A stretch of 45,181 nucleotides of DNA from the NCBI GenBank assembly GCA_937943575.1, contig CALEAV010000017.1:1-45181 (forward strand). The letters are read 5' to 3'. The notes beneath the pieces are model-generated. The model was given only the letters and a program-made list of their open reading frames with translations. It had not been told where the DNA came from and made no database searches. This document shows, piece after piece, positions 1 through 45,181 of this stretch (within the stretch, counting starts at the first letter, position 1; each line of letters begins with the position of its first letter). A program made the translations under genes and the position numbers. This DNA comes from an uncultured bacterium (lineage in GTDB: Bacteria > Desulfobacterota > Desulfobaccia > Desulfobaccales > 0-14-0-80-60-11).

Positions 1-1
1 G

Positions 2-142
2 GAGATGGTGATGCCGGGGGACAACGTGTCGCTGACGGTTAACCTCATCACCCCGGTGGCCCTGGAGAAGGAGCTCAGATTTGCCATCCGGGAGGGCGGC
101 CGCACCGTGGGCGCCGGCGTCATCACCGATATCCTTGAATAG
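2..142 (+). CDS. tuf: Elongation factor Tu, C-terminal end (partial)
   Basis: This is the last 46 codons of EF-Tu, the GTPase that delivers aminoacyl-tRNA to the ribosomal A site. The visible part is the end of the third beta-barrel domain, with the family ending MPGDN..., then [16 protein letters not shown] just before the TAG stop. The start lies outside the window. It is followed 8 nt later by rpsJ, which is the usual join between the str and S10 ribosomal operons. The identification is secure for so short a piece because this C-terminal motif is nearly invariant. Confidence 0.95.
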
Positions 143-150
143 GACGGGCC

Positions 151-459
151 ATGATTGCTCCCAAGATTCGCATCCGCTTGCGGTCCTATGACCACAAGCT
201 CCTGGACAAGGCGGTGCAGGACATCGTGGAGACCGCCCGGAGCACCGGCGCCCGGGTGGCGGGACCCATCCCGCTGCCCACGGAGATCAACAAGTTCTGC
301 GTGCTGCGCTCGCCGCACATCGACAAGAAATCCCGGGAGCAGTTTGAGATCCGCACCTACAAGCGCCTCCTGGACATCCTGGAGCCCACCCAGCAGACCA
401 TGGACGCCATCAGCAAGCTGGATCTGGCGGCCGGGGTGGACGTGGAGATCCGGGTTTAA
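151..459 (+). CDS. rpsJ: 30S ribosomal protein S10
   Basis: S10 is a head protein of the small subunit, and in many bacteria it also partners NusB in transcription antitermination. The 102-residue product has normal family length and the conserved start [14 protein letters not shown], followed by the loop [26 protein letters not shown]. It begins on ATG 8 nt after tuf and opens the S10 cluster. A 99-nt spacer with a strong hairpin separates it from rplC, so differential expression or RNA processing at this point is possible but not shown. Confidence 0.97.
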
Positions 460-487
460 GGGCGAGGAAGCCCCTTCCCGCCGGAGG

Positions 488-514
488 CCGGGCGCACTGA
501 GTGAGGGCGCCCGG
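488..514 (+). other. Hairpin in the rpsJ-rplC spacer
   Basis: CCGGGCGC (488-495) and GCGCCCGG (507-514) form a perfect 8-bp stem around an 11-nt loop. There is no T-run, so it does not look like an intrinsic terminator. It may be an RNA processing, stability or autoregulatory structure between S10 and L3. No function can be assigned from sequence alone. Confidence 0.5.
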
Positions 515-558
515 GGCCACGGAGACCGGGGTCAGGGGCAGGCATAAGGGAAGAGGCG

Positions 559-1185
559 ATGCTAGACGGCATCATCGGCAGAAAAATCGGCATGACCCGC
601 ATCTTTGAGGCGGACGGCCAGTCGGTGCCGGTCACCGTCATCGAGGCGGGCCCCTGCTTTGTGGTGCAAAGGAAGGTCACCGCCAAGGATGGCTATGAGG
701 CGGTGCAGCTGGGCTTTGCCCGCAAGAGCCTGGCCAAGGTGAACAAGCCGGAGCGGGGCCACCTGGAGAAGCACGGCAGCAAGAGCGCCTTTGAGGTCCT
801 CCGGGAAGTGCGGGTGGCGGACGCCGGCGCCTTTGAGGAGGGCCAGGAGGTGACGGTGGAGCAGTTCACCATCGGCGAGCGGGTCACGGTCACCGGCACC
901 AGCAAAGGCAAGGGCTTCCAGGGCACGGTGAAGCGCCACGGCTTCCACCGGGGGCCCATGAGCCACGGCTCCATGAACCACCGGGCCCCGGGCTCCATCG
1001 GCGCCAGCGCCTTCCCCTCCCGGGTCATCAAGGGGAAGAAGCTTCCGGGCCACATGGGCAATGAGCGGGTGACGGTGAAGAACCTGGAGGTCATTGACGT
1101 GCGGCCCGAGGACAATCTCCTGGTGGTGAAGGGCGCCGTCCCCGGCCCCCGCCAGGGCATCGTTTTCATCCGGAAGGCGGGGTGA
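559..1185 (+). CDS. rplC: 50S ribosomal protein L3
   Basis: L3 is an early-assembly protein of the large subunit that reaches toward the peptidyl transferase centre. The product has 208 residues, the usual bacterial length. It begins MLDGIIGRKIGMTRIF and carries the central loop GTSKGKGFQGTVKRHGF, followed by the HRGPMSHGSMNHRAPGSIG segment. A GGAAGAGGCG ribosome binding site precedes the ATG. Its stop is only 4 nt from rplD, which suggests tight translational linkage with L4. Confidence 0.97.
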   Translation: MLDGIIGRKIGMTRIFEADGQSVPVTVIEAGPCFVVQRKVTAKDGYEAVQLGFARKSLAKVNKPERGHLEKHGSKSAFEVLREVRVADAGAFEEGQEVTVEQFTIGERVTVTGTSKGKGFQGTVKRHGFHRGPMSHGSMNHRAPGSIGASAFPSRVIKGKKLPGHMGNERVTVKNLEVIDVRPEDNLLVVKGAVPGPRQGIVFIRKAG

Positions 1186-1189
1186 GGCC

Positions 1190-1813
1190 ATGCCGGTGGT
1201 GGATGTCTACAACGTCAAGCGGGAGAAGGTGGGGGAACTCACCTTGAAGGACGACATCTTCGGGGTGGAGGTCTATCCCCCCATCCTCCATGAGGTGGTG
1301 ACCTGGCAGCGGGCCAAGCGGCGGGCGGGCAGCGCCTGCACCAAGACCCGGGGCGAGGTCTCCGGGGGGGGCCGCAAACCCTGGCGCCAGAAGGGCACCG
1401 GCCGGGCCCGGGCGGGCTCCATCCGCTCCCCCTTATGGCGGGGCGGCGGCACGGTCTTCGGGCCCAAGCCCCGGAGTTATGACTACACCCTCCCCAAGAA
1501 GGTCAGGCGTCTGGCCCTGAAGATGGCCCTGAGCAGCAAACTGGCCAACGGGCAGCTGGTGATCCTGGAGGACTACCCCTACACCACGCCCAAGACCAAG
1601 GACTTCGTCCAGCTCATGAAGACCTTTGAGCTGGAAAAGGCCCTGGTGATCACCGACCGGGAGCACCAGGCCCTGAAGCTGTCGGCCCGGAACCTCCCCA
1701 CGGTGCAGGTGCTGCCCACCGCCGGGCTCAACGTGTATGATATTTTGAAATACGACCACCTGGTGGTCCTCTCCCCTGCGGTGGCGCAGATCGAAGCGAG
1801 GTTGGCGTCATGA
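1190..1813 (+). CDS. rplD: 50S ribosomal protein L4
   Basis: L4 binds 23S rRNA and lines the nascent-peptide exit tunnel. In enterobacteria it is the autoregulator of the S10 operon. The 207-residue product has the internal tunnel loop [25 protein letters not shown] and the following [16 protein letters not shown]. The gene starts on ATG 4 nt after rplC and overlaps rplW by 4 nt (ATGA). No gamma-proteobacterial-type S10 leader can be judged here because rpsJ directly follows tuf. Confidence 0.97.
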
Positions 1814-2100
1814 AAGCAGCCCATCACCTCATCCTGGGTCCGCTCATCACGGAAAAGACGCACCTGATGAAGGAGGCGGGCAACAAGATCACCCTGAAGG
1901 TGGCCCCCGACGCCAACAAGATCGAGATCCGCAAGGCGGTGGAGGAGATCTTCAAGGTCAAGGTGCTCAAGGTCAACACCATCCGCATGCGGGGAAAGAA
2001 AAAGCGCCTGGGGCGCACCGAGGGCTACCGGTCCGACTGGAAGAAGGCCATCGTCACTTTGGCCCCGGGGGAGAAGCTCAAGGGATTTGAAGGCATCTAA
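1810..2100 (+). CDS. rplW: 50S ribosomal protein L23
   Basis: L23 sits at the mouth of the exit tunnel and is the docking site for trigger factor and the signal recognition particle. The 96-residue product shows the family start HHLILGPLITEKTHLM and the rRNA-binding stretch NTIRMRGKKKRLGRTEGYRSDWKKAIVTL. The trigger-factor-binding region FKVKVLKVNT is present. The start codon overlaps the rplD stop by 4 nt, so the two are probably translationally coupled. A 111-nt GC-rich spacer follows. Confidence 0.97.
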   Translation: MKAAHHLILGPLITEKTHLMKEAGNKITLKVAPDANKIEIRKAVEEIFKVKVLKVNTIRMRGKKKRLGRTEGYRSDWKKAIVTLAPGEKLKGFEGI

Positions 2101-2109
2101 GGAGAAGGC

Positions 2110-2143
2110 GTCCGGGGTGCAGGGGGCGGGGCAGCCCCCGGAC
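2110..2143 (+). other. Long hairpin in the rplW-rplB spacer
   Basis: GTCCGGGG (2110-2117) pairs with CCCCGGAC (2136-2143), and TGC/GCA pairs further inside the loop. It lies in a 111-nt untranslated stretch of an otherwise compact operon. A second smaller inverted repeat (GGCCG...CGGCC, about 2150-2171) follows. No U-tract is present, so a terminator is unlikely. Confidence 0.5.
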
Positions 2144-2211
2144 CCGGAAGGCCGCCAGGCCCGGGACGGCCGTGCGCCGGCGTCCATCAGGCCGCGTAAG
2201 GAAGACAGACC

Positions 2212-3033
2212 ATGGCCCTGATACAGCGCAAACCCACCTCGGCGGGCCGCCGCTTCCAAACGGTGGCGGACTTTGCCGAGATCACCAAGACCGAGCCGGA
2301 AAAGAGCCTGCTGGCGCCGCTGCGGAAGAAGGGCGGCCGCAACAACTACGGCCGCAACACCGCCCGGCACCGGGGCGGGGGGCATAAGCGCCTCTACCGG
2401 ATCATCGATTTCAAGCGGGACAAGGTGGGGGTGCCCGCCAAGGTGGCGGCCATCGAATACGACCCCAACCGCTCCGCCCGCATCGCCCTGCTCCACTACC
2501 GGGACGGCGAGAAGCGCTATATTTTGGCGCCGGTGGACCTGAAGGTGGGGGATGAGGTGCTCTCCGGGCCCGAGGCGGACATCAAGCCGGGCAACGCCCT
2601 GCCCCTGGCCAACATCCCGGCGGGGACCCTGATCCACAATGTGGAGCTCAAGCCCGGCAAGGGCGGCCAGCTGGCCCGCTCTGCCGGCTCCTACGCCCAG
2701 CTCATGGCCAAGGAGGGGGCCTACGCCCACCTGAAGCTCCCCAGCGGCGAGGTGCGCATGGTGCCCATCTCCTGCCGGGCCACGGTGGGGCAGGTGAGCA
2801 ACGTGGAGCATGAAAACCTCTCCCTGGGCAAGGCCGGCCGCTCCCGCTGGCTGGGCCGGCGGCCCCACACCCGGGGGGTGGCCATGAACCCGGTGGACCA
2901 CCCCCTGGGGGGCGGGGAGGGGAAGAGCTCCGGGGGTCGGCACCCCTGCACCCCCTGGGGCAAGCCCACCAAGGGCTATAAGACCAGAAAACCGAAGGAA
3001 AGCGACCGCTACATCATCAAACGGCGGAAATAG
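2212..3033 (+). CDS. rplB: 50S ribosomal protein L2
   Basis: L2 is one of the largest and most conserved 50S proteins, needed for subunit association and peptidyl transferase assembly. The product has 273 residues, as expected. It contains [20 protein letters not shown] near the N terminus, [12 protein letters not shown], and the C-terminal [14 protein letters not shown] segment. The functionally important His of the NPVDHP motif is kept. The start ATG follows GTAAGGAAGACAGACC, which contains an AAGGA ribosome binding site. rpsS follows after 11 nt. Confidence 0.97.
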
Positions 3034-3044
3034 AGGGAAGAGTC

Positions 3045-3329
3045 GTGGCCCGTTCACTGAAGAAGGGACCGTATGTGCAGGACTGCCTGCTGCGGAAGGT
3101 GCTCAACGCCCGGGAGACCCAGGACCGCCGGGTCATCAAGACCTGGTCGCGGCGCAGCACCATCACCCCGGAGTTTGTCGGCCTGACCCTGGCGGTGCAC
3201 AACGGCAAGAAGTTCATCCCGGTGTATGTCACGGAGAACATGGTGGGGCACAAGTTGGGGGAGTTCGCCCCCACCCGCCACTTCGGCGGCCACGCCGGGG
3301 ACCGCAAGAGCAAGGTGGGGAAGAAATAG
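3045..3329 (+). CDS. rpsS: 30S ribosomal protein S19
   Basis: S19 lies in the head of the small subunit and contacts S13 and the intersubunit bridge. The 94-residue product begins [13 protein letters not shown] and contains the hallmark [46 protein letters not shown] region. The start is GTG, chosen because it lies behind GAGGGAAGAGTC and gives the invariant N terminus. It is separated from rplV by only 2 nt. Confidence 0.97.
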
Positions 3330-3331
3330 CC

Positions 3332-3688
3332 ATGGAGATCAAAGCCCGCGCCAAGTATTTACGGGTGTCCCCCACCAAGCTGAGACTGCTCACCCGCCCC
3401 ATTGCCGGCAAGAAGGTGGAGGAGGCCCTGGCGGCCCTGTCCTTCATGCCCCAGCGGGGGGCCCGGCTGGTGAAGAAGGTGGTGGAGCAGGCGGTGGCCA
3501 ACGCCGAGCAGCGGCCCCAGGTGGATGTGGACACCCTGTACATCAAGGGCATCTGGGTGGATGGCGGCCCCATGCTGAAGCGCTTCATGACCCGGGCCAT
3601 GGGCCGGGCCAACCGGATTCTCAAGCGCACCAGCCATCTCACCGTGATTCTGGACGAAGCGCCGGCGGCCCGGGGCCCGAAGCGTTAA
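3332..3688 (+). CDS. rplV: 50S ribosomal protein L22
   Basis: L22 binds all domains of 23S rRNA. Its long beta-hairpin, together with L4, forms the constriction of the exit tunnel. The 118-residue product has the family signature [13 protein letters not shown] near the start and the hairpin region [29 protein letters not shown] near the end. Length is normal. It starts 2 nt after the rpsS stop and ends 10 nt before the GTG of rpsC. Confidence 0.97.
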
Positions 3689-3698
3689 GGAGACGGAC

Positions 3699-4352
3699 GT
3701 GGGTCAGAAAGTTCATCCCATCGGCTTTCGCCTGGGGATCTACCGCACCTGGGACTCCATCTGGTTCGCCCGCAAGGATTTTGCCGCCCTCGTCCTGGAG
3801 GACAAGAAGATCCGGGACTTCATCAAGAAGGACCCGGAGCTCAAGGGGGCGGGTATCGCCGGGGTGGACATCAAGCGGGCGGCCAACAAGCTGAACATCA
3901 AGATCCACACCTCGCGCCCCGGCATGGTCATCGGCCAGAAGGGGAAGAAGATCGAGGAGCTGCGCCGCCGGCTGGAGAAGCTGGTGGGCCGGGACCTGGT
4001 CATTGATGTGCAGGAGGTGCGCAAGCCCGAGATCAACGCCCAGCTGGTGGCGGAGAACATCGCCCAGCAGCTGGAGCGCCGGGTGTCCTTCCGGCGGGCC
4101 ATGAAAAAGGCGGTGAGCCAGGCCCTGAAGTTCGGGGCCAAGGGCATCAAGGTCAGGGTCAAGGGCCGGCTGGCCGGGGCGGAGATCGCCCGCCAGGAAT
4201 GGTACCGGGAGGGCCGGGTGCCGCTGCACACCCTGAGGGCTTTCATCGACTACGGCTTTGCCGAGGCCATGACCACCTACGGGGTCATCGGCGTCAAGGC
4301 GTGGATCTTCCACGGGGAGCTCCTGGGCCCGGAGGAGCGGGCCGGCGTCTGA
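3699..4352 (+). CDS. rpsC: 30S ribosomal protein S3
   Basis: S3 forms part of the mRNA entry channel and contributes to the ribosomal helicase. The 217-residue product starts [14 protein letters not shown]. It contains a KH RNA-binding domain with the GxxG-type loop in [17 protein letters not shown] (about residues 73-89), and ends with the C-terminal domain [32 protein letters not shown] is the start, preceded by TAAGGAGACGGAC. A 106-nt spacer containing an imperfect hairpin separates it from rplP. Confidence 0.97.
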
Positions 4353-4458
4353 GGGCTGCCCGGGGCGCCGGAGGGCCATCCTCCCGGCCATTGCATGAGA
4401 AAGGTGCCTCGCCGTGCTCCTGCCGGGACGGGGGGAGCGGGAGGACAGGATACGAGCC

Positions 4459-4890
4459 ATGTTGAGTCCGAAGCGAGTCAAATACCGCAAGGTCCAGAAA
4501 GGCCGCAACCGGGGGCGGGCCACCCGGGGGAACTTTGTGGCCTTCGGGGACTACGGCCTGCAGGCCCAGGGGCATGCCTGGATCACCGCCCAGCAGATTG
4601 AGGCGGCCCGGATCGCCATCACCCGCCACGTCAAGCGGGGCGGCAAGATCTGGATCCGCATCTTTCCGGACAAGCCGTTCACCAAGAAGCCGGCGGAGAC
4701 CCGCATGGGCAAGGGCAAAGGCTCCCCGGAGGGCTGGGTGGCGGTGGTGAAGCCGGACCGCATCCTCTTTGAGCTGGCCGGGGTGGAGCCGGAGGTGGCC
4801 AAGGAGGCCATGCGGCTGGCGGCCCATAAGCTGCCCATCCCCTGCAAGTTCGTCACCCGGGAGACGGCCGGCAAGGGAGTGCAGGCATGA
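4459..4890 (+). CDS. rplP: 50S ribosomal protein L16
   Basis: L16 helps position the A-site tRNA on the large subunit. The chosen ATG gives [19 protein letters not shown], the invariant family N terminus, and 143 residues. An in-frame upstream ATG at 4414 would add 15 residues not found in the family and is rejected. Conserved stretches [26 protein letters not shown] and the final [12 protein letters not shown] are present. The stop overlaps rpmC by 4 nt. Confidence 0.97.
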
Positions 4891-5084
4891 AGGCGGCGGA
4901 CCTGAGAGAGCTGACGGTGGAGGAGCTGGCCGCCAAGCTGAAGGAGCTCTCCGAGGAGCTCTTCAACCTCCAGTTCCAGCACCGGGCCAACCAACTGGAT
5001 AACACCGCCCGGCTGGGCCAGACCAGAAAAGACATCGCCCGGGTGAAGACGGTGCTGAGAGAGAAGACGGGGCGGAGATGGTAG
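4887..5084 (+). CDS. rpmC: 50S ribosomal protein L29
   Basis: L29 is a small two-helix protein beside L23 at the tunnel exit. The 65-residue product has the expected pattern: [30 protein letters not shown] followed by the [24 protein letters not shown] signature. It overlaps rplP by 4 nt (ATGA). Its end runs into the start region of rpsQ, so translation is likely coupled through L16-L29-S17. Confidence 0.96.
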
Positions 5085-5095
5085 CAGAGGAACCG

Positions 5096-5365
5096 ATGGC
5101 GACGCAGAAGCGCCCCCAGGGCGTGCGCAAGACCCGGGTGGGGGTGGTGGTCTCCGACAAGATGGACAAGACCGTGGTGGTGGAGGTCAAACGCCTGGAG
5201 GCCCACCCCCTCTACAAAAAGATCATCCGGCGACGCAAGAAGTTCAAGGCTCATGACCCCGACAACGTCTGCCGGGTGGGGGACAAGGTGCTCATCGAGG
5301 AGACGAGGCCCCTCTCCCGGGACAAGCGCTGGCGGGTGAAGGAGATCCTGGAGAAGGCCCGCTAA
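5096..5365 (+). CDS. rpsQ: 30S ribosomal protein S17
   Basis: S17 is a primary 16S rRNA-binding protein with an OB fold. The chosen start ATG at 5096 gives 89 residues ([29 protein letters not shown]), close to the family norm, and sits behind AGAGGAACCG. An in-frame ATG at 5078 would add six residues and overlap rpmC, so it remains possible. The conserved [14 protein letters not shown] and [12 protein letters not shown](R)DKRWRV segments are present. Confidence 0.95.
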
Positions 5366-5389
5366 GCGCCGCCTTCCAAGGAGTGGAGG

Positions 5390-5758
5390 ATGATTCAGGT
5401 TCAGACCCAACTGACGGTGGCCGACAACTCCGGGGCCAAACGCCTCATGTGCATCCGGGTGCTGGGGGGTACCAAGCGGCGCTACGCCCGGGTGGGGGAC
5501 ATCATCGTGGTGTCGGTGAAGGAGGCCCTGCCGCATTCCAAGGTGAAGAAGGGCGACGTCATGCGGGCCGTGGTGGTGCGCACCGTCAAGGAGACCAAGC
5601 GGCCCGACGGCTCCTACATCAAGTTTGACGACAACTCGGCGGTGCTCATCAACCAGGCGGGGGACCCCATCGGCACCCGCATCTTCGGCCCGGTGGCCCG
5701 GGAACTGCGGGCCCGGCGCTTCATGAAGATCATCTCCCTGGCCCCGGAGGTGCTCTGA
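5390..5758 (+). CDS. rplN: 50S ribosomal protein L14
   Basis: L14 is a beta-barrel protein at the subunit interface and is also the site bound by RsfS. The 122-residue product starts [27 protein letters not shown] and ends with [28 protein letters not shown], both diagnostic. GGAGTGGAGG precedes the ATG. It marks the start of the spc-type gene order, and rplX follows after 2 nt. Confidence 0.97.
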
Positions 5759-5760
5759 GC

Positions 5761-6114
5761 ATGCCCAAGGCGAAGAAGAAGCCCATCGAGCCGGTGCGCA
5801 TCCGCCTGAAGAAGAACGACCTGGTGGAGGTCATCGCCGGCAAGGAGAAGGGCAAGACCGGCAAGATCCTCAAGGTGCTGCGGGACAAAAACCGGGTGCT
5901 GGTGGAGAAGGTGAACCTCATCAAGCGCCACACCCGGCCCAGCCCCCAGACCGGCCAGGGCGGCATCGTGGAGAAGGAAGCGCCGCTGCATGTCTCCAAC
6001 GTGATGCTCATCTGCCCCAAGTGCGCCACCGCCACCCGCTTCCGCCTGACGGTGACGGGGGAGGGCAAGAAGGCCCGGGTCTGCCGGAAGTGCAAGGAGC
6101 TCATCGATGGCTGA
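5761..6114 (+). CDS. rplX: 50S ribosomal protein L24, zinc-ribbon form
   Basis: L24 is an assembly-initiating 50S protein with a KOW motif ([17 protein letters not shown], residues 21-37). This 117-residue form is slightly longer than average. It carries a C-terminal CxxC pair twice (Cys85, Cys88, Cys108, Cys111), which would bind zinc; such Cys4 variants are known. The gene overlaps rplE by 8 nt, so L5 translation is likely coupled to it. Confidence 0.96.
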
Positions 6115-6733
6115 GAAAGGCGCCAAAAAGGCCGCCCCCCAAGCGGCGAAGAAACCGGCGGCGGCTCCCGCCGGCCAGCGGCCGCTGCGCATCAAGCCCC
6201 GGCTGTTGGACCACTACCGGGAGGTGGTGGTGCCCCGGATGATGCAGGAGTTCCGCTACAAAAGCCCCATGCAGGTCCCCAAGCTGGAGAAGATCGTCAT
6301 CAACATGGGGCTGGGGGAGGCCATCCAGAACATCAAGATCCTGGAGTCGGCCCAGGCGGAGCTGGCCGCCATCACCGGCCAGAAACCGGTGGTGACCCGG
6401 GCGCGGCGCTCCATCGCCGCCTTCAAGCTCCGGGAAGGCATGCCCATCGGCTGCATGGTGACCCTGCGCAAGGACCGCATGTACGCCTTCCTGGACAAGC
6501 TGATGAACGTGGTGCTGCCCCGGGTGCGGGACTTCCGGGGCGTGAGCGACAAGGGCTTCGACGGCCGGGGGAACTACACTCTGGGCATCCGGGAGCAGAT
6601 CATCTTCCCGGAGATCGACTACGACAAGATCGACAAGATCAAGGGCATGAACATCACCATCGTCACCACCGCGCAGACGGACGCGGAAGGGAAAGAGCTG
6701 CTGTCCCTGCTGGGCATGCCGTTCAGGAGATAG
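6107..6733 (+). CDS. rplE: 50S ribosomal protein L5 with N-terminal extension
   Basis: L5 binds 5S rRNA and contacts the P-site tRNA. The core is standard: [34 protein letters not shown], then [25 protein letters not shown] and the [18 protein letters not shown] ending. At 208 residues it is about 28 longer than the usual 179-180. The extra part is an Ala/Lys/Pro-rich N terminus (residues 1-28), and the only start giving a conventional overlap with rplX includes it. A shorter start would need an internal ATG, and the first is Met45, inside the conserved core. The extension is therefore probably real. Confidence 0.95.
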
Positions 6734-6734
6734 G

Positions 6735-6920
6735 ATGGCCAAGAAATCGCTCATCGCCAAGGCCAAGCGGCCTCCCAAGTTTGCGGTCCGGGCCTACCAC
6801 CGCTGCCCCTTGTGCGGCCGGCCCCGGGCCTTCCTGCGGAAGTTCGGCATCTGCCGCATCTGCTTCCGCACCATGGCCCTCAGGGGGGAGATCCCCGGGG
6901 TCATCAAGTCCAGCTGGTGA
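6735..6920 (+). CDS. rpsZ: 30S ribosomal protein S14, zinc-binding type Z
   Basis: This is the short 61-residue S14 form with two CxxC pairs (Cys24, Cys27, Cys40, Cys43) that bind zinc. The longer zinc-free form of enterobacteria is not what is encoded here. S14 completes the head of the 30S subunit. The sequence [45 protein letters not shown] is typical. It starts 1 nt after the rplE stop. Confidence 0.97.
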
Positions 6921-6933
6921 GGAGGACGATTGT

Positions 6934-7332
6934 ATGAGCATGACCGACCCCCTCGCCGATATGCTGACCCGCATCCGCAATGCCGGCAAGGCGGGCTTTG
7001 ACAAGGTGGACATCCCCGCCTCCCGCATGAAGATCGCCCTGGCCCGCATCTTCAAGGACGAGGGCTACATCAAGAACTACAAGGTGATCAAGGACAACCG
7101 CCAGGGGATTTTGCGGGTCTATCTCAAGTATGACGAGCACAACCGGCCCCTCATCCAGGGGATCGAGCGGGTGAGCCGGCCGGGCTGCCGGATCTACCGG
7201 GGCTGGGAGGAGCTCCCCCGGGTCCAGGGGGGCCTGGGGGTGGCGGTGGTGTCCACCAACAAGGGTGTGCTCACTGACCGCCAGGCCCGCAAGCTCAAGG
7301 TGGGCGGCGAAGTCTTGTGCCAGATCTGGTAG
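6934..7332 (+). CDS. rpsH: 30S ribosomal protein S8
   Basis: S8 binds 16S rRNA in the platform and is the spc-operon autoregulator in E. coli. The chosen ATG gives [17 protein letters not shown] and 132 residues, the normal length, behind GAGGAGGACGATTGT. A longer in-frame reading from 6781 would run through rpsZ and is rejected. The C-terminal signature (G)[30 protein letters not shown] is present. Confidence 0.97.
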
Positions 7333-7342
7333 GGGAACCGCT

Positions 7343-7885
7343 ATGTCGCGCATCGGCAAGAAACCCATCCCCCTGCCCCAGGGGGTGAAGATCAGACTGG
7401 AGGACGGCACTTTGAGGGTCACCGGGCCCCTGGGCAGCCTGAGCCGGCCCCTGCCGCCCCGGGTGCGCCTGGAGGTGGGGGAGGCCGAGGCCCGGGTGGT
7501 GCCGGTGGACGACAGCCGCCTCAGCCGCGCGGCCTGGGGTCTGGCCCGCACCCTCATCAACAATATGGTGGTGGGCGTGAGCCAGGGGTTCACCAAGGTG
7601 CTGGAGATCGTGGGCACCGGCTACAAGGTGGAGGCCAAAGGGGAGACGCTGAGCTTCAGCCTGGGCTATTCCCGGCCGGTGGAGTTTCCCCTTCCCCCGG
7701 GGATCAGCGCCAACGTCATGGAGAAGGGCACCCGGGTGGAGCTCAAGGGCTTCGACAAGGAGCAGTTGGGCCAGACCTGTGCCAACCTGCGCAGCCTGAG
7801 GCCGCCTGACGCCTACAAAGGCAAGGGGGTCAGGCTTCTGGGTGAGCGGCTGCGCAAGAAGGTGGGCAAGGCCGGCGGCCGCTAA
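7343..7885 (+). CDS. rplF: 50S ribosomal protein L6
   Basis: L6 has two related alpha/beta domains and lies near the GTPase-associated centre. The ATG at 7343 gives MSRIGKKPIPLPQGVKI and 180 residues, as in the family. A longer frame from 7265 is only overlap with rpsH. The second domain holds KVLEIVGTGYKVEAKGETLSFSLGYSRPVEF, and the end shows RPPDAYKGKGVRLLGERLRKK. A 56-nt spacer precedes rplR. Confidence 0.96.
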   Translation: MSRIGKKPIPLPQGVKIRLEDGTLRVTGPLGSLSRPLPPRVRLEVGEAEARVVPVDDSRLSRAAWGLARTLINNMVVGVSQGFTKVLEIVGTGYKVEAKGETLSFSLGYSRPVEFPLPPGISANVMEKGTRVELKGFDKEQLGQTCANLRSLRPPDAYKGKGVRLLGERLRKKVGKAGGR

Positions 7886-7941
7886 AGGAGAGGGGCATCC
7901 GGCGGGGCGGCCCGGCCTCCCCCTGGAGGTAAGGACGGACC

Positions 7942-8310
7942 ATGGGCAAGACCAATCTCAGACTGGCGATGCGCCTGAAGCGCAAGCGGCGCATCCGCAA
8001 GAAGATCAGCGGCACTCCGGAGCGCCCCCGGCTGAGCGTCTTCCGGAGCGCCCGCCATATCTACGGCCAGATCATCGACGACACCCGGGGCCACACCCTG
8101 GCGGCGGCCTCCACCTTAAGCCCGGAGCTCAAGGACCGGCTCGCCGGGCTCAAGAAGGTGGAGGCGGCCAGGCTGGTGGGCCGGCTCTTGGCGGAGAAGG
8201 CCCGCCTGGCGGGGGTGGAGCGGGTGATCTTCGACCGCAACGGGTTTCTCTATCACGGCCGGGTCAAGGCCCTGGCCGACAGCGCCCGGGAACACGGGCT
8301 CATCTTTTAG
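7942..8310 (+). CDS. rplR: 50S ribosomal protein L18
   Basis: L18 binds 5S rRNA and brings it to the 50S particle. The 122-residue product has the basic N terminus [36 protein letters not shown], then the AAS...K core and the end [28 protein letters not shown]. The ribosome binding site GGAGGTAAGGAC precedes the ATG. A 65-nt GC-rich spacer with a CCGGCGCCGG palindrome separates it from rpsE. Confidence 0.96.
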
Positions 8311-8375
8311 CGAACTTCACAGGTGGCGGGCCCGGCGCCGGCTGCTGACGGTTCCCAGAGCAGAAGGAGGACGGC

Positions 8376-8924
8376 ATGGCGGCACCCCGGCGCAGCGCCC
8401 CTGCGAGCCCGAGGGAGGCAGGCTTGTTCGAGAACGAGGTATCCGAGGCACAACTCATCGACAAGGTGGTGAGCATCAACCGGGTGGCCAAGGTGGTGAA
8501 GGGCGGCCGCCGGTTCCGCTTCAGCGCCGTGGTGGTGGTGGGCGACGGCCAGGGCCGGGTGGGGGCCGGCCTGGGCAAGGCCCAGGAGGTTCCGGAGGCC
8601 ATCCGCAAGGCCATGGAGCGGGCCAAGAAGAGCATGATCCGGGTGCCCATCCTCAATAACACCATCCCCTACATGGTGACGGGCGAATACGGCTCCGGGC
8701 GGGTGCTGCTTAGGCCGGCGGCGGAAGGCACCGGGGTCATCGCCGGCGGGCCGGTGCGGGCGGTGGTGGAGGTGGCCGGCATCAAGAACGTGCTCACCAA
8801 GTGCATCGGGTCCCACAACCCCCATAACGCCGTCAAGGCCACCATGGAGGCCTTGCGCCAGCTGGCGGCGCCGGAAGAGGTGGCCCAGCGGCGCAACAAG
8901 CCCCTGGCCGAATTGTTGGCCTAG
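8376..8924 (+). CDS. rpsE: 30S ribosomal protein S5
   Basis: S5 takes part in mRNA unwinding and decoding fidelity. The 182-residue product has the N-terminal S5 domain ([33 protein letters not shown]) and the C-terminal domain with [36 protein letters not shown] near-ideal AGAAGGAGGACGGC ribosome binding site precedes the ATG. The first 20 residues are poorly conserved and somewhat longer than in E. coli, which is common. Confidence 0.96.
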
Positions 8925-9018
8925 GCAAAAGGCCGGAAGGACCGGCGGCCCCCTCCAGGGAAAGGCACCGAGGGCAGGGCTGTGCGTGCCGGGCCGGAGG
9001 CGGCCGGCAAGGAAGGCG

Positions 9019-9213
9019 ATGACCATGATGCTGGAAATCACCCTGAAAAAAAGCCCCATCGGCCGGGTGCCGGCACACCGCAGGACGGTGAAGGCCCTGG
9101 GGCTCACCAGGCTGAACAAGACGGTGCGGCTCAAGGAGACCCCCGCCGTTGTGGGCATGGTGCGGCAGGTGGGGTATCTTCTCCACGTGCGCCGGGTGCC
9201 GGCGGAGGAGTGA
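9019..9213 (+). CDS. rpmD: 50S ribosomal protein L30
   Basis: L30 is a small peripheral 50S protein. The family motif is clear: [53 protein letters not shown]. The start is chosen at 9019 behind AAGGAAGGCG, giving 64 residues. ATG codons at 9025 and 9028 are in frame and could also be used. It lies in the canonical place between rpsE and rplO, with rplO 4 nt downstream. Confidence 0.94.
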
Positions 9214-9217
9214 GGCC

Positions 9218-9658
9218 ATGAAGCTGGATGAATTGTTTCCGTCCCCCGGGGCGAGGCGGCCCAGGAAACGGGTGGGGCGGGGGCCCTCCTCCGGGAGCGG
9301 CAAGACCGCCGGCCGGGGCACCAAAGGCCAGCGTTCCCGGGCCGGGGGCGGGGTCAGACCGGGCTTTGAGGGCGGCCAGATGCCCCTCATCCGGCGTCTG
9401 CCCAAGCGGGGCTTCACCAATATCTTCGGGCAGGACTTCAAGGTGGTGAATGTAAGGGACCTGGCCCGCTTTGCCCCGGACAGCGTGGTGGATGAAGAGG
9501 CCCTGCGCCGGGCCGGTCTGGTGAAGGGCACCGGCGGCCGCATCAAGCTGTTGGGCCAGGGCGAGATCACCCAGCCCCTGACCGTCAGGGTGCACGCCGT
9601 GAGTGCCCAGGCCAAGGCCAAGATCGAGGCCGCCGGCGGCAAGGTGGAGGTCGTGTAG
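9218..9658 (+). CDS. rplO: 50S ribosomal protein L15
   Basis: L15 is a late-assembly 50S protein. The ATG at 9218 gives [43 protein letters not shown], the classic Gly/Arg-rich N terminus, and a total of 146 residues. The C-terminal domain has LKGTG-like and [22 protein letters not shown] features. Its stop TAG lies 1 nt before the TTG start of secY, so SecY translation is probably coupled to it. Confidence 0.96.
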
Positions 9659-9659
9659 C

Positions 9660-11637
<1,978 letters not shown>

Positions 11638-11706
11638 GGCGGAAAGGTGACCGGGTCGACGGCCGCCGGGCGGGGTGAGGCCCTGGGCGGCCGCCGCCGG
11701 AGCATT

Positions 11707-12453
11707 ATGATCCTGTTGAAATCCCCCGCCGAGATCGCCAAGATGGAGGCGGCCAGCCGGATTGTGGCCGAAATCCTGGCGGAGGTGCAGACCCGGGTGA
11801 AGCCCGGGGTGGAGACCCGGGAGCTGGACGAACTGGCGGAAGAGCTCTGCCGCCGCCACAAGGTGGAGCCGGCCTTCAAGGGCTACCGGGGCTACCCGGC
11901 CTCCATCTGCGTCTCGGTGAACGAGGAGGTGGTCCACGGCATTCCGGGCCGCCGCCAGCTTAAGGCCGGCGACCTGGTGAGCCTGGATTTCGGGGTGCGC
12001 CGGGACGGCTTCTACGGCGATGCCGCGGTGACCCTGGCGGTGGGGGAGGTGAGCCCCCAGGCGCAGCTGCTGATGAAGGCCACCGAGGAGTCCCTCTACG
12101 CCGCCATCGAGCAGGCCCGGCCGGGAAACCGCCTGTCGGATCTGTCCCACGCCACCCAGACGGTGGTGGAGAAATACGGCTTCTCGGTCATCCGGCAGTT
12201 TGTGGGGCACGGCATCGGCCGCTCCCTGCACGAGGATCCCCAGATCCCCAACTTCGGGCCCCCGGGCCGGGGCCCCCTTCTCAGGCCCGGCATGACCCTG
12301 GCCATCGAGCCCATGACCGCGGCGGGCTCCTGGGAGGTGAAGATCCTGGCCGACGGCTGGACCGCGGTGACCCAGGACGGCTCCCTGGCGGCGCACTTCG
12401 AACACACGGTGGCGGTGACGGAGAAGGGGCCCTTGATTTTGAGTAGAATTTAG
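11707..12453 (+). CDS. map: Methionine aminopeptidase, type I
   Basis: The enzyme removes the N-terminal Met from nascent proteins. The chosen ATG gives MILLKSPAEIAKM and 248 residues, the usual short type Ia form. A GTG at 11647 would add 20 unconserved residues. The five metal ligands are in place (Asp94, Asp105, His168, Glu201, Glu232), with the motifs SLDFG, GHGIGRSLHEDP and FEHTVAVTEKG. GGAG lies 4 nt before the start. Confidence 0.96.
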   Translation: MILLKSPAEIAKMEAASRIVAEILAEVQTRVKPGVETRELDELAEELCRRHKVEPAFKGYRGYPASICVSVNEEVVHGIPGRRQLKAGDLVSLDFGVRRDGFYGDAAVTLAVGEVSPQAQLLMKATEESLYAAIEQARPGNRLSDLSHATQTVVEKYGFSVIRQFVGHGIGRSLHEDPQIPNFGPPGRGPLLRPGMTLAIEPMTAAGSWEVKILADGWTAVTQDGSLAAHFEHTVAVTEKGPLILSRI

Positions 12454-12546
12454 GATAAGTTAACCTGATGGGCGCACCTGCCCAGATGAAACCCGTGCCA
12501 CGGGCCGCCGGGAGGGGGGAAGCCCCCCGGGGCCGCCTTGAGCCAG

Positions 12547-12765
12547 ATGCCCAAAGAAGACGCCATTGAAGTGGAAGGCAAGGTCATCGAGCCTTTGCCC
12601 AACGCCATGTTCCGGGTGGAACTGCCCAACGGGCATCGCGTCCTGGCCCACATCTCCGGGAAGATGCGCATGCACTACATCAAGATCCTCCCCGGGGACA
12701 AGGTCATCGTGGAGCTGTCCCCCTACGATCTCAACCGGGGGCGCATCGTCTACCGGGTGAAATAA
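12547..12765 (+). CDS. infA: Translation initiation factor IF-1
   Basis: IF-1 is an OB-fold protein that blocks the A site during initiation. The ATG gives [41 protein letters not shown], exactly 72 residues as in the family. A TTG at 12538 would add three residues (MSQ) and cannot be excluded. No good Shine-Dalgarno lies near the ATG. Instead a GGGGGGAAGCCCCCC hairpin (about 12513-12527) lies 20 nt upstream, which may affect initiation. Confidence 0.95.
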
Positions 12766-12872
12766 GGGGGCGGGACGGGCAGGGGCCTCAGGTCGCCCGG
12801 CGCCGGCGAGGGCCGGTGGGCGAGCCGGGCGGAAAGGCCGGGCGGTGAAGCCGGCGGGAGAGGGAGGGAGTC

Positions 12873-12986
12873 ATGAAGGTGAAACCCTCAGTGAAAAAGA
12901 TCTGCGTCAAGTGCAAGATCATCAAACGCAAGGGCGTGGTGCGGGTGATCTGTGAGAACCCCAAGCACAAGCAGCGCCAGGGTTAA
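12873..12986 (+). CDS. rpmJ: 50S ribosomal protein L36, zinc-binding form
   Basis: This is a 37-residue protein reading [20 protein letters not shown] and ending KHKQRQG. Cys11, Cys14, Cys27 and His32 form the zinc ribbon of the C+ type. It lies in its normal place between infA and rpsM, behind a strong GGGAGAGGGAGGGAG ribosome binding site. L36 is the smallest 50S protein and helps late assembly. Confidence 0.97.
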
Positions 12987-13001
12987 AGCGGAGGACGGAC
13001 G

Positions 13002-13376
13002 TTGGCCAGAATAGCCGGCATTGACCTGCCCCGGAACAAGCGGATAGACATCGCCCTGACCTACATCTACGGCATCGGCAGCACCACCGCGGCCCGGGTG
13101 CTCAGGGAGGCGGGGGTGGACCCCGGCATCAAGACCGGGGAGCTCACCGATGCGCAGATCACCGCCATCCGCCAGGTGATCGACTCCACCTGCAAGGTGG
13201 AGGGGGACCTCAGGCGGGAGGTCTCCATGAACATCAAGCGCCTCATGGACCTGGGCTGCTACCGGGGCCTGAGGCACCGCCGGGGCCTGCCGGTGCGGGG
13301 GCAGCGGACCCACACCAACGCCCGCACCCGCAAGGGCCCCCGGCGCAGCGTGGTGGGCAAACGCAAGAAAGGATAA
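13002..13376 (+). CDS. rpsM: 30S ribosomal protein S13
   Basis: S13 lies at the top of the 30S head and contacts P-site tRNA and the B1 bridges. The 124-residue product starts [26 protein letters not shown] and ends with the tRNA-contacting tail [30 protein letters not shown] is the start codon, behind GCGGAGGACGGACG. The invariant second residue onward fixes this start. It opens the alpha-operon part. Confidence 0.97.
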
Positions 13377-13386
13377 GGGGTAAGGT

Positions 13387-13779
13387 ATGGCCAAGCGACC
13401 CTCGGGCCCCCGGAAGAAGAAAGAGAAGAAAAACGTCCCCGTCGGGGTGGTGCACATCAAGGCGACCTTCAACAACACCCTGGTGACCATCACCGACCCG
13501 GCGGGCAACGTGGTCTCCTGGTCGTCGGCCGGGGTGCAGGGCTTCAAGGGCTCCCGCAAGGGCACCCCCTTTGCGGCGCAGCTCGCCGCCACCGACGCCG
13601 CCCGGAAGGCCATGGAGCACGGCATGCGCACCGTGGATGTCCTGGTCAAGGGGCCGGGCTCCGGCCGGGAGGCGGCCATCCGGGCCATCCAGGCTGCGGG
13701 GCTGCAGGTGAGCCTGATCCGGGACGTCAGCCCCATCCCCCACAACGGCTGCCGCCCCCCCAAACGCCGTCGAGTCTAA
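13387..13779 (+). CDS. rpsK: 30S ribosomal protein S11
   Basis: S11 forms part of the 30S platform near the mRNA exit. The 130-residue product has the typical core [47 protein letters not shown] and the end [18 protein letters not shown]. The N-terminal 15 residues are very basic, as usual. It starts on ATG 10 nt after rpsM, and rpsD follows after 18 nt. Confidence 0.97.
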
Positions 13780-13797
13780 GGGAAGAGGAGAAGCACC

Positions 13798-14424
13798 TTG
13801 GCACGATACACCGGACCCAGCTGTCGGCTCTGCCGCCGGGAGCGCATGGAACTCTATCTCAAGGGCGACCGCTGCTACACCGACAAGTGCGCCATCAAAC
13901 GCCGCAACACCCCCCCGGGGATGCACGGCGCCGGGCGGGCCAAGATCTCCGACTACGGCCTGCAGCTCCGGGAAAAGCAGCGGGTCAAGCGCATGTACGG
14001 CGTCCTGGAGAAGCAGTTCCGGGGCTACTTCGAGAAGGCGGAGCGCATGAAGGGGGTCACCGGCACCAATCTGCTGGTCCTCCTGGAGCGCCGCCTGGAC
14101 AACGTCACCTATCGGCTGGGATTCGCCAATTCCCGGGCCCAGGCCCGGCAACTGGTGCGCCACAACCACATCCTGGTGAACGGGCAGCGGGTGAACCTGC
14201 CGTCCTACCTCGTCAAGGTGGGGGACGTCATTGAGGTGGCGGAGCGCAGCCGCTCCCTGGCGGTCATCCGGGACGCCCTGGAGGCGGTGGCCCGGCGGGG
14301 CGTGCCCCAGTGGCTGGACCTGGACAAGGAGGCCTTCCGGGGCCGCGTCAGCCTGCTGCCCACCCGGGAAGACATCACCATGCCCATCCAGGAGCACCTC
14401 ATCGTTGAGCTCTACTCCAAGTAA
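13798..14424 (+). CDS. rpsD: 30S ribosomal protein S4, zinc-finger form
   Basis: S4 is a primary assembly protein of the 30S body and, in several bacteria, the alpha-operon repressor. The 208-residue product starts on TTG ([15 protein letters not shown]) and has the Cys4 cluster Cys9, Cys12, Cys26, Cys31. An S4 RNA-binding domain follows at [48 protein letters not shown]. The ribosome binding site GGAAGAGGAGAAGCACC precedes the start. A 99-nt structured spacer leads to rpoA. Confidence 0.97.
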
Positions 14425-14448
14425 CCCGGCCCGGCCGGTCGCGGCCGG

Positions 14449-14483
14449 CGGGAGCAGGGTGCCGGCAATGCGGCCGGCTCCCG
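14449..14483 (+). other. Hairpin upstream of rpoA
   Basis: CGGGAGC (14449-14455) pairs with GCTCCCG (14477-14483), and the stretch before it (GGCCGG...) is also self-complementary. It lies in the 99-nt spacer between rpsD and rpoA. The position would suit an S4 autoregulatory target or a processing site, but neither is shown. No T-run follows. Confidence 0.45.
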
Positions 14484-14523
14484 GTTCCGTCTCGACCGCC
14501 CACGCTATCCATTTCGAGGGGCC

Positions 14524-15537
14524 ATGATTCAGAAAAACTGGACCGAGCTCATTAAACCCAAGCGCCTGGACATCGACCACGACACCCTCACCGGCACCTA
14601 CGGCAAGTTCTCCTGCGAGCCGCTGGAGCGGGGGTTCGGCACCACCCTGGGCAACGCCCTCAGGCGGGTGCTGCTGTCGTCCCTGAGGGGCGCCGCCATC
14701 ACCGGAGTCATCATCCGGGACGTCTATCATGAATTTTCCGCCCTCCCCGGGGTCTTGGAGGATGTAACGGAGATCCTCCTCAACCTCAAGCAGGTGCGCC
14801 TGAAATTCCTCTCCGACGGCGTCAAGACCCTGCGCCTGGAGGCCCGGGGCGAGGGCCGGGTCACCGCCGGCCAGATCATCACTGACGGCACGGTGGAGAT
14901 CCTGAACCCCGACCTGCACCTGGCCACCCTGTCGGCGGACGGCCAGCTCATCATGGAGATGGTGGCCAAAAGCGGCAAGGGCTATGTGCCGGCGGAGGGC
15001 AACAAGGAAGAGAACCAGCCGGTGGGCTTCATCCCCCTGGACGCCAGCTTCTCCCCCATCCGCAAGGTCAACTACGTGGTCACCCAGGCCCGGGTGGGGC
15101 AGCGCACCGACTATGACAAGCTGACCCTGGAGGTGTGGACCGACGGCAGCGTCACCCCGGAAAACGCCGTGGCCTACGCCGCCAAGATCCTGAAAGACCA
15201 GCTCACCCTGTTCATCAACTTCCCGGAGGAGCCCGAAGGGGTGGAGGAGAGGCCGGCGGAGGAGCAGCCCCTCCTCAATGAAAACCTCTACCGGCCGGTG
15301 ACGGAGCTGGAGCTGTCGGTGCGGGCCGCCAACTGCCTCAGGAACGCCAACATCCGCTATATCGGCGAGCTGGTGCAGAAGACCGAGCAGGAGATGCTCA
15401 AAACCAAGAATTTCGGGCGCAAGTCCCTCAATGAAATCAAGGAGATCCTCCAGGAGATGGGCCTGAGCCTGGGCATGAAGCTGGAAAACTTCGTGCCCCC
15501 GGACCAGCTGCCGGAGAGGAAGGAAGAGACCCCATGA
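14524..15537 (+). CDS. rpoA: DNA-directed RNA polymerase subunit alpha
   Basis: The alpha dimer is the assembly platform of RNA polymerase. The 337-residue product has the N-terminal dimerisation domain ([26 protein letters not shown]), a linker around residues 235-255, and the C-terminal DNA- and activator-binding domain with [48 protein letters not shown]. The length is normal. It overlaps rplQ by 4 nt. Confidence 0.97.
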
Positions 15538-15929
15538 GACACCTGAAAGCCGGCCGGCGCCTGAAACGGACCACGGAGCACCGCCAGGCCATGCTCCGCA
15601 ACCTCATCACCTCCCTCATGGAGCATGAGCGGGTGCAGACCACCATCCCCAAGGCCAAGGAGGCCCGCAAGTGGGCCGAGCGCATCATCACCCTGGCCAA
15701 ACGGGGGGACCTGCATGCCAAGCGGCAGTCCCTCCAGGTGATCCGCACCAAGAAGGCCTTCGTGAAGCTCTTCGGGGAGCTCAAGGACCGCTACCAGGAG
15801 CGGGACGGGGGCTACACCCGCATCATTCCCCTGGGGCCCCGGCGGGGGGACGGCGCCGAGCTGGCCCTCCTGGAGCTGGTGGGCCGCCCCGAGGAGCTGC
15901 CCAAGAAGAAGAAAAAGGCCGCCGGCTGA
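15534..15929 (+). CDS. rplQ: 50S ribosomal protein L17
   Basis: L17 lies near the tunnel exit. The 131-residue product begins [45 protein letters not shown], the family signature, and has the usual Lys-rich end. It is coupled to rpoA by an ATGA overlap. It is the last gene of the long ribosomal transcript, since an intrinsic terminator starts 30 nt after its stop. Confidence 0.97.
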
Positions 15930-15959
15930 TCCCGGACCGGCCCTGTGAGCACCACCTCG

Positions 15960-15983
15960 AGCCCCACCGGGGCTTTTTTTTTT
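15960..15983 (+). terminator. Intrinsic terminator after rplQ
   Basis: AGCCCC (15960-15965), the loop ACC and GGGGCT (15969-15974) form a compact stem directly followed by an uninterrupted run of ten T residues. It ends the ribosomal block on the + strand. Confidence 0.9.
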
Positions 15984-16184
15984 CGGCCGCCGGTGCTCCT
16001 TGCCGTGGGGAGGTGATAGTTCCCGCTTCCTCCCTGGGCGGAGGGGCTTGGGGCAGCGCAGGGCCCGATTTCGCAGAGGCACGGGCCGGGGCCGGGGCAT
16101 GCGCCAACTTCCCGGGCCCCCCTGAAATTTCTGCCGCGCCGTTCTCATCCTGTGACAAATTTTGTGAAAAAAATGAAAAAATGA

Positions 16185-16211
16185 TTGACATGCCCAAGCT
16201 TCCTGTATTAA
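16185..16211 (+). promoter_or_regulatory. Probable sigma70 promoter of the NlpC/P60 gene
   Basis: A perfect TTGACA (16185-16190) follows an A-rich stretch. The best -10 is TATTAA (16206-16211), with a short 15-bp spacer. Transcription would begin near 16218 and leave a leader of about 185 nt. The -35 and A-rich UP-like element are good, and the -10 is the weaker part. Confidence 0.55.
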
Positions 16212-16220
16212 CCTGCCCGA

Positions 16221-16396
16221 AATCGCACGCACCCGAGATCTGACGCCTCATCCGCGATTGCCTGCGAGAGCAGTGCGATTGCACGCAAGACCAAGTCAGC
16301 CCCGACAGCACGAGTTCCGGCGAATCCTTGGCCAGATGGGCCTGGTGAGGGACGGTGAGGCATCCCGTCCCATCGGCGATGACCCTTAACCAAGGA
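16221..16396 (+). promoter_or_regulatory. Structured leader with possible anti-Shine-Dalgarno
   Basis: Three pairings are visible. AATCGCA (16221-16227) pairs with TGCGATT (16274-16280), enclosing a CTGC-GAGA-GCAG tetraloop hairpin (16262-16273). GGGACGG (16349-16355) pairs with CCGTCCC (16365-16371). TCCTTGG (16325-16331) pairs perfectly with CCAAGGA (16390-16396), which covers most of the ribosome binding site AAGGAGG. This layout could gate translation. I do not recognise it as a known riboswitch class. Confidence 0.4.
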
Positions 16397-16403
16397 GGTT
16401 CTC

Positions 16404-17237
16404 ATGGCGAAACGGCTTTTGCTTGGAGTGTTGAGTTTAGGCTTGGTGCTCGCCCCCACGTTGGCAGACGCCGTGCCCACCAAAAACACCACCTCCAAGA
16501 AAAAAACCACCGCCAGCAAGAGCACCATCAGCAAAGCCAGCAAGAAGGTCAAGAAGTCCACCACCCCGCGCCGCAACCGCAGCGCCGCCCGGGATGAGGA
16601 TTTTGAACCGGCCAATGCCCAGGTGGTCACCCCGCCCCGCAGCAGTGCCCCGGTGGCGGACAACAAACCCCTGATGCGGGTCATTCCCCAGCGGGACGGC
16701 AAATTCATGCTGGAGCCCCTGACCCCGAAGAAGGACCTGCATCCCCTGATCCGGCCCAGCTCCCGCCTGAACCAGCCCTCCCCCAGCGAGGCGGCGGCGA
16801 GCCAGGGGCACTTCAAGTTTGAACCCTGGAACTTTCAGGAGCTCATCTTAAGCCGGGCCAAGACCTACACCGGGGCCCGCTACAGCCGGGGCGCCACTCT
16901 GGCCACCAGCTCGGCCACGGACTGCTCCGGTTTCGTGCAGTATATCTATGAAGGCTTCAAGATCGACCTGCCCCGCTCCAGCTACGAGCAGGCCCAGGTG
17001 GGCAAGGTGGTGACCCACACCATGGACTTCTCCAAGCTGGTGCCGGGGGACCTCCTCTTCTTCCGCCGGGGCGGCCGGGCGGTGGGCCACGCCGGCATCT
17101 ATCTGGGGGAGGGGAAGATGATCCATGCCTCCAACCCCAGAACCGGCGTGGTCATCACCGATCTCAGGCAGCCCTACTACCAGAACACCTTTGTGGTGGC
17201 CAAACGGGTCTTTGAAGTGCATTATCCCAAGCGGTAA
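16404..17237 (+). CDS. Exported NlpC/P60 family cell-wall peptidase
   Basis: This is probably a gamma-D-glutamyl-type endopeptidase that cuts peptidoglycan stem peptides in the periplasm. Residues 1-23 form a signal peptide (MAKRLLLGVLSLGLVLAPTLADA). Residues 25-65 are Lys/Ser/Thr-rich and likely a disordered linker. The NlpC/P60 domain occupies about 145-270, with catalytic Cys174 in TDCSGF, His229 in VGHAGIY and a third polar residue, His241, in MIHASN. It is a single-gene unit with its own promoter, structured leader and terminator. Physiological partners are not visible. Confidence 0.9.
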   Translation: MAKRLLLGVLSLGLVLAPTLADAVPTKNTTSKKKTTASKSTISKASKKVKKSTTPRRNRSAARDEDFEPANAQVVTPPRSSAPVADNKPLMRVIPQRDGKFMLEPLTPKKDLHPLIRPSSRLNQPSPSEAAASQGHFKFEPWNFQELILSRAKTYTGARYSRGATLATSSATDCSGFVQYIYEGFKIDLPRSSYEQAQVGKVVTHTMDFSKLVPGDLLFFRRGGRAVGHAGIYLGEGKMIHASNPRTGVVITDLRQPYYQNTFVVAKRVFEVHYPKR

Positions 17238-17324
17238 TCCCCTGGCTGAGGCAGGCCCGGAAGTGTGACCGGGGCCTGCAAAGGTGGGGGGAGGGCCAGG
17301 GCTGCTCCCCGCGGGCTGATGACT

Positions 17325-17354
17325 AGGCGGACATAAGGGGTCCGCCTTTTCTTT
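17325..17354 (+). terminator. Intrinsic terminator after the NlpC/P60 gene
   Basis: AGGCGGAC (17325-17332) and GTCCGCCT (17340-17347) form a perfect 8-bp stem around ATAAGGG, followed by TTTTCTTT. It closes the single-gene transcript on the + strand. Confidence 0.88.
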
Positions 17355-17473
17355 GTCGGGGGAGCCGTCGCACAGGATGTCTCTTTGCACCCTTCATGAT
17401 GCCGGGTCGTGGGGCGAGTCTCGCCGGAGGGGCGGTGGCGGGCGCCCTTCCCGGTGAAATCTCCTTCAAATCC

Positions 17474-17502
17474 TTGACAATTCCCGCCCCTCTCAATAAA
17501 AT
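17474..17502 (+). promoter_or_regulatory. Sigma70 promoter of the serine-synthesis cluster
   Basis: A perfect TTGACA (17474-17479) and TAAAAT (17497-17502, five of six matches) are separated by an optimal 17 bp. The start of transcription would be near 17509, about 55 nt before the aminotransferase ATG. The adjacent sequence is AT-rich in an otherwise GC-rich window. It probably drives the cluster through to the gene at 23390. Confidence 0.75.
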
Positions 17503-17563
17503 TAAGAATTTTAAAGGCCGAGAAATTTCACTTTAAATCCCAGATGAAGGGTAAGGACGCGCG

Positions 17564-18703
17564 ATGAAAAGATTACTCATGACTCCGGGCCCCACCCCGG
17601 TGGCCCCGGAAACCCAGCTGGCCATGGCCCAGCCCATGATCCATCATCGGGCGCCGGCGTTCATGGACATCCTGGCCAAGGTGCGGGAGGACCTGAAATA
17701 TCTCTTCCAGACCGAGCAGGAGGTGCTCATGTTTGCCGCCACCGGCACCGGTGCCATGGAGGGCGCGGTGGCCAACACCCTCTCCCCCGGGGACACCGCC
17801 CTGGTGGTGGACGGCGGCAAGTTCGGGGAGCGCTGGGCCGAGCTCTGCGAGGTCTATGGCATCAAGGTGGACCGCCTCAAGGTGGAATGGGGCTATGCGG
17901 TGAAGCCCGCCGAGGTGGAGGCCCGCCTGACCGCCAACCCGGCCATCAAGGCGGTCTTCGTGCAGGCCAATGAGACCTCCACCGCGGTGGCCCACCCGGT
18001 CCAGGAGCTGGCCCAGGTGGTGAAGAAGTTCCCCAACACCATCCTGGTGGTGGACGCCATCAGCGCCCTGGGAGGCTACCCCCTGCCCATGGATGAGTGG
18101 GGGCTGGATGTGGTGGTGGCGGGCTCCCAGAAGGCCATGATGCTGCCCCCGGGGATGGCCTTTGCGGCCCTCTCCCCCAAGGCCTGGGAGATGGTGAAGA
18201 CCTCCACCTGCCCCAAATACTATTTTGATTTCGCCAAGCAACTGAAGAGCCAGGCCAAGAACCAGACGGCCTACACCTCGGCGGTGACCCTGACCATCGG
18301 GCTCATGCAGGTGCTGAGCTGGTTCCGGGAGCAGGGTCTGGAGCGCATCTTCGCCCGCAACGCCAAGATGGCCCGGGCCTGCCGGGCCGCGGTGGCCGCC
18401 ATGGGCCTGGAGCTCTTCTCCAAAGAGTATCCATCGGATGTGCTCACTGCGGTGCAGGCGCCGGCAGGGGTGGACGGCCAGAAGGTGGTGGCCAGGATGC
18501 GGGAGAAGGGCATCTGGATCGCCGGCGGCCAGGCCCAGGCCAAGGGCAAGATCTTCCGCATTGCGCATATGGGCTATATCGATGAACAGGACCTCCTGGG
18601 CACCATCGGCGCCCTGGAGAGCGTGCTCAATGACCTGGGCTATAAAGTGGAGCTGGGGGTCGGCGTCAAGGCGGCCCAGGAGATTTTGGGGAAGGAGGCC
18701 TAG
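17564..18703 (+). CDS. Class V aminotransferase, probable serine-pathway enzyme
   Basis: This is a 379-residue PLP enzyme of the alanine-glyoxylate/serine-pyruvate aminotransferase group. It has the start LLMTPGPTPVAP, the phosphate-binding region ATGTGAMEG (residues 59-67), Asp164 in VDAISALGG, and the Schiff-base Lys190 in GSQKAMMLPPG. It is not a classical SerC. Placed 3 nt before serA, it most likely converts phosphohydroxypyruvate to phosphoserine, or glyoxylate/pyruvate with serine. The first role is inferred from context and from similar class V enzymes in methanogens. Substrate remains uncertain. Confidence 0.85.
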   Translation: MKRLLMTPGPTPVAPETQLAMAQPMIHHRAPAFMDILAKVREDLKYLFQTEQEVLMFAATGTGAMEGAVANTLSPGDTALVVDGGKFGERWAELCEVYGIKVDRLKVEWGYAVKPAEVEARLTANPAIKAVFVQANETSTAVAHPVQELAQVVKKFPNTILVVDAISALGGYPLPMDEWGLDVVVAGSQKAMMLPPGMAFAALSPKAWEMVKTSTCPKYYFDFAKQLKSQAKNQTAYTSAVTLTIGLMQVLSWFREQGLERIFARNAKMARACRAAVAAMGLELFSKEYPSDVLTAVQAPAGVDGQKVVARMREKGIWIAGGQAQAKGKIFRIAHMGYIDEQDLLGTIGALESVLNDLGYKVELGVGVKAAQEILGKEA

Positions 18704-18706
18704 GTC

Positions 18707-20290
18707 ATGAAGGTCCTCATCAGCGACAACCTGCATAAAAGCGGCATCGCCATCCTGGAGCGCAACCCCAACATCGAGGTGGTGGTGAAGCCCGGGATGA
18801 GCCCGGAGGAGCTCAAGGAGGCCATCCGGGATGCGGACGCCCTGGCCATCCGCAGCGCCACCAAGGTGACCAAGGAGATCATCGACGCCGCCCCGCGGCT
18901 CAAGGTGGTGGGCCGGGCCGGCACCGGCCTGGACAACGTGGACATCCCCTACTGCAGCAAGCGGGGTATTGTGGTGATGAACACCCCCGGGGGGAACACC
19001 ATCACCACCGCGGAGCACGCCCTCTCCCTGATGCTGGCCCTGGCGAGAAACATCCCCCAGGCGGCGGCCTCCATGCGGGAGGGGAAGTGGGAGAAGAAGA
19101 AGTTCCAGGGCACCGAGATCTTCAACAAGACCCTGGGGATCATCGGGCTGGGGCGCATCGGCCGGGTGGTGGCGGAGCGGGCCCTGGGTCTGAAGATGCG
19201 GGTTTTGGCCTATGACCCCTTCATCAGCAAGGAGGTGGGCACCTCCCTGGGAGTGGAGATGGTGAGCCTGGATGAGCTCTATGCCCGCTCCGACTTCATC
19301 ACCCTGCACATCCCCCGCACCAAGGACACCACCAAGCTCCTCAACCGGGAGGCCTTCCACAAGATGAAAAAGGGCGTGCGCATCATCAACTGCGCCCGGG
19401 GCGGCCTCATCGACGAGGAGGCCCTCCTGGAGGCCCTGAAGGAGGGCAAGGTGGCAGGTGCGGCCCTGGACGTCTTCGAGACCGAGCCCATTCCGCCCGA
19501 TTATCCCCTGAAGGACCTCCCCAACGTGATCTGCACCCCGCATCTGGGGGCCTCCACCGAGGAAGCCCAGGCCAATGTCAGCGTGGCCATCTGCGAGCAG
19601 ATCCTGGAGTATCTCCTCTACGGCACCATCCGCAACGCGGTGAACGCCCCCAGCGTCACCCGGGAGGCCATGGCCCAGCTCAAGCCCTACCTCACCCTGG
19701 CCGAGGCCCTGGGGAGCTTCCAAGCCCAGATCACCGAGGGGGCCATCACCAATGTGACCATCTCCTACATCGGCGAGGTGGCCAAACTGGACACCAAACC
19801 CCTGACGCATTCCATCCTCAAGGGCCTCCTCTACCCCATCATGCATGATGAGGTGAACTACGTGAACGCCCCGGCCATGGCGGAATCCCGGGGCATCACC
19901 GTAAGCGAGGAAAAGATCGCCGCGGGGGAGGACTTCACCACCCTCATCCGCCTCACAGTCCGGGCGGGCATGGAAGAGAACGTGGTGGCGGGCACCATCT
20001 TCGGGAAATACGAGCCCCGGCTGGTGCAGATCAACAAGTTCCGCCTGGAGGCCATCCCCGAGGGCCACATGCTGTTCATCTACAATACCGACCGGCCCGG
20101 GGTCATCGGCGCCATCGGCACCACCATCGGCCGCCACAACATCAACATTGCCCGCATGACCGTGGGCCAGGAGAAGGAGCGGGGGCAGAACATCATCCTG
20201 CTCACCACCGACACCCCGGTGACCCCGGAGTGCCTGGAGGCGGTGCGCAACCTGGAACACGTGGCCATGGCCATCCAGCTGGAATTGTAG
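18707..20290 (+). CDS. serA: D-3-phosphoglycerate dehydrogenase
   Basis: The enzyme oxidises 3-phosphoglycerate to phosphohydroxypyruvate, the first step of serine synthesis. The 527-residue product is the long type. It has a split substrate-binding domain, an NAD domain with GIIGLGRIGRVVAERALG (about residues 143-160), and the catalytic motifs INCARGGLIDE and CTPHLGASTEEAQ. An intervening domain (about 320-450) follows, then a C-terminal ACT domain (about 455-527, MLFIYNTDRPGVIGAIGTTIGRHNINIA) of the kind used for serine feedback. The start ATG is 3 nt after the aminotransferase stop. Confidence 0.96.
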   Translation: MKVLISDNLHKSGIAILERNPNIEVVVKPGMSPEELKEAIRDADALAIRSATKVTKEIIDAAPRLKVVGRAGTGLDNVDIPYCSKRGIVVMNTPGGNTITTAEHALSLMLALARNIPQAAASMREGKWEKKKFQGTEIFNKTLGIIGLGRIGRVVAERALGLKMRVLAYDPFISKEVGTSLGVEMVSLDELYARSDFITLHIPRTKDTTKLLNREAFHKMKKGVRIINCARGGLIDEEALLEALKEGKVAGAALDVFETEPIPPDYPLKDLPNVICTPHLGASTEEAQANVSVAICEQILEYLLYGTIRNAVNAPSVTREAMAQLKPYLTLAEALGSFQAQITEGAITNVTISYIGEVAKLDTKPLTHSILKGLLYPIMHDEVNYVNAPAMAESRGITVSEEKIAAGEDFTTLIRLTVRAGMEENVVAGTIFGKYEPRLVQINKFRLEAIPEGHMLFIYNTDRPGVIGAIGTTIGRHNINIARMTVGQEKERGQNIILLTTDTPVTPECLEAVRNLEHVAMAIQLEL

Positions 20291-20459
20291 TAAGATGATG
20301 TCAGGGGGGAGGTCGGGGGGTGAAGGCCCCTGACCCCCTCCCGAATCCCTGCTACCCCCTGGGGGAAGCAGCGGAGGCGGGGGAGGAGGCACGGAGCAGA
20401 GCCCGGGTTCTCCCCCCCACCCCTGAGGGGGTGTGATTGCCGCTGGCGAGGCAGCATCG

Positions 20460-20852
20460 ATGGCCGACGCGGAAGACAAAGGCTTTACGGTTCACGACCG
20501 ACGCTACCTCCACATGAGTGAGGAGGAGAAAGCCAAGGTCCGGGAGGAGGAGGCCGCCCGCCGCCAGGCCCAGGAGGCTGCGGCAAAGGCGGCGCCGGAC
20601 ACCCCCCTGCCGGAGATCACCTTTTCCTCCTTCATCATCTCCTTGAGCTCCTCGGCCTTTATTCACCTGGGCGACATGCCCGACCCCACCACCGGGCAGA
20701 TCAACAAGAACCTGCCCCTGGCCAAGCAGACCATCGATCTTCTGGGCCTGTTGCGGGAGAAGACCCGGAACAACCTCCAGGAGGATGAGGAGAAGCTCTT
20801 TGACCACCTCCTCTATGAGCTGAGGATGCGCTATGTCAAGGAGGTGAGCTGA
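20460..20852 (+). CDS. DUF1844 family protein
   Basis: A 130-residue protein of unknown function. The N-terminal half is charged and Ala/Glu-rich (residues 15-50). The C-terminal half carries the DUF1844 signature ITFSSFIISLSSSAFIHLGDMPDP, then INKNLPLAKQTIDLLGLLREKT and LFDHLLYELRMRYVKEV. The family is common in Desulfobacterota and related phyla. ATG at 20460 is chosen. A GTG at 20433 would add nine residues. Its last codons contain the AAGGAGG ribosome binding site used by ispE, and its TGA overlaps the proposed ispE CTG start. Confidence 0.88.
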   Translation: MADAEDKGFTVHDRRYLHMSEEEKAKVREEEAARRQAQEAAAKAAPDTPLPEITFSSFIISLSSSAFIHLGDMPDPTTGQINKNLPLAKQTIDLLGLLREKTRNNLQEDEEKLFDHLLYELRMRYVKEVS

Positions 20853-21730
20853 CGGGCACGAGACGCTTCTGCCCTGCCAAGGTGAACCTCTACCTCAAGG
20901 TGGTGGGCCGGCGGCCGGACGGCTACCACGATCTGGTGACCGTCATGCAGCCCCTGAGCCTGGCGGATGTGCTGGAGGTGGAGGCGGGCAGCCCGGGGCT
21001 GAGGCTGGAGCTGGAGGGCGCAGTTCTGCCCGGGGGGCCGGACAACCTGGTGTGGCGGGCGGCGGCGGCGTTTTATGAGAGGCTGGGGCAGGAGCCCCGG
21101 GTGCGGCTCCGGCTTACCAAATGCATTCCGGTGGCGGCGGGCCTGGGCGGGGGCTCCAGCGACGCCGCCGGGACCTTGCTGGCCCTGAACCACCTGGAGG
21201 GGGAACCCCTGTCGCCGGCGGAGCTGCATCGCCTGGCGGCGGGGCTGGGCGCCGACGTGCCCTTCTTCCTCACCCGGCGGCCCCAGGTGGGCCGGGGCAT
21301 CGGCACGGAACTCACCCCCGTGGAACTGCCCGCCTACTGGTACGTGCTCCTCAATCCCGGGGTGGAGGTGTCCACCGCCTGGGTCTACCGCAGCCTGGAT
21401 CTGGAGCAGCTGCGGGTAGCCGGCGCGCCCTGCCGGGAGGCCTGGGAGGGGGACAGGCCACAAGGGTGGGTGGCCAACGACCTGGAGTCGGTGACCTTCC
21501 GGGCGTATCCGGAATTGGCGGCCTGGGTGGCGCGCTTGAAGGAGGCGGGGGCGCTGGCGGCCGGCATGTCCGGGAGCGGCCCCACCCTCTTCGGGCTGTT
21601 TTGGGAGCAGGCGGCGGCCCTGGCGGCGGCCCGGGACCTGCGGCGGGAGTTTCCGGGCTGGCTGGCCGTGGCCCGGGGGCTCACAGGCCAGGAGCCCCCC
21701 GGCTGGGAGGATGAGGTATGGATGATCTGA
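20849..21730 (+). CDS. ispE: 4-(cytidine-5'-diphospho)-2-C-methylerythritol kinase, CTG start
   Basis: IspE phosphorylates CDP-methylerythritol in the MEP isoprenoid pathway. The GHMP-kinase motif [16 protein letters not shown] and the GADVPFF and [11 protein letters not shown] motifs are intact. An annotation from the GTG at 20882 would lack the invariant N-terminal PAK motif, whose Lys is catalytic. The only other NTG codon between that GTG and the in-frame stop at 20816-20818 is CTG at 20849. It lies 4 nt after AAGGAGG and overlaps the upstream stop as CTGA. This gives 293 residues, [17 protein letters not shown]..., with Lys11. The ORF overlaps prs by 13 nt. Confidence 0.88.
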
Positions 21731-22653
21731 AGATCTTTTCCGGCAACGCCAACCGGCCGCTGGCAGAAAAGATCTGCCAGTACCTGGGGGTGCCCCTGGG
21801 GGAGGCGGTGGTGGGCCGCTTTTCGGACGGCGAGATCTCGGTGGAATTCCGGGAAAACGTCCGGGGCCGGGATGTCTTCGTCATTCAGCCCACCTGCATC
21901 CCCTGCAACGAGCACCTCATGGAGCTCCTGCTGATGATGGACGCCCTGCGGCGGGCTTCCGCCGGGAGCATCACCGCGGTGGTGCCCTACTACGCCTATG
22001 CCCGCCAGGACCGCAAGACTGCGCCCCGGGTGCCCATCTCCGCCAAGCTGGTGGCCAACCTCATCACCTGCGCCGGGGCCCACCGCCTCCTCACCATGGA
22101 CCTGCACACCGGCCAGATCCAGGGCTTCTTCAACATCCCGGTGGATCATCTCTACGCCGCGCCGGTGATTCTGGACTACATCCGGGAGAATCTGGGGGGC
22201 GACCTGGTGATGGTGTCGCCGGACGCCGGGGGCGTGGAGCGGGCCCGGGCCTTCGCCAAGCGCCTCAATGCCGGGCTGGCCATCATCGACAAACGCCGGG
22301 AGGCCACCGTGATCACCGCCATGAGCCTCATCGGCAACGTCTGGGGCAAGGAGGCGGTCATCCTGGATGACATGGTGACCACCGGTGCCACCCTGATTAA
22401 GGCCTCGGAGCTCCTCATGCAGCACGGGGCCCGCTCAGTGCACGCCTGCGTCACCCATGCGGTGCTGTCCCGCAATGCGGTGGCCAGCCTCAAGGGGTCG
22501 CTGTTGCAGAGCCTGGCGGTGACCGACACCATCCCCTTGAGCGCCGAGGCCCAGGAACTGGACAAGATCCGGGTGCTGTCCGTGGCGCCCCTTTTGGGGG
22601 AGGCCATCCGGCGGATCCACCACCGGGATTCAGTGAGCTCCCTGTTTGTGTAA
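21718..22653 (+). CDS. prs: Ribose-phosphate pyrophosphokinase
   Basis: The enzyme makes PRPP from ribose 5-phosphate and ATP for nucleotide, His and Trp synthesis. The 311-residue product has [35 protein letters not shown] (ATP-binding, about residues 91-100), the [12 protein letters not shown] flexible region, [12 protein letters not shown], and the PRPP loop [10 protein letters not shown] (217-226). The start overlaps the end of ispE by 13 nt; ispE-prs linkage is common in bacteria. The often-adjacent rplY gene (L25/Ctc) is not between prs and pth. Confidence 0.96.
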
Positions 22654-22727
22654 CCCCAAGGCCGGGCGAAGGGTCTCTGTCCTCCGGAGCTGGGGCCCCC
22701 AGGCTGCATGGTCATATCCGGAACCTC

Positions 22728-23393
22728 ATGACGCCACCTTTGCCGCCGGATACCTGGCTCATCGCCGGCCTGGGCAACCCCGGCCCCCGCTACGCCCGGA
22801 CGCGCCACAACCTGGGCTTCCTGGTGGTGGCGATCCTCTCTGAGCGCCTCCAGATTCCCCTGGGCCGGGAAAAGTGGGAAGCCAGGTGGGGCCAGGGGCG
22901 GCTGGGGGAGCGGCGGGTGATCCTGGCCCAGCCCCAGACCTACATGAATCTGAGCGGCCGGGCGGTGGCCCCCCTCTTGCGGTATTTCCAGCTTCCCCCG
23001 GAAGCTCTGGTGGTGGTCCACGACGACCTGGACCTGCCCCCGGGCCGCCTCAAACTGGCGTGGGACGGCGGCGCCGGGGGGCACAAGGGGGTGCTCTCCG
23101 TCGCCGAGGCCCTGGGCACCCTGGATTTTTACCGGGTCAAGGTGGGGATCGGCCGGCCCCCGGCGGGGATGCCGGCGGAGGCCTATGTCCTGGAGCCGGC
23201 GGCGCCGGCAGAGTGGAAGGGGCTGACAGAGGCGGCGGCCCGGGCGGCCCAGGCCGTGGAAGTCCTGGTCCAGGAAGGCCTGGCAACGGCCCAGAACCGC
23301 TTCCACGGGGCGGCAGCCGGGCCGAACCCGGCGGGGGGCAAGCCCGTGGTCCACAGCCACGGCGCCACCCCGGCCGAAGGAGAGGGACTATGA
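22728..23393 (+). CDS. pth: Peptidyl-tRNA hydrolase
   Basis: Pth cleaves peptidyl-tRNAs released from stalled ribosomes. The 221-residue product has the expected active-site residues Asn17 (GLGNPG), His27 (TRHNLGF), Asn74 (TYMNLSG) and Asp99 (VVHDDLDLP), and the GGAGGHKG loop. It is 20-30 residues longer than average at the C terminus (residues 190-221, Gly/Pro/His-containing), which looks disordered. A 74-nt gap follows prs. It overlaps the next gene by 4 nt (ATGA). Confidence 0.95.
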   Translation: MTPPLPPDTWLIAGLGNPGPRYARTRHNLGFLVVAILSERLQIPLGREKWEARWGQGRLGERRVILAQPQTYMNLSGRAVAPLLRYFQLPPEALVVVHDDLDLPPGRLKLAWDGGAGGHKGVLSVAEALGTLDFYRVKVGIGRPPAGMPAEAYVLEPAAPAEWKGLTEAAARAAQAVEVLVQEGLATAQNRFHGAAAGPNPAGGKPVVHSHGATPAEGEGL

Positions 23394-23881
23394 CCCCCAG
23401 GCGGGAGGATGACGAGGAGCGGGAGCGCCCCAGCTGGCGGGAGATTGACCGGCGGCGGGACCGGCCCCGGGAGGGGGGCCCGGCCCGGGAGCGGCTGCCC
23501 CAAAAACAGGCGGAATGGGTGCGGAAGATGGCCCTGCAGCAGGCCGAGGCCCTCTTCAAGGGCAAACGGGGCCGGCCGGAATACCAGCAGGCGGTCAAGG
23601 AGCTGGAGGCCGCCCGGGGGAGCAAAAAATTCCTCCCCCTGGCCCAGAAATTCCTGGAGGAGTACGGCCTGCCCGAAGAATGGGGCCTCCTCAACCTGTT
23701 TGTGGATTTCCCGGACGCCGAGGTGGCCCTGCAGGCCCTGACGGCCATGGCGGAGCAATGGCCCCGGCGCAGCTTTGTGGAGCAGCAGGGGTTCAAAAGC
23801 CGCCTGAAGATCCTCCACCTTACCAGCCCTCAGCCCCAGGTGCGGCGGCGGGCGGAGGAGCTGCTGGCCGCGTTGGCCTGA
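23390..23881 (+). CDS. Hypothetical charged protein following pth
   Basis: A 163-residue protein I do not recognise. Residues 1-45 are extremely charged (alternating Arg, Glu, Asp), followed by QKQAEWVRKMALQQAEALFKG. The remainder is alpha-helical in character, with FVDFPDAEVALQALTAMAEQW and an Ala/Leu/Arg-rich end that may be a short HEAT-like or helical bundle. It is very likely real: it overlaps pth by ATGA, has a GAAGGAGAGGG ribosome binding site, and is the last gene of this transcript. There is no signal peptide or membrane segment. Confidence 0.75.
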   Translation: MTPRREDDEERERPSWREIDRRRDRPREGGPARERLPQKQAEWVRKMALQQAEALFKGKRGRPEYQQAVKELEAARGSKKFLPLAQKFLEEYGLPEEWGLLNLFVDFPDAEVALQALTAMAEQWPRRSFVEQQGFKSRLKILHLTSPQPQVRRRAEELLAALA

Positions 23882-23946
23882 GAGGCGGGGAGGAGACGGC
23901 CGGGGAGGGGGGGTGGTGGAAAAAATTTTTATTTATATAAAAATAT

Positions 23947-23976
23947 TTGACATATTATTTTTTATAGCTGTATATT
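23947..23976 (+). promoter_or_regulatory. AT-rich sigma70 promoter of the sigma54 activator gene
   Basis: A perfect TTGACA (23947-23952), an 18-bp spacer and TATATT (23971-23976, five of six) lie in a strikingly AT-rich island (about 23918-23977) inside GC-rich DNA. The A/T tracts upstream could act as an UP element or a nucleoid-protein site. Transcription would start near 23983, about 65 nt before the ATG. Confidence 0.75.
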
Positions 23977-24047
23977 GATCCCTACCATGGGTCGGTTCCA
24001 GAGGCCACAGACCGCCCGCCCCTCGGGCATGTGCACAAGGAGGTGCC

Positions 24048-25130
24048 ATGGGAGGGATTCCGGCCACCGCCGCCTCTGAGCTCTTTCCTGAGACCTCCGT
24101 CCCTCTCCCCGGGGAACCCCTGGCCGGGTTTTGGACCTGGCATCCCCCTCTGGCGGAGCTTATCCGCCGTCTGCCCCAACTGGCGGCCACCGATCTGCCG
24201 GTCCTCATCCTGGGGGAGCCCGGCACCGGCAAGGAGCTGGTGGCCCAGGCCCTCTGGGGCCTGAGTGCCCGCCGGCAGCAGCCCTTCGTCCGCCTCAACT
24301 GCGCCACCCTCACCCCGGAGCTGGCCGCCAGCGAGCTCTTCGGGCATGAAAAGGGGGCCTTCACCGGGGCGCTGCGCCGCCGGCCTGGAAGCTTCCGCCT
24401 GGCCCATCGGGGCACCCTCTTCCTGGACGAGGTGGGGGATCTGCCCCTGGCGGTCCAGCCCCAGCTCCTGAGGGCTCTGGAGCAAGGCGAGATCCTGCCC
24501 CTGGGCGGCAGCGAACCTGTGCGGGTGGACGTGCGGCTTGTGGCCGCCACCAACCAGCCCCTGCCCCAGCTCATCGCCCAGGGCCGTTTCCGTCAGGATG
24601 TCTTCGACCGCCTGGCGGTGCTGGTGGTGCACCTGCCCCCTTTGCGGGAGCGGGGGGAGGATGTCCTCCATCTGGCCCGGCGCTTCCTGGCCGAGGAGAG
24701 CCGGCGCTACGGCCGCGGCCCCTTGCGTCTTTCCGCCGCGGCGGAGTGCCGCCTCAGGCACCACTCCTGGCCCGGCAACGTGCGGGAACTGAAAAATGTC
24801 ATCCTGAGGGCGGTGGTCTTCAGCCGGGGCAGTCTCATCCGGGAGGGGGACCTGCTCTTTGCTCCGGCCCCGGCGGCCCCTGTCCCCCCCCGGCCCGCCG
24901 GCCCCGCCCCCCGCCCGGTGCGGGAAGAACTGGCGGAACTGCTCAGGGAAAGCGGCGGCAATGTCTCCGCCGTGGCCCGGCGACTGGGGGTGTGCACCCG
25001 CACCGTCTACCGCTGGCTCAAGTCTTTGGACCTGGACGTGCAGCAGTTGCGGGCCGTCAGTCTTGCCGGCTGGCACGCCTGGAGCAGAACCGGTACTGCG
25101 CGCTTTTCCTCTCTCGACTCTCAGGTTTGA
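24048..25130 (+). CDS. Sigma54-dependent transcriptional activator without sensor domain
   Basis: This 360-residue bacterial enhancer-binding protein remodels sigma54 RNA polymerase using ATP. It contains the central AAA+ domain almost from its start: Walker A GEPGTGKE (56-63), the sigma54-contacting GAFTGA loop (103-108), Walker B TLFLDEVGD (123-131), and FRQDVFDRL and WPGNVRELKN. A Pro/Ala linker (272-290) and a Fis-type helix-turn-helix (about 301-327, GGNVSAVARRLGVCTRTVYRWLK) follow. There is no receiver, GAF or PAS domain, so it resembles PspF in layout. The last 35 residues are unusual. Targets are unknown. RBS is AAGGAGGTGCC. Confidence 0.9.
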   Translation: MGGIPATAASELFPETSVPLPGEPLAGFWTWHPPLAELIRRLPQLAATDLPVLILGEPGTGKELVAQALWGLSARRQQPFVRLNCATLTPELAASELFGHEKGAFTGALRRRPGSFRLAHRGTLFLDEVGDLPLAVQPQLLRALEQGEILPLGGSEPVRVDVRLVAATNQPLPQLIAQGRFRQDVFDRLAVLVVHLPPLRERGEDVLHLARRFLAEESRRYGRGPLRLSAAAECRLRHHSWPGNVRELKNVILRAVVFSRGSLIREGDLLFAPAPAAPVPPRPAGPAPRPVREELAELLRESGGNVSAVARRLGVCTRTVYRWLKSLDLDVQQLRAVSLAGWHAWSRTGTARFSSLDSQV

Positions 25131-25137
25131 GAAGCCC

Positions 25138-25184
25138 AAAAAGGGAGAGGGGGCCAGGGGTCACCGATCCCCGCCCCCTCTCCC
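25138..25184 (-). terminator. Intrinsic terminator of the nuo operon
   Basis: A perfect 12-bp inverted repeat, GGGAGAGGGGGC (25143-25154) and GCCCCCTCTCCC (25173-25184), with inner GGGG/CCCC pairing, is flanked by AAAAA at 25138-25142. Read on the - strand this is a strong stem followed by TTTTT, correctly placed about 90 nt after the nuoN stop. It could also slow convergent transcription from the sigma54 activator gene. Confidence 0.8.
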
Positions 25185-25193
25185 AAGCCCTCT

Positions 25194-25220
25194 CCCTCAA
25201 CCCCATAAGGGGGGGAGGGG
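25194..25220. other. Second hairpin in the convergent intergenic region
   Basis: CCCTC-AA-CCCC, the loop ATAA, and GGGG-GGG-GAGGG form an imperfect stem between the terminator and the nuoN stop. G- and C-tracts of this style often occur in dispersed intergenic repeats, but only one copy can be seen here. Confidence 0.35.
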
Positions 25221-25272
25221 AGTGTGAGGGGAGGGCGGGAGGCATGCGCTCCCCCGGCCCTCCCCTCAGGCA

Positions 25273-26685
25273 TTACAGGACGGCGCGCACCGCGGCGCGG
25301 GCCAGCTCCATGATGCTGTTGGGCGCCACCCCGAAATAGAGGATGGTGGCGCACAGAGCGTAATTGAGGGCCCGCATGGGTGGGGAGAGCTGGATGGGGG
25401 GCAGCTTCGCCTCCACGAAGTAGGCGGCGTAGACCACCCGCAGGTAAAAGTAGAGGGACAGGGTGCCGTTCACCGCGCCGATGAGGACCAGCCAGAAGTA
25501 GCCCTGGTTCATGGCGCTGGTGAAGAGGAAGAGCTTGCCGGTGAAGCCGATGGAGGGGGGCACCCCGGCCAAAGCGAAGATCCCCAGGATGAGGCTCATG
25601 GACAGCAGCGGGCTGCGGTGATAGAGCCCCGCCAGCTCGGCGATCTTCAGGTCCCGGCCGTCCTGGGCCACCTGGGTCAGCACCATGAAGACGGTGAAGT
25701 TCATCACCAGGTAGGCCAGGGCGTAGTAGATGGAGCTGGCCAGCCCGGTCTCCTGCAGGGTGAGGACGCCGATGAGGACATAGCCGGCATGGGCAATGCT
25801 GGAGTAGGCCAGCATGCGTTTGAAGTCCTTCTGGATGATGGCCACCAGGTTCCCCAGGGTCATGGAGATGATGGAGAGAAAGACCAGGATCTGGGTGAAA
25901 TGGTAGCCGTATTGGGCGCCCAGGACCGCCAGGCGGATGAGCAGGGCCACCGCCGCGGCCTTGGAGGCGGTGGCGATGAAGGTGACCACCTGATGGGCGC
26001 CGCCCTGGTAGACGTCCGGGGCCCAGAAGTGGAAGGGGAAGATGCTGAGCTTGAAGAAGAAGCCGGCCATGGCCAGAATCAGGCCCACCACCCCGATGGG
26101 GCTGGCCACCAGCTCCGGCATGCGGGCCAGGATGTCTGTGAGATAGGTGGAGTGGGTGGCCCCGAAGATGTAGCTTAAGCCGAAGAGCATGAAGCAGCTG
26201 GAGACCGCCCCGAAAAAGAGGTACTTGATGCCCGCCTCCACGTCGATGTCATCCCCGCGCCGGAGCGGCACCAGGATATAGAGGGAGTAGGAGGAGAGCT
26301 CCAGGGAGACGTAGATGGTGAGGAGCTCCACCGAGCTCACCAGCATCATCATGCCGATGGTGCAGGTGGTGAGGAAGAGGTAGAACTCGGCGTGGTTGCG
26401 TTCGGCGATGCTGGGGAGGCTGCGGGAGATGGCCAGCACCAGGAAGAGGCCCAGGGCCAGGGCAAGCTTGAAGATCTGGCTGAAGAGATCCACCCGGTAG
26501 GAGCGGAAGAAGAGCTCCCCCTGCTGGGTGAGGCAGAGCAGGGCCACCACCAGCCCCAGGGCGGAGAGGGTGAAGGCCAGGCGATGGTCCGCCGCCGCCT
26601 TGGGCTCCCGCCGCAGGGTCAGAAAGAACAGCACCAGGGCCATCACCAGGTAATAGAGTTCCACTCCGAACTGTAGCACGCTCAT
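25273..26685 (-). CDS. nuoN: NADH-quinone oxidoreductase subunit N
   Basis: NuoN is one of three antiporter-like proton-pumping subunits of complex I. The 470-residue product is strongly hydrophobic, with about 14 membrane segments. It carries family features such as SVELLTIYVSLELSSYSLYILVPL, KLSIFPFHFWAPDVYQGG and LAYSSIAHAGYVLIG. It is the last gene of the operon, starting 2 nt after the nuoM stop, and an intrinsic terminator follows. Confidence 0.96.
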   Translation of the reverse strand: MSVLQFGVELYYLVMALVLFFLTLRREPKAAADHRLAFTLSALGLVVALLCLTQQGELFFRSYRVDLFSQIFKLALALGLFLVLAISRSLPSIAERNHAEFYLFLTTCTIGMMMLVSSVELLTIYVSLELSSYSLYILVPLRRGDDIDVEAGIKYLFFGAVSSCFMLFGLSYIFGATHSTYLTDILARMPELVASPIGVVGLILAMAGFFFKLSIFPFHFWAPDVYQGGAHQVVTFIATASKAAAVALLIRLAVLGAQYGYHFTQILVFLSIISMTLGNLVAIIQKDFKRMLAYSSIAHAGYVLIGVLTLQETGLASSIYYALAYLVMNFTVFMVLTQVAQDGRDLKIAELAGLYHRSPLLSMSLILGIFALAGVPPSIGFTGKLFLFTSAMNQGYFWLVLIGAVNGTLSLYFYLRVVYAAYFVEAKLPPIQLSPPMRALNYALCATILYFGVAPNSIMELARAAVRAVL

Positions 26686-26687
26686 GG

Positions 26688-28160
26688 TTACAATCCCTGG
26701 ATGAAGGGTACGATGGAGGTCTTAATCAAACCCAGCATATACTGGGGGAAGATGCCGAAAAACACCAAAAAGCCGATGAGGATCATCCGGGGCAGCCCCA
26801 GGAAGGGACTGACGTCCTCAAAATGCGCGAACTTGGGGTTGGGCTCGTTGTAGAAGGTGGTCTGCACCACCCGCAGGGCAAAAAGTGCCCCCACCACCAG
26901 GGCGGCGATGGCCAGGAGGCCCCGGAGGGGGAAGACCTTGACCGCGGCCACCAACACCAGCAGCTCGGCCCAGAAGCTGGCCATGCCCGGCACGCCGGCC
27001 CCGCACAGGGCGGCGGTGATGAAGAAGGCGGAGGCCACCGGCATGATGCGGGAGAAGCCCCCCAGTTCGTGGATCTCCCGGGTGTGGGTGCGGTCGTAGA
27101 TGAAGCCCACGGCGGAGAAGAAGAGGGCGGTCATGACCCCGTGGGCGAACATCTGAAAGACGGCGCCGTTTAAGCCGTCCACGGTGCCGGTGGCCAGCCC
27201 CAGGGAGACGATGCCCATGTGGGACACCGAGGAGTAGCCGATGACGTATTTGAGGTCGGTCTGGGCCAGCCCCACAAAGACGCCGTAGACGATGCCGATG
27301 GCGGCCAGGAGGGCCATGAACTGGGCCCAGTACTGGAAGCCCAGGGGGCATAAGTACATGGCCACCCGGAGGATGGCGAAGGAGCCCAGCTTCATGAGCA
27401 CGCCGGCGTGGAGCATGCTCACCGCGGTGGGCGCCGCCACGTGGCCCACGGGAGACCACGTGTGGAACGGCCAGACGGCGGCCAAAACCCCGAAGCCCAG
27501 AAACAGGAGCACAAAGGCGATATTCTGGATCCAGGGGGAGAAGGGCACGCCGTGGAGTTTCAGCATGTCAAAGGTGAAGAGCCCGGAGCTGGAATACAAC
27601 AGCAGGATGCCCGGGATGATGAGGCCGCTGCCCGCCATGAGATAAAGGGTGAGCTTCATGGCGGCGTAGATGCGGCGGGTGGAGCCCCACACCAGGATAA
27701 GGACGTACATGGGCACCACCGCAATCTCATAGAACAGGAAGAAGAAAAAGAGGTCATAGGACATGAAGACGCCGAAGACCCCGGTGACCAGCGCCAGCTG
27801 GAAGATGAAGTACTCCTTCACCCGGTGCTGCAGCTCCCACATGGTGAGGACACCGGTGAAGATGACGATGCCGGTGAGGAGCAGAAGCGGCGCATTCATG
27901 CCTTCCACGCCCACGAAGTAGGAGATGCCGAAGGCCTGCACCCAGTCGTATTTTTCCACGAACTGGATGCCGCCCAGCTCCTTGTCATAGCCGGCGAAGG
28001 TGTAAATGGAGAGGGCGAAACTGATGCCTGCGGCCACCAGGGCCACCGCCCGGATGAGGAAGCGCTGCTCCTCCTTGAGGCACAGGAGGATGGCAATGCC
28101 CACCACCGGGGAGAGCAGCATGCAGGTGAGAACCGGAAAGGAAGCTGGATGCTCGGCCAT
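26688..28160 (-). CDS. nuoM: NADH-quinone oxidoreductase subunit M
   Basis: NuoM is an antiporter-like proton-translocating subunit in the membrane arm of complex I. The 490-residue product has about 14 membrane segments and the motifs LFYEIAVVPMYVLILVWG, WPFHTWSPVGHVAAPTAVSMLHAGVLMKLGSFAILRV and GYSSVSHMGIVSLGLA. The HTWSPxxH(V)AAPTA(V)S pattern separates it from NuoN. It is 1 nt from nuoL and 2 nt from nuoN, so the three are translated together. Confidence 0.96.
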   Translation of the reverse strand: MAEHPASFPVLTCMLLSPVVGIAILLCLKEEQRFLIRAVALVAAGISFALSIYTFAGYDKELGGIQFVEKYDWVQAFGISYFVGVEGMNAPLLLLTGIVIFTGVLTMWELQHRVKEYFIFQLALVTGVFGVFMSYDLFFFFLFYEIAVVPMYVLILVWGSTRRIYAAMKLTLYLMAGSGLIIPGILLLYSSSGLFTFDMLKLHGVPFSPWIQNIAFVLLFLGFGVLAAVWPFHTWSPVGHVAAPTAVSMLHAGVLMKLGSFAILRVAMYLCPLGFQYWAQFMALLAAIGIVYGVFVGLAQTDLKYVIGYSSVSHMGIVSLGLATGTVDGLNGAVFQMFAHGVMTALFFSAVGFIYDRTHTREIHELGGFSRIMPVASAFFITAALCGAGVPGMASFWAELLVLVAAVKVFPLRGLLAIAALVVGALFALRVVQTTFYNEPNPKFAHFEDVSPFLGLPRMILIGFLVFFGIFPQYMLGLIKTSIVPFIQGL

Positions 28161-28161
28161 A

Positions 28162-30135
28162 TCAGCGACCCATGAGGAGATAGATCCCGACGCCCGCCAG
28201 GACTAAAACCATGAAAAGCAGGTTCAACTGCAGCAAGGCGGTCTGGAGGAAGCTTAAGAAGCGGCCGCTGCCGATGCACCCCAGGGCCACGGCGTCCACG
28301 CCGCCGTCCACCACCCGCCGGTCGTTATAAGTGAAGGTTTTGGAAAAGAGGTTGTAGATCACGGCATTGAGGAACCAGCGCCAGAAATGGTCCATGTACC
28401 ACTTCTGGACGAAGAAGTTCTCCAGGGCCGGCACCCTGCTCAGGAACCCCTCCCAGGCGGCGCCCTTGCGGCCCCAGTCCCACCACGCCAGAGCGATGCC
28501 GGCCAGGGCCAGGCCCACTGCCAGCACCAGGAGCAGATAATTCATCTCGTGGGGGTGGGACTCCCCCAAAAGGAAGCGCTCCAGGGTGCCCTGGAGAAAG
28601 CCCAGGATGATGGTGACCCCGGCCAGGACAATGAGGGGCAGGTTGATGGCCCATTCCGGGGCGTGGCCGGGGAAGTCCCCGCCGTGGCCGCCGTGCCCAT
28701 GCCCGTGGGCCTCCTCTTCCTCATGGCCGTGGCCATGCCCGTGGCCGCCCGCCACCGGCTCATAGTACTTCTCCCAGGCGGGGTGGCCTTCCGGCCGGGG
28801 GAAGAGGAGCACGAAGATCACCCGGAAGGTGTAGTAGGCGGTGAGGAAGGCGCCCAAAAGGCCGATCCCCACCCAGAGCTTGTTGTCCAGGTGCCAGAGG
28901 TTCCCCAGGATGAGCTCCTTGCTGAAGAAGCCGGAGAAGGGGAAGATGCCCGCCAAAGCCAGGGCGCCGATGGTGACGGTGACCATGGGGATGGTGAGCT
29001 TTTTCGCCCCCCCCTTGCTCATCATGAAGAAGCTGTTGGTGCCGAAATGGTGGATGAAGGCGCCGGCGCACAGAAAGAGGAGGGCCTTGAAGCCGGCGTG
29101 GGTGGTGAGGTGGAAATACCCGGCGAAGAGGGTGCCGTGGGCCAGGCCGGCGGCCGCCAGCCCCATGGCCATCATGGCCAGCTGGCTGATGGTGGAATAG
29201 GCCCACACCTGCTTGATGTCCCGGGCCACCATGCCCACGGTGGAGGAGAGCACATAGGTGAGGCTGGCCACCGCCAGGACATAGGTCATGGCCGGGGCCG
29301 AGGCGGCAAAGAAGGGGAAGATGCGGGTCAAAAGATAGACGCCCGCGGCCACCATGGTGGCGGAGTGGAGCAAGGCCGAGACCGGGGTGGGGCCCTCCAT
29401 GGCGTCCGGGAGCCACACATGGATGGGGAACTGGGCGCTCTTGCCGCAGATGCCCCCGAAGATCAGCAGGGCGCAGGTGGTGAGGAGCCAGGGCTCCATC
29501 TTCTGGGCCACCGCCGCGGCGTTGATGCTGGCGATGTCCAGGGAGCCGTAAAAGATCACCAGGAGGGCCAGACCCATGAAGAAGAAGATGTCGCCGAAGC
29601 GGGTGACCACGAAGGCCTTCTTTCCGGCCTCCGAGGCGGAGAATTTCTCATACCAGAAGCCGATGAGGAGGTAGGAGGCCAGGCCCACCAGCTCCCAGCA
29701 GATGAAGAGCTGGAGCAGGCCGCTGGAGATGACCAGCCCCAGCATGGCCATGGCAAAGAGGGACAGATCGGCGTAGTAGCGGCCGAAGCCCGGATCGCCC
29801 CACATGTAACCGATGGAGTAGATCTGGATGAGGAAGCTGATGGTGGCCACCAAAACCAGCATGAGCTGGCTCACGGGGTCGAGGAGGAACCCGAAGGGCA
29901 CCCGCACCAGGTCTGAGACCAGCCAGTCCACATTAAGGACCAGGGGTGTGGGGTCGCCCCAGCGCTGCCAGAAGATGTACCAGGCGATGAGGAGGCAGGC
30001 GGTGGAGGCCGTCAGGGAGACCGCCAGGGACAGAAACGGCCGCCGCCAGGTGAAGATCATGATGCCGCCGAAAGACAAAAGCGGCAGAATGACGCAGGCG
30101 GCACAGAGGACAAACAAGGGATCGAGCGCCGGCAT
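28162..30135 (-). CDS. nuoL: NADH-quinone oxidoreductase subunit L, His-rich loop
   Basis: NuoL is the distal antiporter-like subunit, with a long lateral helix. The 657-residue product has FICWELVGLASYLLIGFWYEK, FPIHVWLPDAMEGPTPVSALLHSATMVAAGVYL and WAYSTISQLAMMAMGL. A soluble loop between C-terminal membrane segments (residues 463-491) contains nine histidines and several glutamates in an HGHGHGHEEEEAHGHGHGGH pattern that could bind metal. The C-terminal segment after the loop, including the lateral helix, is intact. nuoK lies 2 nt upstream. Confidence 0.96.
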   Translation of the reverse strand: MPALDPLFVLCAACVILPLLSFGGIMIFTWRRPFLSLAVSLTASTACLLIAWYIFWQRWGDPTPLVLNVDWLVSDLVRVPFGFLLDPVSQLMLVLVATISFLIQIYSIGYMWGDPGFGRYYADLSLFAMAMLGLVISSGLLQLFICWELVGLASYLLIGFWYEKFSASEAGKKAFVVTRFGDIFFFMGLALLVIFYGSLDIASINAAAVAQKMEPWLLTTCALLIFGGICGKSAQFPIHVWLPDAMEGPTPVSALLHSATMVAAGVYLLTRIFPFFAASAPAMTYVLAVASLTYVLSSTVGMVARDIKQVWAYSTISQLAMMAMGLAAAGLAHGTLFAGYFHLTTHAGFKALLFLCAGAFIHHFGTNSFFMMSKGGAKKLTIPMVTVTIGALALAGIFPFSGFFSKELILGNLWHLDNKLWVGIGLLGAFLTAYYTFRVIFVLLFPRPEGHPAWEKYYEPVAGGHGHGHGHEEEEAHGHGHGGHGGDFPGHAPEWAINLPLIVLAGVTIILGFLQGTLERFLLGESHPHEMNYLLLVLAVGLALAGIALAWWDWGRKGAAWEGFLSRVPALENFFVQKWYMDHFWRWFLNAVIYNLFSKTFTYNDRRVVDGGVDAVALGCIGSGRFLSFLQTALLQLNLLFMVLVLAGVGIYLLMGR

Positions 30136-30137
30136 GC

Positions 30138-30455
30138 TTAACCCCTCAGCTCGTTGGCTTGTTCAATGTTGATGGATTTGAGCTTCCGATACAGGGCCAC
30201 GATGATGCTCAGGGCGATGGCGGCTTCCGCCGCGGCCACCGCCATGATGAACAGGGCCGCGATCTGGCCCACCGCCGGGTGCGGCGCCAGGAAGCGGTTG
30301 AAGGCCATGAAATTGATGCTGGCGGCGTTGAGCATCAGCTCCACGGAGATGAGCACGGCGATGAGGTTGCGCCGGGAGAGCACCCCATAGAGCCCCAGGC
30401 AGAAGAGGATGACGGCCAGGTAGAGATAGGTGTTCAGCTGGTTGAAGGCAGGCAT
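30138..30455 (-). CDS. nuoK: NADH-quinone oxidoreductase subunit K
   Basis: NuoK is a small three-helix membrane subunit of complex I with essential membrane glutamates. The ATG at 30455 gives MPAFNQLNTYLYLAVILFCLGLYGVLSRRNLIAVLISVELMLNAASINFMAF and 105 residues, the usual size. A longer frame would read back into nuoJ and is rejected. Glutamates in ISVELML and AAAEAAIAL are in the conserved positions. AAAGGGGGC precedes the start. Confidence 0.96.
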   Translation of the reverse strand: MPAFNQLNTYLYLAVILFCLGLYGVLSRRNLIAVLISVELMLNAASINFMAFNRFLAPHPAVGQIAALFIMAVAAAEAAIALSIIVALYRKLKSINIEQANELRG

Positions 30456-30471
30456 CCGGCAGCCCCCTTTC

Positions 30472-30981
30472 CTACGCGCCGCCCCGGCCGCCCCGGGCGG
30501 TGACGATGGCGCCCAGCATGGCCACAAGGAGCAGAAGTGAGATGAGTTCAAAGATGACCACATACTGGGTGAGCAGGTAGTGGCCGATGGTGGTGATGGA
30601 CCAGTCGTGGACCCGCTCCGCCGCCGGGGTCCAGAGGGTCTGGCGGGTGAGCAGACCCAGGAAGATGAAGACCAGCCCGGCCCCGAAGGCGGCGCCCTGG
30701 ATCTTCAGGGGGTTTCGGGGGGGTGCGGGCAGATACAGGGGCTGGGAGAGCATGATGGCAAAGCAGATGGCGATGGTGATGGCCCCCACGTAGATGAGGA
30801 TCTGCATCAGGGCCACGAAGGGGCTGTTGAGATACAAAAACAGCCCGGCCACGCCGATGAGGGAGAGGGCCAGCCCCAGGACGTTGTGAAAGATATTTCG
30901 GGCGGCCACGGCGATGACCGCCCCCACCACGGTGGCGGCCACCACCAGATAGAAGCTTATGGTAGCGATGAGCAGGCTCAT
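30472..30981 (-). CDS. nuoJ: NADH-quinone oxidoreductase subunit J
   Basis: NuoJ is a five-helix membrane subunit next to NuoK. The 169-residue product shows NIFHNVLGLALSLIGVAGLFLYLNSPFVALMQILIYVGAITIAICFAIML, the family core around the pi-bulge helix, and a C-terminal membrane helix LLLLVAMLGAIVTARGG. It overlaps nuoI by 4 nt (ATGA) and ends 16 nt before nuoK. Confidence 0.95.
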   Translation of the reverse strand: MSLLIATISFYLVVAATVVGAVIAVAARNIFHNVLGLALSLIGVAGLFLYLNSPFVALMQILIYVGAITIAICFAIMLSQPLYLPAPPRNPLKIQGAAFGAGLVFIFLGLLTRQTLWTPAAERVHDWSITTIGHYLLTQYVVIFELISLLLLVAMLGAIVTARGGRGGA

Positions 30982-31601
30982 GTCTCCTTCTCCTCCTCCG
31001 CCGGGGCGGCCGGGGTCTCAGGTGCCGCCGGGGCGGCTTCGGCCTCCGGGGGCTGCTCCGCCTTTTTGGCCGCCGCCTTGGCCTTGGCCGCCTTGGGCTT
31101 GGCCTCGGCCTCCCCCTCGGCCTCGGGCTGGGGCTCCGGAATGGGGGTCACGGGCCAGCCCAGGCGCCGTTGCTGGGCCTGCATCCGGGCAAAGACGTCG
31201 ATGACCGCATCCTGCCTGGAATACCCCGCCAAGCGGTATTCCTTGGAGAACTGCAGGGCCTGGGTGGGGCAGACCTCCACGCACAGGCCGCAGAGGCTGC
31301 AGAGGTGGTATTCGATGACGTATTTGCTGGGGAGCTTTTTCTTGCCCACCTTCACCCCCTCCAGGTGGATGAGCTGGGAGGGGCAGGTGCGGGCGCAGAG
31401 CTCGCAGGCGATGCAGCGGTGCGTTTTGGTCTCCGGGTCCAGGACGAACTCGGTGTGCCCCCGGTAGGCCGGGCTCATCTGGAGCTTTTCCCGGGGATAC
31501 TGCACCGTGACGATGGGCTTGACAAAATAGCGGATGGTGACGCCCATACCGGCCAGCAAACTGTAAAAGCCCGTCAGGATCTCTCTCACATAACTGGTCA
31601 T
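30978..31601 (-). CDS. nuoI: NADH-quinone oxidoreductase subunit I, extended C terminus
   Basis: NuoI carries the two [4Fe-4S] clusters N6a and N6b that pass electrons to NuoB. The cysteines are Cys63, Cys66, Cys69, Cys73 and Cys101, Cys104, Cys107, Cys111, in CIACELCARTCP and CSLCGLCVEVCP. The conserved part ends near residue 150. Residues 153-207 form an Ala/Pro/Glu/Lys-rich, low-complexity tail not usual for the family. Because the tail reads to a stop that overlaps nuoJ by ATGA, it is probably translated. Confidence 0.95.
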   Translation of the reverse strand: MTSYVREILTGFYSLLAGMGVTIRYFVKPIVTVQYPREKLQMSPAYRGHTEFVLDPETKTHRCIACELCARTCPSQLIHLEGVKVGKKKLPSKYVIEYHLCSLCGLCVEVCPTQALQFSKEYRLAGYSRQDAVIDVFARMQAQQRRLGWPVTPIPEPQPEAEGEAEAKPKAAKAKAAAKKAEQPPEAEAAPAAPETPAAPAEEEKET

Positions 31602-31636
31602 AGGTCAGGACACCTTGGTCAAAGCGCTCATGCCGG

Positions 31637-32605
31637 TTACACCAGTTTCAGGACAAAGGCGGTGACGATGAGGTTCGCCAGGGCCAGGGGGATGAGGATC
31701 TTCCAGGACAGGGTGATGAGCTGGTCGAACCGCACCCGGGGAAAGGTCCAGCGGAACCACATGATGAGGAAGATGATGGCGTAGACCTTGATGAGGAACC
31801 AGACGAGGCCGGGGAGAAACGGGCCCCGCCAGCCGCCCAGAAAGAAGATGGTGGCCAGGGCCGCCACGATGAACATGTTGGTGTACTCCGCCAAAAAGAA
31901 GAGGGCGAAGCGCATGCCGGAATACTCGGTGTGGAAGCCGGCCACCAGCTCGGATTCGGCCTCCGGCAGGTCGAAGGGGGCCCGGTTGGTCTCGGCGGTG
32001 GCGCAGATGATATAGAGGATGAAGGCCACCGGCTGCACGAAGACGAACCAGATGCGGTTTTGGGCCGCCACGATGTCCGTCAGCCGGAAGGAGCCCACCA
32101 TGAGGATGACGCTCATCAGGGTGATGAGCAAAGGGATCTCATAGGCCACGTTCTGGGCCACGGAGCGGATGGCCCCGAAGACCGCATATTTGTTGTTGGA
32201 GGCCCAGCCCGCCATAAGGATGGCCAAAACCGTGAGGGCGGCGAAGGAGAGGATGAGGAGCACCCCCACGTGCATGTCCCGGATGATGAGATTCTGGGAG
32301 AAGGGGATCACCAGAAAGGAGACGAGCACCGGGAGAAAGATGACGATGGGTGCGGCCAGATAGACCGGCTTGTCCACGTCCCGGGGGGTGATGAGCTCCT
32401 TGCCCAAGAGTTTCAGGGCGTCGGCGATGGTCTGGATGGCGCCGTGCCAGCCCACCTCCATGGGGCCGGGGCGGAGCTGCATGTGGGCCGAGACCTTGCG
32501 CTCCATCCAGATGAGGAAGAGGGCGTTCACCGCCACCAGGGCCATGACCCCGATGAGTCCGGCGATCATGCCGAAGACACTCACACTGTGCGCTGCGGTC
32601 GCCAT
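31637..32605 (-). CDS. nuoH: NADH-quinone oxidoreductase subunit H
   Basis: NuoH is the membrane subunit that joins the quinone site to the pumping arm. The 322-residue product contains [41 protein letters not shown], the quinone-channel loop [35 protein letters not shown], and eight or so membrane helices. The acidic residues of the E-channel are retained. It lies between nuoD (25 nt upstream) and nuoI. Confidence 0.96.
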
Positions 32606-32630
32606 AGAGTCAGCCTGTCGTTGTAAGTCG

Positions 32631-33743
32631 CTAACGGTCGATTTCCGGCACCACCACGTCGATGGAGCCCAGGATGGCCACCAGGTCCGCCACCAGGGTG
32701 TCCACCGCGATCTCCGGCAGGATGCTCAGGTTGCCGAAGGAAGGCACCCGCAGCTTCAGGCGGTAGGGGGTGGTGTCGCCCTGGCTCACCAGATAGATGC
32801 CGAACTCCCCCCGGGCGGCTTCCACCGCGGTATAGACCTCCCCCGGGGCGGGCTTGATACGCTTGGGCACCTTCTCCGCCATGATGGGGCCGGCGGGGAT
32901 CTTGTCCACTGCCTGTTCGATGATGCGCAGGCTCTGCTCCATCTCCCGGTAGCGCACCATGTAGCGGTCATAGATGTCGCCGGTGGAGCCCACGGGGATG
33001 TCAAAGTCAAAGAGGGGGTAGGCGGAGTAGGGCTCGCACTTGCGGAGGTCGTAAGGGATGCCGCTGCCCCGCACCATGGGGCCGGTGAGGCCGTATTTGA
33101 CGCACTGCTCCTGGCTGATGATGCCGATCCCCTTGGTGCGCTCCAGGAAGATGACGTTCTTGTTCACCAGGTTTTCGTAATCCCGGTAGCGGCTGCGCAG
33201 CCGCCGGGCGAAGGCCTTGCAGCCGGCGAGGAAGTCGTCGTCCACGTCCCGGGGCACGCCCCCGAAGCGGTAGTAGCAGTAGGTGAGGCGGGAGCCGGTG
33301 ACCCGGTCCAGGAGGTCCAGGATGTTCTCCCGGTCATCGAAGCAGTAGAGGAAGGGGGTGAAGGCTCCCAGGTCCAGGAGATAGGCGCCGATCCACAACA
33401 GGTGGCTGGCGATGCGGTTGAGCTCGCAGGTGATGACCCGGATGAATTCGGCCCGCTCCGGCACCTTGAGCTCCAGGAGCTTCTCCACCGCCATGCAGTA
33501 GCACTGGTTGTAGGCCAGGGCGTGGAGGTAGTCCACCCGGCCGAGGTTGGGGAGGAACTGCAGGTAGCTGCGGTTCTCCGCCATGTGCTCGTGGCCGCGG
33601 TGGCCGTAGCCGATATCCGGGTCGGCCTTGACGATGAACTCCCCCTCCATCTGCAGCTCCACCCGGAGCACGCCGTGGGTGCTGGGATGCTGGGGGCCCA
33701 GATTCAACACGTAGAATTTTTCTTCCAATCCGCGCTCAAGCAT
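32631..33743 (-). CDS. nuoD: NADH-quinone oxidoreductase subunit D
   Basis: NuoD is the 49-kDa-type subunit that forms much of the quinone-reduction site. The chosen ATG gives [28 protein letters not shown] and 370 residues. A longer frame from 33800 would only read nuoC sequence. Conserved [29 protein letters not shown] and the C-terminal [37 protein letters not shown] are all seen. The start overlaps the nuoC stop by 8 nt. Confidence 0.96.
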
Positions 33744-34188
33744 CGGCCGGGGTCTCGCTGGGGGCAAATTTTTTCCGCAGGGGGTGAAAGTCCGCCTCAA
33801 AGGGCAGCAGGATGCGCCTGAGGTCCGGGTGGCCGGCGAACTTGAGGCCGAAGAGGTCGTAGACCTCCCGTTCGTACCAGTTGGCCGCCGGGTAGATGTG
33901 GCTGATGGTGGGGGCCTCGGCCTCCTTGGGGACCCGGGCGTGCACCACGGTGCGGCACAGCTCCCGGAAATGGTTGAAGTGATAGACCAGGGTGAAGTGC
34001 TCCGGGAAGTCCACCGCGGTGAGGGACTCCAAAAAGCAGCCCTTCTCCAGCATGAGCCGGGCCACCTCCGGCATCTGGGCCGGGGCGGCCTCCACCTCCA
34101 GGTGGCAGCCGGTCTTGGCGTAGTCCCCGGGGGCCACCTGGGCCAGATTCAGGCGGCTTAAGGCCTGGGTCAGTTCATTCAGCAGCAT
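33736..34188 (-). CDS. nuoC: NADH-quinone oxidoreductase subunit C
   Basis: NuoC is the 30-kDa-type peripheral subunit. The 150-residue product has the core [22 protein letters not shown] and the signature [47 protein letters not shown]. It is not fused to NuoD, unlike the E. coli NuoCD protein. It overlaps both nuoB (14 nt) and nuoD (8 nt). Confidence 0.95.
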
Positions 34189-34675
34189 TGCGGAATTTCC
34201 TCAGACGGCCGCGGCCGGTGATCTTCTCCTCCAGAAGGAGGATGCCCTCGATGAGGCCCTCCGGCCGGGGCGGGCAGCCCGGCACGTAGACGTCCACGGG
34301 GATGAGGAGGTCGGCGCCGGGGACAATGGCGTACATCTCAGGGTAAAAGAAGGGCCCGCCGGAAATGGCGCAGTTGCCCATGGCGATGACCCACTTGGGC
34401 GCGGGCATCTGCTCATAGAGGCGCACCACCGCGGGGCCCATCTTTTTGGAGATGGTGCCGGCCACGATCATGAGGTCGCACTGCCGGGGCGAGGGTCGGA
34501 AGACGCCGGCCCCGAAGCGGTCCAGATCGAAGCGGGCGGCGCCGGCGGCCATCATCTCAATGGCGCAGCAGGCCAAGCCGAAGGTCATGGGCCACAGGGA
34601 GTTGGCCCGGGCCAGGTTCAGGGCCTCTTCCAGGACCCCGAGATGGATCAGAGGTTCTCCGGTTTTCTTTTCCAA
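34175..34675 (-). CDS. nuoB: NADH-quinone oxidoreductase subunit B
   Basis: NuoB holds cluster N2, the last iron-sulfur centre before quinone. From the TTG start at 34675 it has 166 residues, with the ligands Cys36, Cys37 ([11 protein letters not shown]), Cys102 (MGNCAISGG) and Cys134 ([10 protein letters not shown]). No ATG gives a sensible N terminus. TTG at 34675 overlaps nuoA by 28 nt. A CTG at 34651-34649 overlaps the nuoA stop as CTGA and has GGAG 5 nt upstream, giving a protein eight residues shorter. Function is certain; the start is not. Confidence 0.93.
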
Positions 34676-35058
34676 GTGAAGACCCCCCTGCACCAGGCAT
34701 AGACGATCACCAGGGAGAGAATGCCGATGAAGATGGTGATTTCGATGAAATCCCGCCAGACGTAGCCCTTGCCGTAGGCCAGCAGCACCGGGAAGAGGAA
34801 GAGCACGTCCACGTCGAAGGCCAGAAAGAGCAGGGCGAAGAGGTAGTAGATGACCGCCACCTGCACCCAGGCGCCGCCGATGATGGGCATGCCGCACTCG
34901 TAGATCTCGTCCCGGGCGGCTCCGAAACTTCTGGGGGCGATGAAATGGGCGATGATCAGCGGCCCCAGGGCGAAGAGGGCCGCGGCCACCAGGAAGACCA
35001 ACACATAGGAGAAATCCGTCAGGGCCTCAGGGATCTCCAAGCGCCACCCCTTGTGCAT
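34648..35058 (-). CDS. nuoA: NADH-quinone oxidoreductase subunit A
   Basis: NuoA is a three-helix membrane subunit whose loop contacts the quinone site. The 136-residue product contains [41 protein letters not shown], with the conserved Cys and the membrane acidic residues. It is the first gene of the operon, about 17 nt after the predicted transcription start, so the leader is very short and the ribosome binding site weak. Order A-B-C-D-H-I-J-K-L-M-N is complete except for E, F and G. Confidence 0.95.
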
Positions 35059-35081
35059 TAAAGTACAAAAATCTGCCGCCT

Positions 35082-35110
35082 TATATACCGCGGGCGGGCA
35101 ATTTTCTCAA
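35082..35110 (-). promoter_or_regulatory. Sigma70 promoter of the nuo operon
   Basis: On the - strand TTGAGA (35110-35105, five of six) and TATATA (35087-35082) are separated by exactly 17 bp. TATAAG two bases further is an alternative -10. Transcription would begin near 35075, just ahead of nuoA. The -35 box lies inside an inverted repeat. Confidence 0.7.
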
Positions 35111-35117
35111 GAAAATT
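35100..35117. promoter_or_regulatory. Palindrome over the nuo -35 box
   Basis: AATTTTCT-CA-AGAAAATT is an 18-bp perfect inverted repeat with a 2-bp centre and covers the -35 element. A dimeric repressor or redox regulator binding here would block polymerase. The regulator is unknown. The sequence is not a clear FNR or Rex consensus. Confidence 0.45.
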
Positions 35118-35213
35118 TTCACAAAAAATTCCCCTTGCCGATAAGGGGGGGAAGAGGTATGGAAAGGGCAGGGGCAGGGGCCGCCGGGGCCCATGACGGG
35201 CCCATGCCGCCGG

Positions 35214-35298
35214 TGCCCCGGGAGGCGCAGAGGGCCAGGTATGGTCGCTGCGGTCTTTCGGGGTTCGCCGCCAATGCCTCTCATGCCCCGGGAGGCGC
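35214..35298. repeat. 15-bp direct repeat upstream of the creatininase gene
   Basis: TGCCCCGGGAGGCGC occurs at 35214-35228 and again at 35284-35298, exactly 70 bp apart. The second copy lies just before the ribosome binding site of the gene at 35314. The repeat is untranslated. It may be a protein-binding site or chance in a GC-rich leader. Confidence 0.5.
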
Positions 35299-35313
35299 CC
35301 TGACGGAGGAGCC

Positions 35314-36048
35314 ATGCCCCAGTGGGCGGACCTGACCATGCCCGCCCTGGCCGAGTGGCGGGCCAAGACCCGGACGGTGCTGCTGCCGGTGGGCTCGGTG
35401 GAGGAGCACGGGCCCCATCTGCCCCTGGGCACCGACGCTTTCCACGCCCTGGAGCTGGCCCGCCGGGTGGCGGAGCGCCGGCCGCTGCTGGTGGCGCCGC
35501 CCCTGTATTACGGCCTGTGCCGCTCCACCTCCGACCATCCGGGCACCGTCAGCTTGAGCAGCCTGACGCTCCGGGCCGTGATCCTGGACCTGGGACGGGA
35601 GTTTCACCGCCAGGGCTTCACCCGCTTTCTCATCTTAAGCGGGCATGCCGGCGGCACCCACCTGGCCATGCTCACCGACGCCGGGGAGGCCCTGCTCACC
35701 GAGCTCCCGGACCTCCGGGTGGCGGTGGTCAACCTCCTGGATCTCCTCCGGGAGGTGCTGGCGGCCCGGCCGGATCTGGTCGCCACCCGGGGGGACGCCC
35801 ACGCCGGGGAGGTGGAGACCGCCCTGATGCTGGCCTGCCGGCCGGAGCTGGTCCAGGGCCGGGCCCCGGCGGAATGGCCCGCCTTCCCCCGCCATCTCCT
35901 GGTGCGGGACAAGCGACGCTTCTGGCCCGGCGGGGTGTGGGGCGATCCGGGCAAAGCCACCCCGGAGCAGGGCGAGGCGCTCCTTGAGGCAGAAACCCAG
36001 CGATTATGCGAGGTTATCGACAGCCTGGAAAAAATCCCGGGCTTGTAA
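35314..36048 (+). CDS. Creatininase-family amidohydrolase
   Basis: A 244-residue metal-dependent hydrolase of the creatininase/MftE/ArfB superfamily. The first metal motif GSVEEHGPHLPLGTD supplies Glu30, His32 and Asp41, matching the creatininase ligands. His111 lies in SGHAGGTH, where most relatives have NGHGGN, and Glu166 lies in HAGEVETALM. The substrate cannot be told: creatinine itself is unlikely, and no mycofactocin or flavin-cofactor genes are adjacent. It starts on ATG behind GACGGAGGAGCC and diverges from the nuo operon. Confidence 0.85.
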   Translation: MPQWADLTMPALAEWRAKTRTVLLPVGSVEEHGPHLPLGTDAFHALELARRVAERRPLLVAPPLYYGLCRSTSDHPGTVSLSSLTLRAVILDLGREFHRQGFTRFLILSGHAGGTHLAMLTDAGEALLTELPDLRVAVVNLLDLLREVLAARPDLVATRGDAHAGEVETALMLACRPELVQGRAPAEWPAFPRHLLVRDKRRFWPGGVWGDPGKATPEQGEALLEAETQRLCEVIDSLEKIPGL

Positions 36049-36067
36049 CTCTTGCGCCATCTTTTGC

Positions 36068-36111
36068 TTGACATGAGGGTCAGGTTTAGTAAACATGAGA
36101 TGGTTTTCATG
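36068..36111 (+). promoter_or_regulatory. Possible promoter and operator-like repeats before a small gene
   Basis: TTGACA (36068-36073) is followed by a weak -10 (TAAACA, 36090-36095, 16-bp spacer). The 11-bp palindrome GTTTA-G-TAAAC (36084-36094) overlaps this -10. A CATGA...TCATG inverted repeat (36094-36111) follows. The AT-rich composition stands out against the flanking genes. Confidence 0.35.
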
Positions 36112-36135
36112 AAGTAAACCCCGCCCACGGATGAT

Positions 36136-36390
36136 ATGCCCTCTATGATTCCTGAAGCAATTGAAATGATTGCAGATCGGGTCTTGGCCCTCGACGACTC
36201 GGACTGGCACCACCTCCTGGAGCACTACAAAAGGAGAATGGCCGGGGATGAACCCGACCGCTCCTGGGAGCGGGCCGTCATCGCCTATTTCCTCCTCAAC
36301 GGTCTCCGAATGAAAAACGTGCTCAAGAAAGGCAAGGAACGGCACCGCCGGCCGCCGGAGACCCCGAGTCTGCGCCTGGTCAAGGCCTGA
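36136..36390 (+). CDS. Small hypothetical protein
   Basis: An 84-residue protein I do not recognise. It has a hydrophilic N-terminal helix (MIADRVLALDDSDWHHLLEHYKRRM), a central AVIAYFLLNGLRMKNVL helix, and a basic tail (KKGKERHRRPPETPSLRLVKA). There is no signal peptide or metal motif. Support comes from codon use like its neighbours, a candidate promoter and a possible downstream terminator. The ribosome binding site is weak. Met4 (36145) is an alternative start. Confidence 0.55.
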   Translation: MPSMIPEAIEMIADRVLALDDSDWHHLLEHYKRRMAGDEPDRSWERAVIAYFLLNGLRMKNVLKKGKERHRRPPETPSLRLVKA

Positions 36391-36797
36391 GGCCGCGCAA
36401 AACCGCAGTTTCACCGCTGATGCCCCGTGATCCGGGAAAGGCGCTTTTTCCGGAGACGCCCCCTTTTTTTCCTGTCCCACCTCGAACGCCCCCTGACCTC
36501 GGCCTTGCCGGCGGGAGCCTGAAAGCCCTCCCCCCTGGAGCCGACGCGTCATTCAGGCCGCCTTCCCAAAGCTCAGGGCCTGCCGGGGACAGGCCGCCGC
36601 AGCCAGAGGCCGCCTGAGGCAATCCCCGCCCCCGGGCATCTGGAGAGTTGCGTTCAGGTTCAACCTGCGGGGGGAACCCCGGGTGCTAAGCTGCAAGGCG
36701 TGATCCTCCGCTGCCCCCTGATTGCGCAAAGGGGGACTGGCGTCGGGGGCGAACAATTCCCCCCGGCCGCCGTGGGGGAAGGGGAGAACGGCGGGCC
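36391..36797. other. Intergenic region between the small gene and der
   Basis: This 407-nt stretch has no supported gene. It holds a candidate terminator (36432-36470), a CCCCCT...AGGGGG inverted repeat (about 36715-36735), and a CCGCCG...CGGCGG inverted repeat (about 36767-36794) just beyond the der stop that might end der transcription but lacks a T-run. Confidence 0.5.
36432..36470 (+). terminator. Possible terminator after the small gene
   Basis: CCGGGAAA (36432-36439) pairs with TTTCCGG (36447-36453) with one bulge. An alternative GGCG/CGCC stem (36440-36460) is followed by CCC and seven T residues (36464-36470). The stems are weak, so efficiency is doubtful. Confidence 0.35.
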
Positions 36798-38129
36798 TCA
36801 GCGGCGGCGTTGCTTGAAAAATAGACGCAAGGGGGTGTAGGTGAGCCCCAACCGCTCCCTGAGCTGGCGCACCAGGTAGCGGCGATAAGATTCGGTGACC
36901 CCCTCGGGGTGGTTGACAAAGGCCACAAAGGTGGGGGGGTGGGTCTCCGGCTGGGTGAGGTAGTAGAATTTCACCGGCCGGTACTGAAACAGGGGCGGCT
37001 TGGTCCGGCCGGTGATCTCCTGAAGCACCCGGTTGAGCTGTCCCGTCCCCACCCTCAGGCCCATCTGGGCGTGGATGCGGTCGATCCAGGAAAAGATGCG
37101 CCGGACGTTCAGGCCGGTCAGGGCCGAGAGGGTGAGGAAGGGGGCGTAGGGGAGGAAGGTCAGGGCGGCCTTGGCCTGGGCCAGCACGTCTTTGTGGGCC
37201 TCCTTGGGCACCAGGTCCCATTTGTTGAGGCCCACCAGGCAGCCTGTGGCCGCCTCGTCAATGAGGCGGGCGATGCGCAGGTCCTGGGCGGTGACCCCTT
37301 CGGCCGCGTCGATCAGGAGCACCGCCACCTGGGCCCGCTCCAGGGTCTTGACCGCCTTCAGGGCCATGATGCGCTCCAGGCCCGGCTCCCGCAGGCTGGG
37401 GCGCCTGAGGCCGGCCGTGTCGATGAGCACATAATGCCTGCCGCCGACGCTCACCGGGGTGTCGATGCTGTCCCGGGTGGTGCCCGGCCGCTCGCTGACG
37501 ATGAGGCGCTCCTCCCCCAGGAGCCGGTTGATGAGGGAGCTTTTGCCCACGTTGGGGCGCCCCACCACTGCCACCCGCACGGCCTCCGGGTCTTCCGGGG
37601 CCGCGGCCAGAGGGGGCAGCAGGGCCGCCAGGTCATTCAGCAGCCGCTCCAGCCCCAGGCGGTGCTCGGCGGAGACGGGGTACAAGGGGTCATAGCCGAA
37701 GCGGTGGAACTCCGGCAGGACCTCCTCCCGGCCGGGATGGTCCATCTTGTTGATGACCAACAGCACCGGCTTGCCGGTGGCCCGGAGATACGCTGCCACC
37801 TCGGCGTCGGCGGGCAGCGGGCCGGTCTTGCCGTCCATCACCAGGAGGATGACCTCGGCGGCGGCCACCGCGGCCTCGGCCTGGCGGCGGATGAGGGGCT
37901 CCAGCTCATCCTCAGCGCCGGTGAGCCCGCCGGTGTCCACCAGGAGAAACGTGCGCTCCCCCCACTCCACCTTCTCCACCAGGCGGTCCCGGGTGACCCC
38001 GGGGGTGTCCGCCACCAGGGCGCGGCTGGAGTGGGTGAGGCGGTTGAAGAGGGTGGATTTGCCGACGTTGGCCCGGCCGACGATGGCCACCAGGGGCAGG
38101 CCGGGGGCGGAAGAAGGCGTGGAGGTCAT
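36798..38129 (-). CDS. der: Ribosome biogenesis GTPase Der (EngA)
   Basis: Der has two tandem GTPase domains and a KH-like C-terminal domain, and acts in 50S maturation. The 443-residue product has first G1 GRANVGKST (18-26) with TPGVTRD and DTGGL, NKMD, then second G1 GRPNVGKSS (190-198) with RPGTTRDSID, DTAGL and NKWD. The C-terminal part includes VNHPEGVTESYRRYLVRQLRE. ATG at 38129 is preferred. A TTG at 38144 would add five residues. Neither has a strong ribosome binding site. It follows a terminator-like hairpin. Confidence 0.95.
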   Translation of the reverse strand: MTSTPSSAPGLPLVAIVGRANVGKSTLFNRLTHSSRALVADTPGVTRDRLVEKVEWGERTFLLVDTGGLTGAEDELEPLIRRQAEAAVAAAEVILLVMDGKTGPLPADAEVAAYLRATGKPVLLVINKMDHPGREEVLPEFHRFGYDPLYPVSAEHRLGLERLLNDLAALLPPLAAAPEDPEAVRVAVVGRPNVGKSSLINRLLGEERLIVSERPGTTRDSIDTPVSVGGRHYVLIDTAGLRRPSLREPGLERIMALKAVKTLERAQVAVLLIDAAEGVTAQDLRIARLIDEAATGCLVGLNKWDLVPKEAHKDVLAQAKAALTFLPYAPFLTLSALTGLNVRRIFSWIDRIHAQMGLRVGTGQLNRVLQEITGRTKPPLFQYRPVKFYYLTQPETHPPTFVAFVNHPEGVTESYRRYLVRQLRERLGLTYTPLRLFFKQRRR

Positions 38130-38142
38130 AACACCGGAACCC

Positions 38143-38212
38143 AAAAACCACTGCGGCCGCCGGCTGCCTTCCCGGCCGGGGCCGGCGGGGAAGGGCGCCT
38201 CACGGCCGCAGT
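38143..38212 (-). terminator. Large hairpin between ctpA and der, terminator-like
   Basis: ACTGCGGCCG (38150-38159) and CGGCCGCAGT (38203-38212) form a perfect 10-bp stem. Inside are further nested pairs (CCTTCCC/GGGAAGG and CCGGCC/GGCCGG). On the - strand the stem is followed by GG and TTTTT, as in an intrinsic terminator. It would lower read-through into der. Confidence 0.5.
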
Positions 38213-38228
38213 CATGAGGCTCACGTGC

Positions 38229-39617
38229 TCAGGAGGCCGGCTGCTGGGCCACGATTTTGGGGGGCCAGTTTTTCAGGATCTCCACCGCCCGCTTCAGCAC
38301 CTGATCCTGCTCCAGGTCGGCGGTGGTGAGGGGCTGGTTCCAGGGCTTGTCGGTGATCCCCTCGCCCCGCATGTGGCGCTCCATGGCCTCCTCCCGGAGG
38401 GCCTGCAGGGCCTTGGCGTCCGTCGGCTCCGGCTCCTTGAGGAGGATATCCGGCTCGATGCCTTTGTCCTGGATGGTGCGGCCGCTGGGGGTGTAGTACA
38501 GGGCGGTGGTCAGGCGCAGGGCCGAGCCGTCCTCCAGGGGGATGATGGTCTGCACCGAGCCCTTGCCGAAGCTTTTGGCCCCGGCCACCACCGCCCGCTT
38601 CTGGTCCTTGAGGGCGCCGGCGACAATCTCCGAGGCGGAGGCGCTCCCTTCATTGATGAGCACCACCATGGGCAGGGAGCGGTCCTCCCCGGGTTGGCCG
38701 GGGCGGGCGTAGAAGCGCATGTTCTGCTGGGGGGTGCGGCCCTGGGTGTAGACGATGAGGCCAGAGCTCAAAAATTCATCCGCCACCTGCACCGCCTGCT
38801 CCAGCAGCCCCCCCGGGTCATTGCGCAGATCCAGGATGAGGCCCTTTAAGGGGGCGGCCTTCTGCTGCATCTTGGTGAGGTAGCCCCGGACATCCTGGTC
38901 GGTCTGGTCCTGGAAGTTGGCCACCCGGATATACCCTAGGCCGCCCTCCACGATGCGGGCCTTGACGCTGCGGATGGGAATGATCTCCCGGACGATGGTG
39001 AAGTCCTTGGGGGCCGGAAAACCCGGGCGGTTGATGGTCAGGGTCACCTTGGAGCCCTTGGGGCCCCGGATCATCTTCACCGCTTCCGTGAGGCTCAGGT
39101 TGCGGGTGGGCTTGCCGTCAATCTTGACGATCTGGTCGCCGGCCCGCAGCCCCGCCCGGAAAGCCGGGGTGCCCTCGATGGGGGAGACCACCGTGAGGAT
39201 GCGGTCCTTCATGGTGATCTCGATGCCGATGCCGCTGAACTTCCCCTTGGTCTCGATCTGCAGCTCCCGGAACTCCTCCGGGGTCATGAAGGAGGAGTGG
39301 GGGTCCAGGGTGCTCACCGCGCCCTGAATGGCCCCGTGGATGATCTCTTTGGCGGATTTGGGCTCCACATAGTGCTGTTCGATGAGGTTGAGCACCTGGG
39401 AGAAGTTCTGCAGGTGGACATCCGCCAGGGGCGGGGGGGCGGAGGCGGGGCCGCCCAGGCGCAGGCGCAGGGTCTCCCGGGCCGGGGGCTGCAGAGGCTC
39501 CCCCGCCACCAGGGCGGCGCCGGCCGCCAGGCCCAGGAGGGCAAAGAGCAGGATCAGCATACGGAGGGCATAAGATGCCAGCATGTTCTTCACGTCCTCA
39601 CGCCTGAGGTTGGGCAT
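38229..39617 (-). CDS. ctpA: S41 family carboxy-terminal processing protease
   Basis: A periplasmic serine protease of the CtpA/Prc type that trims or degrades protein C termini. The 462-residue product has an N-terminal membrane or signal segment (about residues 13-38), then DPHSSFMTPEEF, and a PDZ domain (about 125-205, GIGIEI...PAFRAGLRAGDQIVKIDG). The protease core has the Ser/Lys dyad Ser327 (GSASASE) and Lys352 (FGKGSVQ) with Gln356. An internal ATG at 39584 is an alternative start. It lies directly after a degenerate paralog in the same direction. Confidence 0.93.
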   Translation of the reverse strand: MPNLRREDVKNMLASYALRMLILLFALLGLAAGAALVAGEPLQPPARETLRLRLGGPASAPPPLADVHLQNFSQVLNLIEQHYVEPKSAKEIIHGAIQGAVSTLDPHSSFMTPEEFRELQIETKGKFSGIGIEITMKDRILTVVSPIEGTPAFRAGLRAGDQIVKIDGKPTRNLSLTEAVKMIRGPKGSKVTLTINRPGFPAPKDFTIVREIIPIRSVKARIVEGGLGYIRVANFQDQTDQDVRGYLTKMQQKAAPLKGLILDLRNDPGGLLEQAVQVADEFLSSGLIVYTQGRTPQQNMRFYARPGQPGEDRSLPMVVLINEGSASASEIVAGALKDQKRAVVAGAKSFGKGSVQTIIPLEDGSALRLTTALYYTPSGRTIQDKGIEPDILLKEPEPTDAKALQALREEAMERHMRGEGITDKPWNQPLTTADLEQDQVLKRAVEILKNWPPKIVAQQPAS

Positions 39618-39651
39618 TCTCTCCCGGCCGGGCAGCCGCCGGGCGGTCTCC

Positions 39652-40881
39652 TTAAGAGCGTTTCACCATGGCGGCGCCCCGTTTCAGATGGTCCAGCGCC
39701 TGCATGACCCAGGGATCCTGTTCCAGGGAAGGGGGAGCACTGGCCGGTTCCCCGGGGGCAGGCTTTTTCCCCTCCACATCCGGGACCAGGCCGTGGCCGG
39801 TGATTTTGCGCCCTTTGGGGGTGTAGGCGGCGGCCACCGTCATGATCACCGCGGCGCCATCCTTGAGGGGGAAGGCCTGGGTGATGCCGCACAGCCCGAA
39901 GGTCTTGTCCCCCAGGAGGGTGGCCAGCCCATGGTCCTGCAGGGCGCCGCTGACAATCTCCGCCCCCCGGGCGGTGCCCTGATCCACCAGCACCACGGTG
40001 GGGGGCAGGGTCTTAAACACCAGGTCCTGCTCCCTGCCCCGATAGACCTGGGACTCGCCGCCCTTGCGGCCCCGGGTGGAGACCACCTCCCGGTTGCCCA
40101 CCAGGAGGGAGGCGGTGCGCACCGCCTGCTCCAGGGACCCCCGGGCGTTGTTGCGCAGATCCACAATGAGCCCCTTCAGGCCCGGGTGCTGCCGCCGCAG
40201 GTCCCGCAGGAGGCCGGCCAGGGCGGCGGGGGTGTCATCCTGGAAATAGGGGATGCGGAGGTAGGCATAGTCGCCTTTCAGCATCTGGAGGGTCAGCCGC
40301 GGCGGGGGGAGCGGCTCCAGGGTGAGGGTCACCTCCAGAGGTTTGGGCAGGCCGTTGCGCACCACCTGCACCCGGATGACGGTCCCGGGGGGGCCCTGGA
40401 AGCGGCGCATGCCCTCCTGGGTGGTGAGATTGCGCACCAGCTGGCCGTTGATCTTCAGGATGAGATCCCCGGGCTTGAGGCCCGCCCGGGCGGCGGGGCC
40501 GTGGTCCAGCACTGACACGGCGGTGAGCAGGTGGTCCTTGTAGATGAGCTCCAGCCCGGCCTCCGCCGGGGCGCTGCGCCCGCCCCGCTGGAATTCCCGG
40601 TATTCCTCCGGGGTGAGGTAGGAGGAATCGGGGTCCAGGGCGTTCATCATGCCCCTGAGCGCCCCCTGCATCAGCTCGCCTTCGTCCTTGGGCTGCACGT
40701 ATTTCTGCCCGATTTCGTAAAAGGCTTCCGAGGCCAGCCTCAGGGCCTCATAGCTGTCCTGGCCGGAGGTGGCCGGTGCCGAGGGCGGCCCGGCGGCAGG
40801 CAGGGCCAGACAGAGCCCCGCCAACAGGAGCAGGGAAAGGAAGCGGCGACGCCAAAAGCTGGCCAGACCTGCTGGTTTCAC
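39652..40881 (-). CDS. S41-like pseudoprotease with PDZ domain
   Basis: A 409-residue exported paralog of the neighbouring CtpA with the same layout: signal segment (14-30), DPDSSYLTPEEYREF, PDZ domain (about 105-190, PAARAGLKPGDLILKING) and an S41 core. The catalytic residues are lost: alignment places Arg305 where CtpA has the nucleophile Ser327 (GTARGAE versus GSASASE), Leu330 in place of Lys352 and Thr334 in place of Gln356. DLRNDPGG has also become DLRNNARG. The frame is intact, so it is likely a working non-enzymatic protein, such as a regulator, adaptor or peptide binder, rather than a decayed gene. Confidence 0.88.
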   Translation of the reverse strand: MKPAGLASFWRRRFLSLLLLAGLCLALPAAGPPSAPATSGQDSYEALRLASEAFYEIGQKYVQPKDEGELMQGALRGMMNALDPDSSYLTPEEYREFQRGGRSAPAEAGLELIYKDHLLTAVSVLDHGPAARAGLKPGDLILKINGQLVRNLTTQEGMRRFQGPPGTVIRVQVVRNGLPKPLEVTLTLEPLPPPRLTLQMLKGDYAYLRIPYFQDDTPAALAGLLRDLRRQHPGLKGLIVDLRNNARGSLEQAVRTASLLVGNREVVSTRGRKGGESQVYRGREQDLVFKTLPPTVVLVDQGTARGAEIVSGALQDHGLATLLGDKTFGLCGITQAFPLKDGAAVIMTVAAAYTPKGRKITGHGLVPDVEGKKPAPGEPASAPPSLEQDPWVMQALDHLKRGAAMVKRS

Positions 40882-40946
40882 GGATGGGCCTGCCTCATGA
40901 AAGGTAGTGGGTGCGGGCCGCTCGGACCCGCTGCCGGCGGCCGGCT

Positions 40947-40968
40947 ACACCCGGATACCGCCGGGTGT
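40947..40968. other. Hairpin upstream of the S41 pseudoprotease gene
   Basis: ACACCCGG and CCGGGTGT form a perfect 8-bp stem around ATACCG. A second inverted repeat, GACTCC-GG-GGAGTC, lies about 20 nt further on. Both are in the 231-nt gap between the transketolase and S41 genes. No clear promoter or T-run accompanies them. Confidence 0.4.
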
Positions 40969-41112
40969 TCACCTGATGACCGATCAGACTCCGGGGAGTC
41001 GGCCACCTTAGTGTCCCTCCCCGAGTCTTTCCCTCCATTTTAACCCGGGGGTCCGCCCCGAAGCCCGCCTCCCCGGCCCGGCGGCGGGGTCTGCCGGCGG
41101 CGGCCGTGGAGG

Positions 41113-42105
41113 TCAGGAAAAGGGGCGCCCCGGTCTTCGCTGCATGACCCGCTGCGCCGCCCGGACAATGTCCCCGGGTGTGAGGCCGTAGTGCTGAAGC
41201 AGCTCCTCGGGCCTCCCGGACTGGCCGAAGACGTCCTTCACCCCCAGGCGCTCCACGGGGACGGGATACATGTCTGTCACCACCTCGCTGACGGCGCTCC
41301 CCAGGCCGCCGGTGACCAGGTGTTCCTCCACCGTCACCAGGGCGCCGGTGCGGCGGGCCGAGTCCACCACCAGCTCCCAGTCCAGGGGCTTGAGGCAGGA
41401 GAGGTTGAGGACCCGGGCGGAGATACCCTGCGCCTCCAGCTGCCGGGCCGCCTCCAGGCAGTGGTGCACCATGAGCCCGATGCCCGCCAGGGTGACATCC
41501 GTGCCCTCCCTCACAATTGTGCCCTGCCCCAGGTGGAACTGATGATCCGGGGGGTGGAGCACCGGGAAGGGCAGCCGGGAGGTGCGGATATAGACCGGGC
41601 CGTCATAGGCGGCGGCCCAGCGCACCATGGCCCGGGTCTCGGGCCCGTCCGCCGGCACCAGGACCACCATGTTGGGAAGCACCCGCATGAGGGCCAGGTC
41701 CTCCAGGGCCTGGTGGGAGCCCCCGTCCTCGCCCACCGTCAGGCCCCCGTGGCTGGCCACAATCTTGACGTTCAGGTGGCCGTAGGCGATGGTCTGGCGG
41801 ATCTGCTCCCAGGCCCGGCCGGCGGCGAAGATGGCGAAGGTGCTGGCGAAGGGGATCTTGCCCCCCACGGCCAGGCCGGCGGCGGTGCCCATGAGGTCCT
41901 GCTCAGCGATGCCCACATTGAAGAAGCGTTCCGGGTAGAGTCTGGCAAAGCGGCTGGTCTGGGTGGAGCCGGAGAGATCGGCATCCAGGACCACGATGTC
42001 CGGATTTTCCCCGCCCAGCTCCGCCAGGGTCTTGCCGTATTCCACCCGGGTGCTTTCCTTCGGCACGCCGGCGGTCTGGGCGTCTCTGTTTGCCTTACCA
42101 GCCAT
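41113..42105 (-). CDS. Transketolase, C-terminal subunit
   Basis: This 330-residue protein is the pyrimidine-binding and C-terminal half of a two-polypeptide transketolase of the pentose phosphate pathway. It shows RVEYGKTLAELGGENPDIVVLDADLSGST, FFNVGIAEQDLMGTAAGLA (with the Glu that activates thiamine diphosphate), SHGGLTVGEDGGSHQALEDLALMR and a transketolase C-terminal domain. ATG at 42105 overlaps the stop of the N-terminal gene by 1 nt (TGATG). A TTG one codon earlier is also possible. Split transketolases are well known in archaea and anaerobic bacteria. Confidence 0.93.
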   Translation of the reverse strand: MAGKANRDAQTAGVPKESTRVEYGKTLAELGGENPDIVVLDADLSGSTQTSRFARLYPERFFNVGIAEQDLMGTAAGLAVGGKIPFASTFAIFAAGRAWEQIRQTIAYGHLNVKIVASHGGLTVGEDGGSHQALEDLALMRVLPNMVVLVPADGPETRAMVRWAAAYDGPVYIRTSRLPFPVLHPPDHQFHLGQGTIVREGTDVTLAGIGLMVHHCLEAARQLEAQGISARVLNLSCLKPLDWELVVDSARRTGALVTVEEHLVTGGLGSAVSEVVTDMYPVPVERLGVKDVFGQSGRPEELLQHYGLTPGDIVRAAQRVMQRRPGRPFS

Positions 42106-42923
42106 CAACCGCCCGTCAGCTCCTTCATCGCCTGCTCGTACTCCTCGGTGGTGGGGGCCACCCCGTGGAATTTCACCTGGTCCTCAAAGATGGAGACGCC
42201 CTTGCCCTTGACGGTGTGGGCGATGAGGATGCCCGGCGTCCCGGCGTCGTGCTCCAGCTCCCTCAGGCCCGCCAGGATGGCAGCGGGATCGTGGCCGTCC
42301 ACCTCCACCACCTGCCAGCCGAAGGCCCGCCATTTCTCCGCCAGGGGCTCCAGGCGCATGACCTCCCGGGTGCGGCCGTCGATCTGCAGGCGGTTGCGGT
42401 CCAAAAGCGCCGTGAGGTGCCCCAGGCGGTAGTGGGCCGCAGTCATGGCCGCCTCCCAGATCTGGCCTTCCTGCACCTCGCCGTCCCCTAAAAGGACATA
42501 GACGCGCTGGCCGGTGCCGTTGAGGCGGGCCGCCAGGGCCAGGCCGTTGGCCACCGACAGCCCCTGCCCCAGGGAGCCGGTGGGCACCTCCACCCCGGCC
42601 AGCCAGCCGGAGTCGGGGTGGCCCTGCAGGGGGCTCCCGAAGCGCCTCAGGCTGAGCAGCTCCTCCGGCGGGAAATGCCCCAGCCGGGCCAGGACCGCAT
42701 ACAGGGCCGGGGCGGCATGCCCCTTGGAGAGCACAAAGTAGTCCCGGGGCTCTCGGCCGTTGCCGTGGCGCAGGTGGGCGAAAAACAGGGTCACCAGCAG
42801 GTCCGTGGCGGACAGCGACCCCCCCACATGGCCGGAACCGGCCCGGTAAATCATCTCCACGATGTCCCGGCGCACTTGGCGGGAGAGCCCCCGCAGTCGC
42901 TCCGGGTCGGCGATCAACTCCAT
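42105..42923 (-). CDS. Transketolase, N-terminal subunit
   Basis: The 272-residue partner binds the diphosphate of thiamine diphosphate. It contains GSGHVGGSLSATDLLVTLFF, DYFVLSKGHAAPALYAVLA, TGSLGQGLSVANGLALA, and the GDGEVQEGQIWEAAMTAAHYRLGHLTALLDRN thiamine-binding motif, ending with the conserved HTVKGKGVSIFED. It is the first gene of the two-gene unit. Its 431-nt upstream region is shared with gatC. Only a lone -10-like TATGAT (- strand, 43003-42998) was seen there. Confidence 0.93.
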   Translation of the reverse strand: MELIADPERLRGLSRQVRRDIVEMIYRAGSGHVGGSLSATDLLVTLFFAHLRHGNGREPRDYFVLSKGHAAPALYAVLARLGHFPPEELLSLRRFGSPLQGHPDSGWLAGVEVPTGSLGQGLSVANGLALAARLNGTGQRVYVLLGDGEVQEGQIWEAAMTAAHYRLGHLTALLDRNRLQIDGRTREVMRLEPLAEKWRAFGWQVVEVDGHDPAAILAGLRELEHDAGTPGILIAHTVKGKGVSIFEDQVKFHGVAPTTEEYEQAMKELTGG

Positions 42924-43073
42924 CGATAAGGCACCGGCGGTGATGAGTGCTTCAGGCGGGCTGCCAGGAAAATCGCCACCCCTTCTTTTAACTTGGTATC
43001 ATAAGCCGGGGTGCACTGCAAGGGCGACAATAAGGGCGGATGATTTTCCTTTCTGCCCCCTTCCGGATTTCCT

Positions 43074-43104
43074 TTGTCCCCTGGCTTTGGCCGGGGTATA
43101 TAAT
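43074..43104 (+). promoter_or_regulatory. Probable promoter of gatC or of a small RNA
   Basis: A perfect -10 TATAAT (43099-43104) in GGGGTATATAATG is preceded by TTGTCC (43074-43079, four of six) at a long 19-bp spacing. Transcription would start near 43111, leaving about 245 nt before gatC. Confidence 0.55.
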
Positions 43105-43114
43105 GAAACGGTGG

Positions 43115-43164
43115 CCGAATGGGGGGGAGGGCCGGTGGGGCCTGCACTCCCGCCCTCCCCTCGG
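43115..43164 (+). other. Strong hairpin at the 5' end of the gatC leader
   Basis: CCGA (43115-43118) pairs with TCGG (43161-43164), and GGGGAGGGC (43124-43132) with GCCCTCCCC (43152-43160). GTG/CAC can pair in the loop. It begins only a few bases after the predicted transcription start, a position typical of leader RNAs or stable small RNAs. Confidence 0.5.
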
Positions 43165-43354
43165 GCTCACCTCCTCCCGATCCAGGGGGCGGAAGGCTTG
43201 GGAGAGAACAGGCCGGAAAGGACCGTGCCCGGCCGCAGGAAACCGTTAAATTCTTCACCAATAATGCCCATGGCTGCAGGGGACGGGTCTTGCAGCAGGC
43301 CCCGGAGCCGGAAGAGCGGCCCGGCGGCGGCAGGCCTGCCCCAGAGGTGATACC

Positions 43355-43639
43355 ATGGCCATCACCAGGGACGAAGTGCTGCACGTGGCCTCCCTGGCCC
43401 GACTCGCCCTGGCGCCGGAGGAGGTGGAGCTCTTCACCCGCCAGCTGGGTGACATTCTCGCTTACGTCAACCAGCTGGCCGCGGTGGACACCACCGGGGT
43501 GGCGCCCATGACCCATGTGCTTCCCGAGCCCGAGGCCTTCCGGGAGGATGTGGTCACAGAGAGCCTGCCCCGGGAGGAGGCCCTGGCCAACGCCCCGGCG
43601 GCGGAGGAGGGCGCCTTTGTGGTGCCCCGGGTGATCTGA
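43355..43639 (+). CDS. gatC: Asp-tRNA(Asn)/Glu-tRNA(Gln) amidotransferase subunit C
   Basis: GatC is the small belt subunit that stabilises GatA and GatB in the GatCAB transamidation complex. The 94-residue product shows the family pattern ITRDEVLHVASLARLALAPEEVELFTRQLGDILAYVNQLAAVDTTGVAPMTHV and ends with FVVPRVI. AGAGGTGATACC is its ribosome binding site. gatA follows 89 nt later. Presence of GatCAB implies indirect charging of Gln-tRNA or Asn-tRNA. Confidence 0.95.
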   Translation: MAITRDEVLHVASLARLALAPEEVELFTRQLGDILAYVNQLAAVDTTGVAPMTHVLPEPEAFREDVVTESLPREEALANAPAAEEGAFVVPRVI

Positions 43640-43728
43640 ACCCCGCAGGCGGCATGGTTGAAGAGCGCCTCCGTGCTTTTCGGCGACCCGGCAAGAGAAC
43701 GTAAGGGATAAAGACGGTTTTGGCTGCC

Positions 43729-45181
43729 ATGACCGACGAACTGTGCCGCCTCAGCCTCACCGAGCTGAGCCGGCGGCTTCAGGCCGGCGAGGTCTCCCCG
43801 GTGGAGGTGACCGAGGCCTTTTTGGCCCGCATCGACCGGGTGGACCCGCATATCCGGGCCTACCTCACGGTGGACGCCGAAGGGGCCCGGGAGCAGGCCA
43901 GGGCCGCCCAGGCCCGGCTGGCCAAGGGGGAGGCGGGCCCCCTCACCGGCATCCCCTTGGCCCTCAAGGACCTCCTGGCCACCCGGGGCCTGCGCACCAC
44001 CTGCGCCTCCAGGATGCTGGCCACCTTCGTGCCGCCCTATGACGCCACCGTGGTGGCCCGCCTGAGGGAGGCGGGGGCGGTGTTTCTCGGCAAGGTGAAC
44101 CTGGATGAGTTCGCCATGGGCTCCTCCACGGAGACCTCGGCCTTCGGCCCCACCCACAACCCCTGGAACCGGGACTGCACCCCCGGGGGCTCCAGCGGCG
44201 GCTCCGCCGCGGCGGTGGCGGCGGACCTGTGCACCGCCTCCCTGGGGTCGGACACCGGCGGCTCCATCCGCCAGCCCGCCTCCCACTGCGGCGTGGTGGG
44301 GCTCAAGCCCACCTACGGCCGGGTCTCCCGCTTCGGCCTCATCGCCTACGCCTCCTCCCTGGACCAGATCGGCCCCATCACCAAGGAGGTGCGGGATGCC
44401 GCCGTCCTCCTCACCGCCATCGCCGGCCACGACCCCCGGGATTCCACCTCCATGCGGGCGCCGGTGCCGGATTACACTGCGGGCCTGGGGCGGGAGATCA
44501 CCGGCCTCACCGTGGGCGTCCCCCGGGAGTATCTGGGGGAGGGGGTGGATCCGGCGGTGAAGGAGGCGGTGGCCCGGGCGCTTGCCACCCTGGAGGGTCT
44601 GGGGGCGAGGCTTATCGAGGTGAGCCTGCCCCATACGGCCTACGCCGTGGCCGCCTACTACCTCATCGCCACCGCCGAGGCCTCCTCCAATCTGGCCCGC
44701 TATGACGGGGTGAAGTATGGCCTCCGGGCGGCGGGGAAAAACCTGCTGGACACTTATCTGGAAACGCGCACCCAGGGATTCGGGCCGGAGGTGCGGCGCC
44801 GCATCATGCTGGGCACCTATGCCCTGTCCGCCGGCTACTATGAGGCCTACTACCGCAAGGCCTCCCAGGTGCGGGCCCTCATCCGACGGGATTTTGACGC
44901 CGCCTTCGCCGCCTGCCGGGTGCTGGCCGGGCCGGTGGCCCCTACCCCGGCCTTCCGCCTGGGGGAGAAGCTGGCCGACCCCCTCACCATGTATCTCTCG
45001 GACATCTTCACCATCCCGGTGAATCTGGCGGGGCTGCCGGCCATCTCGGTGCCCTGCGGGATAAGCACGGAGGGCCTCCCCATCGGCCTGCAGCTGATGG
45101 GCCCGCCCCTGGGGGAGGAGGCGGTGCTCCAGACGGCCTACGCCTTTGAGCAGGCCACGGAGTTTCATCGGCGCAAGCCGC
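43729..45181 (+). CDS. gatA: Asp-tRNA(Asn)/Glu-tRNA(Gln) amidotransferase subunit A (partial)
   Basis: GatA is the amidase subunit that releases ammonia from glutamine. The frame runs from ATG at 43729 to the end of the window without a stop: 484 codons, so only a few residues are missing from a typical 485-490. The Ser-cisSer-Lys triad is present as Lys80 (LALKDLL), Ser155 (PGGSSGGSA) and Ser179 ([11 protein letters not shown]), with exact family spacing. A TTG at 43720 would add three residues. gatB is expected downstream, here or elsewhere in the genome. Confidence 0.95.

Follow-up and report, generated by a model that had tools for sequence, protein, structure and literature searches.

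Why should a bacterium keep, directly upstream of a carboxyl-terminal processing protease, a second protein of the same architecture that has lost its catalytic residues? The question is raised by two genes in a 45,181-nucleotide contig of an uncultured member of the order Desulfobaccales (the window), both on the minus strand and separated by 34 bp. The upstream gene, D (39652..40881, 409 aa, GTG start), encodes an exported, catalytically dead PDZ-S41 protein of the CtpA type, as indicated by ORF calls, Pfam matches, 27 intact orthologs and dN/dS values, and the downstream gene, C (38229..39617, 462 aa, ATG start), encodes an exported, active-type CtpA; no other S41 gene was found in the window's genome. 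The original prediction of a tandem PDZ-S41 pair, the downstream member active and the upstream one carrying Arg305, Leu330 and Thr334, was confirmed by ORFs, phmmer and MAFFT. CtpA-type proteases are controllers of cell-wall hydrolases, and nature appears here to have divided the active and resting roles of such a protease between two genes. In what follows, the class refers to that of the window (Desulfobaccia), represented by the window's family and a second, sister family of the same order and class.

Catalytic residues of D and C

D retains the domain order of CtpA, with N-terminal helices that resemble CtpB_N (27.3 bits, cut-off 27) and keep their hydrophobic positions, an S41 core (PF03572, 138 bits, cut-off 24) and, between them, a PDZ domain (PF17820, 48 bits, cut-off 27). 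Against the curated cut-off of NCBIfam TIGR00225 (prc, 218.6 bits), D scores below at 201.7 bits and C above at 343.4 bits. The predicted model of D (mean pLDDT 86) keeps the fold, and its top fold match is 8sxe_B, P. aeruginosa CtpA, with Z 38.8, rmsd 2.9 over 343 residues and 35% identity.

In both phmmer and MAFFT alignments, Arg305 (39967..39969, minus strand), Leu330 (39892..39894, minus), which is followed by Cys331-Gly332, and Thr334 (39880..39882, minus) of D align with Ser302, Lys327 and Gln331 of P. aeruginosa CtpA, whereas C keeps the nucleophile Ser327 (38637..38639, minus), the base Lys352 (38562..38564, minus) and Gln356. The serine column is anchored by the alignments with P. 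aeruginosa CtpA, GSASAAE in 7rpq and GSAAAAE in the 8sxe construct, where D has GTARGAE. His84, the fourth residue implicated in the P. aeruginosa active site (PMC11021448), corresponds to His107 in C and is replaced by Asp85 in D (40627..40629, minus). As predicted, the oxyanion/substrate strand is also changed, from DLRNDPGG in C to DLRNNARG in D (40138..40161, minus), this DPGG to NARG replacement being that of D in the window's family. Ser327, Lys352, Gln356 and His107 are invariant in the 25 C orthologs, and the catalytic Ser and Lys are absent from all 27 D orthologs. D is thus an S41 protein by fold and descent, yet it fails the defining catalytic test of the C-terminal processing peptidases (MEROPS S41A).

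The expectation that the substitutions themselves are conserved held for Arg305, which is Arg in 26 of the 27 orthologs, but not for the replacements of Lys and Gln, which are specific to each lineage. The Lys position is Leu in the window's family (20/20) and Asp, Asn or Glu in the sister family; the Gln position is Thr or Asn and Thr, Ser, His or Val, respectively, and the His position is Asp (20/20) and Asn, Thr or Ser. Together with a GLCG motif found in 20/20 sequences of the window's family, these data indicate that the dead site of D has been refilled with new near-invariant motifs. The acidic or polar partner of Arg305 occupies the former His position in the window's family but the former Lys position in the sister family; as judged from this single clade-level contrast, a buried Arg-acid pair that switches sides between families is plausible as a structural filler. 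Cys331 was considered as a new nucleophile and rejected, being Gly in three sister-family genomes. A Ser/Lys dyad, in place or shifted, was sought in the 27 sequences and no candidate was found. Of the former neighbours of the active site, T303, E308 and R243 are invariant in D.

Conservation, gene order and origin of D

D is carried by 20 of the 22 genomes of the window's family and by all seven of the sister family, and it is intact in 27/27 genomes of the class that have the locus assembled. True loss of D and C was considered for the two remaining genomes, G012 and G021, and found no support; the locus is probably unassembled in them, since they also lack der and the orthologous transketolase half. 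The named relatives are Desulfobacterota MAGs, several of them labelled Desulfobacca or Desulfobaccales, and one D and C pair belongs to a cultured and completely sequenced type strain, Desulfobacca acetoxidans, in which the need for a resting subunit is directly testable. When 326 genomes drawn from the phylum were searched with the profile, scores fell from 1e-131 in the sister family to 1e-100 in other classes, and the best 16 other-class matches in this draw were all active-type CtpAs. No side-by-side S41 genes outside the class were present among the matches listed in a Pfam survey of 148 genomes, and no D was found in viral contigs.

The claim of an uninterrupted frame of 409 codons under selection was borne out, since D is open and free of frameshifts in all 27 relatives and dN/dS lies far below 1; close pairs compared by the Nei-Gojobori method gave 0.10-0.38 for D, with one pair of saturated dS excluded, and 0.07-0.22 for C. 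It is near certain that D is a pseudoprotease conserved across the class.

ORFs and gene-order comparison place the pair in a conserved putative operon with the order tktN-tktC-D-C-der, where tktC and tktN (41113..42923, minus) are transketolase halves and der (36798..38144, minus) encodes the EngA GTPase; some assemblies lack or truncate the flanks, and in G022, a single-contig genome of the sister family, no tkt halves were found beside D. Farther downstream on the same strand, translations of 33736-35058 resemble nuoA, nuoB and nuoC of complex I. As proposed, D neighbours ctpA, and it lies upstream of it wherever both share one contig. In six genomes the stop of D overlaps the candidate start of C as ATGA, an arrangement that, if these starts are correct, would couple translation of the two. 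Such tight coupling is not absolute, since in L079 (1663-3190) intact D and ctpA are separated by two genes, one for a putative methyltransferase and the other encoding about 235 aa.

Outside the class, ctpA directly follows tktC without D in L122 and L128, the arrangement expected before a duplication, which is consistent with a tandem duplication at this site. All D sequences group in one clade and all C sequences in another (support 100/100 for each). The C tree separates the two families and the D tree is compatible with that separation, so D predates the split of the two families. The D stem is long, 1.39 changes per column, and a topology with D as direct sister of C is neither rejected nor established (AU p 0.45). 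By eye, most other Desulfobacterota sampled (L118-L133) carry a coiled-coil/M23-type gene resembling murein hydrolase activators upstream of ctpA and a gene resembling divergent polysaccharide deacetylases downstream of it; the corresponding places are taken by D and der in the window's class.

Regional constraint in D

Overall, D has diverged 1.64 times as much as C (23 genomes), and this relaxation is unevenly distributed. The N-terminal dimerisation helices (NDR H1+H2; D residues 42-84, 40630..40758, minus), which are helical in the model, show divergence of 0.388 in D and 0.393 in C, a ratio of 0.99 that is the lowest of all 40-residue windows, and they are the only long region in which D is as constrained as C. 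The retained C-terminal helix, equivalent to H6/CDR (D residues 390-402, 39676..39714, minus) by model, alignment and divergence, follows with 1.10, and the low relaxation of NDR and H6 together gave a permutation p of 5e-5. In the same 23 genomes the ratio was 1.5 for the PDZ domain, 1.9 for the cap, 2.0-2.3 around the catalytic residues and 3.8 for the hinge; the hinge and the PDZ loop, the most relaxed parts of D, would be needless in a subunit that does not bind. In the N-terminal four-helix bundle the hydrophobic positions are kept, and the last helix is retained too. Homodimers of D would explain the equal constraint on the helices just as well. No co-evolution of the D and C helices emerged from distance-matrix tests (partial r 0.08; within-clade excess 0.000), and there was no sign of gene conversion between the two genes.

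Loss of ligand-binding and trans-acting elements

The PDZ domain of D had been described as intact. Its fold is indeed retained, with a Pfam match and model confidence of about 84-96 over the domain, but the elements that bind and sense a ligand are lost. The carboxylate-binding loop, defined in CtpB as Gly113-Ile114-Gly115-Ala116 (PMC3808539) and present in C as G129-I130-G131, is Glu107-Ala108-Gly109 in D (40555..40563, minus), so that Gly-Ile-Gly is replaced. The sensor Arg (CtpB Arg168, C Arg184) is Gln162 in D (40396..40398, minus), with Gln in 25/27 D and Arg in 25/25 C; this position was matched by the equal 55-residue spacing from the loop in D, C and CtpB and not by alignment with CtpB.

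D also lacks the long trans-interacting (motile) loop that precedes the last helix in C (C residues 394-432, 38322..38438, minus) and that in P. aeruginosa CtpA lets a resting subunit reach the active-site His in a neighbouring dimer (PMC11021448). The resting-like conformation of the AlphaFold model of D was considered as a sign of a locked subunit and discarded, as the model of C, run as a CtpA control, gives the same conformation.

Interface residues of C

The partner has changed as well. A set of 22 CtpAs from outside the class defines 84 near-invariant reference columns. Four of the 84 are lost in C, and two of the four, which correspond to Val52 and Met77 in P. aeruginosa CtpA, belong to the N-terminal dimer interface described in PMC8764530 (hypergeometric p about 0.055, post hoc). 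Column comparison gives Ala100 of C (39318..39320, minus) at a dimer-crossing position that is Met in 22/22 outside-class CtpAs and altered in most C of the class. At the Met77 position most C proteins of the window's family carry Ala or Thr and D has Met or Leu in 26/27, and at the Phe49 position C is mostly Phe whereas D is not. We count the changes at the Val52 and Met77 positions as tentative support for a heteromer of C and D, against which stands the missing co-evolution signal at the helices.

A possible resting subunit

The CtpAs of P. aeruginosa (PMC11021448) and H. pylori (PMC12749690) are trimers of dimers with only one active subunit in each N-terminal dimer. Against this background, a subunit with no role but resting would be expected to look like D, with the N-terminal dimer helices kept and proteolysis, PDZ ligand binding and the activation switch gone. 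We propose that D stems from a tandem duplication of ctpA that took place in the common ancestor of the class or earlier, and that it became a dedicated non-catalytic subunit of CtpA type. By way of the N-terminal four-helix bundle, D would pair with CtpA and take the resting half of the dimer permanently. Each dimer would then have a fixed complement of one active and one resting site, access to the active tunnel would be gated and D would be freed from binding substrate. We infer co-transcription, physical pairing of C and D and a regulatory effect of this pairing from the evidence above, which leans to an assembly partner rather than an inhibitor or activator of CtpA. That D is the permanently resting partner in a C:D hetero-oligomer is the reading that we tentatively prefer, at odds that fall somewhat short of even. 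The broader statement, that the C-terminal processing protease of the class is an obligate hetero-oligomer whose resting subunit has become a separate gene, with a division of labour between active and dead subunits, is put forward with a little more reserve.

Other explanations have to be weighed against this one. D could instead act independently, as a homo-oligomeric scaffold or binding protein in which the old pocket (Arg305 with Asp85 or Asp330, and Cys331) has been rebuilt for a new ligand or an envelope protein, its adjacency to ctpA being a relic of the duplication. There is a precedent in IRBP/RBP3, where an S41-like fold serves a non-protease, retinoid-binding function, and IRBP modules are among the structural matches of D (Z 15-19). 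The near-invariant new motif at the dead site (Arg in 26/27, GLCG in 20/20 of one family) and the missing co-evolution signal would agree with such a protein, and the whole neighbourhood is syntenic, which makes adjacency alone weak evidence of interaction. However, it is the cap, tunnel and core that are relaxed relative to C and not the dimer helices, Cys331 is lost in three sister-family genomes and interface residues of CtpA have changed in the same lineages, and we regard an independent D as unlikely, albeit as an alternative to be taken seriously. An inhibitor or decoy, in which D would be a dominant-negative subunit of CtpA dimers whose dose sets protease activity, draws on the same assembly evidence as the resting subunit and on the position of D immediately before C in the same orientation; a co-expressed inhibitor in fixed ratio gives by itself no regulation, and this explanation appears improbable.

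The other roles considered fit the data poorly. The adaptor or substrate trap raised in the original prediction, which would bind C-termini through the PDZ domain, could point to the retained PDZ fold, but with the peptide-end loop (GxG) and the sensor Arg replaced and the substrate strand changed from PGG to ARG it is very unlikely. A different catalytic activity through other residues could call on the invariant T303, E308 and R243, yet E308 and R243 are shared with active CtpAs and T303 is common in them, and the 27 sequences offer no invariant Cys, Ser or Lys pair as a replacement, which leaves this slightly more remote still. Finally, the lost catalytic residues and the 1.6 times faster evolution of D relative to C might suggest a decaying pseudogene; intact frames in 27/27 genomes of two families and dN/dS of 0.10-0.38 rule this out for practical purposes.

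If D is the resting subunit, C-terminal processing proteases would join the families with dedicated dead subunits, and a division of labour between active and permanently dead subunits would be one that is undescribed for this family in the literature searched. No earlier report of a paired pseudoprotease of C-terminal processing proteases was found in that literature, whose coverage mostly leaves out subscription journals.

Comparison with known systems

The closest structural relative is P. aeruginosa CtpA, studied with its activator LbcA, a TPR lipoprotein (PMC8764530, PMC11021448), which resembles the D and C pair in domain order, forms an asymmetric dimer with one resting subunit and is the best fold match of D. 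There, one gene gives both subunits and each is competent, whereas D is without any active-site residues and without the trans-interacting loop. H. pylori CtpA (PMC12749690) is likewise a hexamer with one active subunit per N-terminal dimer but is a homo-oligomer of identical, competent subunits. B. subtilis CtpB (PMC3808539) shares the NDR-PDZ-S41 architecture and a switch between resting and active states; unlike D, it is active and has the PDZ Gly-Ile-Gly and Arg168. IRBP/RBP3 (4lur, 7jti, 9frx) has an S41-like fold but is an animal protein without a partner protease and matches D only at Z 15-19.

A second dead PDZ-S41 family, in Acidobacteria (L087-L117), has like D lost Ser and Lys in nearly all members, but with Ser replaced by Gly, Lys by Glu and the Gln kept. 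Most of its about 31 loci read GTxGxxE ... FGEGxVQ (for example L101, 7958-9200); the Lys position is Thr in L088 and L089, and a Ser is kept in L091. In the one complete genome checked, L101, the gene lies far from the CtpA-type genes. A grouping of this family with D (SH-aLRT 94) was not trusted, given its long stem (1.76).

In how it would work, the resting-subunit model is closest to the ClpR subunits of ClpPR cores (PMC6508832, PMC7966870), inactive paralogs kept in a serine protease assembly. ClpR belongs to an unrelated protein family and ClpPR complexes have been shown biochemically, whereas the C:D complex is a proposal; D resembles a ClpR-like subunit in being a paralog of the active subunit that has lost its catalytic residues and is a co-directional, co-retained neighbour of it.
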